Positions 1 through 64,000 of a stretch of 64,000 nt of DNA are shown here, one piece after another. Made by a program: the position numbers and the translations under genes. The DNA comes from Halorubrum salinum (GTDB lineage: Archaea; Halobacteriota; Halobacteria; Halobacteriales; Haloferacaceae): the NCBI RefSeq assembly GCF_024494575.1, contig NZ_JANHDO010000001.1:124001-188000 (forward strand). The letters run 5' to 3'. Under the pieces are notes generated by a model that made no database searches, was not told where the DNA came from, and saw nothing but the letters and a program-made list of their open reading frames with translations. How positions within the stretch are numbered: position 1 is the stretch's first letter; every line of letters starts with the position of its first letter.

Positions 1-1598
1 ACCTCGTGGTAGCCCAAGATCCCCTCCTGAATCATCCGGTTTATCAGCTCCGCGCGGAACTCGAGGTCGTCGTAGATGTCGCGGGTGTCCGCGTAGCCGA
101 GCAGCGTCGCGATCTGCTCTTCTAACACGTAGGAGTTGTTCATCCCCTGGAAGACGATCTCGTCTTCGACTGGGTCCCAGCTGAACACCTCGCGGGTGAC
201 GACGCCCTCCATCTCTTTCGAGTACCCCTCGATCTCCTGAACGCTCGTCACCCGACGCAACACCTTGTCGCCCTGTTTCACCCGGTTCTGGAACAGCGCC
301 ACGTCGGCGTTGTCCATGAACGTCTCCGGGACGTTGATCGGCTCGGAGGTGAACCGCTGGATCATCGAGACGATGTCTGACGCGTGGAAGGTAAGCATGA
401 CCGGGTGACCGGTCTGGGCCGCCTGGAACGCCATGCGACCCTCGGCACCGCGGACCTCGCCCACGATGATGTAGTCGGGGCGCGACCGCAGCGCGGCGGC
501 GACGAGATCGAACATGTCCACGTCCGAACTGCCCTCACCGCCGCCCTCCCGGGTCAGCAGCTGCTGCCACGTGCTGTGCGGCGGGATGACCTCCGCCGTG
601 TCCTCCGCGGTGTAGATCTTGGAGTCGTCGGGGATGTACGAGAGGATGGCGTTCAGCGTCGTCGTCTTCCCCGAGGCCGTCTCTCCGACGACGAACACCG
701 TCTGTTCGTTCTCCAGACAGAGCCAGAGGTACGCCGCGAGTTCGGGCGACAGCGTCCCCCAGTTCGTGATCTGGTTGATAGACAGCGGCACCTCCTCGCC
801 CTGTCGGATCGTGAGCGAGGACCCCTTCAGGGAGACGTCGTCCGAGTAGATGATGTTGATACGCGAACCGTCCGGCAGCGTGGAGTCGACGATGGGGTCG
901 GAGTCGGACAGCGGGTCGCCGATCCGCTCGCCCATGTTGCGGAGCCAGTTGTCGAACTCCTTCGGCGTCCCGAAGTCGACCGTCGTCTCCAGCATCCCGA
1001 ACGTCCCGTGGTCGACGTGACACTCCTTGGGGCCGATGACGTGAATGTCCTCGTTCGCCGGGTCGCGCATCACCGGTTCCAGCGGTCCGAGCCCGACGAT
1101 GTCGCGGTTGAGCCGGTATCGGATGTTCTGGTAGGTCTCCTCCGTGACGGAGAGTTTCCCCATGTTCCGCACCTTCGAGAGCCCCCGCCGCCAGCCGGTC
1201 GTGTGGTCGTCGACGTGGGTCACCTGCTCTAACAGCTCCTCTATGAGGTCGTCGTACTCCGCCTCGGAGTCGGGCGCGCTGTGTTGACCGCTCACGGAGA
1301 GCAGCCGGTTTTTCACCTCGTTGAGGATCTGCGCCTGCGGCCCGGACACCTCCGGCTCGATGGCGTAGTACTTGGTGTCCTGTCCGAGGTCGCCGTAGAT
1401 GTGGCTGTATATGGGGCCGCCGACCGGGTAGATGACGTTCGGCCGGTTCGACTCGTACTCCGATTTCGGCTCCTCGATGAACTGGGGGAACTCTCCGGTG
1501 ATCTGTTTGAACTCCCGGAGGTGCTCACGGAGATGCGGCCGCCGCATGGCTGCTTTCCGGAGTTCTTCGGACGGTTTCGCGGTGCCGTGTTCGGTCAT
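1..1598 (-). CDS. arlI: Archaellum motor ATPase ArlI (FlaI), 3' end cut by window edge
   Basis: Type IV pilus-like secretion ATPase that powers archaellum assembly and rotation at the cytoplasmic membrane. 532 codons lie in the window, from ATG at 1598 to the left edge, so only the C-terminal end is missing. The translation has the Walker A motif GETASGKT, an acidic Walker B region (PDYIIVGEVRG) and the His-containing stretch TGHPVMLTFHA, in the order expected for PilT/VirB11-type ATPases. It follows arlH by 21 bp on the same strand as the last visible gene of the arlCE-F-G-H-I operon. ArlJ would be expected beyond the edge but is not seen. The identification is firm; the stop codon is unseen. 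Confidence 0.96.
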   Translation of the reverse strand, partial: MTEHGTAKPSEELRKAAMRRPHLREHLREFKQITGEFPQFIEEPKSEYESNRPNVIYPVGGPIYSHIYGDLGQDTKYYAIEPEVSGPQAQILNEVKNRLLSVSGQHSAPDSEAEYDDLIEELLEQVTHVDDHTTGWRRGLSKVRNMGKLSVTEETYQNIRYRLNRDIVGLGPLEPVMRDPANEDIHVIGPKECHVDHGTFGMLETTVDFGTPKEFDNWLRNMGERIGDPLSDSDPIVDSTLPDGSRINIIYSDDVSLKGSSLTIRQGEEVPLSINQITNWGTLSPELAAYLWLCLENEQTVFVVGETASGKTTTLNAILSYIPDDSKIYTAEDTAEVIPPHSTWQQLLTREGGGEGSSDVDMFDLVAAALRSRPDYIIVGEVRGAEGRMAFQAAQTGHPVMLTFHASDIVSMIQRFTSEPINVPETFMDNADVALFQNRVKQGDKVLRRVTSVQEIEGYSKEMEGVVTREVFSWDPVEDEIVFQGMNNSYVLEEQIATLLGYADTRDIYDDLEFRAELINRMIQEGILGYHE

Positions 1599-1619
1599 GA
1601 TATCTTTGTGGGTTGGTGG

Positions 1620-2372
1620 CTACGCGACGCTGCGGCTCTCGATGACGATTCCGGTCCCGGACCGAACCGAGAACCCGATCGTGTCCCCGACCTGTTCGCC
1701 CATCCCGGCGAACCGCTTCACGTTGATCTGTCGCCGGATGTCGTTGCCGACCTCGATCATCTCCAGTTCTAAGAAGACGTCCGCGATGGAACGGAACGGG
1801 CCGATGGCCTCGTCGTCGACGGCGGAGGGATCCACGGTCAACACGACCACTTTCCCCTGCGAGATTATCTCTCTGAAAAAGGAGATGATCTCGAGGGCCG
1901 CCTGCCGCTCCTCGTTCTTCCTGACGAGCGCTTCGAAGGTGGGATCGTTCCGGAAGATGGCGTCGAACGTGTCTAAGAAGACGACGTCCGAGTTCCACAT
2001 CGCCTCCGCGTTCATCAGCCGCTTGAGGAGCTCCTTGCGTTCGCCGTCGCCGTCGGAGAACGCGCCGCCGGAGTCGAAGTCGGCGTGCAAAAAGAGCAGC
2101 TCCTCGTTCAAGAGCGGCTTCACCATGTCGTACTCCAGCGAGTGCATCTGGTCGATGAAGCCGCGGACGGTGAGTTCCGTCGACATCATCGTGACCGACG
2201 CGCCCTCCTCGACGAGCCCGTAGGCGAACCGCTGCGAGATGGCGCTTTTGCCGGCCCCGTAGTCGCCCTCCATGAGGACGATACTGCCGCGCGGGATCCC
2301 CCCGCCGAGCTCCTTGTTGAGTCGGTCGCGCTCGCCGAGCCCGATCGAGAGGAGGTTGTCAGTGCGGGGCAT
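1620..2372 (-). CDS. arlH: Archaellum regulatory ATPase ArlH (FlaH)
   Basis: RecA/KaiC-fold ATP-binding protein, 250 aa, the usual family length. ArlH is known to sit at the cytoplasmic side of the motor, bind ArlI and control assembly. A Walker A motif GDYGAGKS lies near residues 35-42, and a Walker B-like segment (VVFLDTFDAI) is present. The N-terminus (LSIGLGERDRLNKELGGG) is typical of the family. The ATG at 2372 directly abuts the arlG stop at 2373, implying translational coupling in the operon. Confidence 0.96.
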   Translation of the reverse strand: MPRTDNLLSIGLGERDRLNKELGGGIPRGSIVLMEGDYGAGKSAISQRFAYGLVEEGASVTMMSTELTVRGFIDQMHSLEYDMVKPLLNEELLFLHADFDSGGAFSDGDGERKELLKRLMNAEAMWNSDVVFLDTFDAIFRNDPTFEALVRKNEERQAALEIISFFREIISQGKVVVLTVDPSAVDDEAIGPFRSIADVFLELEMIEVGNDIRRQINVKRFAGMGEQVGDTIGFSVRSGTGIVIESRSVA

Positions 2373-2843
2373 TTACGCCTCCACCCGGAACTGGAACAGT
2401 TCCTCGTCGCCGTTGACCGTCAGGTACACGCGGTGGTCGGTGCCGGAAGCGAGGTTCCCGACGTCTATCGTGAGCCGGAGCACGTCGCCGCGGCTCCACG
2501 CCGCGCCGTCGCCGGCGGAGACGAGCTCGCCCGTTTTCGCGTCCGGTCTGACGTACGATCCGTCGAAGAGCACGTCGAGCCCGGAGCCGTCGGGCGCGAG
2601 CCGGTAGGTGCCGGTGTTCTTTATCAAGAGCGTGACGGTGTCGTTGCTCGCGTCGTACACACCCCCGCCCGGGTCGGAGATGACCGTGACGTCCGTGCGG
2701 AGCGTCTCGGTCGCGTCCAGTCCGGCGTCGTCGACGGCGGCGCTCACCCGGTCGACGCCGGTCGTGATCGTCCCCACGACGCCCGCGGCGATCACGAGGC
2801 TCGCGATGAACAGGATCAGGTGTGAAACGGGAACGCTCGCCAT
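2373..2843 (-). CDS. arlG: Archaellum stator protein ArlG (FlaG)
   Basis: 156 aa with one N-terminal membrane segment (about residues 7-27, HLILFIASLVIAAGVVGTI) followed by a beta-rich domain expected outside the membrane. In the family, ArlG and ArlF form the pseudoperiplasmic stator complex that contacts the S-layer. It starts directly after arlF ends (2844) and stops directly before arlH starts, so the three genes are packed with no spacer. Assignment rests on position, topology and the conserved N-terminus. Confidence 0.9.
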   Translation of the reverse strand: MASVPVSHLILFIASLVIAAGVVGTITTGVDRVSAAVDDAGLDATETLRTDVTVISDPGGGVYDASNDTVTLLIKNTGTYRLAPDGSGLDVLFDGSYVRPDAKTGELVSAGDGAAWSRGDVLRLTIDVGNLASGTDHRVYLTVNGDEELFQFRVEA

Positions 2844-3317
2844 CTAGCTCACCTCCGTCACGGTGGCGGCGTCGCGGACGCCGGACTCGACCACGAGGAC
2901 GACGCGGGTCTCGCCCCCGACGATAGCGGTCGAGAGGTCGGTATCGTCGACGTCGACGACCAGCTCCTCGCCGCCGAGCCAGAGGTCGGTATCGCCGTCG
3001 CCGTCGACGGTCGTGTCCGCCGCCTCTCCGCCCACGTCGACGTACTCGTTACCGACGACGAGCGTCGCGTCGCCGGCGACGAGGCCGACCGCGCCGTCGT
3101 TTTCGGCGGTCACGGTGAGCGTGTCGGTTCCCGTATCGAACGTCGCGTTCGTCACGGTGAAATCGGTGTTCTGCTGTTGTAAGGCGCGCTCGTGCATCCC
3201 GTGTTGGGCGTCGGTGACGCGGTCGAGGCCGTTCGCGGCCACGGGGTAGAACGTCGTGAACGCGAAGAACAGCCCCGCGACGATGATGGCCGTCGAGGCG
3301 GAGACGCTAACGCCCAT
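2844..3317 (-). CDS. arlF: Archaellum stator protein ArlF (FlaF)
   Basis: 157 aa. The N-terminal hydrophobic segment (about residues 6-27, ASTAIIVAGLFFAFTTFYPV) is followed by an Asp-rich beta-sandwich-like domain. ArlF family proteins bind S-layer protein and anchor the archaellum. The start at 3317 lies inside the 3' end of arlCE (an 11-nt overlap), indicating translational coupling. It abuts arlG downstream. Confidence 0.9.
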   Translation of the reverse strand: MGVSVSASTAIIVAGLFFAFTTFYPVAANGLDRVTDAQHGMHERALQQQNTDFTVTNATFDTGTDTLTVTAENDGAVGLVAGDATLVVGNEYVDVGGEAADTTVDGDGDTDLWLGGEELVVDVDDTDLSTAIVGGETRVVLVVESGVRDAATVTEVS

Positions 3318-5223
3318 CGCCCCACCCTCCGTCGGCCGGATCGGCCCGGTCGGAACGCGGGTTCGGATCGTTCATCGGTCGCGGCGACCCGCCGTTCCGG
3401 TCGCGCTCGCTCGCTCGCTCGGTGCGGCGGTCGGACCGCTCGTCGCGGCGACCGTCTCCTCCCTCGCGGTGGGCGGACCGATCGGTCCGCGCGTCGGCGT
3501 CCGGGTCGTGTCCGTTCTCGCGGCGGCCGTTCGCGTCGCGGCGGTCCTCTCCGTCGCGTCTGCGACCGTCGCCGCGCCGATCGCTCCCGCGGCGGTCGGG
3601 GTGGCCACGAGACCCCCCTCGGCCGCTTCGTCCGTTGATCGACGGTGCGCCCCCTCCCACGAGCGACCCGCCGGCGAGGTCGTCCCACCGGTCCAAGAGC
3701 ATCAGGTGACCGCTCGTCCCGTTGAGCTGGGTCACGTATCGGAGACTCCGCGTGTGGTGTTCGCGGACCAGTCGGTCCGTGCCGGGGCGGTCGACGACGT
3801 TGCGGTCGATCGTACCGAACCCGGAGAGGAAGTCGCGCAGCCGCGCGGCCGCCTCCGGCCCGACCCACTCGATCCGCTCGTAGTAGTTGATCGCGCGAAC
3901 CGCATCCGTGACGTCGCTCTCGGAGACCAGGAACTCCAGCCACTCCATCACGAGGAGGTCGCCGACGTAATCGCCGGGAAGCTCCGTGAGGTACGGCTTT
4001 CCGCGCCCGCCGGAGAGGTCGTCCGTGCCGACGTACTCGAAGCCGTCGCCGCTCGCCTCTGCGGGGTCCCCGCCGGGGCGTGGGCCGCGCGAGCGATCCG
4101 GTTCGGGCTCGGCGTGACTGCTCGGTTCGGGTTCCGGCTCTGGTTCGGCGGGCTCGTCGGCGAAGGGGTCCGCGTCGGACGCCTCTTCGTCGAAGCCGTC
4201 CCCGGCCCCGAAGCCGTCGTCGGCGTCGTCGAAGCCGTCGTCGGCGTCGTCGAAGCCGTCGTCGGCGTCGTCGAAACCGTCGTCGGCGTCGTCGAACGGA
4301 TCGACCTCGTCGTCCGCGCTCTCGCCCGGCTCGTCGAACGGGTCCGTTTCGTCGCCGGGGCCGTCGTCTCCTTCGTCGGCCCAGTCGGCCTCCCCGGCGT
4401 CGTACTCCTCTTTCAGCTCGCTGAAGCTCTTTCCATCGTCGTTCATGTCGTCTCCGTCGTCCGCCGTCGCAGTCTCGGACGCGGTGGCGGTATCGCCGTC
4501 GTCCGTCTGTTCGTCCGCCTCTAGCTCCCCGAACGCGTCGTCCTCGCCGTCTCCGTCTTCATCGAACTCGTCGTCGAGGAGGTCGTCGTCGAAGAACCCG
4601 TCCGCGTCTGCGCTCGCGACGTCCTCGTCGAGGTCGTCGTCCTCGCCGCCCTCCTCGTCGTCGTCGAAGAGGCCGAACGACCCCTCGCCGCCGCCGCTGA
4701 CGCTGTCGAACCCGCTCGAATCGTCGACGAACGGGTTGATGCCGCGGGTGACCATCTCGTAGATGTCGAGCAGGTTCCGAACGTCCTCTTCGATGTCGTC
4801 GACCGCGGCCGATATCTCCTCGTTCTCCGACCTGACCGTCGAGACTGTCGACGACAGCGAGGCGACCTCGTTTTCGAGGTCATCGAGCCGTTTTTCCAGC
4901 TCGTCGGTGTCGGATCCGCCGCCACCGCCCCCGTCGTCGAAGCCGTCGTCCCACTCGTCCATGCCGTCGAAATCGTCGAAGCCGTCACCGCCGCCCATGT
5001 CTCCGCCCATTCCGCCGCCACCGCCCATCCCTCCGCCACCACCCATCCCTCCGCCGCCGAAGGGGTCGTCGTCGCCGCCCATGCCTCCCGAATCGTCGTC
5101 GGATCCGTCATCGTCGTCGAGAAACCGATCGAGGACGCTCGCACCGACGAGCCCCAGCGTGGCGACTATCCATGCAGCCGTCGGAGCTCCCCACACCGGT
5201 AGTTCGAGGCCCATTACCAGCAT
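3307..5223 (-). CDS. arlCE: Archaellum switch protein ArlCE/ArlD (FlaCE/FlaD), greatly expanded
   Basis: About 638 aa, long for this family. In haloarchaea ArlCE and ArlD connect the motor to CheF/CheY signalling. Order of parts: a short N-terminal hydrophobic segment; Gly/Met and Asp-rich low complexity; a coiled-coil stretch near residues 105-155 followed by the conserved RNLLDIYEMVTRGINPF; a long acidic region with tandem FDDADDG units; the FlaD/E domain (KPYLTELPGDYVGDLLVMEWLEFL with NYYERIEWVG), here given by its key residues; and a tail of about 110 residues very rich in Arg, Asp and Gly. The start is uncertain: ATG at 5223 is chosen, ATG at 5214 and GTG at 5238 are in frame. A TATA-like run lies at 5255-5262. 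It heads the arl operon. Confidence 0.88.
   Translation of the reverse strand: MLVMGLELPVWGAPTAAWIVATLGLVGASVLDRFLDDDDGSDDDSGGMGGDDDPFGGGGMGGGGGMGGGGGMGGDMGGGDGFDDFDGMDEWDDGFDDGGGGGGSDTDELEKRLDDLENEVASLSSTVSTVRSENEEISAAVDDIEEDVRNLLDIYEMVTRGINPFVDDSSGFDSVSGGGEGSFGLFDDDEEGGEDDDLDEDVASADADGFFDDDLLDDEFDEDGDGEDDAFGELEADEQTDDGDTATASETATADDGDDMNDDGKSFSELKEEYDAGEADWADEGDDGPGDETDPFDEPGESADDEVDPFDDADDGFDDADDGFDDADDGFDDADDGFGAGDGFDEEASDADPFADEPAEPEPEPEPSSHAEPEPDRSRGPRPGGDPAEASGDGFEYVGTDDLSGGRGKPYLTELPGDYVGDLLVMEWLEFLVSESDVTDAVRAINYYERIEWVGPEAAARLRDFLSGFGTIDRNVVDRPGTDRLVREHHTRSLRYVTQLNGTSGHLMLLDRWDDLAGGSLVGGGAPSINGRSGRGGSRGHPDRRGSDRRGDGRRRDGEDRRDANGRRENGHDPDADARTDRSAHREGGDGRRDERSDRRTERASERDRNGGSPRPMNDPNPRSDRADPADGGWGDGR
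4210..4293 (-). repeat. 21-bp in-frame tandem repeat inside arlCE (4 units)
   Basis: Four consecutive 21-bp units, at 4210, 4231, 4252 and 4273. Three are identical and the fourth differs by one base. Each encodes the heptad DDADDGF on the minus strand. The unit is a multiple of three, so copy-number change would lengthen or shorten the acidic linker without breaking the frame. Confidence 0.95.
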
Positions 5224-5315
5224 CAACCCGCAGAACACACTTTAATGCACCTCTCAAAATATCAACAGTGAGAAGACGGCGCGTGGACGGCTCGGAGCGT
5301 TCGTTCGAGACCGGC

Positions 5316-5846
5316 TCAAAGCGTCCGTTCGAATCCGTCTGCCGCTCGGACCACGAGCCCGCCGTCGGCCCGGAGCTGCACCGTCCGTCCGACGCCGTCG
5401 CCAACGTCGCTCGCGACGATCGGCACGCCGGCCGCCGCGAGCGACTCCTCGGCTCGCTCGACGTTTCGCGGTCCCACCGCGTCGGTGAGGTCCAGCATCT
5501 CTGCGCCCCCGGCGATGCGCGCTTCGAGCCGGTCGCCGGACGCGCCCGACCGGCGGAGCCGCTCGATCAGCGTCGCGATACCGGCGTCGACGTACTTCGC
5601 CGGCCGGGCGGCCGCGGAGCGAGCGTCGTCTTCGCTCGGCAACATCGCGTGTAACAGCCCGTGCACTTCGGCGTCTCGATCGACAAGCCCGACGGCGACG
5701 CACGACCCGAGTCCGCTCGTGGTGAGCGTCTCGCCGTCCGTCGCCACCGCCAACTCGCCGACGCCGACTCTGATTCGTCCGGGGTCGACGCCGGTCTCGT
5801 CGCTCTCGGAGGCCCGCCGGCCGCGAGACGGCGACGAGTGGCTCAC
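5316..5846 (-). CDS. cheD: Chemoreceptor glutamine deamidase CheD
   Basis: 176 aa. CheD deamidates or demethylates receptor residues and interacts with CheC in chemotaxis. The catalytic Cys lies in GLGSCVAV and the His in HGLLHAMLP, the two signature elements of the family; a later GGAEM segment also fits. Its start overlaps the end of cheC by 4 nt, so the order cheY-cheC-cheD is one operon. The gap to arlCE is about 90 bp and holds the arlCE promoter region. Confidence 0.95.
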   Translation of the reverse strand: MSHSSPSRGRRASESDETGVDPGRIRVGVGELAVATDGETLTTSGLGSCVAVGLVDRDAEVHGLLHAMLPSEDDARSAAARPAKYVDAGIATLIERLRRSGASGDRLEARIAGGAEMLDLTDAVGPRNVERAEESLAAAGVPIVASDVGDGVGRTVQLRADGGLVVRAADGFERTL

Positions 5847-7051
5847 GGCTCCGAGAGCTGTGCCAGCGCGTCGGCCAGTTCGCGCTCGTCCGGGAGCGCG
5901 TACACGTCACACCGCGCCTCGACGCCCTCCGTCCGGATCGCGGCGTCAATCACGAACCCGTAGTCCTGTCGCTGACTCAGCTTCGCGACGAGCGGGCTGA
6001 TCGTCGCGGAGCCGATGTCGTGGACGAACTCGGGCGGCGAGTGCGCGATGGACGTGCCGAGCACGTTCGCCCACCCGTCGATGAATCCGCTCGTCATCAC
6101 GTTTCCGAGCTCACAGAGGGCGTTTTCGGCCATGTCTCCGAGCGGTTCGTCCGGCTCCATCGGGAGCATCGCCTCCGCGATGGTCGCCGCGGAGGACTCC
6201 TCGAAGAGGATCGCGAGGTAGCCGCTCGGCTTGCCCTGTAGCTCGAACACCGTCCCGGCGTGCGGCTCGACGCCCACCTCGGCCGGCACGTCGGCGAGCG
6301 GGACGAACCGGAGCCGGCTCACGTCGACCGTCGTCTCCAGCCCGGTCATCATCGCGATGTTGTCGGCGGCGTTCGCCGAGCCGCGCTTGGCCAGCGACGC
6401 GAACGTCGAAAGCGACTCGTACGGGACCGCGGGGCCGCCGACGTCGCCGTCGCTTCCCCCGGCCGCTGCCGCCTCGGTTCCCGGCGCCGCGGCCGCCGCG
6501 GTCTTCCCGACGATGAGGTCGCGGAACTGCCCGGAGTCGGGAAGCATGTAGATCGAGAAATCCAGGTCCGTTGTCGTCGCGTCGAGCCGGCTCTCGAAGA
6601 GGAACACGCCGTCGCCCGCGAGCGCCCCGTCGGGGAGCACCGCGGCACCGTCCGCCTCGAAGTACCGCGGCGGCGTCATGTCGATCGCCGTACCGAGGTA
6701 GTTCGCCCAGCCGTCGAGGAACCCTCCCAGTGCGATGTTGCCGACCTCGCTCACCGCGCTGTGGCCCATCGACTGGCCGCCGGGCAGAAGCGACAGGAGG
6801 GCGTCGACGTTGTCGGCGTCGAACGCGAGCACCGCCTCGCCCTCCAGTCCGCCGCGGAGCCCGACGCTCACGCCGATGGACTCCCTGCCCGCGAACGCCT
6901 CCGCGAGATCCTCGCCGCTGGCGACGCTCGCCCCGGTGACCTCGACCGCGAGGTCGGTGCCGGTCAGTTCGGAGAGCGCGTCGGCGGCCTGTTTCGCCCC
7001 CCGCTCCGAGAGGCGGTTGCAGGCACCGAGCGCCCGGACGTCGACGCGCAT
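5843..7051 (-). CDS. cheC: Two-domain chemotaxis protein CheC
   Basis: 402 aa made of two CheC-like domains (roughly residues 1-190 and 215-402) joined by a Gly/Ala-rich linker. CheC proteins dephosphorylate CheY-P and bind CheD. Each half has the phosphatase-like signature with E-x2-N and a later Pro: SAVSEVGN...MTPP in the first, NALCELGN...HSPP in the second. The second has Asn where the consensus has Asp or Ser. The ATG at 7051 overlaps the cheY stop by one base (TAATG), so reading frames that begin further upstream are not the start. Double-domain CheC proteins are known in haloarchaea. Confidence 0.93.
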   Translation of the reverse strand: MRVDVRALGACNRLSERGAKQAADALSELTGTDLAVEVTGASVASGEDLAEAFAGRESIGVSVGLRGGLEGEAVLAFDADNVDALLSLLPGGQSMGHSAVSEVGNIALGGFLDGWANYLGTAIDMTPPRYFEADGAAVLPDGALAGDGVFLFESRLDATTTDLDFSIYMLPDSGQFRDLIVGKTAAAAAPGTEAAAAGGSDGDVGGPAVPYESLSTFASLAKRGSANAADNIAMMTGLETTVDVSRLRFVPLADVPAEVGVEPHAGTVFELQGKPSGYLAILFEESSAATIAEAMLPMEPDEPLGDMAENALCELGNVMTSGFIDGWANVLGTSIAHSPPEFVHDIGSATISPLVAKLSQRQDYGFVIDAAIRTEGVEARCDVYALPDERELADALAQLSEP

Positions 7052-7407
7052 TATACCGCCGATCCGATGGCGTCGAGCACGTTCGGCTTCTGGAACGGCT
7101 TCGTGATGTACCCCTCCGCGCCCGCCTTGATCGCGGCCTTCATCTTCTCCTCTTGACCGACGCTCGTACACATGATCACGGTCGCCTCGGGATTGTCCTC
7201 CATGATCTCCGTCGTCGCCTCGATCCCGTCTCGGATGGGCATCACGATGTCCATCATCACCAGGTCCGGTCCGTGCTCCTCGTACATGTTGACCGCCTCC
7301 ACACCGTTTTCCGCCTCGCCGACGACCTCGAACTCCCCTTCGAGGATCTCTCGCAGGAGATTCCGCATGAACTCCGAATCGTCCGCGATAAGCACGCGCG
7401 TTGCCAT
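7051..7407 (-). CDS. cheY: Chemotaxis response regulator CheY
   Basis: 118 aa, a single receiver domain. The acidic pocket is D9/D10, the phospho-acceptor D53 (VMMDIVMP), the switch Thr/Ser is in MCTSV, and the invariant Lys is K103 (ITKPF). Phosphorylated CheY acts on the archaellum motor through adaptors. It is the first gene of cheY-cheC-cheD; a TATA-like GGTTAAG sits about 30 nt upstream (7435-7441). No cheA, cheB, cheR or cheW is present in the window. Confidence 0.97.
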   Translation of the reverse strand: MATRVLIADDSEFMRNLLREILEGEFEVVGEAENGVEAVNMYEEHGPDLVMMDIVMPIRDGIEATTEIMEDNPEATVIMCTSVGQEEKMKAAIKAGAEGYITKPFQKPNVLDAIGSAV

Positions 7408-7664
7408 AGTTATCCGGAGAACGGAGGAGCCGTCACTTAACCGCTCGCCCGCGGTTCTCAGCGGTGAGAACTACTGGATGTTCGTCGTCGCGCACGCACC
7501 CCCGATCGGCCGTCTGCCGATCGGCGACGGACACGCCCTCTGCGTATCAGATGTGAAAGCCACACGCCGACGCTCGGGGCCGGTTCTCTCGAATCCGGTG
7601 ACGGAGCGGGGATCGACCGAACGCCGCGGTCCGAAGAGTTAAGACCGATCACGCTGGGAATCAG

Positions 7665-8120
7665 ATGAGGATGAAGTCGTGTCCCCGGTGTGAGGCGTCG
7701 ATCGATGACGAGGCCCGCTACTGCGCCGAGTGCGGCGCGCCGCAGACGGAAGCGGCCGCCGAGGAGCTCGACGAGTACGTGCAGCGACAGGCACAGCAGG
7801 TGGCGGCCGACGCCGGAACCGGCGGCAGCGCGGGCGACGGCGGCTCCGACGACGGGTTCTCCCCCACCGAAGCGCTCTCCGACCGCGAACAGCTCTGGCG
7901 GCGGGGGTGTTACGTGCTCGGCTACGGGACGATCGTCGTCGCGATCACACAGATCCCGCGGGTCGGCGCGTTCCCACTGGTTCTCGCCGGCGTCGCGATC
8001 CTCCCGCCGGTCCGCCGGCTCACCGCCGAGCCGCTCGGGAGCCCGCTGAAACGCGAGGCCATGGCCGGTATCTACGCCGTGTTCGCGCTGATCGGTGCCG
8101 CGCTGTTGTTCCTGCTGTAG
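7665..8120 (+). CDS. Zinc-ribbon membrane protein, function unknown
   Basis: 151 aa. The N-terminus carries a double-CxxC zinc ribbon (CPRCEASI...YCAECGAP, about residues 6-25), then a Ser/Gly/Asp-rich linker, and about three hydrophobic segments in the C-terminal half, the last ending at the C-terminus (FALIGAALLFLL). This layout is common among haloarchaeal membrane proteins of unknown role. It is the only plus-strand gene within the chemotaxis/archaellum block. In-frame ATGs at 7665 and 7671 are both possible. Confidence 0.8.
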   Translation: MRMKSCPRCEASIDDEARYCAECGAPQTEAAAEELDEYVQRQAQQVAADAGTGGSAGDGGSDDGFSPTEALSDREQLWRRGCYVLGYGTIVVAITQIPRVGAFPLVLAGVAILPPVRRLTAEPLGSPLKREAMAGIYAVFALIGAALLFLL

Positions 8121-8165
8121 CGAGCCCGACTCGGAGCCCGCCGCTCACCCGACCGGAGCTCGCGC

Positions 8166-8945
8166 TCACTCGATTCTGAAGCCGCCGTTCTCCTCTGCCG
8201 CACGCACGAGGTCGCCGATGCTGTCGCTCGCCGTGAGTCCCTGGCTCGTCGCGAACCGCTTTATCGCCACCGGGGGCACGTCGACCGTCGTGTCCGCGGC
8301 GACGAGGAGCAGCCCCAGCGCCTCCGGCGTCGGCGAGTTCGGGCCGGCGTTCGCCGCGAACCAGCTCACGAGCGCGTCGAACGTCGCGGTCACGTCGTTC
8401 GAGACCATGCGCTGGCGCGTCGTCTCCCCGTCGACGTGGAGGGTCGCGTCGATCCCGTACGTGAACCCGTCGTCGTCGAAGGAACTCGCGAGCCACCGAC
8501 TCACCGCCTGTCGGTCGACCGCGGGAGCGCCGCCGCGCTGTGCGTTCCCGCCCGCGTGTCCCCCGGGCGCTTGTGTCCCCGGGGGCTGACCGCCGGCGGC
8601 CTGCCCGCCACGTCCGGTGGGCGCGCGGTCGCCGCGGCCGCCACTCCGTCGGCCGCCCCCGTGTCCGCCCTGCCCACCGCCCCCGCGCTGCTGCCCGCTC
8701 GCACCGCCGGCGGCCGCGCTCTCCGCCTGCCCGCCTCCCGGCGGACGGCGCGCGTCCGGGTTCTCGGGGTCGGCCGGCCTGAACGCGGAGTCGTCGCCGG
8801 CGGCGCGGTCGGGCTGCGATCGCCCGACGTTCGGCCGGCCGTTCGTCCCGACGACGTACCGGCTCTCCCCGATCTCGACGACGTTCTCGTCGTCGGTGAA
8901 GTCGAGTTCGTCGGGGTCGGCTGGCGGTGCGTCGTGGTCACTCAT
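8166..8945 (-). CDS. Acidic haloarchaeal protein of unknown function beside the archaellins
   Basis: 259 aa. An acidic N-terminus with a short conserved-looking patch (ESRYVVGTNGRPNV) is followed by a long Gly/Gln/Pro/Arg-rich disordered segment (about 50-135). A compact C-terminal domain (about 145-259) contains AVSRWLASSF, DGFTYGIDATLHVDG and a hydrophobic ALGLLLVAADTTV stretch. I do not recognise a characterised family; the architecture resembles unknown proteins kept near haloarchaeal archaellum clusters. A TATA box and a perfect 14-bp palindrome precede it. It lies 84 bp downstream of the second archaellin on the same strand. Confidence 0.75.
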   Translation of the reverse strand: MSDHDAPPADPDELDFTDDENVVEIGESRYVVGTNGRPNVGRSQPDRAAGDDSAFRPADPENPDARRPPGGGQAESAAAGGASGQQRGGGGQGGHGGGRRSGGRGDRAPTGRGGQAAGGQPPGTQAPGGHAGGNAQRGGAPAVDRQAVSRWLASSFDDDGFTYGIDATLHVDGETTRQRMVSNDVTATFDALVSWFAANAGPNSPTPEALGLLLVAADTTVDVPPVAIKRFATSQGLTASDSIGDLVRAAEENGGFRIE

Positions 8946-8955
8946 GACGTAGTCG

Positions 8956-8974
8956 TTATCGCGCGATAAAATAG
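8956..8974 (-). promoter_or_regulatory. TATA box overlapping a 14-bp perfect palindrome
   Basis: TTATCGCGCGATAA at 8956-8969 is a perfect palindrome. On the minus strand an A/T-rich TATA-like run (8967-8974) overlaps its edge, about 24 nt before the ATG at 8945. A protein bound here would cover the promoter or transcription start. The half-site GCGATAA recurs at the promoters near 11141 and 11264. Confidence 0.55.
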
Positions 8975-9029
8975 GTGTTCCGGGCGGCCGACCCGCCGAG
9001 GAAGTGGTTACGGGGCTGTGCGAGGCTCG

Positions 9030-9752
9030 TTAGAGCCGGACGGCTTCGCCGTCCTCGCTGTAGAGGTCGGGTGAGTTGAGTTCAACAGCCGTTGTTGCCG
9101 ACGACGGTGAGACAATCTCCAGCGAAGACGTCTGGCTTTCACCAAAGGCCTCCTCACCGGTCTGGTGAGCGTAGGTGAAGCTACCATCGTAAACTTGCGT
9201 CGTACCATCAAGGCCCTCTGCAGTGAGACTTCCGAATGGTTCGGCACCGGGGTTGACAACAATAGTGTAGTCGTTTTCATTGTTCAACACAGCGTCGTCA
9301 CCGGAGACCCAGCCACCGGAACTGTTCTGAACTGCGAACTTACTCGCATTGAGTTGACTCACATTATACGTACCATCCAGGGTATTCCCATCAGCAGCCA
9401 CGTCGGTGAAGACGAGATTTGCCTGTCCATTGGGACCCACTGCTTGGATTGTCGCCTCTGAAAGGTCAATTTGGCTAGACCCAGCAGCACCAGAGACTGA
9501 GAGCCGAATTGCTTCAAGTTCGCCTGTGGACTCGCTCCCAACAATTCCGACCTCACTTGTCACATCAATTCTTTCGGAGACGAGGTCTGTACTTTCTTGT
9601 CCGGTCGCTTCTGCCTGCGATTGTAGGAACCCGGCTGTGTTGATCAGAACACCTGCAGCGATCGCCGCCACAAGCACCATCGCGATGAACACGATGAGGG
9701 TTCCGATCCCCACTTGACCGCGGTCTTCGTTGTTAGTAATGGATTCGAACAT
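9030..9752 (-). CDS. flaB2: Archaellin (second of two tandem copies)
   Basis: 240 aa filament subunit. The N-terminus has a short class III signal peptide ending in DRG with Q next, the site recognised by the prepilin peptidase family, followed by the hydrophobic helix ([19 protein letters not shown]) that forms the filament core. The rest is a Ser/Thr/Asn-rich outer domain with several N-x-S/T sequons. It begins 2 nt after the stop of the preceding archaellin, so they are co-transcribed. Base composition and codon use are visibly A/T-richer than the flanks. A tandem flaB1-flaB2 pair is known in Halorubrum lacusprofundi; the symbol follows that and is tentative. Confidence 0.93.
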
Positions 9753-9754
9753 TA

Positions 9755-10372
9755 TTATAGCCTCACTGAAGTCTGATCCTGAGTCAGCGTCGTGGGGACG
9801 CGGAGCTCAGTGCTCGTTGTTGCACCAGAGGCGGTGGTGAACGTCACAGTTAAGCGATCACCCGACTCAAGCCCGCCCTCTGCGGTATCGTCGTTGTACG
9901 CGAAATCACCGGACGTAAGGTCCAATGTGATTTCTGCGCGGTCGCCAGATTCTGTTAGCACGACCTCGTCACCTGTCTCTCCAGTGAACATCTCGATGTT
10001 GCCCTCTGCGAGCGTCGAAGAAACCTGGCCACCGGTACCGATCAGTTCGACGCTCACTTCTGTAAGATCGATATTTCCGGCACCCGGCGACTGTGCGACG
10101 GTCATTTGGAGTTCGTCGATCGCACGTTCATCACCGTTGCCACTGATGTTGAGGTTAGTCACATTACCGGACTGACTCACGACCTGCAGCCGGTCGCTCA
10201 CCTGACTTGTACTCTCTTCGCCCGTTGCCTCAGCCTGCGTCTGAAGGAAGCCGGCCGTGTTGATCAGAACACCCGCGGCGATCGCCGCCACGAGCACCAT
10301 CGCGATGAACACGATGAGGGTTCCAATCCCCACTTGACCGCGCTCTTCCTCGTCCATGATTGCTTCGAACAT
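9755..10372 (-). CDS. flaB1: Archaellin (first of two tandem copies)
   Basis: 205 aa filament subunit with the same N-terminus as its neighbour (ERG before Q, then [14 protein letters not shown]), nearly identical for about the first 50 residues at both DNA and protein level. The C-terminal parts differ strongly. The outer domain is Thr/Ser/Glu-rich and about 35 residues shorter than in the second copy. It is the promoter-proximal gene of the pair, with a TATA box at 10437-10443 and a leader of roughly 40 nt. The preprotein would be processed at the membrane and polymerised into the archaellum. Confidence 0.93.
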
Positions 10373-10750
10373 TGGTTGTGTTGCGTCGGCCCCCGGCCTG
10401 CCCGGCGGGCGTTACCAGAGGAGAGTAGGAATTCCCTATTAAACACTCTGTGCCGATTATTCGACTTGATAAACAACTGCAGTCGTGCGATTTTGGTATT
10501 AATTTCATCCCGTTATATGTGTATCTTGGATGCACTCGAATCCCGGAGTTATTGGAAGTGATATCGGCGCGTCACGGGGTGTCGTCGCGGATCTCGGACA
10601 TCGAGGCGACACCCTGTTGGCGCGCGCATGAGCGTTCGTCTCGTCCGTGACGTGACACCGACCCGGTCGGTCGTCGCTCGCGCGACTAGCGGGTCGCGCG
10701 TCTCCGACGTCTCGAAGTAGTACGGCGACGGCGGTTCTCGCCCGTTCGTG
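10373..10750. other. Intergenic region with archaellin promoter and leader
   Basis: 378 bp without a convincing gene. The part next to the archaellin holds the promoter and leader. Bases about 10430-10570 are A/T-rich for this genome, while 10580-10750 is GC-rich and lies downstream of the convergent small membrane-protein gene. I see no tRNA-like fold or long repeat. Confidence 0.7.
10437..10443 (-). promoter_or_regulatory. Archaellin operon TATA box
   Basis: On the minus strand the run TTTAATA is a good haloarchaeal TATA box. A start about 27 nt downstream would give a leader of roughly 40 nt containing the small GC hairpin GCCC-GCC-GGGC (about 10401-10411). Most other genes here appear leaderless, so this leader is unusual. 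Confidence 0.55.
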
Positions 10751-11089
10751 CTACCGGTCCTGGATCCGCGTCAGCTCCGACTCCGGGATCACGAGCTCCT
10801 GCGTCCCGGGCTCGTAGACGACGAGGCTCCCGGCGACGAGCGCCATCGAGGCCGCGAACAGCCCCGTGGTGATCAAAAGCAGCGCCTGCGCGTTCGCGAA
10901 GCCCGTCCGAAAGGCCGCGATCGGCGTCCCCACGGCGGCGACGACGACGAGACCGAATCCGACGGCGAGGTACGCCATCGCCGTTCGACCGGACGACCGG
11001 TACGCCGCGACCGCGAAGGCCACGAGCGTCGCGCTCGCGCCGGCCAACACGGTAGTCGTAACGAGGTACAACCCCTCGATGAACTCCAT
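10751..11089 (-). CDS. Small membrane protein (DUF7521-like), divergent from a winged-helix regulator
   Basis: 112 aa from the ATG at 11089, chosen because a TATA box (TTTATA on the minus strand, 11113-11118) lies 27 nt upstream. Three hydrophobic segments (about 3-25, 34-54 and 63-86) and a short charged C-terminal tail (ELTRIQDR). The layout matches a haloarchaeal family of three-helix proteins usually encoded beside a winged-helix regulator, as here. The function is unknown; a membrane sensor or partner for the regulator is inference. Confidence 0.75.
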   Translation of the reverse strand: MEFIEGLYLVTTTVLAGASATLVAFAVAAYRSSGRTAMAYLAVGFGLVVVAAVGTPIAAFRTGFANAQALLLITTGLFAASMALVAGSLVVYEPGTQELVIPESELTRIQDR

Positions 11090-11138
11090 ACGCTCCGTCC
11101 GCAAACTCGACGTATAAACCTACGGTGGCGACTATCAC

Positions 11139-11151
11139 GGGCGATAACACC
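11139..11151. promoter_or_regulatory. 13-mer repeat, copy 1, in the divergent promoter region
   Basis: GGGCGATAACACC, matched with one mismatch at 11222-11234. It lies about 20 bp upstream of the TATA box of the leftward membrane-protein gene. Candidate operator for the adjacent winged-helix protein. Confidence 0.45.
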
Positions 11152-11221
11152 TGGGCGAGCGCTTCCGACAGTAATCGTCCGTGCACGCACACCGAGACGC
11201 TACCGGAGCGCGTTCCCGACC

Positions 11222-11234
11222 GGGCGATATCACC
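11222..11234. promoter_or_regulatory. 13-mer repeat, copy 2, upstream of the winged-helix gene
   Basis: GGGCGATATCACC, differing at one base from the copy at 11139. It ends 7 bp before the TTTTAA TATA box (11242-11247) of the rightward gene. A third related GCGATAA occurs at 11264-11270, just before the start codon. Confidence 0.45.
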
Positions 11235-11275
11235 GGTATCCTTTTAACGTCAAAAAATCAACTGCGATAACGTGA

Positions 11276-11614
11276 ATGGTGGGGGACGACCTGATCACGG
11301 TTCTCGGTAACAAGTACAACACGGACATCCTGACCGCGACAGGCGACGCGATGTCGGCGCAGGACCTCAGCGACGAGCTCGACGTGCCGATCGCGACGTG
11401 TTACCGACGGATCAACGAGCTCGAAGAGGCGGACCTCCTCGAACTCCACGACCGGCCGCTCTCGGACGAGCACCGTCGAGTGAAGGTGTACCGCCGGAAG
11501 GTCGACGGCGTCGAGGTCGACTTCCGCGACGGGCTCACGGTCGAGGTCGAAGAGCGCTCCGCGGTGAAGAACCGTCTCGACGACGTCTGGCGGGACCTCT
11601 CGTCGGGACAGTGA
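11276..11614 (+). CDS. Winged-helix transcriptional regulator (ArsR-like)
   Basis: 112 aa, a single winged helix-turn-helix domain: residues about 6-70 contain ALSDELDVPIATCYRRINEL-type recognition helices (here AQDLSDELDVPIATCYRRIN) and a wing (RRVKVYRRKV). The C-terminal helix may dimerise. It is divergent from the small membrane protein at 10751, with near-identical 13-mers in the shared intergenic region that could be its operators. TATA box at 11242-11247. The DNA-binding assignment is firm, the targets are unknown. Confidence 0.88.
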   Translation: MVGDDLITVLGNKYNTDILTATGDAMSAQDLSDELDVPIATCYRRINELEEADLLELHDRPLSDEHRRVKVYRRKVDGVEVDFRDGLTVEVEERSAVKNRLDDVWRDLSSGQ

Positions 11615-11684
11615 CGACTCGGACGACTCGGATGTCTCGGCGTCGGGGACGCGGCCGTCTCCCTCCCGCCGATGGGACTCCCGC

Positions 11685-12413
11685 CTAAAACGACGGCTCG
11701 TCGGACCGCCCCATCATCGAGAACCCGCCGGCCCGCTCGTGGACCGTGATCCCTCCCTCGCCGATCTCCATCGGGAAGATGTCGGTGTCGATGTCCTGTT
11801 TCCGCATCTTCGCGACCCAGACGTACCGGTTGACGCCGGAATCGGTCGGCGTCTGGATGAAGTAGATGTTCCCGTCGGTGAGGAAGTTCTCCAACCCAAC
11901 CTCCGTGTCGGGGAAGACGGCTCCCTGTTCGTTGATCAAAAGCGAGGTGAGGCCGTTCGCTTTGAGGATGTCGGAGAACTTCAGGAGGTACGTCCGCTTC
12001 TCCTGTTCGGCGTCGAAAAAGAGCTGGAACATCGACAGCGAATCGAGCACGAGCCGGTCGAACTCGCCGTCTTCGACCGTGTCGAGGAGGTGATCGACCG
12101 CCGTCGAGAAGTCAGTCTCGCGCAGCATCTCGCGTTTGTCCAATATCACGATGTCGCCGTCGTCGACGAGTTCACCGAACCCGTCGAGGCCGATCGACTC
12201 CGCGGCACCGCGGATGTCGGATTCGTCCTCCTCGAAGGAGACGTACACGCCGCGTTCTCCGTGCTCCGTGGCCCCGTGATGGAGGTACTGGATGCCGAAG
12301 ATGCTCTTTCCGGTACCGGGATTGCCGGAGACGAGAACCGTCGATCGCTCCGTTATACCGCCGGTGAGGATCGAGTCGAGTCCCTCGACCCCGGTGGAGA
12401 CGAGTTCAGACAT
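11685..12413 (-). CDS. KaiC/RAD55-like RecA-fold ATPase
   Basis: 242 aa from ATG at 12413. A TATA box (TTTTATAT on the minus strand, 12439-12446) lies 30 nt upstream and supports this start over longer frames. Residues 1-20 (VSTGVEGLDSILTGGI) are typical of KaiC-type ATPases. Walker A is GNPGTGKS at 30-37, with a Walker B-like RLVLDSLSMF further on. Such single-domain RAD55-like ATPases are numerous in haloarchaea and often sit next to signalling proteins; this one is divergent from a HalX response regulator. Its exact role is unknown. Confidence 0.88.
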   Translation of the reverse strand: MSELVSTGVEGLDSILTGGITERSTVLVSGNPGTGKSIFGIQYLHHGATEHGERGVYVSFEEDESDIRGAAESIGLDGFGELVDDGDIVILDKREMLRETDFSTAVDHLLDTVEDGEFDRLVLDSLSMFQLFFDAEQEKRTYLLKFSDILKANGLTSLLINEQGAVFPDTEVGLENFLTDGNIYFIQTPTDSGVNRYVWVAKMRKQDIDTDIFPMEIGEGGITVHERAGGFSMMGRSDEPSF

Positions 12414-12483
12414 TCGTCTCCGTGTTTGCGACGAGAGCATATAAAAGACGATCCGATCGACCGGCTGCGCAGACGGCGACAGC

Positions 12484-12490
12484 TTTATTT
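12484..12490 (+). promoter_or_regulatory. TATA box of the HalX regulator transcript
   Basis: TTTATTT centred 27 nt upstream of an ATG at 12514 but about 71 nt upstream of the regulator's GTG start. This implies either a leader of about 45 nt or a short upstream cistron. Confidence 0.5.
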
Positions 12491-12513
12491 CTCGACACGC
12501 CGCCCGTTCGTGT

Positions 12514-12561
12514 ATGTCCGGTGAAGCGTCTTCCGTCGACCTCGGTGGTGACCGGCGGTGA
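12514..12561 (+). CDS. Possible 15-residue upstream cistron ahead of the HalX regulator
   Basis: ATG-initiated frame of 15 codons (MSGEASSVDLGGDRR). Its TGA stop overlaps the GTG start of the regulator (GTGA). The spacing from the TATA box to this ATG is exactly that of leaderless haloarchaeal genes, so translation could begin here and couple to the regulator. It may instead be plain leader sequence; no homologue is known to me. Confidence 0.35.
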   Translation: MSGEASSVDLGGDRR

Positions 12562-13121
12562 GCGATCCCTCGGTTCTCGTCGTCGAGGACGAGCCCGACA
12601 TCGCCGCGCTGTACGCCGGCTTTCTCGAAGAGCGATACGACGTGGCCGTCGCCGAAACGGCCGCGGACGCGATCGACCGGATCGACGCCACGTTCGACGT
12701 CGTGCTGCTCGACCGCCGGCTTCCCGATGGGAGCGGTGACGACGTGCTCGAGCACATCCGCGACGCCGGCTACGACTGCCGGGTCGCGATGGTCACCGCG
12801 GTCGAGCCCGACTTCGACATCGTCGATATGGGGTTCGACCTGTACCTCACCAAGCCGGTCAGTCGCTCGAACCTGCTGGCGGCGATCGACACCCTCCTGA
12901 CGCGGAGCGAGTACGACGACCTCATTCAGGAGGCCGCCGCGCTCGCCAGCAAGCGCGCAGTCCTCAACTCGCAGAAGCCCGCCGCGCAGCGAGAGGGGAA
13001 CGAGGCGTACACCGAACTGGTCGAACGGCTCGACGCCCTCGATACCGACATCGACGACCTCAGCGAGTCGCTCTCGTCCGACGATTACCGGGCGATGTTC
13101 CGCGACATCGGCGAAGCCTGA
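12558..13121 (+). CDS. HalX-domain response regulator
   Basis: 187 aa from a GTG start; no in-frame ATG gives a complete receiver domain. The receiver domain (about 4-115) has the acidic pair E10/D11, phospho-acceptor D52 (VVLLDRRLPDG) and the Lys in YLTKPV. The C-terminal part (about 120-187) is the helical HalX domain (YDDLIQEAAALASKRAVLN). HalX regulators are haloarchaeal response regulators of mostly unknown output. No histidine kinase lies nearby. It is divergent from the KaiC-like ATPase. Confidence 0.9.
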   Translation: MSDPSVLVVEDEPDIAALYAGFLEERYDVAVAETAADAIDRIDATFDVVLLDRRLPDGSGDDVLEHIRDAGYDCRVAMVTAVEPDFDIVDMGFDLYLTKPVSRSNLLAAIDTLLTRSEYDDLIQEAAALASKRAVLNSQKPAAQREGNEAYTELVERLDALDTDIDDLSESLSSDDYRAMFRDIGEA

Positions 13122-13264
13122 CTGACTGACCGAGCGATCGCCGCACTACGTGCGTCCCCTGTTCTCGCCGCCAGCCGCAACCGCCTCGATCCGCCGCGGT
13201 CGTCGACGGCTGCGTCCGAGCCGCCGAAAGCGCCATTCAAGTGACTGCGCCACTACCACGTTAC

Positions 13265-14770
13265 ATGGGTATCGGTACCACGAGACGCGATCTCTCCCTC
13301 GCGGTCGCGGCCGGCGCGGCCGCGGTCGCCGGCTCGTACCTCGCCGCCGGCTGGTCGCGCTCGTTCGTCGTCGCTCCGCTCGACCAAGCGATCGTCAACC
13401 GAACGCCCGGACCCGTCGTGACGGTCGCCATCGAGACGCTCGGCGATTCAGGGCACCTGTTACACGTCGCGCTGGCGCTCGCCGTCGCGACCGGCCTGTT
13501 CGGTGCGCTGTCGCTGATCGGGCAGCGGATCGCGGTGCGAACCGACCGACCATGGACCGGCGTCGCGGCGGCCGGCGGCGGGTCGTGGCTGCTCGCCGTC
13601 GGAATGACGGGGGCGCCCGTTCCGGCACTCGGGGCTGCGTTTCCCGTGGCGGTGATAACCGCGCTCGGAAACGGCGTGTCGGCGAGTGACGGTACACAGC
13701 CCGTCGACGCGGCGCGCCGACGGGTGCTCCGCACGGTCTCGGGGTCGCTCGCGTTCGTCGTCGCGGCGGTCATCGGACGCGAGGCGTTCGAGGCCGGCCC
13801 CGGGCCGGGAGACGCCTCTGACCCGCTCCCCGACGCCCCGCGATCAGAGGGCGTCGAGACCCGTATCCGAGACGTCGAATCGGCCTCGCTCACGCTCGAA
13901 AGCGACGACCTCCTCGGGATGGTGAGTCCGATAGGCGAGTTCTACAACGTCGACATCGCGCAACTCGATCCGGAGGTCACCGCGGCCGAGTGGTCGCTGA
14001 CGTTCACCGGTGAGACCGGCTCCGAGCGGACGGTCACGTTCGACGACTTGATCGACCGCCCCGTCGAACACCGAGCGATATCCCTTCGATGCGTCGGCGA
14101 ACGGCTGAACGGGCGAAAGCTCGACACCGCCGTCTGGACCGGCACCCCGATCCGGCCGCTCCTCGAGTCGGTCGACCCCGGGGGCGACTGCGACTGTGCG
14201 ATGGTGCGCGGCGAGGACGGCTACTACGTCCAGTTCCCGGTCGACGTGCTCGCCGAGGGGTTCCTCGCGTGGGGGATGAACGGGAAGGCACTCCCGACCG
14301 GGCACGGCCACCCGGTCCGCGTCCTGATTCCGGGTCACTGGGGCGAGACGAACGTGAAGTGGCTCTCGGAGATCGACCTGCTGAACGTCGAGGAAGACGG
14401 ATACTGGGAGGAGCGCGGCTGGGAGGGGACGGGCGAGGTGAAGACGGTCGCCAAGCTCTGGGACGAGGGGATCACGGAGCGACCCGACGGGCGGATCGAA
14501 CTCGCCGGTCACGCCTACGCCGGGACGCGCGGGATCGAGCGGGTCGAAGTCTCGACGGACGGCGGCGGGTCGTGGACCGACGCGACCCTCTCCGATCCCC
14601 TCCCCGACGGAGACGTCTGGCGACAGTGGCGGCACGTCTTCGACCCGGACGGCACGCACGAGGTGGTCGTCCGCGCGGTCGACGGCGAGGGGACTCGGCA
14701 GACTCTAGAGTCGTCGGACCCGTCGCCGTCCGGGGCGTCGGGTTGGGTCCGTCGGACCGTCGGCGAGTGA
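13265..14770 (+). CDS. Membrane-anchored molybdopterin oxidoreductase (sulfite oxidase family)
   Basis: 501 aa. The N-terminal 175 residues contain about five hydrophobic segments. Residues about 215-400 form the oxidoreductase molybdopterin domain, with the likely molybdenum-ligating Cys at about residue 276 (ISLRCVGERLNG) and the downstream LPTGHGHPVRVLIPGHWGET stretch typical of the family. The C-terminus (about 405-490) matches the Mo-co dimerisation domain. Substrate cannot be told from sequence; sulfite or another oxyanion is plausible. The ATG at 13265 fits MGIGTTRRDLSLAVA, which has an arginine-containing start but no clear twin-Arg signal. It runs alone and is convergent with the DHH nuclease gene. 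Confidence 0.87.
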   Translation: MGIGTTRRDLSLAVAAGAAAVAGSYLAAGWSRSFVVAPLDQAIVNRTPGPVVTVAIETLGDSGHLLHVALALAVATGLFGALSLIGQRIAVRTDRPWTGVAAAGGGSWLLAVGMTGAPVPALGAAFPVAVITALGNGVSASDGTQPVDAARRRVLRTVSGSLAFVVAAVIGREAFEAGPGPGDASDPLPDAPRSEGVETRIRDVESASLTLESDDLLGMVSPIGEFYNVDIAQLDPEVTAAEWSLTFTGETGSERTVTFDDLIDRPVEHRAISLRCVGERLNGRKLDTAVWTGTPIRPLLESVDPGGDCDCAMVRGEDGYYVQFPVDVLAEGFLAWGMNGKALPTGHGHPVRVLIPGHWGETNVKWLSEIDLLNVEEDGYWEERGWEGTGEVKTVAKLWDEGITERPDGRIELAGHAYAGTRGIERVEVSTDGGGSWTDATLSDPLPDGDVWRQWRHVFDPDGTHEVVVRAVDGEGTRQTLESSDPSPSGASGWVRRTVGE

Positions 14771-14795
14771 CGCTCACGCCGCCGGACGAAGTCGC

Positions 14796-16214
14796 TCAGA
14801 GCTGTTCTCCCACCAGCCTGTCGGCCTCCGCGAGGAAGGCGTCCCGCTCGTCGATCGGGATCGTCGCGCCCGCGGCGACGTCGTGGCCGCCGCCGTCGCC
14901 GCCGACGGCGCGGCTGGCCTCTCGCATCACGGCAGAGAGGTCGAGTCCCCGCCGTACGAGCGCGTGCGACCCGCGCGAGGAGACCTTCAGTTCATCGGCG
15001 CTCTCCTCCGCGAACGCGATCACGGGCTTCGAGCGGTCGACCGCCGGCGACCCGATCGCCATCCCGGCGATGATGCCGACGATCGTCTCTCGGATCCGCG
15101 AGCCGGCGTCGAACCACTGGAGGTTCTCCTCGTGGGTGACGCCCTCCGTTTTCACCCACTGGAGCCCCTCCGAGAGGTTCCGGCGGTGGGTTCGGAGCAG
15201 CCGCCGCGCCTCCGCGAGCGCGTCGACCCGGTCGCCGAGACACACCGCGAGCCCGACGTCCGCTCGATCGTACCGCGCGGTGGCGTTGAGAAGCGTGGAG
15301 AACTCGCTCACGTCTCGCAGTTCGGTTCCGGCCTCCTCGTCGACGAGGGTGTAGGAGGTGCCGACGAGCGACTCGATCCGGTCGGCGGGAACGCCGGAGG
15401 CGACCGCGCGGCGCATCAGTCCGGAGGCGAGCGTCTGTCGCTCCGCGGCGTCCAGGTCGACCCAGCGCCGCCACTCGCCGTCGCGTTTCGCGTCGATATC
15501 GAGGTCGGCGAGGAAGGATATCGCGCCGGCCTCGTCGTTCGAGACACCGGGTATCGTCACGTCGGAGGCGTACTCCAAGAGCTTCGGGAGCGGGCGGGTC
15601 TGTCGCCCGTACAGGTCGAGATCCGTCCGCGTCTCGATCACTCCGGCGTCGACCCCGTCGCGGACGATGGCCGCGTTGGCACCGACGAGCTCGCCGTCGG
15701 AGTCCTGCATGTCGCCGACCGCGCCGACGACGGCCAGCGCGGCGAGGTCGCGATTGTCGCCGTCGGACCCTTCGAGCGCCCGCGCGAGGACGTAGCTCGC
15801 GCCGGCTCCGGACAGCTCGCTCGCGCCGTTGATCCCTTCGAGGAGCGGGTTCAGGTGGAGCTCCGTGTCGGCGTCGGCCGGCTGGTGATGGTCGGCGATT
15901 ACGGGCGTGAACTCGCCCGCGGCCTCGTGCTCGGCGATGGCGTCGAGCTGTCCGGAGCCGAAGTCGGTGAAAAGCACCGTCTCGTAGCCCGTTGCAGCGA
16001 TGCCCTCGATGGCCGCGTCGTCGAGCTGTTTCTCGAAGACGACCTCGTGGTCGATGCCGGCGCGCGCGAGTGCGGTCGACGCGACCGCGGCGCTCGTGAG
16101 CCCGTCGGCGTCGATGTGCGACGCGAGGAGGACCCGATCCGCCGCGCGCAGCCGCTCGGCGCACGCGGTCGCGCGATCGGCCAGATCCGGAACGGGAGAG
16201 TCGGCGACTGCCAT
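14796..16214 (-). CDS. DHH-family phosphoesterase / RecJ-like nuclease
   Basis: 472 aa. The N-terminal DHH domain has motif I SHIDADG, a second-motif Asp (LFTDFGSG) and the DHH motif IADHHQPAD. The C-terminal DHHA1 domain ends in GGDGGGHDVAAGA, the Gly-His signature. Archaeal RecJ-like proteins act as single-strand nucleases, some associated with the replisome (GAN). The start at 16214 is supported by a TATA box (GTTTAT on the minus strand, near 16243). Which archaeal RecJ subgroup it belongs to is not decidable here. Confidence 0.88.
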   Translation of the reverse strand: MAVADSPVPDLADRATACAERLRAADRVLLASHIDADGLTSAAVASTALARAGIDHEVVFEKQLDDAAIEGIAATGYETVLFTDFGSGQLDAIAEHEAAGEFTPVIADHHQPADADTELHLNPLLEGINGASELSGAGASYVLARALEGSDGDNRDLAALAVVGAVGDMQDSDGELVGANAAIVRDGVDAGVIETRTDLDLYGRQTRPLPKLLEYASDVTIPGVSNDEAGAISFLADLDIDAKRDGEWRRWVDLDAAERQTLASGLMRRAVASGVPADRIESLVGTSYTLVDEEAGTELRDVSEFSTLLNATARYDRADVGLAVCLGDRVDALAEARRLLRTHRRNLSEGLQWVKTEGVTHEENLQWFDAGSRIRETIVGIIAGMAIGSPAVDRSKPVIAFAEESADELKVSSRGSHALVRRGLDLSAVMREASRAVGGDGGGHDVAAGATIPIDERDAFLAEADRLVGEQL

Positions 16215-16336
16215 TACCGTCCGATGGCGCTCGATGGGGGATAAACTCACGCCTCGGGCTGTCGGGTCCGATAGCCGGTCGTCTCGTCGCAGACGCGCCA
16301 AATCGAACCGGCCGCGGCTCGGGCTCCACCGGCAGA

Positions 16337-16363
16337 GGCAACAGTTGCCGTAACTGGCAGTTA
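16337..16363. promoter_or_regulatory. Two adjacent 13-bp palindromes at the metY promoter
   Basis: GGCAACAGTTGCC (16337-16349) and TAACTGGCAGTTA (16351-16363) are both perfect apart from the central base and are one base apart. The second overlaps a TATA-like TTATAGA (16361-16367) placed about 30 nt before the metY ATG. This is a strong candidate repressor site for metY-metX. Confidence 0.65.
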
Positions 16364-16393
16364 TAGATGTGTCTAGATATATGCACTACACAC

Positions 16394-17707
16394 ATGACAC
16401 GTGGGTTCAACACCCGGAGTCTCCACGCCGGTGCCGAGGTCGATCCGGCGACCGGGTCGCGCGCGACCCCGATCCACCAGACGACCTCGTTCGTCTTCGA
16501 CGACGCTGACGCGGCGGCGGACCTGTACGCCCTCCGAGCGGAGGGCAACGTCTACTCGCGGATCGCGAACCCGACCGTGCGCGTCCTCGAAGACCGTCTC
16601 GCTGACCTGTCCGGCGGCACCGATGCCGTCGCCACCGGTTCCGGGATGGCGGCGTTCGACGCGATCACGACCGTGCTCGCGAGCGCGGGCGACAACGTCG
16701 TCGCCAGCTCGGAGATGTACGGCGGCACCGCGTCGTACCTGTCGACCATCGCGAATCGCCGGGGGATCGAGACCCGGCTCGTCGACACCCTCGACGTCGA
16801 CGCCTACGAGGAGATGATAGACGACGACACCGCGTTCGTTCACGTGGAGACGGTGGCGAACCCCTCGCTCGTCGTTCCCGATTTCGAGGCGATAGCCGCC
16901 ATCGCCCACGAGCACGCGGTGCCGCTCGTGGTCGACAACACGTTCGCCACCCCGTACCTCTGTCGGCCGTTCGAACACGGCGCGGACGTCGTCTGGGAGT
17001 CGACGACGAAGTGGATCACGGGCAACGGCACGACCGTCGGCGGCGTCGTCGTCGACGGCGGCCAGTTCCCGTGGGACCACCCGGACGCCGACTACGACGA
17101 ACTCGACGGGCAGTCGCCGTCGTTCCCGATCGATTTCGTCGAGCGGTTCGGCGATTCCGCCTTCGCAAACGTCGTCCGCCAGCGCGGCGTGCGGACCACC
17201 GGCGGCCAGCAGTCTCCCTTCGACGCGTGGCAGACGCTTCAGGGGCTCAACACGCTCCCGCTCCGGATGGAGCGCCACTGCGAGAACGCCCGCGCTGTCG
17301 CGGAGTTCCTCCGCGACGACGACCGGGTGGAGTGGGTGACGTACCCCGGATTCGACGACCACGACAGCCGCGAGAACGCCGAACGGTATCTCGACGGCGA
17401 CGGGGGGATGGTCACGTTCGGCGTCGACGGCGGCTACGAGGCCGCGAAGACGCTGTGTGAGTCCGTGGACCTGACCAGTTTCCTCGCGAACATCGGCGAC
17501 GCGAAGACGCTCGTCATCCACCCCGCCTCGACGACGCACGCGCAGTTGGACGAGACCCAACAGCGACTGGCCGGCGTCTTCCCCAACATGCTTCGCCTCT
17601 CCGTCGGTATCGAGGACGCAAACGACGTGATAGCCGACCTCGACCGCGGGCTGGCCGCGGGTGAGCGCGCGGCGGACGAGGCGGGAGCCGACGGGTCGGA
17701 GGTGTGA
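16394..17707 (+). CDS. metY: O-acetylhomoserine sulfhydrylase (MetY)
   Basis: 437 aa, PLP-dependent Cys/Met metabolism family. It would make homocysteine from O-acetylhomoserine and sulfide. Seen: N-terminal [17 protein letters not shown], the substrate loop [12 protein letters not shown], a tyrosine-bearing VYSRIANPT, and the PLP lysine in STTKWITG. The length fits MetY rather than the shorter cystathionine gamma-synthases. The next gene, metX, makes its substrate and overlaps it by 4 nt. The ATG at 16394 is chosen since MTRGFNT matches family N-termini and the TATA spacing fits. Confidence 0.93.
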
Positions 17708-19008
17708 CTCGCGTGAGCGCCATTCCAACCGACCACGGCGTCGCCGAACTCGGCGAGTTCACCTTCGAGTGCGGGCAGTCGGTCCCGGAGCTGGAGGTGG
17801 CCTACGAGACGCACGGCGAGTTCGAGGGCGACAACGTCGTGCTGATCTGTCACGCGCTCACCGGCAGCCAGAACGTCGCGCGCTCGCCCGCGGCCAGCCG
17901 GGATGAGAGCGCCCGCGGAGCCGGGCAGGCCGGGCAGGCCCGCGCGTGGTGGGACGACATCGTCGGCCCCGGGAAGGCGATCGACACGACCGAGTACTAC
18001 GTCGTCTGCGCCAACGTCCCCGGTTCCTGTTACGGGACGACCGGACCGACGAGCGAGCGACCGCCCGACCTCGATCTCCCCGACGAGCCGGACCACGACC
18101 GGTGGGGGACCGCGTTCCCGCCGGTGCAGGTCGAAGACTGGGCGCGCGCGCAGCGCCGCCTCCTCGATCACCTCGGCGTGGGTCGGCTGCGAGCCGTCGT
18201 CGGCGGTAGCGTCGGCGGCATGAACGTCTTGGAGTGGGCGAAGCGGTACCCGGACGACGTCGACCGGATCGTCGCGATCGCGACCGCCGGCCGTCTCGAC
18301 GCGCAGTGTCTCGCGCTCGACGCCGTCGCTCGCCGCGCGATCCGCGCGGACGCGCACTGGAACGAGGGGAACTACTACGGTGACGACCGGCCCTCGCCGG
18401 ACGAGGGGCTCGCCTTGGCCCGACAGATCGGCCACATCATGTACCTCTCGAAGGCCTCCATGGAGCGGAAGTTCGGCCGTCGCTCTGCGGGTCGCGACTC
18501 GCTGACCCGCGAGGAGGGCGACCTCGGGCTCCCGCCGGAGCCGACGGCGGCGTTCTTCCCGTATCGGGAGGTCGAGTCGTACCTCGACTACCAGGCCGAG
18601 GGGTTCAGCGAGCGGTTCGACGCGAACAGCTACCTCTACCTCACGCGCGCCATGGACGAGTACGACCTCTCCGCGGGCCACGGCACCGACGCGGACGCGA
18701 TCGCCGCCTTCGAGGGCGAGGCGCTCTTGGTGAGCTTCACCGCCGACTGGCACTTCACGGTCGAGCAGTCCGCGTCGCTCGCGGACGCCTTCCGCGAGCG
18801 CGACGTGCCCGTGGCTCACCACGTGATCGACTCCGATCACGGTCACGACGCGTTCCTCGTCGAACCCGAACACGTCGGGCCCCCGCTCCGCGACTTCCTC
18901 GTCGACGGCGTCGCGGGCCGTGCCGTCTCCGACGACGGCGGCGACGACGAGGACCCGCGTCCCGAGTCGGACCACGCGCCCGTCCACGCGAGCCTGTTCA
19001 GGGGATGA
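17704..19008 (+). CDS. metX: Homoserine O-acetyltransferase (MetX)
   Basis: 434 aa alpha/beta hydrolase-fold enzyme using acetyl-CoA to make O-acetylhomoserine. The nucleophile elbow is [12 protein letters not shown], the catalytic His sits near the end in SDHGHDAFL, and the oxyanion segment [10 protein letters not shown] is near residue 45. The GTG at 17704 overlaps the metY stop by 4 nt, giving translational coupling. Together with metY it completes the direct sulfhydrylation route to homocysteine. Confidence 0.94.
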
Positions 19009-19048
19009 CCGACGGTGCGGGCGGCACGCGACCTGACCCGTGGTCGGA

Positions 19049-19100
19049 GCGGTCTGTGCCCGCCTCGGCTCACCCGGCGCGGTCTGTGCCCGCCTCGGCT
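19049..19100. repeat. 22-bp direct repeat at the junction of two convergent genes
   Basis: A 22-bp sequence occurs at 19049-19070 and again at 19079-19100, a 30-bp period. The second copy runs into the stop codon of the leftward gene at 19099. It looks like a small local duplication. Confidence 0.85.
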
Positions 19101-19587
19101 ACTCGTCCCGCTCGCCGACCACCCACTTGTGCGAGTAGCTCTCGCCACAGGTACAGTGGGCGTACGCGTGGACCACGTCGCCGTCGGCGTAGAGCCCGCC
19201 GACCTCATCGTTTTGCGCCTCGGCGAACGCGAAGACGAACTGGACCGCGTGGTCGGTCTCGGAGTCGGCGTCGGGGTCGTCGTCGCCGGAGCCGGCGTCG
19301 CCGTCGACGCGCTCACCGTCACCGAACGGGCAGACGCCGCCGTCGAGCGAGCGCGCGATCTCGCCGTCCGCGCCCATCGCGGTCTTCGCGAACTCCATCG
19401 CCCCCATACCCGTGCCGGCCTCGAACGCCGACCGTCCCGTCTCGCCGTCGAGGATCAGCCGGACCCCGTCGTCGGTCTCGGTACCGACCGACCGAAGCCG
19501 AGAGTCGTCGTCGAGATACGCGTCGCTCACGAAGAACACTACGTCGTCGAGCCGCTCGCCGGCGAGGAACTCGTCGAGGTTGCTCAT
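19099..19587 (-). CDS. Haloarchaeal protein of unknown function (DUF5807-like)
   Basis: 162 aa. The N-terminus (MSNLDEFLAGERLDDVVFFV) is followed by a strand-rich domain with GETGRSAFEAGTGM and MEFAKTAMG, an acidic low-complexity loop (about 110-128), and a C-terminal CTCGESYSHKWVVGE segment with two Cys and a His that could bind metal. I associate it with a haloarchaeal family of unknown function. It is convergent with metX. Confidence 0.78.
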   Translation of the reverse strand: MSNLDEFLAGERLDDVVFFVSDAYLDDDSRLRSVGTETDDGVRLILDGETGRSAFEAGTGMGAMEFAKTAMGADGEIARSLDGGVCPFGDGERVDGDAGSGDDDPDADSETDHAVQFVFAFAEAQNDEVGGLYADGDVVHAYAHCTCGESYSHKWVVGERDE

Positions 19588-19735
19588 GCCGGCCGGACGC
19601 GCGTGAGCGGTAAAAGGCGTGCGAGTCGCGCGCTCGTCTCACGGGCGATCCGAGCCCGCCACGCCGGACGTACCGATGCCGACGCGGCTGGAATCGGGGT
19701 AACTGTTAATACGTACCACTGAGATCCGTCGCCTG

Positions 19736-19840
19736 ATGAGCGCGCAAACCCCATCCGGAGATCGACTCGTCGAGTGGGCACAGCTGGTCGACGAGACGGT
19801 TCCGGAGGAGGTCCGAGAGGACCGTCCCGCCGAGCGATAA
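19736..19840 (+). CDS. 34-residue small protein
   Basis: A complete ATG-to-TAA frame encoding MSAQTPSGDRLVEWAQLVDE and a further 14 acidic residues. A TATA-like TTAAT (19705-19710) lies 28 nt upstream, the right spacing for a leaderless transcript. Third codon positions are GC-rich as in real genes of this genome. It sits 52 bp before hef on the same strand. The function is unknown; it is likely real but too short for certainty. Confidence 0.55.
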   Translation: MSAQTPSGDRLVEWAQLVDETVPEEVREDRPAER

Positions 19841-19892
19841 CTTTCACCCCGCTTCGCGAAGGCTTTAGGCCGGAGGCGGCGTAGGCCCGCCG

Positions 19893-22325
19893 ATGGCGAC
19901 CGAGGCCGCCGGAATCGACCGATCGCTGCTCGTCGACGACTTCCTCCAGCACCGCCGCTACCAGGTCCAACTGGCCGACGCGGCCGCCGCCGACCACACT
20001 CTCGTCTGTCTCCCGACCGGCCTCGGCAAGACCACGGTCAGCTTACTCGTCACCGCAGAGCGCCTCCACGAGGCGGGCGGGAAGGCCCTCTTTTTGGCCC
20101 CGACCAAGCCGCTCGTCCAACAGCACGCGGAGTTCTACCGCGAGGCGCTCTCGATTCCGGACGACGAGATCGTCGTGTTCACCGGCGACGTGAAACCCGA
20201 CGACCGCGCCGCGGTGTGGGAAGACGCACGCATCGTGATCGCGACCCCGCAGGTCGTCGAGAACGACCTGGTCGGCAACCGGGTCTCGCTTTCCGACGTG
20301 ACCCACCTGACGTTCGACGAGTGTCACCGCGCGACCGGCGACTACGCGTACGTGTACATCGCCGAGCGCTACCACGCCGACGCCGCGGACCCGCTCGTCA
20401 CCGGGATGTCGGCGTCGCCGGGCGGCGACACGGAAGAGATCGAAACGGTGTGTGAGAACCTCGGGCTCCGTAACGTGGAGGTGATGACCGAGGACGACGC
20501 CGACGTCGGCGAGTACACCCACGACACCGACGTCAGTTGGGAGCAGGTCACCCTCCCCGACGAGGTGCTCGCGATCCGCGACGCCCTCAACGAGGTGATC
20601 ACGGACCGGCTGGAGAAGCTCAAGCAGCTGGGCGTGACGAATACGACGAACCCCGACCTCTCCCAGCGCGACCTCAACGAGATGCGGGGGAAGCTCAAGA
20701 AGATGATGGACAACGACCAGTCGGACGGCTACAAGGGGATGAGCACCCACGCGGAGGTGATGAAGCTCCGCCGGGCCGTCGAACTCGTCGAGACGCAGTC
20801 CGTGGAGTCCGTCCGGCGCTACTTCGAGCGACAGCGCGAGGCGGCCCGCTCGTCGGGCGCGTCGAAGGCGAGCCAGCGGATGGTCGCGGACCCCAAGGTG
20901 CGAGACGCGATGCGGAAGGCCGAGTCGTTCGACGGCCTCCACCCGAAGTTCTCGAAGGCCCGCATCCTGCTCGCGGAGACGCTCGGCATCAACGAGGGCG
21001 AACGCGCGATCTTGTTCACCGAGTCCAGAGACACCGCCGAGGCGCTGGTCGAGTTCCTCTCCGCCAGCTTCGACGTCCGGAAGTTCGTCGGTCAAGGCGA
21101 CAAGGAGGGCTCCGACGGGATGAGCCAGAAACAGCAGCAGGAGACCTTAGACGAGTTCAAAGACGGCGCGTTCGAGGTGCTCGTCTCCACGAGCGTCGCC
21201 GAGGAGGGGCTCGACGTCCCCGAGGTCGACCTCGTGTGTTTCTACGAGCCGGTTCCCACGGCCATCCGGTCGATTCAGCGGAAGGGACGGACCGGCCGGC
21301 AGGCGGAGGGGAAAGTCGTCGTTCTGATGGCGGAAGACACCCGCGACGAGGCGTTCTTCTGGATCTCGCGGCGGCGTGAAAAGAAGATGGAAAGCCAGCT
21401 CGCAGACCTGAAGGAGGCCACCGACGACATCGAGGAGTCCGTCGGCGACGACGGGCAGGCAGGACTCGACGCGTTCGCCGAGGAGTCCGAGACCGACAGC
21501 GACGGGGAGACGACCGCGCCCGACAGCGACGGGGGGCCCGACAGCGACGGAGACAGCGTCGACGGCGAGGGCGACGCCGGACTCACCGACTTCGCCGCGG
21601 AGGTGCGCGACGGGGGTGACGACGGCGACGACGGAAGCGAGGCCGACGGCGTCGTCGCGACCGCCGGCGTCGACGAAGGCGTCGAGGTCGTCGTCGACCA
21701 GCGCGAGCTCGACTCCTCGATCGCGAAGGACCTCTCGACGCGGGACGGTCTCGTCACCCGGCTGGAGACGCTCGCGGTCGGCGACTACGTGCTCTCGGAC
21801 CGCGTCGCCGTCGAGCGGAAGTCCGCCGCCGACTTCGTCGACTCGATGCTCGACGCCGACCGCTCGTTGTTCGAGCAGATAGGTGAGCTCTCACGGGCGT
21901 ACGCTCGGCCCGTAATGATCGTCGAGGGGGCGAACCTCTACGGGCAGCGCGACATCGACCCCAACGCGATCCGCGGCGCGCTCGCGTCGCTCGCGGTCGA
22001 CTTCGACGTGAGCGTTCTGCGGACCGAAGGCGAGACGGACACCGCCGAACTGCTCGCGACGATCGCCTGCCGCGAGCAGGAGACGCGCGACCGCGAGATA
22101 AGCGTCCACGGCGAGAAGACGACGAAGACCCGCGCGGAACAACAGGAGTACGTCGTCTCCGCCATCGCCGACATCGGCCCCGTCACCGCTCGCTCGCTCT
22201 TGGAACACTTCGGCACCGTCGAGGCGGTGATGACGGCGCGCGAGGAGGACCTGCTCGCGGTCGACGGCGTCGGACAGGTGACCGCGGAGCGCATCCGCGA
22301 GGTCGTCGGGAGCGAGTACGAGTGA
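19893..22325 (+). CDS. hef: Hef helicase/nuclease (XPF/FANCM-like)
   Basis: 810 aa. The N-terminal superfamily 2 helicase has Walker A LPTGLGKTT, the DECH box (LTFDECHRATGDYAYVY) and a C-terminal helicase core with STSVAEEGLDVP and QRKGRTGR. An acidic linker rich in Asp/Gly/Ser (about 510-605) follows. The XPF/ERCC4 nuclease has the signature VERKSAADF, and tandem helix-hairpin-helix motifs end the protein (GPVTARSLLEHFG, VDGVGQVTAERI). Hef processes stalled forks and branched DNA. TATA-like CTTTAGG lies 25 nt before the ATG. Confidence 0.96.
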   Translation: MATEAAGIDRSLLVDDFLQHRRYQVQLADAAAADHTLVCLPTGLGKTTVSLLVTAERLHEAGGKALFLAPTKPLVQQHAEFYREALSIPDDEIVVFTGDVKPDDRAAVWEDARIVIATPQVVENDLVGNRVSLSDVTHLTFDECHRATGDYAYVYIAERYHADAADPLVTGMSASPGGDTEEIETVCENLGLRNVEVMTEDDADVGEYTHDTDVSWEQVTLPDEVLAIRDALNEVITDRLEKLKQLGVTNTTNPDLSQRDLNEMRGKLKKMMDNDQSDGYKGMSTHAEVMKLRRAVELVETQSVESVRRYFERQREAARSSGASKASQRMVADPKVRDAMRKAESFDGLHPKFSKARILLAETLGINEGERAILFTESRDTAEALVEFLSASFDVRKFVGQGDKEGSDGMSQKQQQETLDEFKDGAFEVLVSTSVAEEGLDVPEVDLVCFYEPVPTAIRSIQRKGRTGRQAEGKVVVLMAEDTRDEAFFWISRRREKKMESQLADLKEATDDIEESVGDDGQAGLDAFAEESETDSDGETTAPDSDGGPDSDGDSVDGEGDAGLTDFAAEVRDGGDDGDDGSEADGVVATAGVDEGVEVVVDQRELDSSIAKDLSTRDGLVTRLETLAVGDYVLSDRVAVERKSAADFVDSMLDADRSLFEQIGELSRAYARPVMIVEGANLYGQRDIDPNAIRGALASLAVDFDVSVLRTEGETDTAELLATIACREQETRDREISVHGEKTTKTRAEQQEYVVSAIADIGPVTARSLLEHFGTVEAVMTAREEDLLAVDGVGQVTAERIREVVGSEYE

Positions 22326-22326
22326 C

Positions 22327-23154
22327 CTACAGTTCGTACACCTCGCCGTCGACCGCGAGCGGCTCCGCGAACGCCTCGTCGACGGGATAGTAGTGTGCGA
22401 GGTGGACCAGTCGCGTCCGCGCCGCGTCCAGTTCGTCGGCGAGCGCCAGCGCCCCCTCGCGGGTCATGTGCTTCGTCCCGAACGTGCGCGGGACGCCGTC
22501 TGCGTCCTCGTGGCGGCCGCCGATCGGGTGGTGGTGACAGAGCGACGCGGGGACGATGGCGTCGGCCAGGAGGAGGTCGGCCCCGGCGAGCGCCTCGCGC
22601 GAGCGCTCGGGTATGTCGTAGCTGGTATCGCCCGTCAGCGAGAGCTTTGCACCGGTTTCCGGATCCTCGATGATGACACCGAAACACAGGAGCGGCGGGT
22701 GATCGACGGGCACCAGCCGGACCTCGAACCCGCACGTCTCGAACGGGGCGAACGGCTCGCGGGCGTGGACGCCGATCCGGTCTTCGAGGTAGTCGTACTT
22801 CCGGCGGATCGTCTCCGCGACGCTCTCGTCGGTCGCCGGGTCGGTCTCCGCGGGCGCGTGGACCGGGAGCCCGTCGACGAGCCGGTAGACGTTGCCGAGC
22901 CCGTCGAGGTGGTCGAAGTGGATGTGGGTCACGAGTCCGGCGTCCGGAAGCGGGACGTCGGCGTCGAGGAACTGGCTCCGGAAGTCGGGACTGAAATCGA
23001 CGAGCAGGGCCTCGCCGGTGCGGTCGTTCTCGACGTGCACGGAGAACCGCGAGCGCGACACCCCTCGTTCGCGCGCCGCCTCGCAGGTGTCACAGTCGCA
23101 GCCCACCGTCGGCGTCCCGGTCGTGTCACCGGTTCCGAGGAGCGTGACGCGCAT
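22327..23154 (-). CDS. MBL-fold metallohydrolase (PhnP-like)
   Basis: 275 aa beta-lactamase-fold hydrolase. The metal motif is THIHFDHLDGLG, with further ligands at LTGDTSYD and a late HLAHYY. The N-terminus GTGDTTGTPTVGCDCDTC carries a cysteine cluster seen in PhnP-type phosphodiesterases. The likely activity is phosphodiester or cyclic-phosphate hydrolysis, substrate unknown. Its stop is one base beyond the hef stop, convergent. The start at 23154 matches the conserved MRVTLLGTG. Confidence 0.85.
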   Translation of the reverse strand: MRVTLLGTGDTTGTPTVGCDCDTCEAARERGVSRSRFSVHVENDRTGEALLVDFSPDFRSQFLDADVPLPDAGLVTHIHFDHLDGLGNVYRLVDGLPVHAPAETDPATDESVAETIRRKYDYLEDRIGVHAREPFAPFETCGFEVRLVPVDHPPLLCFGVIIEDPETGAKLSLTGDTSYDIPERSREALAGADLLLADAIVPASLCHHHPIGGRHEDADGVPRTFGTKHMTREGALALADELDAARTRLVHLAHYYPVDEAFAEPLAVDGEVYEL

Positions 23155-23257
23155 GGACAGCCGTCCTCGGGCCACGGACTTAGCGTCCGCGGTCGGGGAT
23201 TCGTGAGATGGACCGGGTCGGTCGCTCGTCGCCGTCTCGCCGCGCCCGCGGGCTCGG

Positions 23258-23761
23258 CTACGGCTGTCGCACTCGGATCCGTCCGTCGGCGTCGACGGTG
23301 ACGAAGAGCCGGGAGCGGACCTCCCGGCCGTGGACCGCGTCGCCGGCGCGGTCCCCTATCGCCTTCATCAGCTCCGGCGCGGTCTGGTTCACCTTCACGC
23401 CCGCCTCGTCGCAGGCGTCGTACACCCGCTTCGGCGCGTCGTAGAGGTCCGTTCCCGCGCCGATCTCCACTCTGACCGGCGCGGAGAGCGCCTCCGCAAA
23501 CGCGACCGTCTCGCGGGCGCGCTCCACGTTGTCGCGGGCGCTGGCCTCGACGCTGGAGACGTTCGCCCGCGACGTGCCGAGTCGGTCCGCGATGTCCGAC
23601 TGCCGGAGCCCTCGTTCCCGCAGCGCGAGCACCTCGGCTTGCCGGTCCGTGAGGACGCTCTCGTCGGCGTCGAATCCCGCTCGTTCGAGCAGATCCGCGG
23701 CGTTGACGTCGTCACGGTCGGCGTCCGGATCGGAGTCGGCCGAGCCGTCGTCTGCGACCAT
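23258..23761 (-). CDS. Tfx-family DNA-binding protein
   Basis: 167 aa from ATG at 23761; a TATA-like TTTTTTGAA lies about 29 nt upstream. After an acidic N-terminus, the helix-turn-helix (about 40-85) reads LTDRQAEVLALRERGLRQSD and continues IADRLGTSRANVSSVEASA. The C-terminal Tfx domain (about 100-160) includes LYDAPKRVYDACDEAGVKV. Tfx of Methanothermobacter binds DNA downstream of the fmd (molybdenum formylmethanofuran dehydrogenase) promoter; haloarchaeal members have no known target. A molybdoenzyme link here is only suggestive. Confidence 0.85.
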   Translation of the reverse strand: MVADDGSADSDPDADRDDVNAADLLERAGFDADESVLTDRQAEVLALRERGLRQSDIADRLGTSRANVSSVEASARDNVERARETVAFAEALSAPVRVEIGAGTDLYDAPKRVYDACDEAGVKVNQTAPELMKAIGDRAGDAVHGREVRSRLFVTVDADGRIRVRQP

Positions 23762-23932
23762 GCCGACACAGACGAGACGAGCGTTCAAAAAACGGCGGTT
23801 TCGGGGCGAATGGACTCCGGTGCCCAGTGCGCTCCGACGCGTCCGCGTTCGGTACGTGTCTCCGCGTGGTGCGTGCTCTCCGTATCGTTGGATCATCCGA
23901 TCGGCGACGAGAGGGTCACGCGGACGGAGAGC

Positions 23933-23969
23933 GTGTGTCACGCGACCGGAGGGTGTGTCACGCGACCGG
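23933..23969. repeat. 17-bp direct repeat, 20-bp period
   Basis: GTGTGTCACGCGACCGG at 23933-23949 and again at 23953-23969, in the 252-bp gap between the TRAM and Tfx genes. It is about 170 bp upstream of the Tfx start and downstream of no gene on that strand. No function can be assigned. Confidence 0.8.
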
Positions 23970-24013
23970 CGGCGTTCGGACTGTCCGTGGGGTGGGGCCG
24001 CCCCGGGAGCCGG

Positions 24014-24490
24014 TCACTTGCCCCAGAAGTTCTCTCGGCTGCCGAGCCGTTCGCGGTCCGGGCGGTCGCGGCGGCGGTCGCCCTCGTCGTCTTCGGCGTC
24101 TGCGTCCGCGTCCGTCTCGGCCGCGTCCGCGTCGCCGTCCTCCTCGTCGGGATCGTCGGGGAGGCGCTCGACGACCTCCTTCGCGGTCGCGTGGCTCGAT
24201 TTCACGCGGTGGATCCGCACCTCGGCGCGCGCCGGGGGGAGGAGCCCGTCGACGAGCACGATGAAGCCGTCGTCTGTGCGGCCGACGCCCGACCCGCTCT
24301 CGTGGATGTCGTCGACCTCGACGACGACCTCCTCGCCGGGCTGCACCGGCTGCTGTTTCAGCTCGTAGATCGGCATGTCGTAGTGGCTACACCACTCCGC
24401 GCCGCCCTTGTTGCCGTAGTGTTGACACCCCATCCCCTGGATCTGTTCGTCGAATCTGGGGCAGTCGTCGGCGAGTGGACAGTCCGCCAT
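24014..24490 (-). CDS. TRAM-domain protein with N-terminal cysteines
   Basis: 158 aa. The N-terminal 45 residues carry four Cys (CPLADDCPRF, GCQHYG, EWCSHYD) that may bind metal. Residues about 50-110 form a TRAM domain (GEEVVVEVDDIHESGSGVG, then DGFIVLVDGLLPPA), an RNA-binding fold. The tail is Asp/Arg-rich. Archaeal stand-alone TRAM proteins are proposed RNA chaperones; the Cys region is an extra element. TATA-like GTTTAC lies 27 nt before the ATG. Confidence 0.85.
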   Translation of the reverse strand: MADCPLADDCPRFDEQIQGMGCQHYGNKGGAEWCSHYDMPIYELKQQPVQPGEEVVVEVDDIHESGSGVGRTDDGFIVLVDGLLPPARAEVRIHRVKSSHATAKEVVERLPDDPDEEDGDADAAETDADADAEDDEGDRRRDRPDRERLGSRENFWGK

Positions 24491-24615
24491 ACCGTACAGG
24501 AGTTCGGCCGCCGTTGTAAACGTTTTCGACTCTCAGACCGAAATTCGACGGAATCAGGCGTCTCACGCGGCCGAGCGGTCGCTGATCGGGAACGGCGGCG
24601 TTACGACCGCGACGG

Positions 24616-24963
24616 TCACAGGAACTCGCGGACCTCCGAGTACCACATGTCGTGGTGGTCGACGGCACCGATCGCGTCCGCCACGTCGACCGCGATCGCG
24701 TGCCAGCACCGTTCGTCGGGGTCTGCCGGATCGAGGTTGTACGTCGCGTCCGCACAGGTGCACTCGCCGTCTTCGACCACGTACTCGTCCTCGTGGCCGA
24801 CGACGACGGTGAAGTCTCTGTAGCGTTTCACTCGCCCCTCGCCGACCGCCTCGATCGCCCGCTTCCCGCGGTCGCCGTGGTCGTCGACGACGGCGGCGGC
24901 GATCGGACCGGTCAGCTCCCCGGTCTCGGCGAGCGCCTCGCGCCAGTCGTCGACCGGCTCCAT
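24616..24963 (-). CDS. SWIM zinc-finger protein
   Basis: 115 aa. The C-terminal half has the SWIM pattern CTCADATY...RCWHAIA (C-x-C then C-x-H). The N-terminal half contains GEGRVKRYRDFTVVVGHEDEY, the beta strands that precede SWIM motifs. SWIM proteins in archaea and eukaryotes can partner RadA/Rad51 paralogues, but nothing here proves that. TATA-like GTTTAAC lies 26 nt upstream. Confidence 0.83.
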   Translation of the reverse strand: MEPVDDWREALAETGELTGPIAAAVVDDHGDRGKRAIEAVGEGRVKRYRDFTVVVGHEDEYVVEDGECTCADATYNLDPADPDERCWHAIAVDVADAIGAVDHHDMWYSEVREFL

Positions 24964-25058
24964 GCCGCCCCGTTCTCACGCAGTCCGTTAAACACCGTCG
25001 GTCAGTCCGACGATCCCGATCACAACCGATTCACCGCTGCCGCTCGAAGCGCTCGACG

Positions 25059-25331
25059 ATGAGTGAGACGGACCCCTCGGAGCCGGTTCCCGTCACGGTG
25101 TACACCCGTGAAGACTGTTCGCTCTGTGTCGCCGCCCGAGAGGCGATAGAGGACGTGGCCGCAGACCTCGACGTGGCGATCGACCTACGGATGGTCGACG
25201 TCGACGAGGACCCGGAACTCGCGGACGAGTACGGCGAACGCGTCCCGTACGTGCTCGTCGACGGCCATCCGGCCTTCAAATACGAGGTCGACGAGCGCGA
25301 ACTGCGGTTGAAACTGTTGGCGTCGTCGTGA
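25059..25331 (+). CDS. Glutaredoxin/thioredoxin-like protein
   Basis: 90 aa. Thioredoxin fold with a redox motif CSLC near residue 20 (VYTREDCSLCVAA), the cis-Pro in ERVPYVLVDG, and a C-terminal helix (RELRLKLLA). The length and motif resemble the DUF836/glutaredoxin-like group. It probably reduces disulfides of an unknown partner. It is convergent with the DUF1508 gene, 8 bp away. Confidence 0.86.
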   Translation: MSETDPSEPVPVTVYTREDCSLCVAAREAIEDVAADLDVAIDLRMVDVDEDPELADEYGERVPYVLVDGHPAFKYEVDERELRLKLLASS

Positions 25332-25338
25332 CCGCCCG

Positions 25339-27027
25339 CTATTCGACCGTCTCCGTGTCGGCACCGGGCGCGTTCTTTTTCACGCTCGTGACGCCGTCGA
25401 CCGCGTTCGAGCGCGAGGCGTATCCCTCACCGGAGTCCGCGATGACGTTGCCGTTGCGGTGGCGGAGCCGCCAGCGCCACTCGTCGGCGGCGTCAGCGTA
25501 GATCTCGAAGGCGGCGTTTCCGACTTCGAGAGCGTCTGCGTCGGGTGCGTAGCTCCGAATGCGCTCGATCGCGTCCTCCGCGCCCGCCTTCGAGGCGTAT
25601 CCCTCGCCGGAGTCGGCGATGATGTTGCCGTTGCGGTGTCGGAGTCGAAAGCGGTACTCGTCGGCGGCGTCAGCGTACAGTTCGAACGTCGCGGCCGCGC
25701 TGCCGTCGCTATCGCCGTCCGCCTCGGCCTCCGATTCGAGATCGTCTATGCCCGCCGCCGCGGCGTTCTTCCGCACGCTGTCGAGCCCCTGCCGGGCCTT
25801 CTGACGCGAGGCATACCCCTCACCGGAGTCGGCGAGCACGTTCCCGTTCTCGTGGATGAGCCGCCAGCGCCACTCGCCCGCGGCGTCCGTGAACACCTCG
25901 AACGCGGCGGGAGCGATCCGGAGATAGTCCGCGGCAGCGACGTGGTCACCGATCCGATCGAGCGCCCGCTTCGCGTTGGACTTCGAGGCGTACCCCTCGC
26001 CGGAGTCCGCGATGACGTTGCCGTTGTCGTGGCGGAGCCGAAAGCGCCACTCGCCCGCGACGTCTTCGAACAGTTCGAACGTGGCCGCGGTCGTGATCGC
26101 CTCGTCTTCGCTCGGCACGGCGATGTCCGGATCGGCGGCGTCGTCTGGTTCCGGCCCGTCGTCTTCGGCGAGCGATTCGGCCTCCTCGACTGCCGTCTCG
26201 ATCCGTAACACCCCGGCACCGCGAGCGTTCCGCCTGACGCTGTGAAGCCCTTTATGCGCTTTCCCGCGGCTGCTGTATCCCTGTCCTGACGTGGCGATGA
26301 CGTTTCCGTTGCGGTGGCGGAGCCGCCAGCGCGGCCTGCCACCTGCGTCGTCGAACATCTCGAATCGGGCCTTGCTCTCGCGCAGGGCTGCCGTTTCGGC
26401 CCGCGCGGACGCGACTTCGGCGTCGAGATTCGTGACCCGCTCCTCGGCTGCGGCCCGTTGGTCTCGGGCTGCGTTCAGTTCGTCCCGCGTCGTCGCCAGA
26501 TCCTCACGAGTCGACGCCAGCTCTGCGGCAGTCTCGTCGCGCTCCGTCACGGTGGCGGTCGTTTCGGCCTGCATGCGCTCGTAATCCTCGTACACCGGAT
26601 CGGATAGCAGCGGCACGACCGTCCCGGCGAGCCCGATCAGGAGCAGTCCGATCCCGTACAGAGCGATCACCGTCGGATCTCCGGAGGCGGTGAACCAGCC
26701 GTCGGGAAAGATGTTCACGAACCACACCACACCGGCGACGCTCACGGCCGTACCGAGGTACCCGAGGTACGTTCCGGTCCGCCGGAGCGGGAAGCGAATG
26801 ACCGCACCGAGCATGATGAACGGCGGTGCAAGCGCCGCGAACGCGTACCCGATACCCCGCGTCGTCGTCTCTGAGTCGGTGAACAGAAACAGTACGACAC
26901 CGGCGAGGCCGAGAACCACGCCGAACCCGAACAGCCAGTACCCGTTCACCTCGTCCGCGGTCCTCGGCGTTCCGATGCGTCGCTCGTACACTCCGCCCCC
27001 GGAACTCGCTTGGCTGTCGTCTACCAT
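25339..27027 (-). CDS. Membrane protein with coiled coil and five DUF1508 repeats
   Basis: 562 aa. Four membrane segments lie at about 30-50, 61-78, 87-107 and 120-141, then a coiled coil at about 147-222 rich in Ala/Glu/Arg. Five DUF1508 (YegP-like) repeats follow at about 222-270, 315-365, 383-430, 445-495 and 513-555. Each repeat has a WRLRHRNGNVIADSGEGYAS-like core. The middle three are separated by acidic linkers. DUF1508 domains are small beta-rich modules of unknown binding partner. TATA-like CATATAA lies 27 nt before the ATG. A two-repeat relative is encoded at 40756. Confidence 0.85.
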   Translation of the reverse strand: MVDDSQASSGGGVYERRIGTPRTADEVNGYWLFGFGVVLGLAGVVLFLFTDSETTTRGIGYAFAALAPPFIMLGAVIRFPLRRTGTYLGYLGTAVSVAGVVWFVNIFPDGWFTASGDPTVIALYGIGLLLIGLAGTVVPLLSDPVYEDYERMQAETTATVTERDETAAELASTREDLATTRDELNAARDQRAAAEERVTNLDAEVASARAETAALRESKARFEMFDDAGGRPRWRLRHRNGNVIATSGQGYSSRGKAHKGLHSVRRNARGAGVLRIETAVEEAESLAEDDGPEPDDAADPDIAVPSEDEAITTAATFELFEDVAGEWRFRLRHDNGNVIADSGEGYASKSNAKRALDRIGDHVAAADYLRIAPAAFEVFTDAAGEWRWRLIHENGNVLADSGEGYASRQKARQGLDSVRKNAAAAGIDDLESEAEADGDSDGSAAATFELYADAADEYRFRLRHRNGNIIADSGEGYASKAGAEDAIERIRSYAPDADALEVGNAAFEIYADAADEWRWRLRHRNGNVIADSGEGYASRSNAVDGVTSVKKNAPGADTETVE

Positions 27028-27293
27028 GGTGGTGAATCGACGGCCAGTTGGTTATATGTATGGGTGCGTGACAGGTAATATCCACGACGCGATTAGATAC
27101 CGATGATACGCCCGATTATCGATAAAAAGACCCGAATTGAGATGTATACGCTATCCGAAAACAACGGGTCAAAGTGGCAGACTCTGACCTTGTGGGATGA
27201 AGTCAAGTCACACGCCGTGCTCCGCTGGGCGGCCGTCGTCCAGACGCTGACGCGAACGGGCGTTTTTAATCCGAGCCGCCCAAGGGTAGTCCG

Positions 27294-29528
27294 ATGACGA
27301 ACGCGCAGTCCGGGTCGACGGCCCGGTACGCGGACCCGGACGAGAACCCGTACGTCGAAGCGCCGCCGACCGACTTCGAGCCGGCCGAGTCGCTCTCGGC
27401 TGACGCGGCAAAAGCGCAGGCGGCACTGCTTCGGGACGCGATCCGGGAACACGATCACCGGTACTACGTCCGGGCCGATCCGCTGATCGCAGACGAGACG
27501 TACGACCGGCTGTTCACGCGGCTCCGGACGCTCGAAGAGGCGTTCGACCTCTCGACGGAACACTCCCCGACGCGACGCGTCGGCGGCGAGCCCCTCGACG
27601 AATTGGACACCGTCGAGCACCTCGCGCCGATGCGGTCCATCGACAACGCGACCGATGCCGACGCGGTCCGCGAGTTCGACGACCGCGTCCGCCGCGGCGT
27701 CGCGGACGCAGGGCCCGACCCGGACGCGATCGAGTACGTCTGTGAACCGAAGTTCGACGGGCTCTCGGTCGAAGTCGTCTACGAGGACGGCGCGTACGTT
27801 CGCGCCGCGACCCGCGGGGACGGGACCGAGGGGGACGACGTGACGGAACAGGTGCGAACGATCCGGTCGGTCCCGGAACGGCTCCGGGGCGACGCGCCCG
27901 CGCGGCTCGCGGTCCGCGGCGAGGTGTACATGCCGCGGGACGCCTTCGCCGCGTACAACGAGGAGCTGATGGAGCGCGGCGACGAGCCGTTCGCGAACCC
28001 CCGCAACGCCGCCGCCGGCACGCTCAGACAGCTCGATCCCGCGGTGGTCGCCGAGCGCCCCCTCGACGTCTTCTTCTTCGACGTGCTGGCGTGGGAAACG
28101 CTCGAGACTGAGGGGGCGGACGGTTCGAACGGTTCGAACGGCACAGACGTCACCGACGACGCGGACGGCGACGAGCACGGCGGAGGCCGCTCGCGCCGGC
28201 CCGACACCCACTGGGCGGAGTTCGACGCGTTCGACGCGTTCGGGCTCCGGCGGACCGACCGGACCGAGCGGGTCGACGACATCGACGCGGCGCTCGACTA
28301 CCGAGACCGCCTCATGGCGGACCGCGACGACCTGAACTACGAGATCGACGGCGTCGTGATCTCGGTGAACGACCGCGAGGCGCGCGACGCACTCGGGTCG
28401 ACGGCTCGGGCTCCCCGATGGGCGTTCGCGTACAAGTTCCCGCCGCGAACCGCGACGACGACCGTGGAGGGGGTCACCGTACAGGTCGGGCGTACCGGTC
28501 GTCTCACACCCGTCGCCGAGCTGGCTTCCGTCGACGTCGGCGGGGTCACCGTCTCGCGGGCGACGCTGCACAACCCGGCCGAGATCGAGGCGCTCGGGGT
28601 GAACGTCGGTGACCGCGTCCGGATCTACCGCGCCGGAGACGTGATCCCCTACGTCCCCGACGTGGTCGAGAAGCGCTCTGCGGGGACGTACGCGTTCCCC
28701 GAGACGTGCCCGGTCTGTGACGCCCCGGTCGAGCGCGACGGGCCGCTCGCCTTCTGTACCGGTGGGCTCGGCTGTCCCGCGCAGTTGGAGCGGGCGATCG
28801 AGCACTGGGCCCGGCGCGACGCCCTCGACATCGAAGGGCTGGGTCCCGAACGCGTCGAACAGCTCCGCGAGGCCGGGCTCGTGGAGTCCCTTCCGGACCT
28901 GTACGACCTGACCGTCGAGGACCTCGCCGACCTAGAGGGATGGGGCGAGACGAGCGCAGAGAACCTGGTAGCCGAACTCGACGAGACTCGATCCCCCCCG
29001 CTCGACGACTTCCTCGCCGGGCTCGGGATCCCCGACGTGGGTGCGACGACCGCCCGCGCGCTCGCGACGCACTTCGGCGACCTCGACGCGCTCCTCGACG
29101 CCGACGAGGACGCCCTCAGCGAGGTCGACGACGTCGGTCCCGAGGTCGCCGACTCGATCCGGACGTTCCTCGACCGCGAGGAGAACCGAACTGCGATCGC
29201 GGAACTCCGCGACCGAGGGGTCGACCCCGAACCGGTCGAGACGGACGCAGAGGCCGAGACGGCGGACGCGCTCTCCGGTCTCACCTTCGTTTTCACCGGC
29301 TCGCTGTCGGTGACTCGCGGCGAGGCGCAGGCGCACGTCGAGGCGCGCGGCGCGTCGGCGACCTCCTCCGTCTCGGGAAACACCGACTACCTCGTCGCCG
29401 GCGACGATCCCGGTCGCTCGAAGCGGGACGACGCCGACGACGAGGACGTTCCCGTGCTCGACGAGGACGCGTTCGCCGACCTCCTGACCGAACGCGGCGT
29501 GGAGTGGCCGCCAGCGGGAGACGAGTAG
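27294..29528 (+). CDS. ligA: NAD+-dependent DNA ligase LigA
   Basis: 744 aa. The adenylated lysine is K153 in CEPKFDGLS. A Ia-like domain (HDHRYYVRADPLIADETYD) precedes it. The OB fold, a four-Cys zinc finger (CPVCDAP...CTGGLGCP), helix-hairpin-helix repeats and a C-terminal BRCT domain (LSGLTFVFTGSLSVTRGEA) follow. This is a bacterial-type ligase; haloarchaea are known to have acquired one alongside their ATP ligase. About 35 residues of Gly/Asn/Asp-rich sequence (about 278-310) interrupt the nucleotidyltransferase domain. A TATA box (TTTTTAAT, 27263-27270) lies 28 nt upstream. Confidence 0.96.
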   Translation: MTNAQSGSTARYADPDENPYVEAPPTDFEPAESLSADAAKAQAALLRDAIREHDHRYYVRADPLIADETYDRLFTRLRTLEEAFDLSTEHSPTRRVGGEPLDELDTVEHLAPMRSIDNATDADAVREFDDRVRRGVADAGPDPDAIEYVCEPKFDGLSVEVVYEDGAYVRAATRGDGTEGDDVTEQVRTIRSVPERLRGDAPARLAVRGEVYMPRDAFAAYNEELMERGDEPFANPRNAAAGTLRQLDPAVVAERPLDVFFFDVLAWETLETEGADGSNGSNGTDVTDDADGDEHGGGRSRRPDTHWAEFDAFDAFGLRRTDRTERVDDIDAALDYRDRLMADRDDLNYEIDGVVISVNDREARDALGSTARAPRWAFAYKFPPRTATTTVEGVTVQVGRTGRLTPVAELASVDVGGVTVSRATLHNPAEIEALGVNVGDRVRIYRAGDVIPYVPDVVEKRSAGTYAFPETCPVCDAPVERDGPLAFCTGGLGCPAQLERAIEHWARRDALDIEGLGPERVEQLREAGLVESLPDLYDLTVEDLADLEGWGETSAENLVAELDETRSPPLDDFLAGLGIPDVGATTARALATHFGDLDALLDADEDALSEVDDVGPEVADSIRTFLDREENRTAIAELRDRGVDPEPVETDAEAETADALSGLTFVFTGSLSVTRGEAQAHVEARGASATSSVSGNTDYLVAGDDPGRSKRDDADDEDVPVLDEDAFADLLTERGVEWPPAGDE

Positions 29529-29591
29529 GGAGTCCAGCACGGCGTCTCGACCCACAACTCTTTATCGGGAGACGCGGGAACGAGAGTGTAT

Positions 29592-30653
29592 ATGACCGCC
29601 ATCGAACTGCGGGGCGTGACGAAGGAGTTCGCCGACGTCACGGCCGTTCGGGACCTCGACTTGACCGTCGAGGAAGGGGAGGTGTACGGCTTCCTCGGTC
29701 CGAACGGGGCCGGCAAGTCGACGACCATCGACATGGTGCTCGACCTCGTCCGGCCGACGGAGGGGACGGTGGCCGTGCTCGGCCGCGACGCCACCGACGA
29801 CGGCGTCGACATCCGTCGCCGGACCGGCGTCCTCCCCGACGGCTTCTCCGTGTACGACCGGCTCACGGGCCGAAAACACGTCGAGTTCGCGATCCGGTCG
29901 AAGGAGGCAGGCGACGACCCGGACGCGCTCTTGGAGCGGGTCGGGCTCCTCGGCGACGCGGACCGCAAGGCCGGCGGCTACTCCAAGGGGATGCGCCAGC
30001 GGCTCGCCCTGGCGATGGCGCTCGTCGGCGACCCCGACCTGCTCATCCTCGACGAGCCCTCCTCGGGGCTGGATCCGGCCGGAGCGAAGGAGATGCGCGA
30101 GATCGTTCGCACGGAGTCGGACCGCGGCGCGACGGTGTTCTTCTCGTCGCACGTGCTCGAACAGGTCGACGCCGTCTGTGACCGCGTCGGCATCCTCCGC
30201 GACGGCGAGCTCGTCGCCGAAGACTCCGTCGAAGGCCTCCGCGAGGCAGTCGGAAGCGAGGAGACGCTGGAGATCGCCGTCGACGCGGGCGGTGCACCCG
30301 GGGCGCTCGACGCCGCCGTCGAGGCGGTGCTGGCTCTCGACGGCGTCAGCCGCGTCGACCGCGCCGGCGACACCCTCGTGGTAGACTGCGCCGACGGCGC
30401 GAAGACGCAGGTGATCGCGGCGGTCGAAGACGCCGGCGTCACGGTCGACGACTTCCACACCCGAGAGGCGTCGCTCGAAGACCTCTTTCTGGCGTACACC
30501 GAGGGGAACGCCCCGGCGACTCGCGGCGACGCCGAGGCGGGCACTGCGGCGGGCACCGAGAGACACGACACGCCTCCCGATGCGACCGCCGACGCAGCCA
30601 CCAGCGACGGCGGCGATGGAGCGACCGCCGCCGGCGAGGAGGTGGACGAATGA
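29592..30653 (+). CDS. ABC transporter ATP-binding protein
   Basis: 353 aa from ATG 29592 (MTAIELRGVTKEF). Walker A is GPNGAGKST, the signature loop YSKGMRQRLALA, Walker B LLILDEPSSGLDP and the switch His in FFSSHVLEQ. The C-terminal 70 residues are an acidic, Ala/Asp-rich extension beyond the usual ATPase. Translation of the permease overlaps by 4 nt, so this is a two-gene export system of the NosF/NosY or CcmA type with unknown substrate. A TATA-like CTTTAT near 29560 supports this start. Confidence 0.92.
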   Translation: MTAIELRGVTKEFADVTAVRDLDLTVEEGEVYGFLGPNGAGKSTTIDMVLDLVRPTEGTVAVLGRDATDDGVDIRRRTGVLPDGFSVYDRLTGRKHVEFAIRSKEAGDDPDALLERVGLLGDADRKAGGYSKGMRQRLALAMALVGDPDLLILDEPSSGLDPAGAKEMREIVRTESDRGATVFFSSHVLEQVDAVCDRVGILRDGELVAEDSVEGLREAVGSEETLEIAVDAGGAPGALDAAVEAVLALDGVSRVDRAGDTLVVDCADGAKTQVIAAVEDAGVTVDDFHTREASLEDLFLAYTEGNAPATRGDAEAGTAAGTERHDTPPDATADAATSDGGDGATAAGEEVDE

Positions 30654-31480
30654 GTCTCGTCGCCGTCGCGGAGAAGGACTTCCACGACGCGGTCCGTTCC
30701 CGAGGGATGGCGATCCTCGTGGCGCTGTTCTCGGTGCTCGTCTCGGTGTTCGCGTTCGTGATCCGCCCGACCGGACAGAGCGAGCAGTTCGCGACCGAAC
30801 TGCTCTTACGGTTCTTCGTCGGTCCCTTCCTGGTGACGACGCTCGTCCCGCTCGTCGGCGTCGTGATCGGCTACAACGCGGTCAGCGGCGAGCGCGAGTC
30901 CGGTTCGCTGAAGCTGCTCCTGTCGCTGCCGCACTCGCGGGCCGACGTGGTCTTCGGCAAGGTGGTCGGCCGCGGAGCGGCGCTGTCGCTCGCGGTGGGT
31001 GCCGGATTCTTACTGCCCGCCGTCGTCTTGGCCGGCCTCTCGTGGACCGGCCAGATCGCGGCGTTCAACGCCGGCTCGTACCTCGGATACACCGTCTTCG
31101 CCGCCGTCCTCGGCGTCGTCTTCGTCGCCATCGCGGTCGGGTGTTCGGCCGCCGCCTCGACGCAGCGACGGGCGCTGATAGGCGGCGTGGCGATCTACGT
31201 CCTCTTCGTGCTGCTTTGGGGCGCGATCACCGGACAAGTGCTCGGGGCCGCGAGTCCGCTTATCGACCCGCTCCCGGTGTCGACGACGCAGATCCGGACG
31301 TTCCTTCAGGTCGCGAACCCCACCGCAGGGGTCGAAGCGCTGACGAACGCGTTCCTCGGCGGGCAGCTGTTCACCGGCGAGTCGGTCAACCGACAGATCT
31401 CCGCGGCGTCGATGCTCGTGTTCTGGACGCTCGCGCCGCCGCTCGTCGGGCTCTGGAAGTTCGACGCAGACGACCTCTAG
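30650..31480 (+). CDS. ABC transporter permease (NosY-like)
   Basis: 276 aa with six hydrophobic segments in the ABC-2 arrangement. The motif SGERESGSLKLLLSLPHSRA after the second segment is characteristic of NosY/ABC-2 permeases. The start overlaps the ATPase stop. No nosD- or nosZ-like gene is adjacent, so a role in copper-site maturation is not supported; a general ABC-2 exporter is the safer call. Confidence 0.9.
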   Translation: MSLVAVAEKDFHDAVRSRGMAILVALFSVLVSVFAFVIRPTGQSEQFATELLLRFFVGPFLVTTLVPLVGVVIGYNAVSGERESGSLKLLLSLPHSRADVVFGKVVGRGAALSLAVGAGFLLPAVVLAGLSWTGQIAAFNAGSYLGYTVFAAVLGVVFVAIAVGCSAAASTQRRALIGGVAIYVLFVLLWGAITGQVLGAASPLIDPLPVSTTQIRTFLQVANPTAGVEALTNAFLGGQLFTGESVNRQISAASMLVFWTLAPPLVGLWKFDADDL

Positions 31481-31502
31481 GCCGCGCCGCCGACGCGATC
31501 GG

Positions 31503-33446
31503 CTACTCTAACACGACCAACACGTCGCCCATGTCGACGCTGTCGCCGTCGGCGACGTGCACGCTCGCGACGGTGCCGCCGCGCTCGGCGACCACGTCGT
31601 TCTCCATCTTCATCGCCTCCAGCACGCAGACCACGTCGCCTGCAGCGACCTCCTCGCCCTCGCTCACGTCGACGGAGAGGATCGTTCCCTGCATCTCGGC
31701 CTCGATCGCCTCGCCGCCCTCGGCGACGTCGACCCCGCCGTCGCCGCCGTCGTCGGACGTGGCCTGCGGGGGGCGCTGCTGGCCGCCACCGCCTCCGCCG
31801 GTACCGCTCTCCGGCACCGGAATCGCGGGCGCACCGCGCTCTTCCAGTTCCACCTCGAAGCGCTTCCCGTTCACCTCGACGGTGAACTCGCGTTCGGTCA
31901 CCTCCTCGTCCTCGCCCTCGTCTCCGTCCGCCGAACCGATGGTCTCGGACCCCCACCGCTCCTGTGCGTCTTCGACCAGCTTCCGGTCGAGTTCCTCGTC
32001 GAGGTACTTCGTCGTGTGCGTGCCGTCGACGAACCGCTCGTCGCCGAGCATGAGCCGGTGGAACGGAACGATCGTGACCACGCCGTCGATGTCGTACTCC
32101 GCGAGCGCTCGTTTCGATCGCGCGAGACACTCCCCGCGGTCTTCTCCCCACACGATCAGCTTCGCGATCATCGAGTCGTAGTCGGTGACTAACTCGTCGC
32201 CCTGCCGGAGCGCGTCGTCGACGCGGACCCCGATCCCGCCGGGCGGGTCGTACGTCTCTAACGAGCCCTCGTTGGCGGGCTGGAACTCTTCTGCGGCGTT
32301 CTCGGCGTTGATCCGGAACTCGATAGCGTGGCCCGAAAGCCCGACGTCGTCTTGGGAGACGGAGAGCCCCTCGCCGCTCGCGACCCGGAGCTGTTCTTTG
32401 ACGATGTCGATCCCCGTCAGCTCTTCCGTGACGGTGTGTTCGACCTGGATCCGGGTGTTGACTTCGAGGAAGTAGAAGGGCGTGTCCGGTCCGAGCGGCT
32501 CGTCGGGGTCGCGGTCGGGGTCCTCCTCGACGAGGAACTCGACCGTCCCGGCGTTGGTGTAGTCGGCGGCGGCGACGCCGCGGCGGGCCGCCTCGCCGAT
32601 CTTCTCTCGCAGCTCCTCGGAGAGCGCCGGAGAGGGGCCCTCCTCTATCACCTTCTGGTGGCGGCGCTGAAGCGAGCAGTCGCGCTCGCCGAGGTGGACC
32701 ACGTCGCTCTCGTCGAGCGACCCGCCTCCGTCACCGGATGCGTCGCGGGCGCTCTGGGCGCCGTTTTCATCGCCGGACTCTCCGCCGGTCGGATCGTCCG
32801 CGACGATCTGCACTTCGACGTGTCGCGGCGTCTGCAGGTAGCGTTCGAGGTAGACGGAGTCGTTCGAGAAGTACGCCTCCCCCTCGCGTTTGGCCGATTC
32901 GAGCGCCTCTTCGGCCTCCTCGGCGCTCTCGACGACCTTCATGCCGCGGCCGCCGCCGCCACCCTCGGCTTTGATCGCGACCGGGTAGCCGTGCTCGTCG
33001 CCGAACTCGCGGACCGCCTCGGGCTCCGTGACCGGCTCCGTCGTCCCGGGGACGATCGGCACGTCGGCGTCGGCCATCACCCGACGGGCGTGGGTCTTCT
33101 CGCCGAGCCGCTCCATCGCGTCGCTCGACGGGCCGATCCACGTGATCCCGTCTGCGCCCTCGACCCGCGCCGCGAAGTCGGCGTTCTCGGCGAGGAAGCC
33201 GTACCCGGGGTGGATCGCGTCGGCGTCGGCGGCGCGGGCGGCCTCGACGACCGCCTCGCCGTCGAGGTAGGAGTCCGCCGCTCGCGCGGGACCGACGTTG
33301 TACGCCTCGTCCGCGTATCGGACGTGGCCGCCGTGTTTGTCGGCGTCGCTGTACACGGCGACGGTGTCGACACCGAGCTCCGCACAGGCGCGCATCACCC
33401 GAACCGCGATCTCTCCGCGGTTCGCGACGAGAACCTTATCGAACAT
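31503..33446 (-). CDS. pccA: Acyl-CoA carboxylase biotin carboxylase/carrier subunit (PccA/AccC-like)
   Basis: 647 aa. The biotin carboxylase domain starts with [17 protein letters not shown], has the ATP-grasp Gly-rich loop [14 protein letters not shown] and the [15 protein letters not shown] catalytic segment. A Gly/Gln-rich linker (about 545-575) precedes the biotinyl domain with the modified lysine K613 in [10 protein letters not shown]. With pccB and pccX it would form propionyl- or acetyl-CoA carboxylase. An Asp/Ser/Gly-rich insertion lies within the carboxylase domain near 205-235. Separated from pccX by 215 bp, so it may have its own promoter (GTTATGG about 24 nt upstream). Confidence 0.95.
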
Positions 33447-33661
33447 TCCTGCGGGAGTCTTCCACCATAACCCACCTCATTCTATCGGTCCGCGCCGAAG
33501 TTCGGAGCGATCGGCGGGACGGATCGGTCCCCGACCAGACGCGAACCGCGCGGCCGGCCCGCTCTTTGTCGCGGCCGGTCCGTTCTCATCGCCGCAGTCT
33601 GACCGGGGCGACCGTCCGCTCCGGCCGCTCCGGCCGACCGTCTGATCCGGACCCACCCGAG

Positions 33662-33991
33662 TCAGAACCGGTCGGCGCGCCCCGCGGCGGTCCACGGGTC
33701 CGTCGGCGCGCCGTCCGCGACGCGGACTCGCCGGCGCTGTAGCCGGTCGATCCGACCGACGAACGACCACCGGTCCCCCTTCCAATCGTCCGCGCTCTCG
33801 CCCGCGGCGGCCGCGGCGGCCGCGGCCGCTTCGCCGTCTCGGAGGTGCGCGGCGACGGCCGCCGCGATCGCGGCGGCCTCCGCGTCGTCGGCGTCGTCGG
33901 GGATCGTCAGCCCGGCGAGGAGGTTGGGGGACGTCTGTCCCGTTCGATCTGGCTCCCGGTCGTCCGCGGGCTTGGGTGCGTCAGCCGCCAT
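33662..33991 (-). CDS. pccX: Acyl-CoA carboxylase small subunit PccX
   Basis: 109 aa. Its ATG overlaps the pccB stop by one base (TGATG). The N-terminus is acidic and disordered, the centre is an Ala-rich helix ([20 protein letters not shown]), and the end has [20 protein letters not shown]. Haloarchaeal propionyl-CoA carboxylase needs a small third subunit of this kind, functionally like the epsilon subunit of actinobacterial carboxylases. Assignment rests on position, length and the Trp/Arg C-terminal pattern. Confidence 0.82.
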
Positions 33992-35535
33992 CAGATCGGG
34001 ATGTTGCCGTGCTTTTTGTCGGGCTGGTCCTCGCGCTTCCCCTTCAGCATCTGGAGGTCGGATATCAGTCGCGCACGCGTCTCCGTGGGTTCGATCACGT
34101 CGTCGATGAACCCCCGATCGGCGGCGGTGTAGGGGTTCGCGAACTCCTCGCGGTACTCGTCGATCAGCTCCTGTCGGCGCGCGTCCGGGTCGTCGGCCTC
34201 GGCCAGCTCCTCGCGGTAGAGGACGTTCACCGCGCCCTTCGGGCCCATCACCGCGATCTCCGCGGTCGGCCACGCGTAGTTCACGTCGCCGCCGATGTGC
34301 TTCGACGACATCACGCAGTAGGCACCGCCGTACGCCTTCCGAGTGATCACGGTGAGAAGCGGGACCGTCGCCTCCGAGAAGGCGTACAACAGCTTCGCTC
34401 CGTGACGGATGATCCCGTTGTGCTCTTGATCGGTGCCGGGCATGAACCCGGGAACGTCCTCGAAGGTGACGATGGGGATGTTAAAGGCGTCACAGAAGCG
34501 GACGAACCGCGCGCCCTTCTGGCTCGACTCGATGTCGAGCGTGCCGGCGTTCACCCGGGGGTTGTTGGCGACGACCCCGACCGAGTGGCCGTCGAGCCGG
34601 CCGAAGCCGACGACGACGTTCTTCGCGAAGTTCTCTTGAACCTCGAAGAAGGACCCCTCGTCGACGACGCTACCTATCACCTCCTTCATGTCGTACGGCT
34701 TTCGGGGGGCGTCGGGGACGATCTCGGTCAACTCGTCGTCCGCGCGTTCGGGGTCGTCCCACGGCTCCACGCGCGGCGGGTCCTCGACGTTGTTCGCGGG
34801 CAGGTACGAGAGCAGCCGCGCGATGTCGTCGAGCGCGTCCTCCTCGCTCTCCTCGGCGAAGTGCGCGACGCCGGAGGTCGACGAGTGCGTGACCGCGCCG
34901 CCGAGTTCCTCGAAGCTCACCTCCTCGCCGGTCACCGTCTCGATGACGTCCGGCCCGGTGATGAACATGTGCGAGGTGTCCTTGACCATGAACGTGAAGT
35001 CCGTGATCGCGGGGGAGTACACCGCGCCGCCCGCACAGGGGCCCATGATCGCCGATATCTGTGGAATCACGCCCGAGGCCTCCGTGTTGCGTCGGAAGAT
35101 CTCCGCGAACCCGCCGAGCGAGGCGACGCCCTCCTGAATGCGCGCCCCGGCGGAGTCGTTGAGGCCGACGACCGGCGCGCCGACGTCCATCGCCTTGTCC
35201 ATCACCTTACACACCTTCTCGGCGAACACCTCGCCGAGCGAGCCGCCGAAGACGGTGAAGTCGTGTGCGAACACGAACGTCTTTCGCCCGTTCACCTCCC
35301 CGTATCCGGTCACCACGCCGTCGCCCGGAATCTGCTGTTCTTCCATCCCGAACGTGTGGTTTCTGTGGGTGCGGAAGCGGTCGAACTCGTGGAACGTCCC
35401 GTCGTCGAGGAAGTAGTCGATGCGCTCGCGCGCGGTCATCTTCCCCTTCTCGTGTTGGGACTCGATCCGGTCTTCGCCGCCGCCCTTCGCCGCCGCCTCC
35501 CGCCGCTCGCGGAGGTCGTCGATACGGTCGTCCAT
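33991..35535 (-). CDS. pccB: Acyl-CoA carboxylase carboxyltransferase subunit (PccB)
   Basis: 514 aa from ATG 35535 ([19 protein letters not shown]), chosen over an upstream in-frame start because it matches family N-termini. Carboxyltransferase fold with two oxyanion-type glycine segments ([14 protein letters not shown] and [14 protein letters not shown]). It ends in the usual KHGNIPI. It transfers CO2 from biotin on PccA to propionyl- or acetyl-CoA. First gene of pccB-pccX, transcribed away from the ribosomal operon. Confidence 0.95.
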
Positions 35536-35738
35536 CGTCACGCCGGACCACCCTGAATCATTACCTCGACCGTCACGAAGCGGCGTCAAAAGGATTCCCC
35601 TATCCGACGTTTTCGGGATCGACGCCCGTCGATCCGCTCCCCCGACGACCGCGCCGCCGACGTGGGGGCGGTCGAACCGCGCAGACCGACGCTCACTGCC
35701 CCTGTCTGCGGTTCACACGCGGACGGGCGGTTCGACGC

Positions 35739-35745
35739 TTTTAAA
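35739..35745 (+). promoter_or_regulatory. Ribosomal operon TATA box
   Basis: TTTTAAA, a strong haloarchaeal TATA box 91 nt upstream of the rpl1 ATG. A start about 25-28 nt downstream falls at about 35768, the foot of a 10-bp hairpin, giving a leader of about 60 nt. Confidence 0.7.
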
Positions 35746-35767
35746 CCTCCGATGGACCACTTTCCGC

Positions 35768-35790
35768 TGAGACAGGCTTCGCCTGTTTCA
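35768..35790 (+). promoter_or_regulatory. Hairpin in the rpl1 mRNA leader
   Basis: A stem of 10 base pairs (one G-U) closes a three-base loop: GAGACAGGC pairs with GCCTGTTTC plus an outer T-A. It lies at the predicted 5' end of the L1-L10-L12 transcript. L1 in archaea is known to repress its own operon by binding an mRNA structure mimicking its 23S rRNA site, so this leader is a candidate target, though the hairpin alone lacks an obvious internal loop. Confidence 0.55.
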
Positions 35791-35829
35791 CTGACCCGTA
35801 GGAGCGACCTGCGTACTACGGAGGTGAAA

Positions 35830-36468
35830 ATGGCAGACACAATACAAGAGGCCGTGACACTCGCACTCGACGATGCCCCCGAGCGGAACTTCCGCGAGAC
35901 GGTGGACATCGCTATCAACCTGCGAGACCTCGACCTCAACGATCCGTCGAACCGCATCGACGAGTCCGTCGTGCTGCCGGCTGGAACGGGGCAGGAAACA
36001 CAGATCGTCGTCTTCGCGGAGGGCGAAACCGCCGTCCGCGCAGAGGAGGTCGCTGACGAAGTGCTCGACAGCGACGACCTCGAAGACTTAGGAGACGACG
36101 ACGACCGCGCTAAGGATCTGGCCGACGAGACCGACTTCTTCGTCGCCGAAGCCAACCTGATGCAGGACATCGGTCGGTACCTCGGTACCGTCCTCGGTCC
36201 GCGCGGGAAGATGCCTACCCCACTGCAGCCGGACGACGACGTCGTCGACACCGTCAATCGGATGAAAAACACCGTGCAGCTCCGGTCGCGCGACCGGCGC
36301 ACGTTCCACACTCGCGTCGGTGCAGAAGACATGGGTGCCGAAGCGATTTCGGACAACATCGACGTCATCATCCGCCGACTCGAAGCGAACCTCGAGAAGG
36401 GGCCGCTCAACATCGACGGGATCTTCGTGAAGACCACGATGGGTCCCGCGAAGGAGGTGCCCGTATGA
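35830..36468 (+). CDS. rpl1: Large-subunit ribosomal protein L1
   Basis: 212 aa, the usual archaeal length. Family features include the start [33 protein letters not shown], the core [17 protein letters not shown] and the C-terminal [17 protein letters not shown]1 forms the mobile stalk near the E site. It has a preferred SD sequence (GGAGGTGA, 35820-35827) just ahead of the ATG. That is uncommon among the leaderless genes here and fixes the start. First gene of rpl1-rpl10-rpl12. Confidence 0.98.
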
Positions 36469-37505
36469 GCTCGGTCCGCAAGACCGAGACGATCCCGCAG
36501 TGGAAACAGGACGAGGTCGACGAACTCGTCGAGTTCATCGACTCGTTCAACTCCGTCGGGATCGTCGGCGTCGCCGGCATCCCGAGCCGCCAGCTTCAGG
36601 CCATGCGCCGCGAGCTTCACGGCTCCGCGGACGTCCGGATGAGCCGCAACACGCTCACCGTCCGCGCGCTCGAAGAGGTGAACGATGGCGTCGAGGACCT
36701 GACCCAGTACGTCTCGGGTCAGGTCGCGCTCATCGGCACGAACGACAACCCGTTCGGCCTCTTCAAGCAGCTCGAAGCCTCGAAGACGCCCGCCCCGATC
36801 AACGCGGGCGAGGTCGCCCCCAACGACGTCGTCATCCCCGAGGGTGACACCGGCGTCGACCCGGGACCGTTCGTCGGCGAACTCCAGACGATCGGCGCGG
36901 CCGCGCGCATCCAGGACGGCTCGATCATGGTCACCGAGGACTCGAAGGTCCTCGAAGAGGGCGAGGTCGTCGACGACGACCTCGCGAACGTCCTGACCGA
37001 ACTCGGCATCGAGCCGAAGGAGGTCGGACTCGACCTGAAGGGCGTCTACTCCGAGGGCGTCCTCTTCGAACCGGACGAACTGGAGATCGACGTCGACGAG
37101 TACGAGGCGGACATCCAGGCCGCCGCGGCCGCCGCACGCAACCTCTCCGTCAACGCCGCTTACCCGACGGCCGCCACCGCCGGCACCCTTCTCGCGAAGG
37201 CGTCCGGCGAGGCGAAGTCCGTCGGGCTGTTCGCGGAGATCGAGAGCCCGGACGTCGTGCCCGACCTCATCGGGAAGGCCGACGCCCAGCTCCGCGCGCT
37301 CGCCGCACAGATCGACGACGACGAGGCGCTCCCCGCGGAGCTACAGGGGGTCGAGGCGGCCCCGGCTCCGGCGACGGACGACGCCGACGACGAACAGGCG
37401 GAGGAAGACACAGAGGAGACGAACGACGCCGAGGACACCGACGACGACGCCGACGAGGACGACGGCGACGACGGCGGCGAAGGCCTCGGCGCGATGTTCG
37501 GCTAA
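36465..37505 (+). CDS. rpl10: Ribosomal stalk protein L10 (P0)
   Basis: 346 aa. Begins with a conserved basic/acidic N-terminus ([17 protein letters not shown]) and the rRNA-binding domain with [11 protein letters not shown]. It ends in a long acidic tail with the shared stalk terminus [11 protein letters not shown]0 anchors L12 dimers and recruits elongation factors. The start overlaps the rpl1 stop by 4 nt. Confidence 0.98.
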
Positions 37506-37523
37506 CACTACGAGGACACACCA

Positions 37524-37862
37524 ATGGAATACGTTTACGCTGCGCTCATCCTGAACGAGACTGGCGAAGAGATCAACGAAGACAACATCACCGGCGTGCT
37601 GGAAGCCGCCGGCGTCGACGTCGAGGAGTCCCGCGTCAAGGCGCTCGTCGCCGCGCTGGAAGACGTCGACATCGAGGACGCCATCGAGACGGCCGCCGCG
37701 GCCCCCGCCGCCGGCGCGGCCGCCGGCGGCTCCGCGGACGACGGCGCGTCTGACGACGATGACGACGAGGCCGACGCCGCCGACGAGGAGGACGAGGAGG
37801 ACGAGGAAGACGACGAGGAAGAAGGCGACGGCGGCGAAGGCCTCGGCGAGCTGTTCGGCTGA
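37524..37862 (+). CDS. rpl12: Ribosomal stalk protein L12 (P1)
   Basis: 112 aa. N-terminal dimerisation domain ([20 protein letters not shown]), then an Ala/Gly hinge and an acidic tail ending [10 protein letters not shown], matching the L10 terminus. It is 18 bp after rpl10 and ends the operon. A hairpin follows 24 nt after the stop. Confidence 0.98.
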
Positions 37863-37885
37863 GACCCGCCCGACCGCACTCACGC

Positions 37886-37907
37886 CGTCTCGACAGACGT
37901 CGAGACG
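37886..37907 (+). terminator. Hairpin after rpl12
   Basis: GTCTCGAC pairs with GTCGAGAC around a four-base loop, plus one outer C-G pair, starting 24 nt after the rpl12 stop. A short T-run (TTTT near 37924) follows. It may mark the operon's 3' end, though haloarchaeal terminators rely more on T-tracts than hairpins. Confidence 0.45.
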
Positions 37908-37988
37908 CGTTCCGAATTCTCACATTTTCGCGCCCGCGAGCGGCGCCGCTGGCTGGACGCCGGCACGTCACGGCCTCCGGTCGATCGA

Positions 37989-38249
37989 TCAGTCGTCGAC
38001 CGACTCGTAGTGCTCCTCTGCGGTGCGGTGGTACTGCTCGGCCGGCGACCGGGCCCCGACGTAGAGTCGCACGTCGGGGAACGACAGCAGCGCCCCGAGC
38101 ACCGTCAGCGCGCTGCCGACGAGGAGCGCCCACCCCCAGCCGGTGAAGATGCCGACGGTGAACTGGAGCGTCCAGACGGCGGCGGCGACCGCGAGAACGC
38201 TCACGGCGAACCCGGCGCTGACCTCCGCTCCCCCAGAGTCGGTCGTCAT
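37989..38249 (-). CDS. Small two-helix membrane protein
   Basis: 86 aa. Two hydrophobic segments (about 12-35 and 38-58, the second WALLVGSALTVLGALLSF) are followed by a hydrophilic tail with SPAEQYHRTAEEHYESVDD. Unknown function. It ends 127 bp after rpl12 in the opposite orientation. Confidence 0.72.
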   Translation of the reverse strand: MTTDSGGAEVSAGFAVSVLAVAAAVWTLQFTVGIFTGWGWALLVGSALTVLGALLSFPDVRLYVGARSPAEQYHRTAEEHYESVDD

Positions 38250-38337
38250 GGCCGACCGTTCTCGTCGTCGGCAATAAGCTGTCGCCGCCGATTCTCGTCC
38301 GTGAAAACACGCGGTTTCCCGCGCCGCCGCGGTCCGG

Positions 38338-38808
38338 TCAGCTATCCGTTTCGAGTCGGTCCGAGGGACTGACCGCCGTCGCGACGGCGGTGCTGTGGTT
38401 CACGACGAGTCCGACTCCCACGAGAGCGCCGTACGCGGCGATCGCGAGCCAGCCGTAGCCGACGACCGCGAGCCCGTCCGCGCTCATTCCGCCGAGCACC
38501 CAGCCGAACGACACCGCGGCCCACGCGGCGAGCGCGCCCGCGTAGAGGGTGAGCGGCGTCCCCGTGAGCGAGGACCGTTCGAAGCGGTCGAGGCGGTCGT
38601 CGGTCGCGTCCGCCTCGACGGCCTCCTCTCGGCGGGTGAACAGTCCCGCGGCGACGACCGTCCCGGCGGCGGCGACGGCGAACCACGCGTATCCGACGAC
38701 CGGGATCGCCACCGAGATCACGCCGAGCGCCCACAACGCCGTGAATCCGCTGACGATCACCGCGAGCGCACAGTACCCGCGGAAGCACTGCGTTATCACG
38801 TGTCTCAT
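38338..38808 (-). CDS. Four-helix membrane protein with two similar halves
   Basis: 156 aa from ATG at 38808. A TATA-like TTTTATAA (minus strand, about 38835-38842) lies about 30 nt upstream and argues against longer frames. Four hydrophobic segments fall into two halves: each has a VVGYAWFAVAA or VVGYGWLAIAA stretch before the even-numbered helix, suggesting internal duplication. Function unknown. An inverted repeat covers the start codon. Confidence 0.75.
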   Translation of the reverse strand: MRHVITQCFRGYCALAVIVSGFTALWALGVISVAIPVVGYAWFAVAAAGTVVAAGLFTRREEAVEADATDDRLDRFERSSLTGTPLTLYAGALAAWAAVSFGWVLGGMSADGLAVVGYGWLAIAAYGALVGVGLVVNHSTAVATAVSPSDRLETDS

Positions 38809-38819
38809 ATAAGATGAGA
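38803..38819. promoter_or_regulatory. Inverted repeat over a start codon
   Basis: TCTCAT and ATGAGA separated by five bases, the left arm containing the ATG of the leftward membrane-protein gene. It lies between the TATA box and the start codon and could be an operator, or simply chance in an A/T-rich spot. Confidence 0.35.
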
Positions 38820-38974
38820 TATCATACTGAAGTGTTATAAAATCCCCGCCGAAACGGTCACCGGCCGACACCACGGTCCGGCGACCGTGACGCGTCTCCA
38901 GCGGTCGCCCCGACAGTATCCGACGTGATAACGTCGTCCGCGAGTTTTTAACCCACTCGGAAGAATCGGGGACA

Positions 38975-39166
38975 ATGAAAATCGTCGACGGCGACAAGGT
39001 CGAGTGCGATCGGTGCGAATCGGTGTTCCCGATAGAGGACGTCTCGCTCCTCGAAAAAGAGACGAACCGCGACTACGAGCGCGTGCTCTGTGCCGACTGT
39101 CTCGGGGTCGTCGGCGTTCCCAAGGGGTACACGCTCCGTCGGGACATCAGTCACCTCGCGGGGTGA
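38975..39166 (+). CDS. Small two-CxxC protein
   Basis: 63 aa. Two Cys pairs (CDRCESVFP near 11-14 and VLCADCLG near 39-42) suggest one zinc site. The rest is charged. A strong TATA box (TTTTTAAC, 38944-38951) lies 27 nt before the ATG, and a 6-bp inverted repeat (CGACGT GATA ACGTCG, 38921-38936) just precedes it. Function unknown. Confidence 0.78.
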   Translation: MKIVDGDKVECDRCESVFPIEDVSLLEKETNRDYERVLCADCLGVVGVPKGYTLRRDISHLAG

Positions 39167-39252
39167 GCCGCCGCGTTCTCGGAGCGGACCGCCTCGCAGT
39201 TCGCTGCCCGTCCATCGAAGTGCTTTTTTAGCGGCGAGGGGAACTCGCGGAC

Positions 39253-39468
39253 ATGGAAATCGACGCGGAACTCCGTCGGCAGATCACGGTTTCGCTGCTG
39301 GCGGCCGCGGCATTCATTCTCGGCCTGATCGGCATCGGTCTCACCTTCGGCGGGTCGGCCGCGCTGCCGGAGGCCGGCGCTATCGCTCTCGTCGCACTGC
39401 TGGCCGGATTCGTCCTGTTGATGGCGCTCGTCGGCGCGTACCTCATCCGCGCGAACGGCGGAGACTGA
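39253..39468 (+). CDS. Small two-helix membrane protein
   Basis: 71 aa with two hydrophobic helices (about 10-32 and 40-66) joined by a short Gly/Ala loop and preceded by an amphipathic start (MEIDAELRRQITVSLL). A TATA-like TTTTTTAG lies about 28 nt upstream. It ends 3 bp before the convergent priL stop. Unknown function. Confidence 0.78.
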   Translation: MEIDAELRRQITVSLLAAAAFILGLIGIGLTFGGSAALPEAGAIALVALLAGFVLLMALVGAYLIRANGGD

Positions 39469-39471
39469 GCC

Positions 39472-40692
39472 TCAGCCGGCCGCGTCCGCGTCCGCGTCCG
39501 CGTCCTCTCCGTTCTCGATCGCCCCGTCTGCGCGCCGTTCCCGCCAGTCCGTGACCTCGTCGGCCGCGGCCACCTGCTTCTCGTAGTACGCGAGGGGATC
39601 GACGGCGACCTGCATGTGATCGTCCTCGTTGTGACAGATCCCGTAGTTGGCGAGCGTCTCGCAGGTCGGGGGCGGGTACTGCGTTCCCCGGTCGTCCCGC
39701 AGGTACTCGGTCTGATACCGGATCCCCTCCGCGTCGAGGCTCGTGTCGGCACAGAAGGCGACGACCTCGTCCGGCGTCATCCCGATGCCGACGAGAAACG
39801 CCATCAGCGCGAACGACTCGGGTGGGGACAGCTCCGCGCCACGCTCCGCCTTCTCGATCAGGTTCGTCATACACGGGGGGAACAGGTCGGGGGCGACGAC
39901 GTCGACCGGTCCGGCGTACGTCCGCTCGGAGAGCAGCCGCTTGAGGTCTGCGACCCCCGACTCCAACTCCGCTGCGATGCCCCCGTCGTCGGCCAGTTCG
40001 AAGGGCAGTCCCTCGCGGACGCGTTCGGTGACCGCGGATTCGAGCGCGCGCAGGAGTTCGTCGCGAGAGAGGCGGACCGCGCCGTCGGCGAGCGCCCGGT
40101 TGACGAGCCGCCACGACTCTCCCCACGACGGCGACGTGAGGCCGAGGTACGACCCCACCGCGACGCGGTAGTGTCCGGCTCCGGACCCCGTGCTTCCGCC
40201 TTCGCTTCCGATCGGGGCTCCACCGGCCCCGCTTCCGCCGGCCGCGCCCCCGCCGAGCGGGGCGCTCCCCTCCGCCCGAACCGCGTCGTCGAGGTCGAAC
40301 TCGGCGAGCACGCCGTCGAGCGTGACGGTCGGCGTCGATACCGATCGGAGCCCGTCGTCAGTCGCGAGGTCCTCGCGGACCCGGTCCATCGCGGTCGCCG
40401 CCTCCGCGGCGGCGTACTTCTCGATGGCGGGCTCGGAGTCGAGGAGCGAGACGAGGATCCGCGCTATCGGGTACGAGAGCAGTTCGGCCTGCGTGTCGTA
40501 GTCCGACTCGTCCGGGAACCGTCCGCTCTCCGATTCGACCGTCCCGTCGAGTAAGGCGCGCTCGACGCGCTCGCGGCCGCGCTCGACCGCCGGCGCGTCC
40601 GCCGCGACGAGCTCCGGCAACGACACCGCCGCGTCGGCGACGGCCTCGCGGGCGCCCGCGAAGAACGGGTACTTGGCGTCGAGCACGTCCAT
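39472..40692 (-). CDS. priL: DNA primase large subunit PriL
   Basis: 406 aa. The N-terminus (DVLDAKYPFFAGAREAV) is the family start. The Fe-S domain carries Cys in FPPCMTNL and PPTCETLANYGICHNEDDH, close to the C-terminus, after MAFLVGIGMTPDEVVAF. PriL regulates primer initiation and hand-off with the catalytic subunit PriS, which is not in the window. Gly/Ser/Ala-rich insertion at about 155-175. Confidence 0.95.
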   Translation of the reverse strand: MDVLDAKYPFFAGAREAVADAAVSLPELVAADAPAVERGRERVERALLDGTVESESGRFPDESDYDTQAELLSYPIARILVSLLDSEPAIEKYAAAEAATAMDRVREDLATDDGLRSVSTPTVTLDGVLAEFDLDDAVRAEGSAPLGGGAAGGSGAGGAPIGSEGGSTGSGAGHYRVAVGSYLGLTSPSWGESWRLVNRALADGAVRLSRDELLRALESAVTERVREGLPFELADDGGIAAELESGVADLKRLLSERTYAGPVDVVAPDLFPPCMTNLIEKAERGAELSPPESFALMAFLVGIGMTPDEVVAFCADTSLDAEGIRYQTEYLRDDRGTQYPPPTCETLANYGICHNEDDHMQVAVDPLAYYEKQVAAADEVTDWRERRADGAIENGEDADADADAAG

Positions 40693-40755
40693 GTCCGCTC
40701 CGAGGTAGCGACGGCCGGCGAATAAGCGGTGCGGTCCGCGGCGGGCCGGGCGCGG

Positions 40756-41427
40756 CTACTCGCTCCCGGTGTCCGGTTCGTCGCCCAGCTCCTCGACCGG
40801 CGCGCCCGGCGCGTTCGATTTCACGCTCCGGAGCCCCTGTTTCGCCTTCTGTTTCGAAGCGTACCCCTGGCCGCCGTCGGCGATGATGTTGCCGTTGTCG
40901 TGGCGGAGTCGCCAGCGCCACTCGTCCGCGTTGTCCGTGAACAGCTCGAACGCCGCGCTGCTGCCGCCGTCTTCGGGCGGCTCCTCGCCGCGATCGACGT
41001 CGATCACGTGGCCTCCCGGTGCGTTCCGCTGGACGCTCTCGATGCCCGACCGCGCGTCGCGCTTGTCGGTGTACCCCTCACCGCCGTCTGCGATGATGTT
41101 GCCGTTGTCGTGACGGAGCCGCCAGCGCCACTTGTCGGCCCTGTCGACGTACAGCTCGAACGCCGCCTTGCTCGCGACGGCGTCGTCGTCGATCTCGCCG
41201 TCGGCCTCGGGCCACTCCATCTCGACTTCGAGGTGGACCGTCTCGCCCTGTCGCTCGAGCTCCACCTCGACGTCCGGTTCTGCCGCCGGGTCGGCCGTCA
41301 CGGTTCCCGCCTCGTCGACGGGCACGGGCTCGCCCCGACGGAGCGCCCGAGCGATGCGTCGGAAGTACGTCGCCATCGCCTGTCTGCTCCGCGGCCGTCG
41401 CGACTCGTGGACCGTTTCGTCTGTCAT
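40756..41427 (-). CDS. amphi-Trp domain plus two DUF1508 repeats
   Basis: 223 aa from ATG 41427. Residues about 10-75 match the amphi-Trp domain: an amphipathic helix (RQAMATYFRRIARALRRGEP) and strands ending HLEVEMEWPEA. Two DUF1508 repeats follow at about 88-137 and 155-205, each with WRWRLRHDNGNIIADGG. The repeats are almost identical in their cores and resemble those of the membrane protein at 25339. Function unknown; soluble, acidic linkers. Confidence 0.82.
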   Translation of the reverse strand: MTDETVHESRRPRSRQAMATYFRRIARALRRGEPVPVDEAGTVTADPAAEPDVEVELERQGETVHLEVEMEWPEADGEIDDDAVASKAAFELYVDRADKWRWRLRHDNGNIIADGGEGYTDKRDARSGIESVQRNAPGGHVIDVDRGEEPPEDGGSSAAFELFTDNADEWRWRLRHDNGNIIADGGQGYASKQKAKQGLRSVKSNAPGAPVEELGDEPDTGSE

Positions 41428-41530
41428 ACGGGTACACGTCACACCCGGCGCACAAAACGCTATGCCCCGCGTTCCCGACCGGTCGGACGCACGGACAAGA
41501 GCTAAGTGCCGTTCTCTCGGGTGTCGACGT

Positions 41531-41845
41531 ATGAGCGAGGAGTCGGAGCGCGTCGAGAGCCCCGAGGGAAGCGGCCGCGCTGGCGACGAGTCGACGGAGA
41601 CCCCTGAGGGCGGCGCGGACGCGGAGGCGACCAGCGAGGAGACGAAGGGGATCCGCGAGGGCGTCGAGGAGTCGACGGGCGACCCGCGGCTCGTTCTGCT
41701 CTTGAACGCCGTGCTGTCCGGGTGGCTGGCGTGGACGGCCGTGTGGGGGCTCGACCTGCTGGGCGTCGTCGACTACGGTCTCGGCACCGTCGCCGGCCTC
41801 GCGGTCGCGATCTTCGCGCTGACGTACGTCGTCGTGTTGCGGTGA
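41531..41845 (+). CDS. Small membrane protein with acidic N-terminus
   Basis: 104 aa. A Glu/Ser/Thr-rich N-terminus (about 1-50) precedes two hydrophobic helices (about 53-73 and 78-102). ATG 41531 is the only start that avoids a long unsupported extension. The final codons lie in a 25-bp imperfect tandem duplication. Unknown function. Confidence 0.72.
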   Translation: MSEESERVESPEGSGRAGDESTETPEGGADAEATSEETKGIREGVEESTGDPRLVLLLNAVLSGWLAWTAVWGLDLLGVVDYGLGTVAGLAVAIFALTYVVVLR

Positions 41846-41880
41846 GCGTCGCGCGGTCGTGTTGCGGTGGGTGTCGCGCG
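41831..41880. repeat. 25-bp imperfect tandem duplication across a stop codon
   Basis: Units 41831-41855 and 41856-41880 differ at two of 25 bases. The first contains the last codons and stop of the small membrane protein; the second is non-coding. Confidence 0.85.
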
Positions 41881-41953
41881 GTCCGGTCACGCCTGCGGAC
41901 GGGTCGGACGCGGTTCGCCATCTTTTAACCCGAACGCGACCGGACATCCGCCG

Positions 41954-42631
41954 ATGACCATCGAAGACCGCGACAACGCGCACCTCATCACGCACGCGCT
42001 GGCGACGGACACCCTCTCGCGGCTCCGCGACGCCGAGACCGAGCAGGTCGCGTTCCGCAAGGGGCTGGTGAAGCTCGGCCGCATCTGCGGGTACGAGATC
42101 ATCGACGGCGCGATGGAGACCGAGTACGTCCCGGTCGAGACGCCGCTCGAAGAGACGACGGGCGAGCGCGTGAAGGGGCTCGACGACGTCGTCATAATCA
42201 ACGTCCTCCGCGCGGCGACTCCGTTCGTCGAGGGGCTGCTCAAGGCGTTCCCCCGCGCGAAACAGGGCGTCATCTCCGCCGGCCGAGACGAGGACGCGGG
42301 GATGACCGACGACGGCGAGTTCCCGATCACCATCGACTACGTGAAGCTGCCGGAGATCCGGCCCGAGGACACCGTGATCGTCGCCGATCCGATGCTCGCG
42401 ACCGGCTCCACGATGGCCGCCGTCCTCGATCACGTCCTCGCGAAGGCCGACGACTTCGAGGACCTGTTCGTCCTCTCTGCGGTCTCCGCGCCCGACGGAC
42501 TCGTCCGCGTGAACGAGGCGGTTCCCGAAGCCGACCTACTGACGGTCGCCATCGACGACCGCCTCGACGACGAGGGGTTCATCGTCCCCGGTCTCGGCGA
42601 CGCCGGCGACCGCGCGTTCCGGACGGTCTGA
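41954..42631 (+). CDS. upp: Uracil phosphoribosyltransferase
   Basis: 225 aa. PRPP loop [16 protein letters not shown], uracil-site region [16 protein letters not shown] at the end, and the N-terminal [19 protein letters not shown]. Salvages uracil to UMP. TATA box TTTTAAC (41923-41929) lies 28 nt before the ATG. Confidence 0.96.
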
Positions 42632-42710
42632 GGCCCTCCTGACGCCGGGTGTGCGGACCGCGTCGCACGGGGCGACGTACATTTAAGAACCGTCACCGCG
42701 AGCGATCGGT

Positions 42711-42923
42711 ATGAGCGACGCGGCGACGAGCGAGCCCTGTGACGCCTGCGGCGACCCCACGACGGACGCGCTCGCGCGGACCGTCCGTCTGAGCGTCGAC
42801 CGCGCGAACATCGACACTCAGCGCCTGTGCCCCGACTGCTTCGCCGACTGGATCCGGCGATATCAGGACCGGATGGCCGGTCGCGACGGCGACGGTGGGG
42901 ACTCGGAGATCATCGTCGACTGA
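42711..42923 (+). CDS. Small CxxC protein
   Basis: 70 aa. Two Cys pairs (CDACGDPT, near residues 10-13, and LCPDCFADW near 39-42) suggest a zinc site, flanking a helix. TATA-like ATTTAAG lies 27 nt upstream. It lies between upp and thrC on the same strand but each has its own TATA box. Function unknown. Confidence 0.78.
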   Translation: MSDAATSEPCDACGDPTTDALARTVRLSVDRANIDTQRLCPDCFADWIRRYQDRMAGRDGDGGDSEIIVD

Positions 42924-43016
42924 CGCGCCCGTCGCGTTCTGACCCCGTGTCCGTGCCCCGGCAACGTCCGACCGGACCGCCCGTCTTAAGCCTCGTCGGC
43001 ACGGACGCCGAAGCAA

Positions 43017-44300
43017 ATGGATCTCGCCATCGACGCCCCCGCCCCGTCGGCACCCGACTGTGCCGACGACGGGACGTGGCTCGCCTGTATCGAGTGCGAC
43101 GAGACGTTCGCGCCCTTCGCCGACGTGCGGTACACCTGCGACGAGTGCGGCGGCTTACTGGAGGTTCGCTACGACGACCCGCCGACGTTCGACGAGTTCG
43201 GCGCGGGCGCGCCGACCGAGGGCCCCGACCGCGGGGTCTGGCGCTACCGCGAGGCGCTCCCGTTCGATCTGGGCGTGACGCTCCCGGAGGGCGACACTCC
43301 GCTGCACCGCGTTCCCCGCATCGAAGACGAGGTCGGCGTCGACGCGCTCCGGATCAAACACGAGGGGATGAACCCCACCGGCTCGTTCAAGGACCGCGGC
43401 ATGACCGTCGGCGTCCGCGTCGCCAAGGAGCTCGGCGTCGGCGCGCTCGCCTGCGCGTCGACCGGCAACACCTCCGCGGCGCTCGCGGCCTACGGCGGCC
43501 GCGGCGACATGGAGACGCTCGTGTTGCTCCCGCAGGGGAAAGTCGCGGCGGGGAAGGTCGCACAGGCCAGCCTCCACGGCGCGCGCATCCTCGAAGTGGA
43601 CGGCAACTTCGACGCCTGCCTCGACATCGTTCAGGAGCTCGCCGCCCGCGGCGAGGCGTACCTGCTCAACTCGCTCAACCCCTTCCGGCTGGAGGGCCAG
43701 AAGACGATCGGCTTCGAGATCTTAGAGGCGTTCCGCGACGACTACGGGACGTTCCCGGACCGGATCGTCCTCCCCGTCGGCAACGCCGGCAACACCTCGG
43801 CGCTGTATAAGGGGTTCCGCGAACTCGTCCAGTCGGGCGCACTCGCCGTCGACGAGGTTCCCAAGCTCACCGGCGTGCAGGCGGCGGGCGCGGCCCCGAT
43901 GGTGGAAGCGATCGAAGAGGGCAACGACGAGATCCGCCGCTGGGAGGAGGTCGAGACCCGTGCGACCGCGATCCGCATCGGCAACCCCGTCAACGCGCCG
44001 AAGGCGATCCCCGGAATCAGAAACACCGGCGGCACCGCGGTCGCCGTCGAGGACGACGAGATCACCGAGGCGCAGCGACAGCTCGCCGAGGAGGGCGTCG
44101 GCGTCGAGCCCGCCTCCGCCGCGAGCCTCGCCGGGCTGAAGAAGCTCCGCCGCGAGGGCGTCGTGGACGACGGCGAGCGGGTCGTCTGCCTGACGACCGG
44201 CCACCTGCTGAAAGACCCCGACGCGGCCTACGAGGCCGGCGGGGACCCCGAACCCGTCCCCAACGACGTCGACGCCGTGGTCGAGCACCTCCACGAGTGA
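43017..44300 (+). CDS. thrC: Threonine synthase
   Basis: 427 aa PLP enzyme forming threonine from O-phosphohomoserine. An N-terminal zinc-ribbon-like part (CIECDETF, TCDECGG) precedes the fold type II core. The PLP lysine is K125 in NPTGSFKDRG, and the phosphate-binding VGNAGNTSALYKGF follows. TATA-like CTTAAG (42985-42990) supports the ATG. Confidence 0.96.
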   Translation: MDLAIDAPAPSAPDCADDGTWLACIECDETFAPFADVRYTCDECGGLLEVRYDDPPTFDEFGAGAPTEGPDRGVWRYREALPFDLGVTLPEGDTPLHRVPRIEDEVGVDALRIKHEGMNPTGSFKDRGMTVGVRVAKELGVGALACASTGNTSAALAAYGGRGDMETLVLLPQGKVAAGKVAQASLHGARILEVDGNFDACLDIVQELAARGEAYLLNSLNPFRLEGQKTIGFEILEAFRDDYGTFPDRIVLPVGNAGNTSALYKGFRELVQSGALAVDEVPKLTGVQAAGAAPMVEAIEEGNDEIRRWEEVETRATAIRIGNPVNAPKAIPGIRNTGGTAVAVEDDEITEAQRQLAEEGVGVEPASAASLAGLKKLRREGVVDDGERVVCLTTGHLLKDPDAAYEAGGDPEPVPNDVDAVVEHLHE

Positions 44301-44374
44301 CCGGCGGCGTGTCGGCGACAGCGCAGGCCCCACTTGACTGCAACTGACGACTCGGCTGCCGTCACGCTCAATCT

Positions 44375-44397
44375 AAAAACCGACGCCAGACCGGTCT
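44375..44397 (-). terminator. Candidate terminator of serA
   Basis: Reading the minus strand after serA, a 10-bp palindrome (AGACCGGTCT, 44388-44397) is followed by a T5 run (44375-44379). It lies about 65-90 nt beyond the serA stop in a 162-bp convergent gap. Confidence 0.4.
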
Positions 44398-44462
44398 ACC
44401 GTCGTATGCCGTGTGAAACTCCTGCGTGGAAACTACGGTCCGGATAGCCGCGGAACCGACGT

Positions 44463-46067
44463 TTACTCCGCCTGTCGCTCGTCCGCGCCGTCCAGCGTGA
44501 TCTCGGTGATCTCCACGATCCGGTCGTCGCCGAGCAGCTCCTCGATCGCGGCGTCGGGCACGTCCTGGTCGAGGTTGTAGACGGTGAGCGCCTCGCCGCC
44601 CTGCGTCTCGCGGGCGTTGAACATCCCGGCGATGTTGACGCCGTGGTCGCCGAGGACCGTGCCGATGAAGCCGATGACGCCGGGCTCGTCGGTGTTGCGC
44701 GCGACGAGCATGTTCCCGTACGGGACCGCGTCGACTCGGAACCCGTCGATACGGACGATCCGAGCGTCCTCGCCGGCGAACAGCGTCCCTTCGACGGAGA
44801 TCTCGTCGTCGCCGTTGTGGACGGTGACGCGGACCAGGCTCTGGAAGTCCTCCGTCTGGCGGGTCTTCGACTCGGTCACCTCGATGCCGCGTTCCTCCGC
44901 GAGCCGCGGGGCGTTGACCGCGTTGACCTGCCACTCCAGCGGCTCGAAGACGCCCTTGAGCGCCGACGCCGTGACGAGGTCGACGTCCTCGGCGGCGATG
45001 TCGCCCTCGTAGGTCGCTTCCACCTCGGTGATGCGCCCGTCGAGAAGCTGTGCGGCGACCTTGCCCGCGGTCTCCGCCACGTCGAGATACGGCTCGATCC
45101 GCGGGAACGCCGTCTCGTCGACCGAGGGCGCGTTGAGCGCGGTCAATACGGGCTCGTCGGCGAACGCAGAGAGGACGGCCTCGGCGGTGTCGACGGCGAC
45201 GTTCTCCTGGGCGGCCTCGGTGGAGGCCCCGAGGTGCGGGGTGACGACGACCTCCTCGACGTCGAGAAGCGGAGAGTCGGTCGGGAGCGGCTCCTCGGCG
45301 AAGGAGTCGAGCGCGGCGCCCGCGAGCACGCCGTCGTCGACCGCCTCCGCGAGCGCGTCCTCGTCGACGATGCCGCCGCGCGCGCAGTTGATCAGGTAGC
45401 CGCCCTCCAGCTGGGCCAGCTCGTCCTCGCCGATCATCCCCTCGGTCTCGGGTAAAAGCGGCGTGTGGATCGTCGCGAAGTCGCCCGCCGCGAGCGCGTC
45501 GTGGAGGTCTTCTACCAGCTCCGCCCCGAGGCGGTCCGCGCGCTCCTCGGAGATGTACGGGTCGTAGACGACCAGGTCCATGCCGAGCGAGTCGAGCCGC
45601 TTTGCGACCTCCTGCCCGACGCGGCCGAGGCCGACGATGGTGAGCGTCTTGTTGTTCACCTCGGTGCCGAGGAACTCGCCTTTCGCCCACTCGCCGTCGA
45701 CGAGGCGGCCGTGCGCCTGCGGGATGGAGCGCGCGACGGCGAACGTCATCGCGACGGTGTGCTCGGCGGCGGCCCGGACGTTCCCGTCCGGCGCGTTGGC
45801 GACGATGACGCCGTGGTCGGTCGCGGCCTCGATGTCGATGTTGTCGACCCCGATCCCCGCGCGCCCGACGATGACGAGGTCCTCTGCGGCCTCGAAGACG
45901 GCCTCGTTCACGTCGGTGCCGGAGCGCACGATGAGCGCGTTGGCGTCGCTGACAGCGGCCAAGAGCGCGTCGCCCTCGGATTCGTAGTCCGTTTCGACTT
46001 CGTGGCCGGCGTCTCGGAGTCGGTCCAACCCCGCGTCCGCGATGGGGTCGGTCACGAGTACCTTCAT
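44463..46067 (-). CDS. serA: D-3-phosphoglycerate dehydrogenase
   Basis: 534 aa. NAD-binding Rossmann motif VGLGRVGQEVAKRL, catalytic Arg/Glu/His region (INCARGGIVDEDAL, TPHLGAST), then an intervening substrate-binding domain and a C-terminal ACT domain (DEPGVIGFIGTVLGDHGVNI) for serine feedback. First step of serine synthesis. ATG 46067 chosen; a GGTTAACC TATA-like site is about 29 nt upstream. Confidence 0.96.
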   Translation of the reverse strand: MKVLVTDPIADAGLDRLRDAGHEVETDYESEGDALLAAVSDANALIVRSGTDVNEAVFEAAEDLVIVGRAGIGVDNIDIEAATDHGVIVANAPDGNVRAAAEHTVAMTFAVARSIPQAHGRLVDGEWAKGEFLGTEVNNKTLTIVGLGRVGQEVAKRLDSLGMDLVVYDPYISEERADRLGAELVEDLHDALAAGDFATIHTPLLPETEGMIGEDELAQLEGGYLINCARGGIVDEDALAEAVDDGVLAGAALDSFAEEPLPTDSPLLDVEEVVVTPHLGASTEAAQENVAVDTAEAVLSAFADEPVLTALNAPSVDETAFPRIEPYLDVAETAGKVAAQLLDGRITEVEATYEGDIAAEDVDLVTASALKGVFEPLEWQVNAVNAPRLAEERGIEVTESKTRQTEDFQSLVRVTVHNGDDEISVEGTLFAGEDARIVRIDGFRVDAVPYGNMLVARNTDEPGVIGFIGTVLGDHGVNIAGMFNARETQGGEALTVYNLDQDVPDAAIEELLGDDRIVEITEITLDGADERQAE

Positions 46068-46352
46068 ACGCGTGTCCACCGGCGGCGCGAGGTTAACCCT
46101 TTCCGAATCGCGCCGTTTTGCCGCCCAGACGATCCGTAATCGTGCACACCAACCCCTGCCGTTTCCCGTGGAAAGTGGCCGTTCGTGGGTATCCCGCGGA
46201 GCGCGGTCGGCCGCGCGCTCGCGCCCCGACGACGCGGACTCGTGTCACGCCGGCGGGCGGACCGCGGATCCGGCCGGTGCTCGCGACGCTCGGCCGGCTC
46301 GTTCCGACGCGTGCGGCGGTACTGCCTTTTATACCCGGACACATGGCCCGGT

Positions 46353-47639
46353 ATGGACTTCACTATCGCCCTCGCGGGCGTCGCCGCTATCGTCGTGCTG
46401 ACGGCCGTAAGCGCCTTTTTCTCCAGTTCCGAACTCGCCGTCTTCTCCGTGGCGAGCCACCGCGTCGACTCGCTCGTCGCGGCGGGCGTTCCCGGATCGG
46501 AGTCGCTCGCCGCGCTGCGTGAGGACTCACACCGCTTCCTCGTCACCGCCCTCGTGAGCAACAACATCGCCAACATCGCGGCCGCGTCGGTCGCGACCGC
46601 GGTGTTCGTCCGGTTCGGGTTCTCCGCCGGCACCGCGGCGACCGGATCGACCGCCGTCACCTCCGTGTTCATCATCGTGTTCGGCGAGATCGCACCGAAG
46701 TCGTACGCGGTCGCACACGCGGAGCGACACGCGCTGCGCGTCTCGCGGCTCGTCCTCGCGATCCAGCGCGTCCTCCGTCCGGTTCTGTACCTGTTCGAGG
46801 CGCTCTCGGGCGTCGTCAATCGGTTCACTGGCGGAGAGTCGTCGATCGAGTCGTACCTCACCCGCGAGGAGATAGCGACGCTCGTCCTCTCCGGAGAGGC
46901 GGCGGGGGCGCTCGACGCGGACGAGAGCGCGATGATCCGCGGCGTCCTCGACCTGGAGTCGACCCGCGTGGCGTCGGTGATGGTCCCGCGCACGAACATG
47001 GTCGCGCTTCCGGCGACGGCGACCCCCGCGGACGTGCTCTCGACGGCCGCGAGCGAGGGCGTCACTCGGCTGCCGATCTACGGAGAGAACCGCGACGACG
47101 TGGTCGGCGTCGTCGACGTGCGCGACGCGATCCGCGCGACCGAGGCCGGCGACGACCTGGCGAGCGCCCTGCGGGACCCGACGTTCGTCCCGGAGACGCA
47201 GCCGCTCGACGAGCTGTTCGAGCGGATGCGAAGCGAGGGGTTCCGGCTCGCCGTCGTCGTCGACGAGTTCGGCGCGGTCGTCGGCCTCGTCACGCTCGAA
47301 GACGTGGTCGAGGAGGTGGTCGGCGAACTCGTCGGCCGGTGGGAGCACGACCACGTCGACGTGGTCGCGCCGGACGCGGCGGTGGTCCGCGGCTGGACGA
47401 CCGTGGCGCACCTCAACGAGACGCTCGGGCTCTCGCTGCCGAGCGAGGGCGTCGAGACGGTCGCCGGGCTGATCACCCAGCGGCTCGGTCGCGTTCCGGC
47501 CGAGGGCGACCGCATCGAGATCGGTGCTTCCGCGCTCGTCGTTACGGACGCGACTGCGACGCGGGTCGCTCGCGTCCGCGTCGAACACGCGGGCGCTCCC
47601 GGAACCGACGGGGACACCGGCGAAGCGGGAGACGCGTAA
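46353..47639 (+). CDS. CorC/HlyC-family membrane protein with CBS domains
   Basis: 428 aa. An N-terminal DUF21/CNNM membrane domain with about four helices (FFSSSELAVFSVASHR is the family motif; IVFGEIAPKSYAV follows) is followed by a CBS pair (RVASVMVPRTNMVALP, TRLPIYGENRDDVVGVVDV) and a C-terminal CorC_HlyC domain. Related proteins transport or sense Mg2+/Co2+ or other divalent ions. TATA TTTTATA (46327-46333) lies about 23 nt before the ATG, against longer in-frame extensions. Confidence 0.92.
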   Translation: MDFTIALAGVAAIVVLTAVSAFFSSSELAVFSVASHRVDSLVAAGVPGSESLAALREDSHRFLVTALVSNNIANIAAASVATAVFVRFGFSAGTAATGSTAVTSVFIIVFGEIAPKSYAVAHAERHALRVSRLVLAIQRVLRPVLYLFEALSGVVNRFTGGESSIESYLTREEIATLVLSGEAAGALDADESAMIRGVLDLESTRVASVMVPRTNMVALPATATPADVLSTAASEGVTRLPIYGENRDDVVGVVDVRDAIRATEAGDDLASALRDPTFVPETQPLDELFERMRSEGFRLAVVVDEFGAVVGLVTLEDVVEEVVGELVGRWEHDHVDVVAPDAAVVRGWTTVAHLNETLGLSLPSEGVETVAGLITQRLGRVPAEGDRIEIGASALVVTDATATRVARVRVEHAGAPGTDGDTGEAGDA

Positions 47640-47741
47640 CCGACGGTCCGACGATTTCCCGTAACACAACATACATATCCGTCGGTCCGGTTCTCTCGGT
47701 ACGCGCGTTCTCATGAAGGCTCGATGCGTCGGTGGTCACCG

Positions 47742-48572
47742 ATGATGGCTCGTTGGAAGTGCGGCCACTGCGCGTTCCTCGCGTGGGCCGACGACCGCGA
47801 CGCGATGCGTGAGGTCACCGGCTCGCACCTGCTGGCGCACGCCCCCGACGCCGTGACCCGCTCCGATTTCCGGACGAACTGGGACTGCCCGTACTGCGCC
47901 ACGGCGAAGACGGCCTACGACGCCGACGGCGCGGTCGACGAGTTCAAAACGCACCTCCACGAGCACGTGGCCGACCGGATCGTCGACGGCGCGCACGTGG
48001 CCGACCGCTTCGACTGGAACGGGACCGTCCGGATCGACGCCCCCGTCGACAGCGACGGCGCAGACGCCCTCCGCGCCCACTTTCACGGCCACGCCGACCT
48101 GGTGATCGCGGTCACGCCCGACCCCGAGCGGTTCGTCAGGCTCCTCGACGACCGGCTCGACGCGTGGCCGCGCCGAACCGTCGTCGTCAGCACCGAGGAG
48201 TATCCGTTCGACGACGAGGACGAGATCGGCGTCGACGACGGCTCGATCGAGATGGTCGAGATCGACCCCCGACTCGGCCCGGACGAGCTTGGCGAGACCA
48301 TCTCGCGGATCATCGACGTGAACCACGCCGCGGGCGACGTGCTCTCGCTCGAAGTCAGCGTGTTCCACGAGATCGTGTCGTCGTTCGACGTCCGGACCGC
48401 CTGCGCGTTCGTCCGGATGCTCTCGGCGCGGATCGGCGACTCAGGCGGCGCGCTCCAGCTGTACGTCGACGGCGACGCCGACCCGAACGTCTCGACGGTG
48501 ATGAACTTCCTCGACGACGAGGTCGACTTGGGCATCACGCCCGCCGACGGCCGGTTTATTCGCCGCTCGTGA
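47742..48572 (+). CDS. Two zinc fingers joined to a degenerate RecA-like domain
   Basis: 276 aa. Two C2H2-like fingers at the N-terminus: CGHCAFLA...SHLLAH and CPYCATAK...FKTHLHEH. Residues about 90-276 have an alternating strand/helix pattern (DLVIAVTPDPERFVRLLDDRL, LSLEVSVFHEIVSSF, ALQLYVDGDADP) without a Walker A motif, resembling degenerate RecA/RAD55-like domains of haloarchaea. Start ambiguous among ATGs at 47724, 47742 and 47745. Its last 17 bases overlap the convergent HEAT-repeat gene. Function unknown. Confidence 0.78.
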   Translation: MMARWKCGHCAFLAWADDRDAMREVTGSHLLAHAPDAVTRSDFRTNWDCPYCATAKTAYDADGAVDEFKTHLHEHVADRIVDGAHVADRFDWNGTVRIDAPVDSDGADALRAHFHGHADLVIAVTPDPERFVRLLDDRLDAWPRRTVVVSTEEYPFDDEDEIGVDDGSIEMVEIDPRLGPDELGETISRIIDVNHAAGDVLSLEVSVFHEIVSSFDVRTACAFVRMLSARIGDSGGALQLYVDGDADPNVSTVMNFLDDEVDLGITPADGRFIRRS

Positions 48573-50049
48573 GGCCGGTCGCGTCCCGTCCGTCCGATCT
48601 TTCGGTCCCACTCTGCTTTCTCTCGTCCGCCTCAGACCGCGGGTCCCTCCCGTCCGTCCGGTCCGCGTGCCGTTCGGTGTAGTCCGCCGGCCACCGCACG
48701 TAGACGTACTCGATCGCCCGGTCGACCGCCGACGCGGCCGTCTGCCGCTTGATCCGCCGCAGAACGCGACGCGCGCGCCGCTTCGTGTCCGGTCGCGTCG
48801 CCGAGTCTTCCGACAGCTCTCGGAGCGCGCGCTCGGCGCTCGGCGTCGCGACCAGCGGCAGGTACGCGGCCGCGATGTCCGCCGTCTGCTCGTCGGGGTG
48901 GTCGAGGGCGTCGAGGAGCTGCGAGACCGCATGGGACGGATCGGACCCAGTCCCGTCTCCGTCCGCCTCCTCTCGGCCGCCGGTTCCGCCGTCCACGTCC
49001 GCCTCCCCGGCCGATCCGCTCTCGTCGCCGGCGCGTGCGGCCACGGCGAGTTCGCCGAGGAGCCACGCGGCGCACCGCTCCGTCTTCGCCGTGGCGCGGT
49101 CCGGCCGATCGCCCGTCACGATCGCCGCGAGGAGCCGCTCGACATCCGAACCCTCGCCGTCGGGCGTTCCCGTCGCGGTTCCATCCCCGCCGTCTCCGGT
49201 CGGAACGAGCCGCTCGCGGACCTCTCGGCCGCGGATCGCCTCTCCTTCGGCGACCAGCCGAACGACCGACACCGCCGCGGCGTACCGCACCGACGGGGAG
49301 GGGTCGTCGAGTGCGTCGAAGAGCACCGACGCCGCGTCGCGCCGGTCGATGCCGTGCAGTCGCTCGACGGCGAGCCGCCGCAGCGGCTCGCCCCCGACGT
49401 CGACGGCCGTCGCGAGGAGGTCGACGGCGTCGCCGGTTCCGACCGCGACCAGCGCGTCGACCGCGGCGCGCCGGACCAGCGTGTTCGACGTCCCCAACAG
49501 CCCTCTGATCGGCTCGACGGCCTCGCCGCCGAGGTCGGCGTAGGCGCGAACCGACCGAGCCCGGACCCGCGGGTCGCCGTCGTCGAACGCGTCCCGGACG
49601 ACCGCGACGGACCGCTCCGTCCCGTACGACGCGAGTCCGGTCGCCCCGACCATTCGATACTCGCCGAACTCGCTCGTGAGCCACCGCGCGAACAGCTCCT
49701 CGGGCCCGCGCTCGCCCGAACTCTCTCGCTTTTCGATCTGGGTTGCGACCCGCCGTACCAGCTCGTCGAGGTAGCGGTCCCCGTGGAAGTACAGCGAGTC
49801 GATGGCGGCCGCGCGCACCGCCGCGTCGTCGTCGGTGAGGGCCACGCGGAGCAGCCGGTCGGCGATCGCTCGCTCGCTCGCCGCCATCGAACTCGACGGG
49901 TTACCGAGCGCCGCTGCGGCCTCCTTCCGCGTCGCCGCGTCGTTGCGCCCGTCGAGCAGCGCGAACGCCTCCGGCCGCGAGTCCGCTCCGCCCCGGTCGC
50001 CTCGTCCGTCTCGTCCGCTCTCACCGTCGCGGTCGTCGGACCCGCTCAT
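48556..50049 (-). CDS. HEAT-repeat protein
   Basis: 497 aa. Repeated two-helix units of the HEAT/PBS-lyase type run through the centre (DDDAAVRAAAIDSLYFHGD, DPRVRARSVRAYADLGG, LVRRAAVDALVAVGTGDAV and PSPSVRYAAAVSVVRL). A Gly/Glu/Asp linker (about 360-390) splits the array. The C-terminal tail (WPADYTERHADRTDGRDP) is charged. HEAT proteins are scaffolds; partner unknown. It overlaps the zinc-finger gene tail to tail. Confidence 0.85.
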   Translation of the reverse strand: MSGSDDRDGESGRDGRGDRGGADSRPEAFALLDGRNDAATRKEAAAALGNPSSSMAASERAIADRLLRVALTDDDAAVRAAAIDSLYFHGDRYLDELVRRVATQIEKRESSGERGPEELFARWLTSEFGEYRMVGATGLASYGTERSVAVVRDAFDDGDPRVRARSVRAYADLGGEAVEPIRGLLGTSNTLVRRAAVDALVAVGTGDAVDLLATAVDVGGEPLRRLAVERLHGIDRRDAASVLFDALDDPSPSVRYAAAVSVVRLVAEGEAIRGREVRERLVPTGDGGDGTATGTPDGEGSDVERLLAAIVTGDRPDRATAKTERCAAWLLGELAVAARAGDESGSAGEADVDGGTGGREEADGDGTGSDPSHAVSQLLDALDHPDEQTADIAAAYLPLVATPSAERALRELSEDSATRPDTKRRARRVLRRIKRQTAASAVDRAIEYVYVRWPADYTERHADRTDGRDPRSEADERKQSGTERSDGRDATGLTSGE

Positions 50050-50203
50050 CTCACCGCCCCTGCATCGCGCCGTCGGCCGCGGCTCGTCGCTCCACCCGCA
50101 GCGTCACCCCTTCCACCGGCACGCGATACGTCGTCCATCTGTCAGGCACTCACCGCGCGCCCGGATTAAACGTACCCCCGCGAGTATCAGCGGCGAGAAC
50201 CGG

Positions 50204-50800
50204 TCACCCGAGCGCGAACGTCGCCACCGTCTCGTACTCGGGTCCGTCGGGCGTCAGCGTCGATTCCATCAGGCGGACCTCGTCGACGCCGAACCGGCCG
50301 AACTCGGGGTCCCGTTCGCGGACGACGCGCCGAACCAGCGCCTTTCCGCGGGCGTCGCTCATCCGGGCGAGGGTGACGTGCGGGGTGAACGCGTGGTCCG
50401 CGGGGTCGACGCCGAGCGCGGTGGACTCCGCTTCGAGCGCCTCGTGTAGCGCGGTCAGTTCCCGGGTTCCGTCGCCGATCCCCGCCCAGACGACGGAGAC
50501 GTAGTCCATGTCGGGAAAGACCCCCAGTCCCGCGAGTTCGCACTCGAAGGGGTCGACGGGTCCGCCGTCGGTTTCGGCGGTTTCGACCGCCCGCTCGCCG
50601 GCCGCGATCACGTCGTCGACGGCGGGGTGATCGCCGTCGGAATCGGACTCGGCGTCGACCTCTCCGAGGAACTTCAGCGTCACGTGCGCCTGCGTCGGGT
50701 CGGTGATATTCAGTCCCTCAGCGTCGCCGAGGTCGGCCTGTGTCTCCGCGATCGGGTCGGCGAGGGCGTCGGGGAGGTCGACGGCGAAGAACGCGCGCAT
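50204..50800 (-). CDS. thpR: RNA 2',3'-cyclic phosphodiesterase (ThpR)
   Basis: 198 aa. 2H phosphoesterase with both H-x-T motifs: HVTLKFLGE and HVTLARMSD. Start MRAFFAVDLP at 50800 matches family N-termini. An Asp/Ser loop (about 55-65) is a halophilic insertion. Likely acts in tRNA ligation/repair. Confidence 0.93.
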   Translation of the reverse strand: MRAFFAVDLPDALADPIAETQADLGDAEGLNITDPTQAHVTLKFLGEVDAESDSDGDHPAVDDVIAAGERAVETAETDGGPVDPFECELAGLGVFPDMDYVSVVWAGIGDGTRELTALHEALEAESTALGVDPADHAFTPHVTLARMSDARGKALVRRVVRERDPEFGRFGVDEVRLMESTLTPDGPEYETVATFALG

Positions 50801-50915
50801 GGCGGCCGGCGGTTGGGTTCGCGATCGGAAGACGCCGTCGGCGGCGTCTACCCCCCCCGGCGCGGTCGGCACGAGCCGACCGGGGGCGGAGACGCGCGAA
50901 CGGTCCCGCGGTCCG

Positions 50916-51122
50916 TCAGCGGTCGTGTGGCGGATGTACGAAGAGTCCGTCTACGACCGGGAGGCTCGCCGCGAGGGCCGCGGTGGCGACGGCGGTGGTC
51001 CACCCGTCGAACGCCAGCGCGGCCACGGCGTACCCGCCGGCGAAAAACAGGGGAACGAGCGCGAGCTGTAGGTCCGCGCGCTCGGGAGCGTCCGGCGCGT
51101 CGAGCGCGGTCGAACCACTCAT
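50916..51122 (-). CDS. Small membrane protein coupled to the RHH gene
   Basis: 68 aa. Two hydrophobic segments (about 19-38 and 42-60) after an acidic start. The ATG at 51122 overlaps the stop of the upstream ribbon-helix-helix gene by one base (TGATG), so the two are translationally coupled. Function unknown. Confidence 0.75.
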   Translation of the reverse strand: MSGSTALDAPDAPERADLQLALVPLFFAGGYAVAALAFDGWTTAVATAALAASLPVVDGLFVHPPHDR

Positions 51123-51322
51123 CAGTCCATGTACCCCAAATCGCGGAGCTTCTGTGCGATCTGGCGGGCCTCCGTCTCGGAGACCGTCTCGTCCGCCTCC
51201 ATCTCGCGGACGACGACGTGTTTCACGAACTCCTTGACGGAACCGAACGGCTCGTCTTCGATGTACGCCTCGACGTCCGCGACGAACTCCTTGCGCAGCG
51301 AGATGGTGGTGTAGTCGCTCAT
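51122..51322 (-). CDS. Ribbon-helix-helix (CopG-like) regulator
   Basis: 66 aa. An N-terminal strand (TTISLRKEFVADVEAYI) followed by two helices (SVKEFVKHVVVREMEAD) is the RHH fold. C-terminal helix ARQIAQKLRDLGYMD. TATA-like GACTTTT lies about 29 nt upstream and a tandem 10-bp repeat lies just beyond it. Not an obvious toxin-antitoxin pair, since the coupled gene is a membrane protein. Confidence 0.85.
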   Translation of the reverse strand: MSDYTTISLRKEFVADVEAYIEDEPFGSVKEFVKHVVVREMEADETVSETEARQIAQKLRDLGYMD

Positions 51323-51353
51323 TGCCGAGGCGATGACACGCCGCCGTGAAAAG

Positions 51354-51373
51354 TCTAATTACATCTAATTACA
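51354..51373. repeat. Tandem 10-bp A/T-rich repeat upstream of the RHH gene
   Basis: TCTAATTACA repeated twice without spacer (51354-51363 and 51364-51373), one helical turn per unit. It covers the uvrC stop codon and sits just upstream of the RHH promoter. Candidate operator. Confidence 0.6.
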
Positions 51374-53192
51374 GCTTCGTCCGGAGCGTCTCCGCGGTCG
51401 CGTCGCCGACGCCGTCGACGTCGGTGAGGTCCTCGCGGGAAGCCTCGCGGACGCTCTCGACGGAGCCGAACCGCCGCAGGAGCCGGCGGCGCGTCTCGGG
51501 GCCGACGCCGGGCACGTCGTCGAGGACGGTCTTCACCTCGTCGCGGACGGTTTGGTGGTACTGGACGGCGAAGCGGTGCGCCTCGTCGCGCACGCGCTGG
51601 AGGAGGTGGAGTTCGGGCGCGTCCTCTGGCCATCGCTCGGTCCCAGCCGGCGTCACGACCAGCTCCTCGGACTTCGCTAGGGCGACGACCGGCACGTCCC
51701 ATCCCGTCTCCGCGAGCGCGTCGCGCGCCGCGCCCAGCTGTCCCTCGCCGCCGTCGATCAGGAGGCAGTCGGGGTCGGGCCGGTCGTCCGCGCCGTCGAG
51801 TGCGCGCTCGGCGCGCCAGCGGACCAGCTCGCGCATGTTCGCGTAGTCGTCGTTGCGCTCGGTGAGCTTCTTGCGGCGGTAGTCGGCCGTCTCGGCGCTC
51901 CCGTCGACGAAACAGACGTCGGAGCCGACCACGGCGGTCCCCTGCGCGTGGCTCACGTCGAACCCCTCGATCCGAGCCGGTCGCTCGACGCCCAGCCGGT
52001 CGCCGAGCGCTCCCACGGGGTCGTCGCGGCCGCCGCGCTTGCGGGCGTTCTTGAGCGCGAGTTCGACGAGCTTCGCCTCCCGACCCGCGCCCGGAACCCG
52101 CACGGAGACGCCCTCCGCCTCCAACCAGTCGACCACGTCGGGGTCCGACGGGCGCTCGGCCGAGTAGATCGCGTCCGGGAACTCGCGCTCGGCGTAATAC
52201 TGCGTGAGAAACGCCGACAGCACCGTCGCGGGGGTGTTGGCGTCGGCGTCTCCGATCTTCGTATCGCCGTCGTCCCCCCCGTCGCCGTCGTCGACTCTCT
52301 CGCCGTCGGCTCTCCCATCGCCGTCGTCACCGCCGACCGCCGCGTCGAGCCGGTGTCGGCTCCGATCGACGAGCTGTCCCCGCTCGCTGTGGAGCCGGGC
52401 CACCCGGGCCGTGTCGCCCTCGACGACGGCCGCGAGCACGTCGACGGTCCGGTCGTCCCCGCGGTCGCTCACGGCCTCGCCGCCCTCGCCGTGGAACGCC
52501 TCTACCGCCTCTAGGCGGTCTCGAAGGTTCGCGGCGCGCTCGAACTCGGCGCTCTCCGCGGCGGCCTCCATCCGCCGCCGCAGGGGGTCCGCGAGCGCGC
52601 CCGTTTCCCCCTCGAAAAAGCGCTTTGCGGCGGCGACGTCCTCGGCGTAGCTCGCGGGGTCGATCTCGCCGGTGCAGGGGGCAGAACAGATCCCCATCTC
52701 GTAGTCGAGGCAGGGGCGGTCGCGGTTCGCGTACTTGTGGTCCGAACAGCCGCGGAGCCCGTACACGTCCCGAACCGCCTTCACGACCGTCTCGACGCGC
52801 CCCTTGTCGGTGAACGGCCCGTACGCGACCGCGCCCTCCTCCGGGTCCCGGGTCACCTCGATCCGCGGGACGGAGTGCTCGGAGAAGGCGACGAGCGGGT
52901 ACGACTTGTCGTCTTTCAGCCGGACGTTGTACCGCGGGCTGAGGCGCTTGATGAGGTTCGCCTCCAAGAGCAGCGCCTGCGTCTCGGTGTCCGTGACGGC
53001 GAACTCGATCTCGTCCGCCCGCTCTACCATCCCGCGGATCCGCCCCGAGCGCGGGTCGGTGTACGACCGGACCCGGTCCCGGAGGTCGACGGCCTTCCCG
53101 ACGTACAGGGTGGTGTCGCCGCGCCGGAACTGATACACCCCGGGCTCGGTCGGGAGCGCCCCGGCCCGTTCGCGGACGGCGTCGGCGTCCAT
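51369..53192 (-). CDS. uvrC: Excinuclease ABC subunit C
   Basis: 607 aa. GIY-YIG nuclease ([20 protein letters not shown]), Cys cluster [19 protein letters not shown] with CSAPC, UVR domain ([20 protein letters not shown]), RNase H-like nuclease ([19 protein letters not shown]) and C-terminal helix-hairpin-helix. Makes both incisions in bacterial-type nucleotide excision repair. uvrA and uvrB are not in the window. Start at 53192 ([19 protein letters not shown]). An Asp/Gly-rich insert lies at about 275-305. Confidence 0.96.
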
Positions 53193-53343
53193 CTCTCGCA
53201 CGCGGATAGTCGTCGAACGCGCTTGAACGCTGCGGGGCCGCGGCGAGTGTCGACCGCGCTCCTCCTCGCATCGCCTCGCGCCGACCGCGCCCGCGGCGCA
53301 CCCGCTCGCCCCGCGCCCGCTAGTTATCAGCCGTGAGTCTCGG

Positions 53344-53368
53344 AGACGACCGTTTATATAGGTCGTCT
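53344..53368. promoter_or_regulatory. Inverted repeat bracketing the transducer TATA box
   Basis: AGACGACC (53344-53351) and GGTCGTCT (53361-53368) are perfect inverted copies on either side of the 9-bp GTTTATATA (53352-53360), which is the TATA box 30 nt before the ATG. A bound regulator or DNA hairpin would directly block TATA recognition. Confidence 0.6.
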
Positions 53369-53386
53369 GGCGACCCCCACACAGAT

Positions 53387-55012
53387 ATGAGGAGACTTCG
53401 AGGGCTGCTCCGGCGGGCGCTCGGATACGACCGGGACTCGCGGTCGGTCCCGGACGGCGGTATCGTCGTGGACGACGCCGACCGATCGGCCCCCGCGGAC
53501 GCCGACCGACCGGCCGCCGACGTCGGCGGGGACGAAACTGGTTCTCACGAGGTGCGGGAGGAAGACGGCGTCAACCGCGCGGGAACGCTCGCGGGGGCCG
53601 GCTTCGAGCAGGTGTTCAACGCGACGAGCGTGCCGACCTTCATCTTGGACTGTCAGGGCAACGTCGCCGAGTGGAACGAGGCGATCGTCTCGCTTACCGG
53701 GTCCGAGCGCGAGGACGCGATCGGTCACAGTCACGTCTCCGAACTGTTCTATCCCGACGGCCGTCGGGCCGACACCCTCGCCGACAAGGTACTCGACGCC
53801 CCGGAGAACGCCGACGAGGTGTACGGCGTCGAGCGCTGCGACTCCGCCCGCAACCGCTACCGCGACACCAGCACGATGGTCGACCGCCACGGCGACGAGA
53901 AACACATCGAGTTCACGGCCACCGTGCTGTACGGCGACGACGACGAGGTCGTCGGCGTCACCGAGGTCGTCATCGACCGGACCGACGACGTGAAAGACCG
54001 CGAGGCGACGAGCCGGCTGGTCACCGAGATCCGCCAGACTGCGGAGACGATCGGCGACGGGAACCTCGACGCTCGCGCGGAGCGAAAAGCGGAGTTCGAC
54101 CGGCTCGACGACGAGCTGCTCCGCGTCGTCGACGTCGTCAACGGCATGGCCGCGAACCTCGAAGACCTCTCGAACGGCGTCCACGAGCAGGCGCGCGAGA
54201 TCGACGCGACCGTCGAGGAGGCGAGCGCGGCGGCAGACGAGATCGCGGAGAACGTCGACGAACAGAACGAGCTGTTAGAAGAGAGCGTCTCGGAGATGCA
54301 GTCCTTCTCGGCGGGGATGGAGGAGGTCGCCGCGACCGCGGACCAGGTCGACTCCGCGGCCGTCGCGGCCAGCGAGGCGGCGGACGAGGGGCTCGACGCC
54401 AGCGAGGACGCTCGCGCGGCGACCGAAGACGTCGTGGAGATCGGTGACGAGCTGGTCGAGAGCGTCGGCGCGCTCTCCGAGCGGATGGACGACATCGAGG
54501 AGGTGATCGAGGTGATATCGGACGTGGCCGAGCAGACGAACCTGCTCGCGTTGAACGCCAACATCGAGGCCGCGCGCGCCGGCGAGGACGGCAACGGTTT
54601 CGCGGTCGTCGCAGAGGAGGTGAAAAAGCTCGCCGACGAGACCCGCGGTTACACCGAGGACATAACCCAGAGTCTCGATCAGTTACAGGCGCAGTCGGAG
54701 GAGACGAGCACCGCGGTCGAGCGCTCGCACGAGCGGATCGACGACGCCGGCGAGGAGATCGAGACGGTCCTCGACGCGCTCGAAGAGATAGCCGACGCCG
54801 TCGACGAGGCCGCCGCGGGCGTCGCGGAGGTCGCCCGTACCACCGACGATCAGGCCGCCACGGTCGAGGAGCTCACCTCGTCGCTCGAGGCGGTCCGCGA
54901 GCGCTCCGACCGCACCGAGGAGGCGACCGACCGCATCGTGGCCGCGACCGACGAACAGGAGGCCGCCGTCGACGAACTCATCACGCGCGTCGAGCGGCTC
55001 GACGCGAACTGA
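53387..55012 (+). CDS. Soluble methyl-accepting chemotaxis transducer with PAS domain
   Basis: 541 aa. No membrane helix. PAS domain at about 60-190 ([20 protein letters not shown]), a linker/HAMP-like part (about 200-250), then the MCP signalling domain with the conserved hairpin tip [20 protein letters not shown] and flanking Glu-rich methylation helices. It would sense an intracellular signal and control CheA. Some distance from the che genes here. ATG 53387, TATA at 53352. Confidence 0.93.
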
Positions 55013-55075
55013 TCGCGGCCGTCGAATCGCGGCGGCGTCGCGAGACCGTCCGCTCCGGCTTCCCGCCCGAACCAG

Positions 55076-56227
55076 TCAGTCCATCCGGAACGAATCGAGC
55101 ACGTCCGGATCTATCTCGACGCCGATCCCCGGCGAGTCCGGTATCGCAACCGAGTTCCCGTCGTTCGTTATCGGGTCGACCGCGAGGTCTTCCCGAATCG
55201 GGTTCGGCGTGCGGTCGAACTCGAGCATCGGTTCCCCGGGAACCGTCGCGAGCACTTGCAGACTCGCGCCGAGCGCGATAGCGCTCCCGAAGACGTGCGG
55301 AACGCACTGGACGTTGTACGCGTCCGAAAGCGTGGCGACCCGCCGGGTCGAGGTCAGTCCGCCCGCACTCGTCACGTCCGGCTGGGTTATCCCGACGCCC
55401 TTCGCGTCTAGTACGCGGGCGAACTCGTGTTCGAACGCCCAGCACTCGCCGCCCGCCAGCGGGACGTCGAGCTCGCCGTTGAGAGACTCGTAGTTGTCGA
55501 CCGCGTGGGGGCGAACGGGTTCTTCGAACCAGTAGACGCCGAGGTCAGCGAGCCGTTCTCCCACTCGTCGGGCCGTCGCGACGTCGTACGCGTGGTTCGC
55601 ATCGGTCATCAGGCGGATGTCGTCACCGACGGCCTCTCGGATGGCACGGACGAGTTCGACGTCCTCCTTCCATCCCCACGGGAAGTCGGGATGGCGCTGG
55701 AATCCGATCTTGTTCTTGAGCGCGTCGAACCCCGCGTCGACGTGTCCCTTCGCCTCGTCGACGATGCGACCTTTCAGCGTCTCGAAATCGTCGGTATCGG
55801 TCCAGAAGTGTCCCGTCGCGTACGCGCGGACGCGATCGCGGCGTCGCCCGCCGAGCAGTTCGGAAACGGGAACTCCCAGCGACTTCCCGTACGCGTCCCA
55901 GAGCGCGATGTCGACCCCGCTCACGACGCTCGCCGGCGTGTAAGAGTGATACGAGGCGGTCAGTTTGAACACGAGGTCGTCGTGGATCTGCTCGACATTC
56001 CGAACGTCTCTGCCCTCGATCCACGGCGTGACGTACTCCTCGATTATCTCGCGGTTGCCGGCGACCGGTCCCCAACACTCTCCCCAGCCGGTGATCCCCT
56101 CCTCGGTTTCGACTTTGATGAGACAGTACTGACGGCTGGAGATCCACTTCTGTGCGATCGCGATTCGCTCGTCCAGCTCGCGGCGAAGCGGGATCGCTTC
56201 GATGCTTTCGATTCGCATGACACTCAT
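55076..56227 (-). CDS. Enolase-superfamily dehydratase (mandelate racemase/muconate lactonising type)
   Basis: 383 aa. N-terminal capping domain then barrel: K-x-K motif DALKNKIG, metal ligands at TDANHAYD, FEEPV and GGECWAFEHE, and a C-terminal His in QCVPHVFGSAIALG. This set points to acid-sugar dehydratases (galactonate or gluconate-like) but does not fix the substrate. Starts at 56227 and 56218 are both possible; a TATA-like TTTTTAAATA (about 56246-56255) lies upstream. No sugar-pathway neighbours, so context gives no help. Base composition looks somewhat less GC-rich than its flanks. Confidence 0.85.
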   Translation of the reverse strand: MSVMRIESIEAIPLRRELDERIAIAQKWISSRQYCLIKVETEEGITGWGECWGPVAGNREIIEEYVTPWIEGRDVRNVEQIHDDLVFKLTASYHSYTPASVVSGVDIALWDAYGKSLGVPVSELLGGRRRDRVRAYATGHFWTDTDDFETLKGRIVDEAKGHVDAGFDALKNKIGFQRHPDFPWGWKEDVELVRAIREAVGDDIRLMTDANHAYDVATARRVGERLADLGVYWFEEPVRPHAVDNYESLNGELDVPLAGGECWAFEHEFARVLDAKGVGITQPDVTSAGGLTSTRRVATLSDAYNVQCVPHVFGSAIALGASLQVLATVPGEPMLEFDRTPNPIREDLAVDPITNDGNSVAIPDSPGIGVEIDPDVLDSFRMD

Positions 56228-56417
56228 GTGCAAACACCGTCTATTTAAAAACCGCTATCGCGTCCGCAGACGGGGCATCGCCATCACCGCAAGACCCCGA
56301 TCGCCCGCAACTCGGCACGGAGTCCTCCTCCGTCTGAGGGGCGAGACGTTACGTTTCGGGGTTCCCGTGATTCCGCCGCCGCCGAACGTTTAACCCCGAC
56401 GAGCCCCCAGAACTCGT

Positions 56418-57878
56418 ATGTCCGTTACGCCGCCCGGACCCATCGGCGACCCCCTCTTCGGCAACGGCCGGCAGTACGCCGACGACCCCTTCGGATTCAT
56501 GCGCGCCTGCGCCGACAGCTACGGCGACGTGATCCGGTTCGATCTGGGCCCCCGCGAGACGTATCTGCTCGCGAACCCCGCCGATGTCGAGCGCGTCCTC
56601 GTCGCCGACGCGGAGCGGTACCGCAAGCCGCAGTTCGGCGACGGGGCGATGGACCGACTGCTCGGACAGGGGCTCCTCATGAGCGAGGGCGACACGTGGC
56701 GTCGCCAGCGCGACCTCGCGAACCCGGCGTTCCACAACAGCCGGATCGCCGCGCTGTCGGGGACGATGGTCGAGCACACGCGGGATCACATCGCCGACTG
56801 GACTCCCGGCGAGACCGTCGACGTGCAACTGGAGTTGGCCCGGCTCACGGTACGGATCATCGTCTCTGCGATGTTCGGAGCCGACATTAGCGACGAGGAG
56901 GTCAAAACGGTCCAAGAGGAGCTTGAGCCGCTCGGTGCCCGGTTCGAGCCCGATCCGCGGCGGTTCCTCATCCCGAACTGGGTGCCGACCCGCGAGAACC
57001 GCGAGTTCGACGCGGCCGTCGACACCCTCGAATCGGTGATCGACGGCATCGTCGAGCGCCGTCTCGGGACCGAGCGCGACCCCGCCGCCGATCCGGCCGG
57101 CCCCGAGGGCGTCGCGGTTCCCGGTCCGGCGGGCGATTCCGACGGCGACCTGCCCATGGACCTCCTCTCCGTCCTGCTCCGCGCTCGCGACCGCGGCGAG
57201 CAGACGGACGAGAACCTCCGCGACGAACTGGTCACCATGCTGCTCGCCGGCCACGACACGACCGCGCTCACGCTCACGTACACCTTCTATCTCCTCTCGA
57301 ACCACCCCGACGCCCGCGAGCGGGTCGAAACGGAGGCGGAGGCCGCGACCGGTGGGGGTCGCGCAGCGGACGACGCGGCCGCCGGTGGGGGTCGCGCAGC
57401 GGACGACGCGGCCGCCGGTGGCACCCCCCCGACCGCGGCCGACGCCCGCGAGATGACGTACACGGACCGCGTGCTCAACGAGGCCATGCGCCTGTATCCT
57501 CCCGTCTACACCCTGTTCCGCGAGCCGAAGCTCGACGTGAAACTGGGGGGATACCGGATCCCGGAAGGATCGGCGCTCATGCTCCCGCAGTGGGTGATCC
57601 ACCGGTCGCCGCGGTGGTACGACGACCCCGAGACGTTCGACCCCGGCCGGTGGTCCCCCGAGCGCCGGAGCGAGCGCCCCCGGTTCGCGTACTTCCCGTT
57701 CGGCGGCGGGCCGCGTCACTGCATCGGCAAGTCGTTCTCGCTTCTGGAGGCCAAGCTGATCCTCGCCGAAGTGTGCTCCACGTACGAGCTCGACTACGAG
57801 GGCCCCGATCTGTCGCTCCGCGGGTCGCTGACGATGCACCCCGACCACCCGGTTCCGATGCGGATCCGCGAGCGGTGA
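56418..57878 (+). CDS. Cytochrome P450
   Basis: 486 aa. I-helix AGHDTTA, K-helix NEAMRLYPP (ExxR), the ERR-triad region and heme loop FGGGPRHCIGKS with the ligand Cys at about residue 435. No N-terminal anchor, so likely soluble. Between the I- and K-helix regions lies an 11-residue in-frame tandem duplication (GGGRAADDAAA twice). Another Asp/Pro insertion sits near 215-240. The redox partner and substrate are unknown. TATA TTTAAC lies 27 nt upstream. Confidence 0.95.
   Translation: MSVTPPGPIGDPLFGNGRQYADDPFGFMRACADSYGDVIRFDLGPRETYLLANPADVERVLVADAERYRKPQFGDGAMDRLLGQGLLMSEGDTWRRQRDLANPAFHNSRIAALSGTMVEHTRDHIADWTPGETVDVQLELARLTVRIIVSAMFGADISDEEVKTVQEELEPLGARFEPDPRRFLIPNWVPTRENREFDAAVDTLESVIDGIVERRLGTERDPAADPAGPEGVAVPGPAGDSDGDLPMDLLSVLLRARDRGEQTDENLRDELVTMLLAGHDTTALTLTYTFYLLSNHPDARERVETEAEAATGGGRAADDAAAGGGRAADDAAAGGTPPTAADAREMTYTDRVLNEAMRLYPPVYTLFREPKLDVKLGGYRIPEGSALMLPQWVIHRSPRWYDDPETFDPGRWSPERRSERPRFAYFPFGGGPRHCIGKSFSLLEAKLILAEVCSTYELDYEGPDLSLRGSLTMHPDHPVPMRIRER
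57352..57417 (+). repeat. 33-bp perfect tandem duplication in the P450 gene
   Basis: Units 57352-57384 and 57385-57417 are identical; each adds 11 residues. The repeat lies in a surface loop region before the ExxR helix. Confidence 0.95.
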
Positions 57879-58048
57879 GCGGGCCCTACTGCCGCCGCTG
57901 CGGCGAGCCGCTCCGCCGGGGGGCGATCGCCGCCGAGCAGCGCGCCTGCTGTCTCAACGCGACTCCGTTCGCGGGCGTCTGTCCGACTCACGGACCGGTC
58001 GGCCCGCACCACGCCGTCGACGACCCGAACGTCGCAGACGCGGAGTAG
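57875..58048 (+). CDS. 57-residue cysteine-rich zinc protein
   Basis: GTG at 57875 overlaps the P450 stop (GTGA). The protein has CRRCGEPL, an ACCLNATP pair and VCPTHGPVGPHHAVDD, so one or two metal sites from five Cys and several His. Third-position GC is high and the overlap suggests coupling to the P450. Unknown function; a partner or maturation factor is speculation. Confidence 0.65.
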   Translation: MSGPYCRRCGEPLRRGAIAAEQRACCLNATPFAGVCPTHGPVGPHHAVDDPNVADAE

Positions 58049-58131
58049 CCGGCGACCCGCCGCCGGCGCTCTCGCCCGCGTCGCCCGCGTCGACCGCAAC
58101 GCCGAAGACCGTCGCCGCCGACGGCCCTTTC

Positions 58132-58812
58132 GTGACCAGCGGAGCCATTCTCGCGGGCGGCCGCTCGACCCGGTTCGGCGACGCCGACAAGGCGGTCGCG
58201 GAACTCGCGGGCGTCCCGCTGATCCGTCGCGTGGCCGACCGGCTCGCGGGCGCGAGCGAGCCGATCCCCCCGGGCGCGGCTCGCGCCGCCGGCGGCGACC
58301 CGGTCGTCGACGACCTCGTCGTCAACTGTCGGGACGATCAGCGGGAGGCGATCGCGGCCGCGCTGGACGGGGTCTCACTTCCCGTCCGCTGGGCGATAGA
58401 CGAGGAGCCCGAGCTCGGTCCGACCGCGGGGATCCGGAACGCCTGCCGGACGGCTCCGGGCACCTACGCCGTCGTCGTCGCCTGCGACATGCCGTTCGTC
58501 GACCCCGCGTTCGTCGCGACGCTCGTCGAGGACGCCGCGGGCCACGACGCCGCGGTGCCCCGGCTCGACGATCGGTGGCTCCAGACCACACAGGCGGTCT
58601 ACCGGACGGCCCCGATGGCGGCCGCCTGTGACCGCGCGCTCGCCCGCGGCGACCGGAAGGTACTGGCGGCGCTCGACGAACTTGACCGAGCGGTCGTCGA
58701 CGACGCGGCGATCCGCGCTCGGACGACGCCGCGCACGTTCACCAACGTCAACACCCGCGAGGACCTCGCCGACGCCGCGGCGGTCGTCGAGCGCGCGCTC
58801 GACGACCGGTGA
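58132..58812 (+). CDS. mobA: Molybdenum cofactor guanylyltransferase MobA
   Basis: 226 aa from a GTG start. Nucleotidyltransferase loop GAILAGGRSTRFGDADKAVAE, the AIDEEPELGPTAGI segment and ACDMPFVDP are family features. It converts molybdopterin to bis-MGD type cofactor. It is convergent with the formate dehydrogenase gene, whose enzyme class needs bis-MGD, so they plausibly act together. Confidence 0.92.
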   Translation: MTSGAILAGGRSTRFGDADKAVAELAGVPLIRRVADRLAGASEPIPPGAARAAGGDPVVDDLVVNCRDDQREAIAAALDGVSLPVRWAIDEEPELGPTAGIRNACRTAPGTYAVVVACDMPFVDPAFVATLVEDAAGHDAAVPRLDDRWLQTTQAVYRTAPMAAACDRALARGDRKVLAALDELDRAVVDDAAIRARTTPRTFTNVNTREDLADAAAVVERALDDR

Positions 58813-58858
58813 GAAGACGGACGGTGACCGGACGCCGCCTCGTCGCCCGCCGACTCGG

Positions 58859-61000
58859 TCAGTCGTCCGCGGACGCCGCCTCGTCGCCCGCCGACTCGAT
58901 GGAGACGTCGATCTCGGCGGCAGCGGCCTTGTACTCCGGAATCTTCGCGCGCTCGTCGAGCACGTCGTTGGTGAGGCGGTTCGCGGAGGCGGCCGCGAAG
59001 TGCGGCGTCGTCCAGACGACCCCCTCCTTGATGTCCTCGGTGACGTCGGCGCGGACGCGGATCTCTCCGCGTCGCGATCTGAGCGTCACGTAGTCGCCGT
59101 CGTCGATACCGTATCGCTCGGCGTCGTTCGGGTGGACGTCGACGAAGTTCTCCGGGTGCTGTCGCGAGAGCGTCGGCGAACGTCGGCTCATCGTTCCGGT
59201 GTTGTAGTGCTCTTCGAGCCGGGCGGTGGTCAACACGAGCGGGTACTCCTCGTCGGGCGTCTCCTTCGGCTCTTGATGGACGACCCCCTCGATGCGGCCG
59301 AGGCCGTCGTCCGTCTCGAATTCGTCTTCATAGAGGTACGAGTCGCCCTCGTCGCCCTCCTCGTAGCAGGGCCAGTGGATCCCCGTCTCGCCGAGCGCGT
59401 CGTAGGTCATCCCGTGCATGATCGGACACACCTCTCGGAGCTCCTCGAACACCGCCTCCGGCCCGTCGAAGTCGAACTCGTCGCCTCCGAAGAGCCGCGT
59501 CCCGACCTCACAGAGGATGTCGAGGTCGTGCCGCGTGTTCTCGTGGACCTTGTGGACACCGCGCATGCGCTGGACGCGGCGGTCGGTGTTGGTGACGGTC
59601 CCGTCGCGCTCGGCCCACGTCGTCGCCGGGAGGACGACGTCCGCGAGCTCGGCGGTCTCGGTCATGAAGATGTCTTGGACCACCATGAAGTCGAGCTCCT
59701 CGCGGAACCGACGCTCGGTCCGGTTGCCGTCGGGCTCGCTCATGATCGGGTTCTCGCCCATGACGTAGAGGCCGTGGACGGTGTCCCCGATCGCGTGGGA
59801 GATCTCGACGTTCGTGAGCCCGGGCTCGTCGGGGACCTCGAAGCCCCACACCTCCTCGACCGACTCGCGGGCCTCGTCGTCGTCGACGAGCTGGTAGCCG
59901 GGGAGGACGTTCGGCATCGCGCCCACGTCACAGGTCCCCTGCACGTTGTTCTGTCCGCGGAGCGGGTTGACGCCGGTGCCGGGCCGGCCGAGATTGCCCG
60001 TGATGAGCGCGAGGTTGATCTCGTTTTGGACGTTGTCGACGCCGCAGGTGTGCTGGCTCATCCCCATCCCGGTGAAGATGGCGGCGTTGTTCGCCATCGC
60101 GTACTTCTCGGCGGCGAGTTCGATGTCTTCGAGCGGGACGCCCGCCTCCTCGGCGGCCGCCTCCTTGTCGAAGTCGGCGAGCGTCTCCTTGAGGTGCTCG
60201 AACCCCTCGGTGCGCTCCGCGACGAACTCCTCGTCGATCCAGCCCGCGTCCGGCTCTTCCTCGTGGCGCTCCAGTATCGTCTTGAGGACGACGTTCAACA
60301 GCGGGATGTCGCTCCCGGGGTTCAACTGCAGGTGCATGTGGCGGTCGGTCTCGCCGATCTCGAACGACCGCGTCGTCTTGTTCGCGTGCGGGTCGACCTG
60401 GATGACCGTCGCACCCTCCAAGACGGCCTGCCGGAAGTACTGGCTGTTGGCTATCGGGTGCTGCTCGCCGGGGTTCGCGCCCTGGATCCACAACACGTCG
60501 GCCGCCTCTTCGAGGTCGGCCATGCTGTTCGTCATCGCGCCCATCCCGAGGCTGGTCCGCAGCGCCCAGACGGTCGAGGCGTGACACATCCGGGTACAGT
60601 TGTCGACCTGATTGGTGCCGTACCGCCGCGCCAGCTTCTGGATGAGGTAGTTCTCCTCGTTGAACGTCTTCGAGGAGCCGAAAAAGCCCATCCCGTCGGG
60701 ACCGTGCTCCTCGCGAATCCCCTCCATCTCGTCGACGACCCGTCCGAGCGCCTCGTCCCACGTCGCCTCTCGGAACTCGCCGTCTTCTTTGATCAGCGGC
60801 TCCGTGAGACGGTCCTCGTGGTCGACGACCTGCGTCGCCGCGCCGCCCTTGATGCAGACGCTCCCCTCGTTGACCGGGGCGTCGCCCCACGGCATGAACC
60901 GCATCTCGCCCGGCTCGTCGCCTTCGAGCACCTGAATCCCGCAGCCGACGCCGCAGTACGGACAGATCGTCTTTACCCCGTCGTCCGGTCCGCTAGCCAT
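58859..61000 (-). CDS. Formate dehydrogenase catalytic (alpha) subunit
   Basis: 713 aa from ATG 61000, which has a G-rich SD-like GGGAGGGTGAGG 6-17 nt upstream. Fe4S4 motif CPYCGVGCGIQV...SVCIKG, then the molybdenum cofactor domain with the likely metal-ligand Cys in CTRMCHASTVW, followed by HPIANSQYFRQ and the C-terminal molybdopterin-dinucleotide domain (NTGTMSRRSP, TTPHFAAASANRL). Cys rather than selenocysteine is used. No beta or gamma subunit lies beside it, so the electron acceptor is unknown. Assimilatory nitrate reductase is less likely from the Cys context and the neighbours. Confidence 0.88.
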   Translation of the reverse strand: MASGPDDGVKTICPYCGVGCGIQVLEGDEPGEMRFMPWGDAPVNEGSVCIKGGAATQVVDHEDRLTEPLIKEDGEFREATWDEALGRVVDEMEGIREEHGPDGMGFFGSSKTFNEENYLIQKLARRYGTNQVDNCTRMCHASTVWALRTSLGMGAMTNSMADLEEAADVLWIQGANPGEQHPIANSQYFRQAVLEGATVIQVDPHANKTTRSFEIGETDRHMHLQLNPGSDIPLLNVVLKTILERHEEEPDAGWIDEEFVAERTEGFEHLKETLADFDKEAAAEEAGVPLEDIELAAEKYAMANNAAIFTGMGMSQHTCGVDNVQNEINLALITGNLGRPGTGVNPLRGQNNVQGTCDVGAMPNVLPGYQLVDDDEARESVEEVWGFEVPDEPGLTNVEISHAIGDTVHGLYVMGENPIMSEPDGNRTERRFREELDFMVVQDIFMTETAELADVVLPATTWAERDGTVTNTDRRVQRMRGVHKVHENTRHDLDILCEVGTRLFGGDEFDFDGPEAVFEELREVCPIMHGMTYDALGETGIHWPCYEEGDEGDSYLYEDEFETDDGLGRIEGVVHQEPKETPDEEYPLVLTTARLEEHYNTGTMSRRSPTLSRQHPENFVDVHPNDAERYGIDDGDYVTLRSRRGEIRVRADVTEDIKEGVVWTTPHFAAASANRLTNDVLDERAKIPEYKAAAAEIDVSIESAGDEAASADD

Positions 61001-61262
61001 CTGCCTCACCCTCCCTGTGTGCGCTCATGTAACATGATCTATCGTCCTGCTCAATGAGTGTGTCGATGGCCCGCGTCAACTGGATAGTGCGGCGGTCTCA
61101 GCGTGTCTCCACACGCCACGACCGGTAGTCGCGTTCGGCACGCGACACACGGTGTCGTGCTTCATGAGTCATGTTATTACATTTCAATATTATATTATTA
61201 ACCATATACATAACGGAAAAACATTTACTACTATTTGCTAACATGGTACATTCGGAACCAGT
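61001..61262. other. Divergent promoter region of the two C1 dehydrogenase genes
   Basis: 262 bp between formate dehydrogenase and formaldehyde dehydrogenase. The right half (about 61170-61250) is the most A/T-rich stretch in this region, with TATA-like runs (TATTATATTATTAA near 61188). TAACATG-type sites occur at 61030, 61170 (inverted) and 61239. Confidence 0.65.
61025..61037. promoter_or_regulatory. Palindrome TCATGTAACATGA
   Basis: Perfect 6-bp arms around one base, 25-37 nt upstream of the formate dehydrogenase ATG. The half TAACATGA recurs inverted as TCATGTTA (61169-61176), and TAACATG recurs at 61239-61245 next to the formaldehyde dehydrogenase start. Candidate operator for a shared regulator. 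Confidence 0.5.
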
Positions 61263-62432
61263 ATGAAAGCAGTAGTGTATCAGGGGCCGTACGACGTAGA
61301 CGTAGAAGAGGTAGAGGAACCGGAGATCGAACACCCGAACGACGTGGTCGTCGACATCACCACCTCTTGTATCTGTGGCTCCGACCTCCACATGTACGAG
61401 GGCCGGACCGCGGCCGAAGAGGGGATCGTCTTCGGTCACGAGAACATGGGGATCGTGAGCGAGGTCGGCGAGGCGGTCTCGACGCTGGAGGAGGGCGACC
61501 GCGTCGTGATGCCGTTCAACGTCTCCTGCGGATTCTGTCAGAACTGCGAGGAGGGGTTCACCGGGTTCTGTACCAACGTCAACCCCGGCTTCGCCGGCGG
61601 CGCGTACGGCTACGTCGCCATGGGACCGTACCCGGGCGGACAGGCCGAGAAACTGCGCGTCCCGTACGCCGACCACAACGCGCTGAAGCTGCCGGAGGGG
61701 CGCGAACACGAGGACGCGTTCTCGCTTCTCGCGGACATCTTCCCGACGGGCTGGCACGGCACCGAACTGGCCGACCTCCAGCCCGGCGAGTCCGTCGCGA
61801 TCTTCGGCGCGGGCCCGGTCGGGCTGATGGCCGCCTACAGCGCGAAGATCAAGGGCGCGGCCGAGATCTACGTCGTAGACCAGGTCCCGAGCCGACTGGA
61901 ACTGGCCGAGGAGCACTGTGACGCCCACGCGATCGACTTCTCCGAGGGCGACCCGGTCGACCAGATCATCGAGAAACACGGCGGGATGGTCGACAAGGGC
62001 GTCGACGCGGTCGGCTACCAGGCGACCGACCCCGACGACGTCGACGAGGACACGGAGGACTACTCCTACCAGCCGGCCAAGGAGAATCCGGCGGTCGTGC
62101 TCAACAACCTGATCCGGGTCGTCCGACCGACGGGCCAGCTCGGCGTTCCGGGACTGTACGTCCCCGAGGACCCCGGCGCGCCGGACGACATGGCCGCGCA
62201 GGGGCGGCTCGGCATCGACTTCGGGAAGTTCTTCGAGAAGGGACTCAAGTGCGGGACCGGCCAGTGTAACGTGAAGGAGTACAACCGGTACCTGCGCGAC
62301 ATGATCATCGAGGGCCGCGCGGACCCGTCCTGGGTCGTCTCTCACCGGGTGGACCTCGAAGAGGCCCCCGAGATGTACGAGGCGTTCGACGCCCGCGAGG
62401 AGGGCGTCACGAAGGTCCTGTTGGAGCCCTGA
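61263..62432 (+). CDS. Glutathione-independent formaldehyde dehydrogenase (zinc alcohol dehydrogenase family)
   Basis: 389 aa. Catalytic zinc ligands begin at SCICGSDLHMYEG and GHENMG; the structural zinc loop has four Cys (CGFCQNCEEGFTGFC). NAD-binding motif FGAGPVGLMAA. An extended loop (about 245-265) and FGKFFEKGLKCGTGQC match the Pseudomonas-type formaldehyde dehydrogenase rather than ordinary alcohol dehydrogenases. It would oxidise formaldehyde to formate with bound NAD. Divergent from formate dehydrogenase. Confidence 0.9.
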   Translation: MKAVVYQGPYDVDVEEVEEPEIEHPNDVVVDITTSCICGSDLHMYEGRTAAEEGIVFGHENMGIVSEVGEAVSTLEEGDRVVMPFNVSCGFCQNCEEGFTGFCTNVNPGFAGGAYGYVAMGPYPGGQAEKLRVPYADHNALKLPEGREHEDAFSLLADIFPTGWHGTELADLQPGESVAIFGAGPVGLMAAYSAKIKGAAEIYVVDQVPSRLELAEEHCDAHAIDFSEGDPVDQIIEKHGGMVDKGVDAVGYQATDPDDVDEDTEDYSYQPAKENPAVVLNNLIRVVRPTGQLGVPGLYVPEDPGAPDDMAAQGRLGIDFGKFFEKGLKCGTGQCNVKEYNRYLRDMIIEGRADPSWVVSHRVDLEEAPEMYEAFDAREEGVTKVLLEP

Positions 62433-62467
62433 GCAAACTCGACGCCGACACCACCCGACAAGTTCGC

Positions 62468-62474
62468 TTTTTTT
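62468..62474 (+). terminator. T7 terminator after formaldehyde dehydrogenase
   Basis: A run of seven T residues 36 nt after the stop, the typical archaeal termination signal, in the convergent gap to the next gene. Confidence 0.65.
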
Positions 62475-62492
62475 GCTCGTCCGCGACCCGTC

Positions 62493-62660
62493 TCACGCCC
62501 GGAGCCACGCCTTCGGGTGGTCCGTCCGGAGGTGGGTCTGGTACTCCCGGACGAGCGCCGGGTACGAGTCGGCCACGCAGTGCCAGTCGCACAGCTCACA
62601 CTCTCGTTCGACGCCGTCGTCGTCGTCCCGAACGTGTCCGCCGCGTCTGTACGTTGGCAT
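62493..62660 (-). CDS. 55-residue C2H2-like zinc protein
   Basis: ATG 62660 is chosen; longer in-frame starts give a low-complexity extension. A CELCDWHC pair and HLRTDHPKAW give a C-x2-C...H-x4-H finger, ending in basic residues. Small haloarchaeal zinc proteins of this type are common. Function unknown. Confidence 0.65.
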   Translation of the reverse strand: MPTYRRGGHVRDDDDGVERECELCDWHCVADSYPALVREYQTHLRTDHPKAWLRA

Positions 62661-62831
62661 GGGTTGGTCCGTCGACGCGGGGGCTCCCGTGTCTGTGGTA
62701 CGTACGCACTCACCACGGTTCAGGCTGTCGACGGTGTCGCGCGGGCGCACTCAGATGCGTCGCACCCTCTTCGCTCGCCGGCCTCGCGCCCCGCGTGCGA
62801 ACTCGCGCCGTCCCCTTTCGCCGAAACGGGT

Positions 62832-63011
62832 ATGTCACCGGGGCGCGTGGGTCCGGGCATGTGTCAGTACTGTAACTGGGCCTTCCACGACGGGTGGGGG
62901 GAGCTGTTGAAGTACGACGAGACCTACCAGTCGGCGATAGAGACGGAGACGGAGTCGACCCACGGGTTTCACGACGAGTGGGACGACCTGCGGAGCGAAT
63001 TGGGTATCTAA
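62832..63011 (+). CDS. Small protein with a CxxC motif
   Basis: 59 aa from ATG 62832, or 50 aa from 62859 (MCQYCNWAFHDGWGELLKYD). One CxxC pair, then a Tyr/Glu-rich helix and FHDEWDDLRSELGI. It overlaps the end of the CobW-type GTPase gene by 4 bp, convergent. It could be a metal-binding or redox peptide; uncertain but codon pattern fits. Confidence 0.55.
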   Translation: MSPGRVGPGMCQYCNWAFHDGWGELLKYDETYQSAIETETESTHGFHDEWDDLRSELGI

Positions 63012-64000
63012 ATCGGGAACACCGCGCCGGGGTCCGCGGTCGGCTCCCCCTCTTCGGCCACCAGTCCGTTCAGTTCCTCGCGAATCCCCGCCTCGTCGAG
63101 GTCTTCGCCGATGAACACGAGCCGCGTCCGGCGGTCGTCGTCCGGTCCCCACTCGCCTATCGGTCCCGCCTGCACCGACGGCCCCGCCTGACTCACGCCG
63201 ACGACCTCGTCGGTGCCCGCGACGCGGACCACGCCCTTCGCCCGGACGATCGACCCGTCCCAGTCGTCGAGCCACGCCGCGAGCGCCTCGGGGTCGAGCG
63301 GGTCCGAAGAGCGGTAGACGAACGAGCCGACCCCGTGTGCGGCGGCCGCGCCCTCAACGTGGTCGTGGTGGTGATCGTGGTGCGCGTGATCGCCTCCCGA
63401 CTCCTCCTCTGCGATCGCGCGCTTCCAGCCGGCCGACCGCTTCGCCGTCTCGAAGTCGAACCGTCCGGTGTCGAGCACGTCGTCGGGGTCGACCGCGGAG
63501 TAGGTGGTCCGGATCCGTTCGGCTCTGGGACCCAATCGCTCTGCGACCGACTCGATCCGGTCGAGCACGTCGTCGGGCACCATGTCGGTCTTGTTCACGA
63601 GGAGCACGTCGCAGAACTCGATCCCCTCGACGAGCACGTCCGCGAGCGGGCGGTCCGTCTCCGGCTGCGCGCCGCCCGGCAGCGCCTCGCCCGCGTCGAA
63701 CTCCTTCCAGAAGCCGTAGGCGTCGAGGACGGTGACCATCGTGTCCAGTCGGAACCGCTCTCGGGGGTCGACGTCGCTGTCCTCGGTCCCCTCGGTGAAC
63801 GCCCGCGCGATCGGTACCGGCTCCGAGATGCCCGAGGACTCCACGAGGAGGTAATCGAACTCCCGCGACTCGGCGAGCGCCGCCGCCTCCGAGAGGAGGT
63901 CGTCCTGCAGCCGACAGCAGATGCAGCCGTTCGAGAGGTCGACGACCCCCTCCTCGTCGTTCTCGCGGGCGATCAGGTCGGCGTCGACGTTCACCTCGCC
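63008..64000 (-). CDS. CobW/COG0523-family metallochaperone GTPase, 5' end cut
   Basis: About 331 codons in the window; the N-terminus with the Walker A motif lies beyond the right edge (codons continue upstream of 63994). Seen: the metal-binding GCICCRL motif, ESSGISEPVPIA, NKTD (LLVNKTDMV) and a His-rich loop HAHHDHHHDH before the C-terminal CobW domain (GSIVRAKGVVRVAG). These GTPases insert or traffic zinc, cobalt or other metals. The target here is unknown. Confidence 0.92.
   Translation of the reverse strand, partial: GEVNVDADLIARENDEEGVVDLSNGCICCRLQDDLLSEAAALAESREFDYLLVESSGISEPVPIARAFTEGTEDSDVDPRERFRLDTMVTVLDAYGFWKEFDAGEALPGGAQPETDRPLADVLVEGIEFCDVLLVNKTDMVPDDVLDRIESVAERLGPRAERIRTTYSAVDPDDVLDTGRFDFETAKRSAGWKRAIAEEESGGDHAHHDHHHDHVEGAAAAHGVGSFVYRSSDPLDPEALAAWLDDWDGSIVRAKGVVRVAGTDEVVGVSQAGPSVQAGPIGEWGPDDDRRTRLVFIGEDLDEAGIREELNGLVAEEGEPTADPGAVFPI

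Follow-up and report, generated by a model that had tools for sequence, protein, structure and literature searches.

A Conserved Double Palindrome in Haloarchaeal metY-metX Promoters, Probable Core of a Class-Wide Operator

The metY-metX Locus of Halorubrum salinum

The window that we have analyzed, a stretch of 64 kb from Halorubrum salinum, contains two overlapping genes of the homocysteine route, metY and metX, which we have named with NCBIfam and Pfam profiles. The spacer separating them from a divergent gene for a RecJ family nuclease measures 179 bp, from the recJ-like start (16214) to the ATG of metY (16394), rather than the about 120 bp given in the first-pass annotation. The features of the locus are the following, with fractions referring to the 75 aligned promoters presented below.

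14796..16214, minus strand: RecJ family nuclease gene, divergent from metY (NF053576, 658 bits)
16337..16349, plus strand: dyad 1, GGCAACAGTTGCC, centre 16343; kept form GCRR-NNN-TTGC
16345..16355, plus strand: TTGCCGTAACT, best kept of the upstream sequence, located at the BRE and immediately above; exact in 58/75
16351..16363, plus strand: dyad 2, TAACTGGCAGTTA, centre 16357; kept form TAACY-NNN-RGTTA
16360..16366, plus strand: TATA box (box 2), GTTATAG, replaced by GYGCATA or similar in other genera; GTTAT in 57/75, YGCAT in 17/75
16378..16386, plus strand: box 3, TATATGCAC, the -10 element plus a conserved GCRY, possibly an extra half site; TAT in 75/75, TATGC in 55/75
16390..16397, plus strand: region of the predicted transcription start together with the ATG of metY (ACACATGA), near-leaderless; ACATG in 71/75
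16394..17707, plus strand: metY, O-acetylhomoserine sulfhydrylase (homocysteine synthase; TIGR01326, 527.9 bits, cut-off 495.1)
17704..19008, plus strand: metX, homoserine O-acetyltransferase, overlapping the metY stop (NF001209, 392.8 bits, cut-off 331)

The two dyads are perfect palindromes separated by a single G, the second of which extends into the TATA-like GTTATA at 16360-16365, the sole candidate TATA box; both can be read exactly where the first-pass annotation had placed them. Such pairs are rare by chance, as that annotation maintained: the window has 64 palindromes with 6-bp arms and a 1-base spacer, among which these two form the sole adjacent pair (gap of 0-3), while first-order Markov resampling yields a mean of 0.05 adjacent pairs per 64 kb (60 replicates) and none in 4000 when the spacer itself is resampled. 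Each palindrome occurs once in the whole genome, with no mismatch allowed. This evidence needs qualification, for the comparison of sequences indicates that the perfection of the 6-bp arms in the window is partly luck, relatives keeping the shorter forms GCRR-NNN-TTGC and TAACY-NNN-RGTTA. Conservation does not extend to the exact palindromes that had been suggested for searches, the left one being exact in 2/75 promoters and the right one in 7/75. Similarly, the interval originally delimited (16337-16367) does include both dyads, but important parts fall outside it, for example box 3 at 16378-16386.

A Fixed-Spacing Element Over the Core Promoter

Our alignment sample derives from 124 sources, in 100 of which sites were found. 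Two rows were dropped, L049 as spurious (minus strand) and L030 as divergent, if probably real (45 bits), and 23 near-identical rows were then removed from the remaining 98, leaving 75 divergent haloarchaeal promoters. The distance from block to start is constant in the 98 rows, and the 75 promoters were aligned by MAFFT without gaps. They define an element of about 60 bp with fixed spacing, GCRR-NNN-TTGCCGTAACT-NNN-RGTTATA-N14-TATGCRY-NNNN-(R)YACATG, the final ATG being the start codon of metY. Columns within the element carry up to 2.3 bits of information, those of the preceding 16 bases about 0.1.

Among the dyad centres tested in a scan of the 75 promoters, position 16357 scored best (0.74) and 16343 second (0.63), every other centre remaining at or below 0.53; shifting the partner columns by 1-3 lowers the paired cells from 76.8% to 27-40%. 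Dyad 2 fits TAACY-NNN-RGTTA in 54/75 promoters, and GCRR-NNN-TTGC is found in 39/75, the left half of dyad 1 being degenerate and its right half nearly invariant. We do not claim a third dyad at 16388, for which columns 46-48 pair with 58-60 while the inner pairs misfit. With respect to the core promoter, dyad 1 with its TTGCC lies above the BRE, dyad 2 covers BRE and TATA, and box 3 occupies the -10 and start region. Conserved sequence of dyad symmetry is therefore found over BRE and TATA, as in an operator. The excerpt of PMC4983044 gives the haloarchaeal consensus as TTWT for TATA, CGAAA for the BRE and WW for the -10 element. A start around 16389-16392, which fits the distance from the TATA box, would produce the near-leaderless mRNA that is usual in haloarchaea.

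Box 3 includes an out-of-frame ATG (16381-16383), 13 bases before the metY start and present in 67/75 promoters. Its reading as an upstream ORF is disfavoured, because TATT replaces it in 8/75 and transcription is predicted to start downstream of it. In two loci, L324 and L325, the ATG inside box 3 opens a frame running into metX.

The symmetry of the dyads could in principle belong to RNA, with GCRR-NNN-UUGC and UAACU-NNN-RGUUA forming hairpins in a 5' leader that would work as a riboswitch or provide a binding site. A purine opposite T, equivalent to G-U in RNA, is indeed common at two pairs (31/75 and 43/75). However, no compensatory change beyond that of shuffles was found in the dyads among the 75 promoters, so that their two-fold symmetry has sequence conservation as its sole basis; moreover, the sole TATA box is downstream of the dyads or overlapped by them, and above dyad 1 there is no conserved block rich in AT. 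A search of Rfam returned no family at gathering score, including those of SAM and SAH riboswitches. The latter control genes of the metX and metY type in bacteria, and differ from the metY element in being RNA leaders rather than DNA around a TATA box. Given the absence of compensatory changes, of Rfam matches and of an AT-rich block above dyad 1, we consider RNA hairpins extremely unlikely.

A more serious alternative is that of an activator which, bound to TTGCCGTAACT just above BRE and TATA, would recruit TFB and TBP, under methionine shortage, to a TATA box that is weak, with the match of GTTATA to the dyad reflecting in part the constraint on TATA itself. In its favour, TTGCCGTAAC is the best-conserved block, sits at and above the BRE at an identical distance from the TATA box in all aligned rows, and stays where the TATA arm becomes YGCAT (17/75). 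Activation from the TTGCC half is possible. Yet RGTTA faces TAACY in more promoters (54/75) than a TATA box requires, and the site extends into BRE and TATA. We regard this explanation as tentative, with a modest chance of being correct, and moderately prefer repression because the best-kept dyad overlaps BRE and TATA.

Distribution Across Haloarchaea

Searching public genomes with MetY yielded 80 loci. From the 75 promoters we built a sequence-only profile, R1, of 62 positions, the matches of which hold by construction in the training loci and are only partly independent of the model in genomes beyond them. According to this profile, the element is present in 48/49 haloarchaeal metY-metX loci, many of the 48 being training rows and L044 being the miss. 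Haloarchaeal loci without metX downstream have no strong match (0/12), L055 showing a weak one (E 0.03), and the element is present in none of the 19 bacterial metY loci. In a phylum-wide sample, the profile matches 50/53 genomes of the order with E<=0.05, and 48 of them reach E<=8.3e-6; a single strong site per genome is found in 32/39 genomes examined.

A strict pattern allowing up to two mismatches is present in 130/194 genomes of the class, and metY lies directly behind the site in all of the best 30 pattern matches. All 64 genomes that do not have the strict pattern possess a MetY homologue. Among the best 30 loci of these 64 genomes, a variant element was recognized by script in 22 and by eye in L147 and, partly, in L130, while the upstream part is lost or strongly changed in six (genus g7 with four, g17 with two); g20 is a further genus where the element is lost or changed. 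Variant loci differ mostly by having GYGCATA in place of GTTATA in the TATA arm. Haloferax marinum has the complete element.

Outside the order, weak matches appear in 32/241 genomes (best E 6.1e-4); at the 10 places that we read, in 9 genomes, none adjoins metY or metX. Four of these places were examined closely (L316, L320, L322 and L323) and proved to be inside other genes, at their ends or next to them. The matches outside the order were attributed to chance. Second pattern matches within the order were read at 20 places: one (L171) corresponds to metX, and the rest, located in genes, near unrelated genes or in unannotated spacers, were also considered chance.

These results bear upon the view that no specific regulator is involved and that the element is a strong core promoter of unusual conservation, serving for example one of the TFB/TBP pairs, of which haloarchaea have several. 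The element does match the positions of BRE, TATA, -10 and start. However, a pair of general factors would be expected to serve many such promoters, while strong matches number one per genome and most of the second matches that we read lie inside genes or arise by chance; besides, the conserved TTGCC and GCRR reach above the BRE. This view consequently appears very improbable. The first-pass annotation had named as its refutation a lack of conservation in the metY promoters of related species. The outcome was the opposite and favours the finding: the site first noticed in a single genome is conserved throughout the class, with specificity for metY and metX promoters.

Flanking genes indicate to which side the element belongs. 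The RecJ gene is upstream of metY in Halorubrum only and lies outside the conserved element, its place being taken in other genera by genes such as those for a MoxR-like ATPase or a DNA ligase (named by eye). Since the upstream genes vary between genera, the element pertains to metY and metX, not to the divergent gene. Clustering of the genes flanking 62 loci revealed metY and metX as the only constant ones, serB-like and other genes occurring in 12 loci at most; over 5 kb, no gene for a regulator accompanies them consistently.

metX Promoters and the Search for Further Targets

In several genomes, a separate copy of the element precedes metX where this gene stands alone or comes first in its operon (L021, L171, L232, L324, L325 and L326). 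L021, L324 and L325 have two elements per locus, metX comes first in L326, and the copy of L232 has diverged; box 3 also precedes the stand-alone metX of L021, L171, L232 and L324. The element is consequently linked to a gene set, metY and the metX copies, rather than to promoters in general, as expected of an operator. In L325 (genome G043), bioD-, bioF- and bioB-like genes, identified by eye, lie at 2737-6972 and separate metX from metY, both genes retaining an element of their own.

In a distant small genome (L239/L328), the metX promoter carries CCGTAATTATCAGTTATA, which resembles dyad 2. The gene has a leader (read by eye) in which AAAGGAGAA precedes the ATG, and box 3 is absent. This combination of dyad 2 and leader without box 3 suggests that dyad 2 is the functional core, box 3 being tied to the leaderless start. 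No profile match was found in the two metX loci of Halovenus (L059 and L060).

The start of an aspartate kinase gene in genome G021 (L233, 939 onward) resembles box 2 and box 3, with TATATAA ... TATGCGTA. Here the start ATG is box 3 itself, and either chance or a pathway link is possible.

Weak profile matches also led us to an inverted repeat, GCATA-N14-TATGC, which precedes a gene of the NhaC family in many Halorubrum genomes (G000:C1:773594-773617; L253, ~1501-1524). NCBIfam identifies the gene not as a methionine transporter ('metT'), which it had seemed to be, but as the arginine/ornithine antiporter ArcD (724.1 bits, cut-off 650). Its membership in the regulon was dropped, as the exact site occurs in 2/30 arcD loci (59 genomes searched); the repeat was not seen in arcD loci of genera other than Halorubrum, and in Halorubrum it is possibly a separate operator. 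Two Halorubrum genomes (L252, L254) also keep GCATAATCAAG-YAATAATATATGC, flanked by a CBS-domain gene on one side and a small divergent gene on the other.

A Probable Operator and Its Proposed Regulator

The explanation that we favour takes the double palindrome as the core of an operator of metY-metX, class-wide and probably read by a dedicated protein that is encoded elsewhere. A repressor relieved by methionine shortage seems most likely, although we infer the regulator as well as its ligand and the sign of its control. A dimeric or multimeric DNA-binding protein would occupy both dyads, which are spaced 14 bp from centre to centre, and possibly box 3 too. Under sufficient homocysteine or methionine, the bound protein would exclude TBP, TFB and RNA polymerase from the promoter, to be released once methionine, S-adenosylmethionine or a precursor runs low. 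The half sites TTGCC of dyad 1 and RGTTA of dyad 2 are unlike, so that a single protein might not read both dyads. The first-pass annotation had suggested a repressor controlling the homocysteine route; its site is conserved and specific to metY and metX, and fits a protein-bound DNA operator in its absence of covariation and its position over the TATA box.

Those operators of archaeal repressors that overlap BRE and TATA are palindromic sites expected to block TBP and TFB. The metY element has the same placement and differs from them in being class-wide, with one operon per genome. MetJ, MetR and SahR are bacterial regulators with many targets per genome. In the excerpt of PMC4239095 they appear as transcription factors for the homocysteine and methionine genes of Proteobacteria, and their likeness to the system proposed here is one of role.

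Which protein could read the element? One candidate is a member of the Lrp/AsnC family resembling LrpA1 of Halobacterium salinarum. The excerpt of PMC2894021 describes a repeat in the lrpA1 promoter at -31 to -25 and -12 to -6; comparing positions, not letters, these match box 2 and box 3 if metY transcription starts around 16392. In several genera, GYGCATA of box 2 and TATGCRY of box 3 form an inverted repeat, yet this symmetry is missing in most genera, the window included. The LrpA1 site is like the metY element in concerning amino-acid metabolism and a leaderless gene, as predicted for metY; its inverted repeat over TATA and the -10 element has a counterpart at metY in some genera. It differs in that lrpA1 is autoregulated, while the metY element, again compared by position and not by letters, has two dyads further upstream and is absent at Lrp genes. 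Indeed, the 62-position profile detected no element in or near the promoters of 30 Lrp-family loci from five genomes, so that a site at the regulator's own gene, characteristic of the LrpA1 type, was found in 0/30. We consequently judge the Lrp candidate unlikely, while keeping it as a lead.

One group of Lrp/AsnC genes (L210, L211, L214 and L219) shares AYTCGTAAA-N-TTNTA-NN-CCC about 45 bases before the start in four genera, possibly an autoregulatory site of this group, which has CGTAA in common with the metY element. Lrp-family matches on contigs C3 and C5 of genome G000 are paired with identical scores, suggesting a duplicated or misassembled region.

Since the site accompanies metX and metY, has no other strong target in the scanned genomes and no regulator gene travelling with it, the element might instead be read by an orphan, single-target regulator, possibly MetX or MetY repressing itself; we give this idea a very small chance.

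Implications for Methionine Control in Haloarchaea

Our full-text literature searches found no description of the element or of a haloarchaeal regulator of metY and metX, in agreement with the initial remark that methionine control in haloarchaea is little characterized. As a kind of site, palindromes over a core promoter are ordinary; what makes this one useful as a lead is how deeply it is conserved, its restriction to one operon and the fact that no regulator of it is known. It is unusual, and counts against our explanation, for a sensor of a central metabolite to have its operator throughout the class at just one operon. The dedicated regulator that we favour would raise a question in evolutionary terms: Why keep a regulator across the whole class for a single operon? 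With its invariant positions now named, the element offers a precise, class-wide bait of about 60 bp for finding a methionine regulator of haloarchaea.
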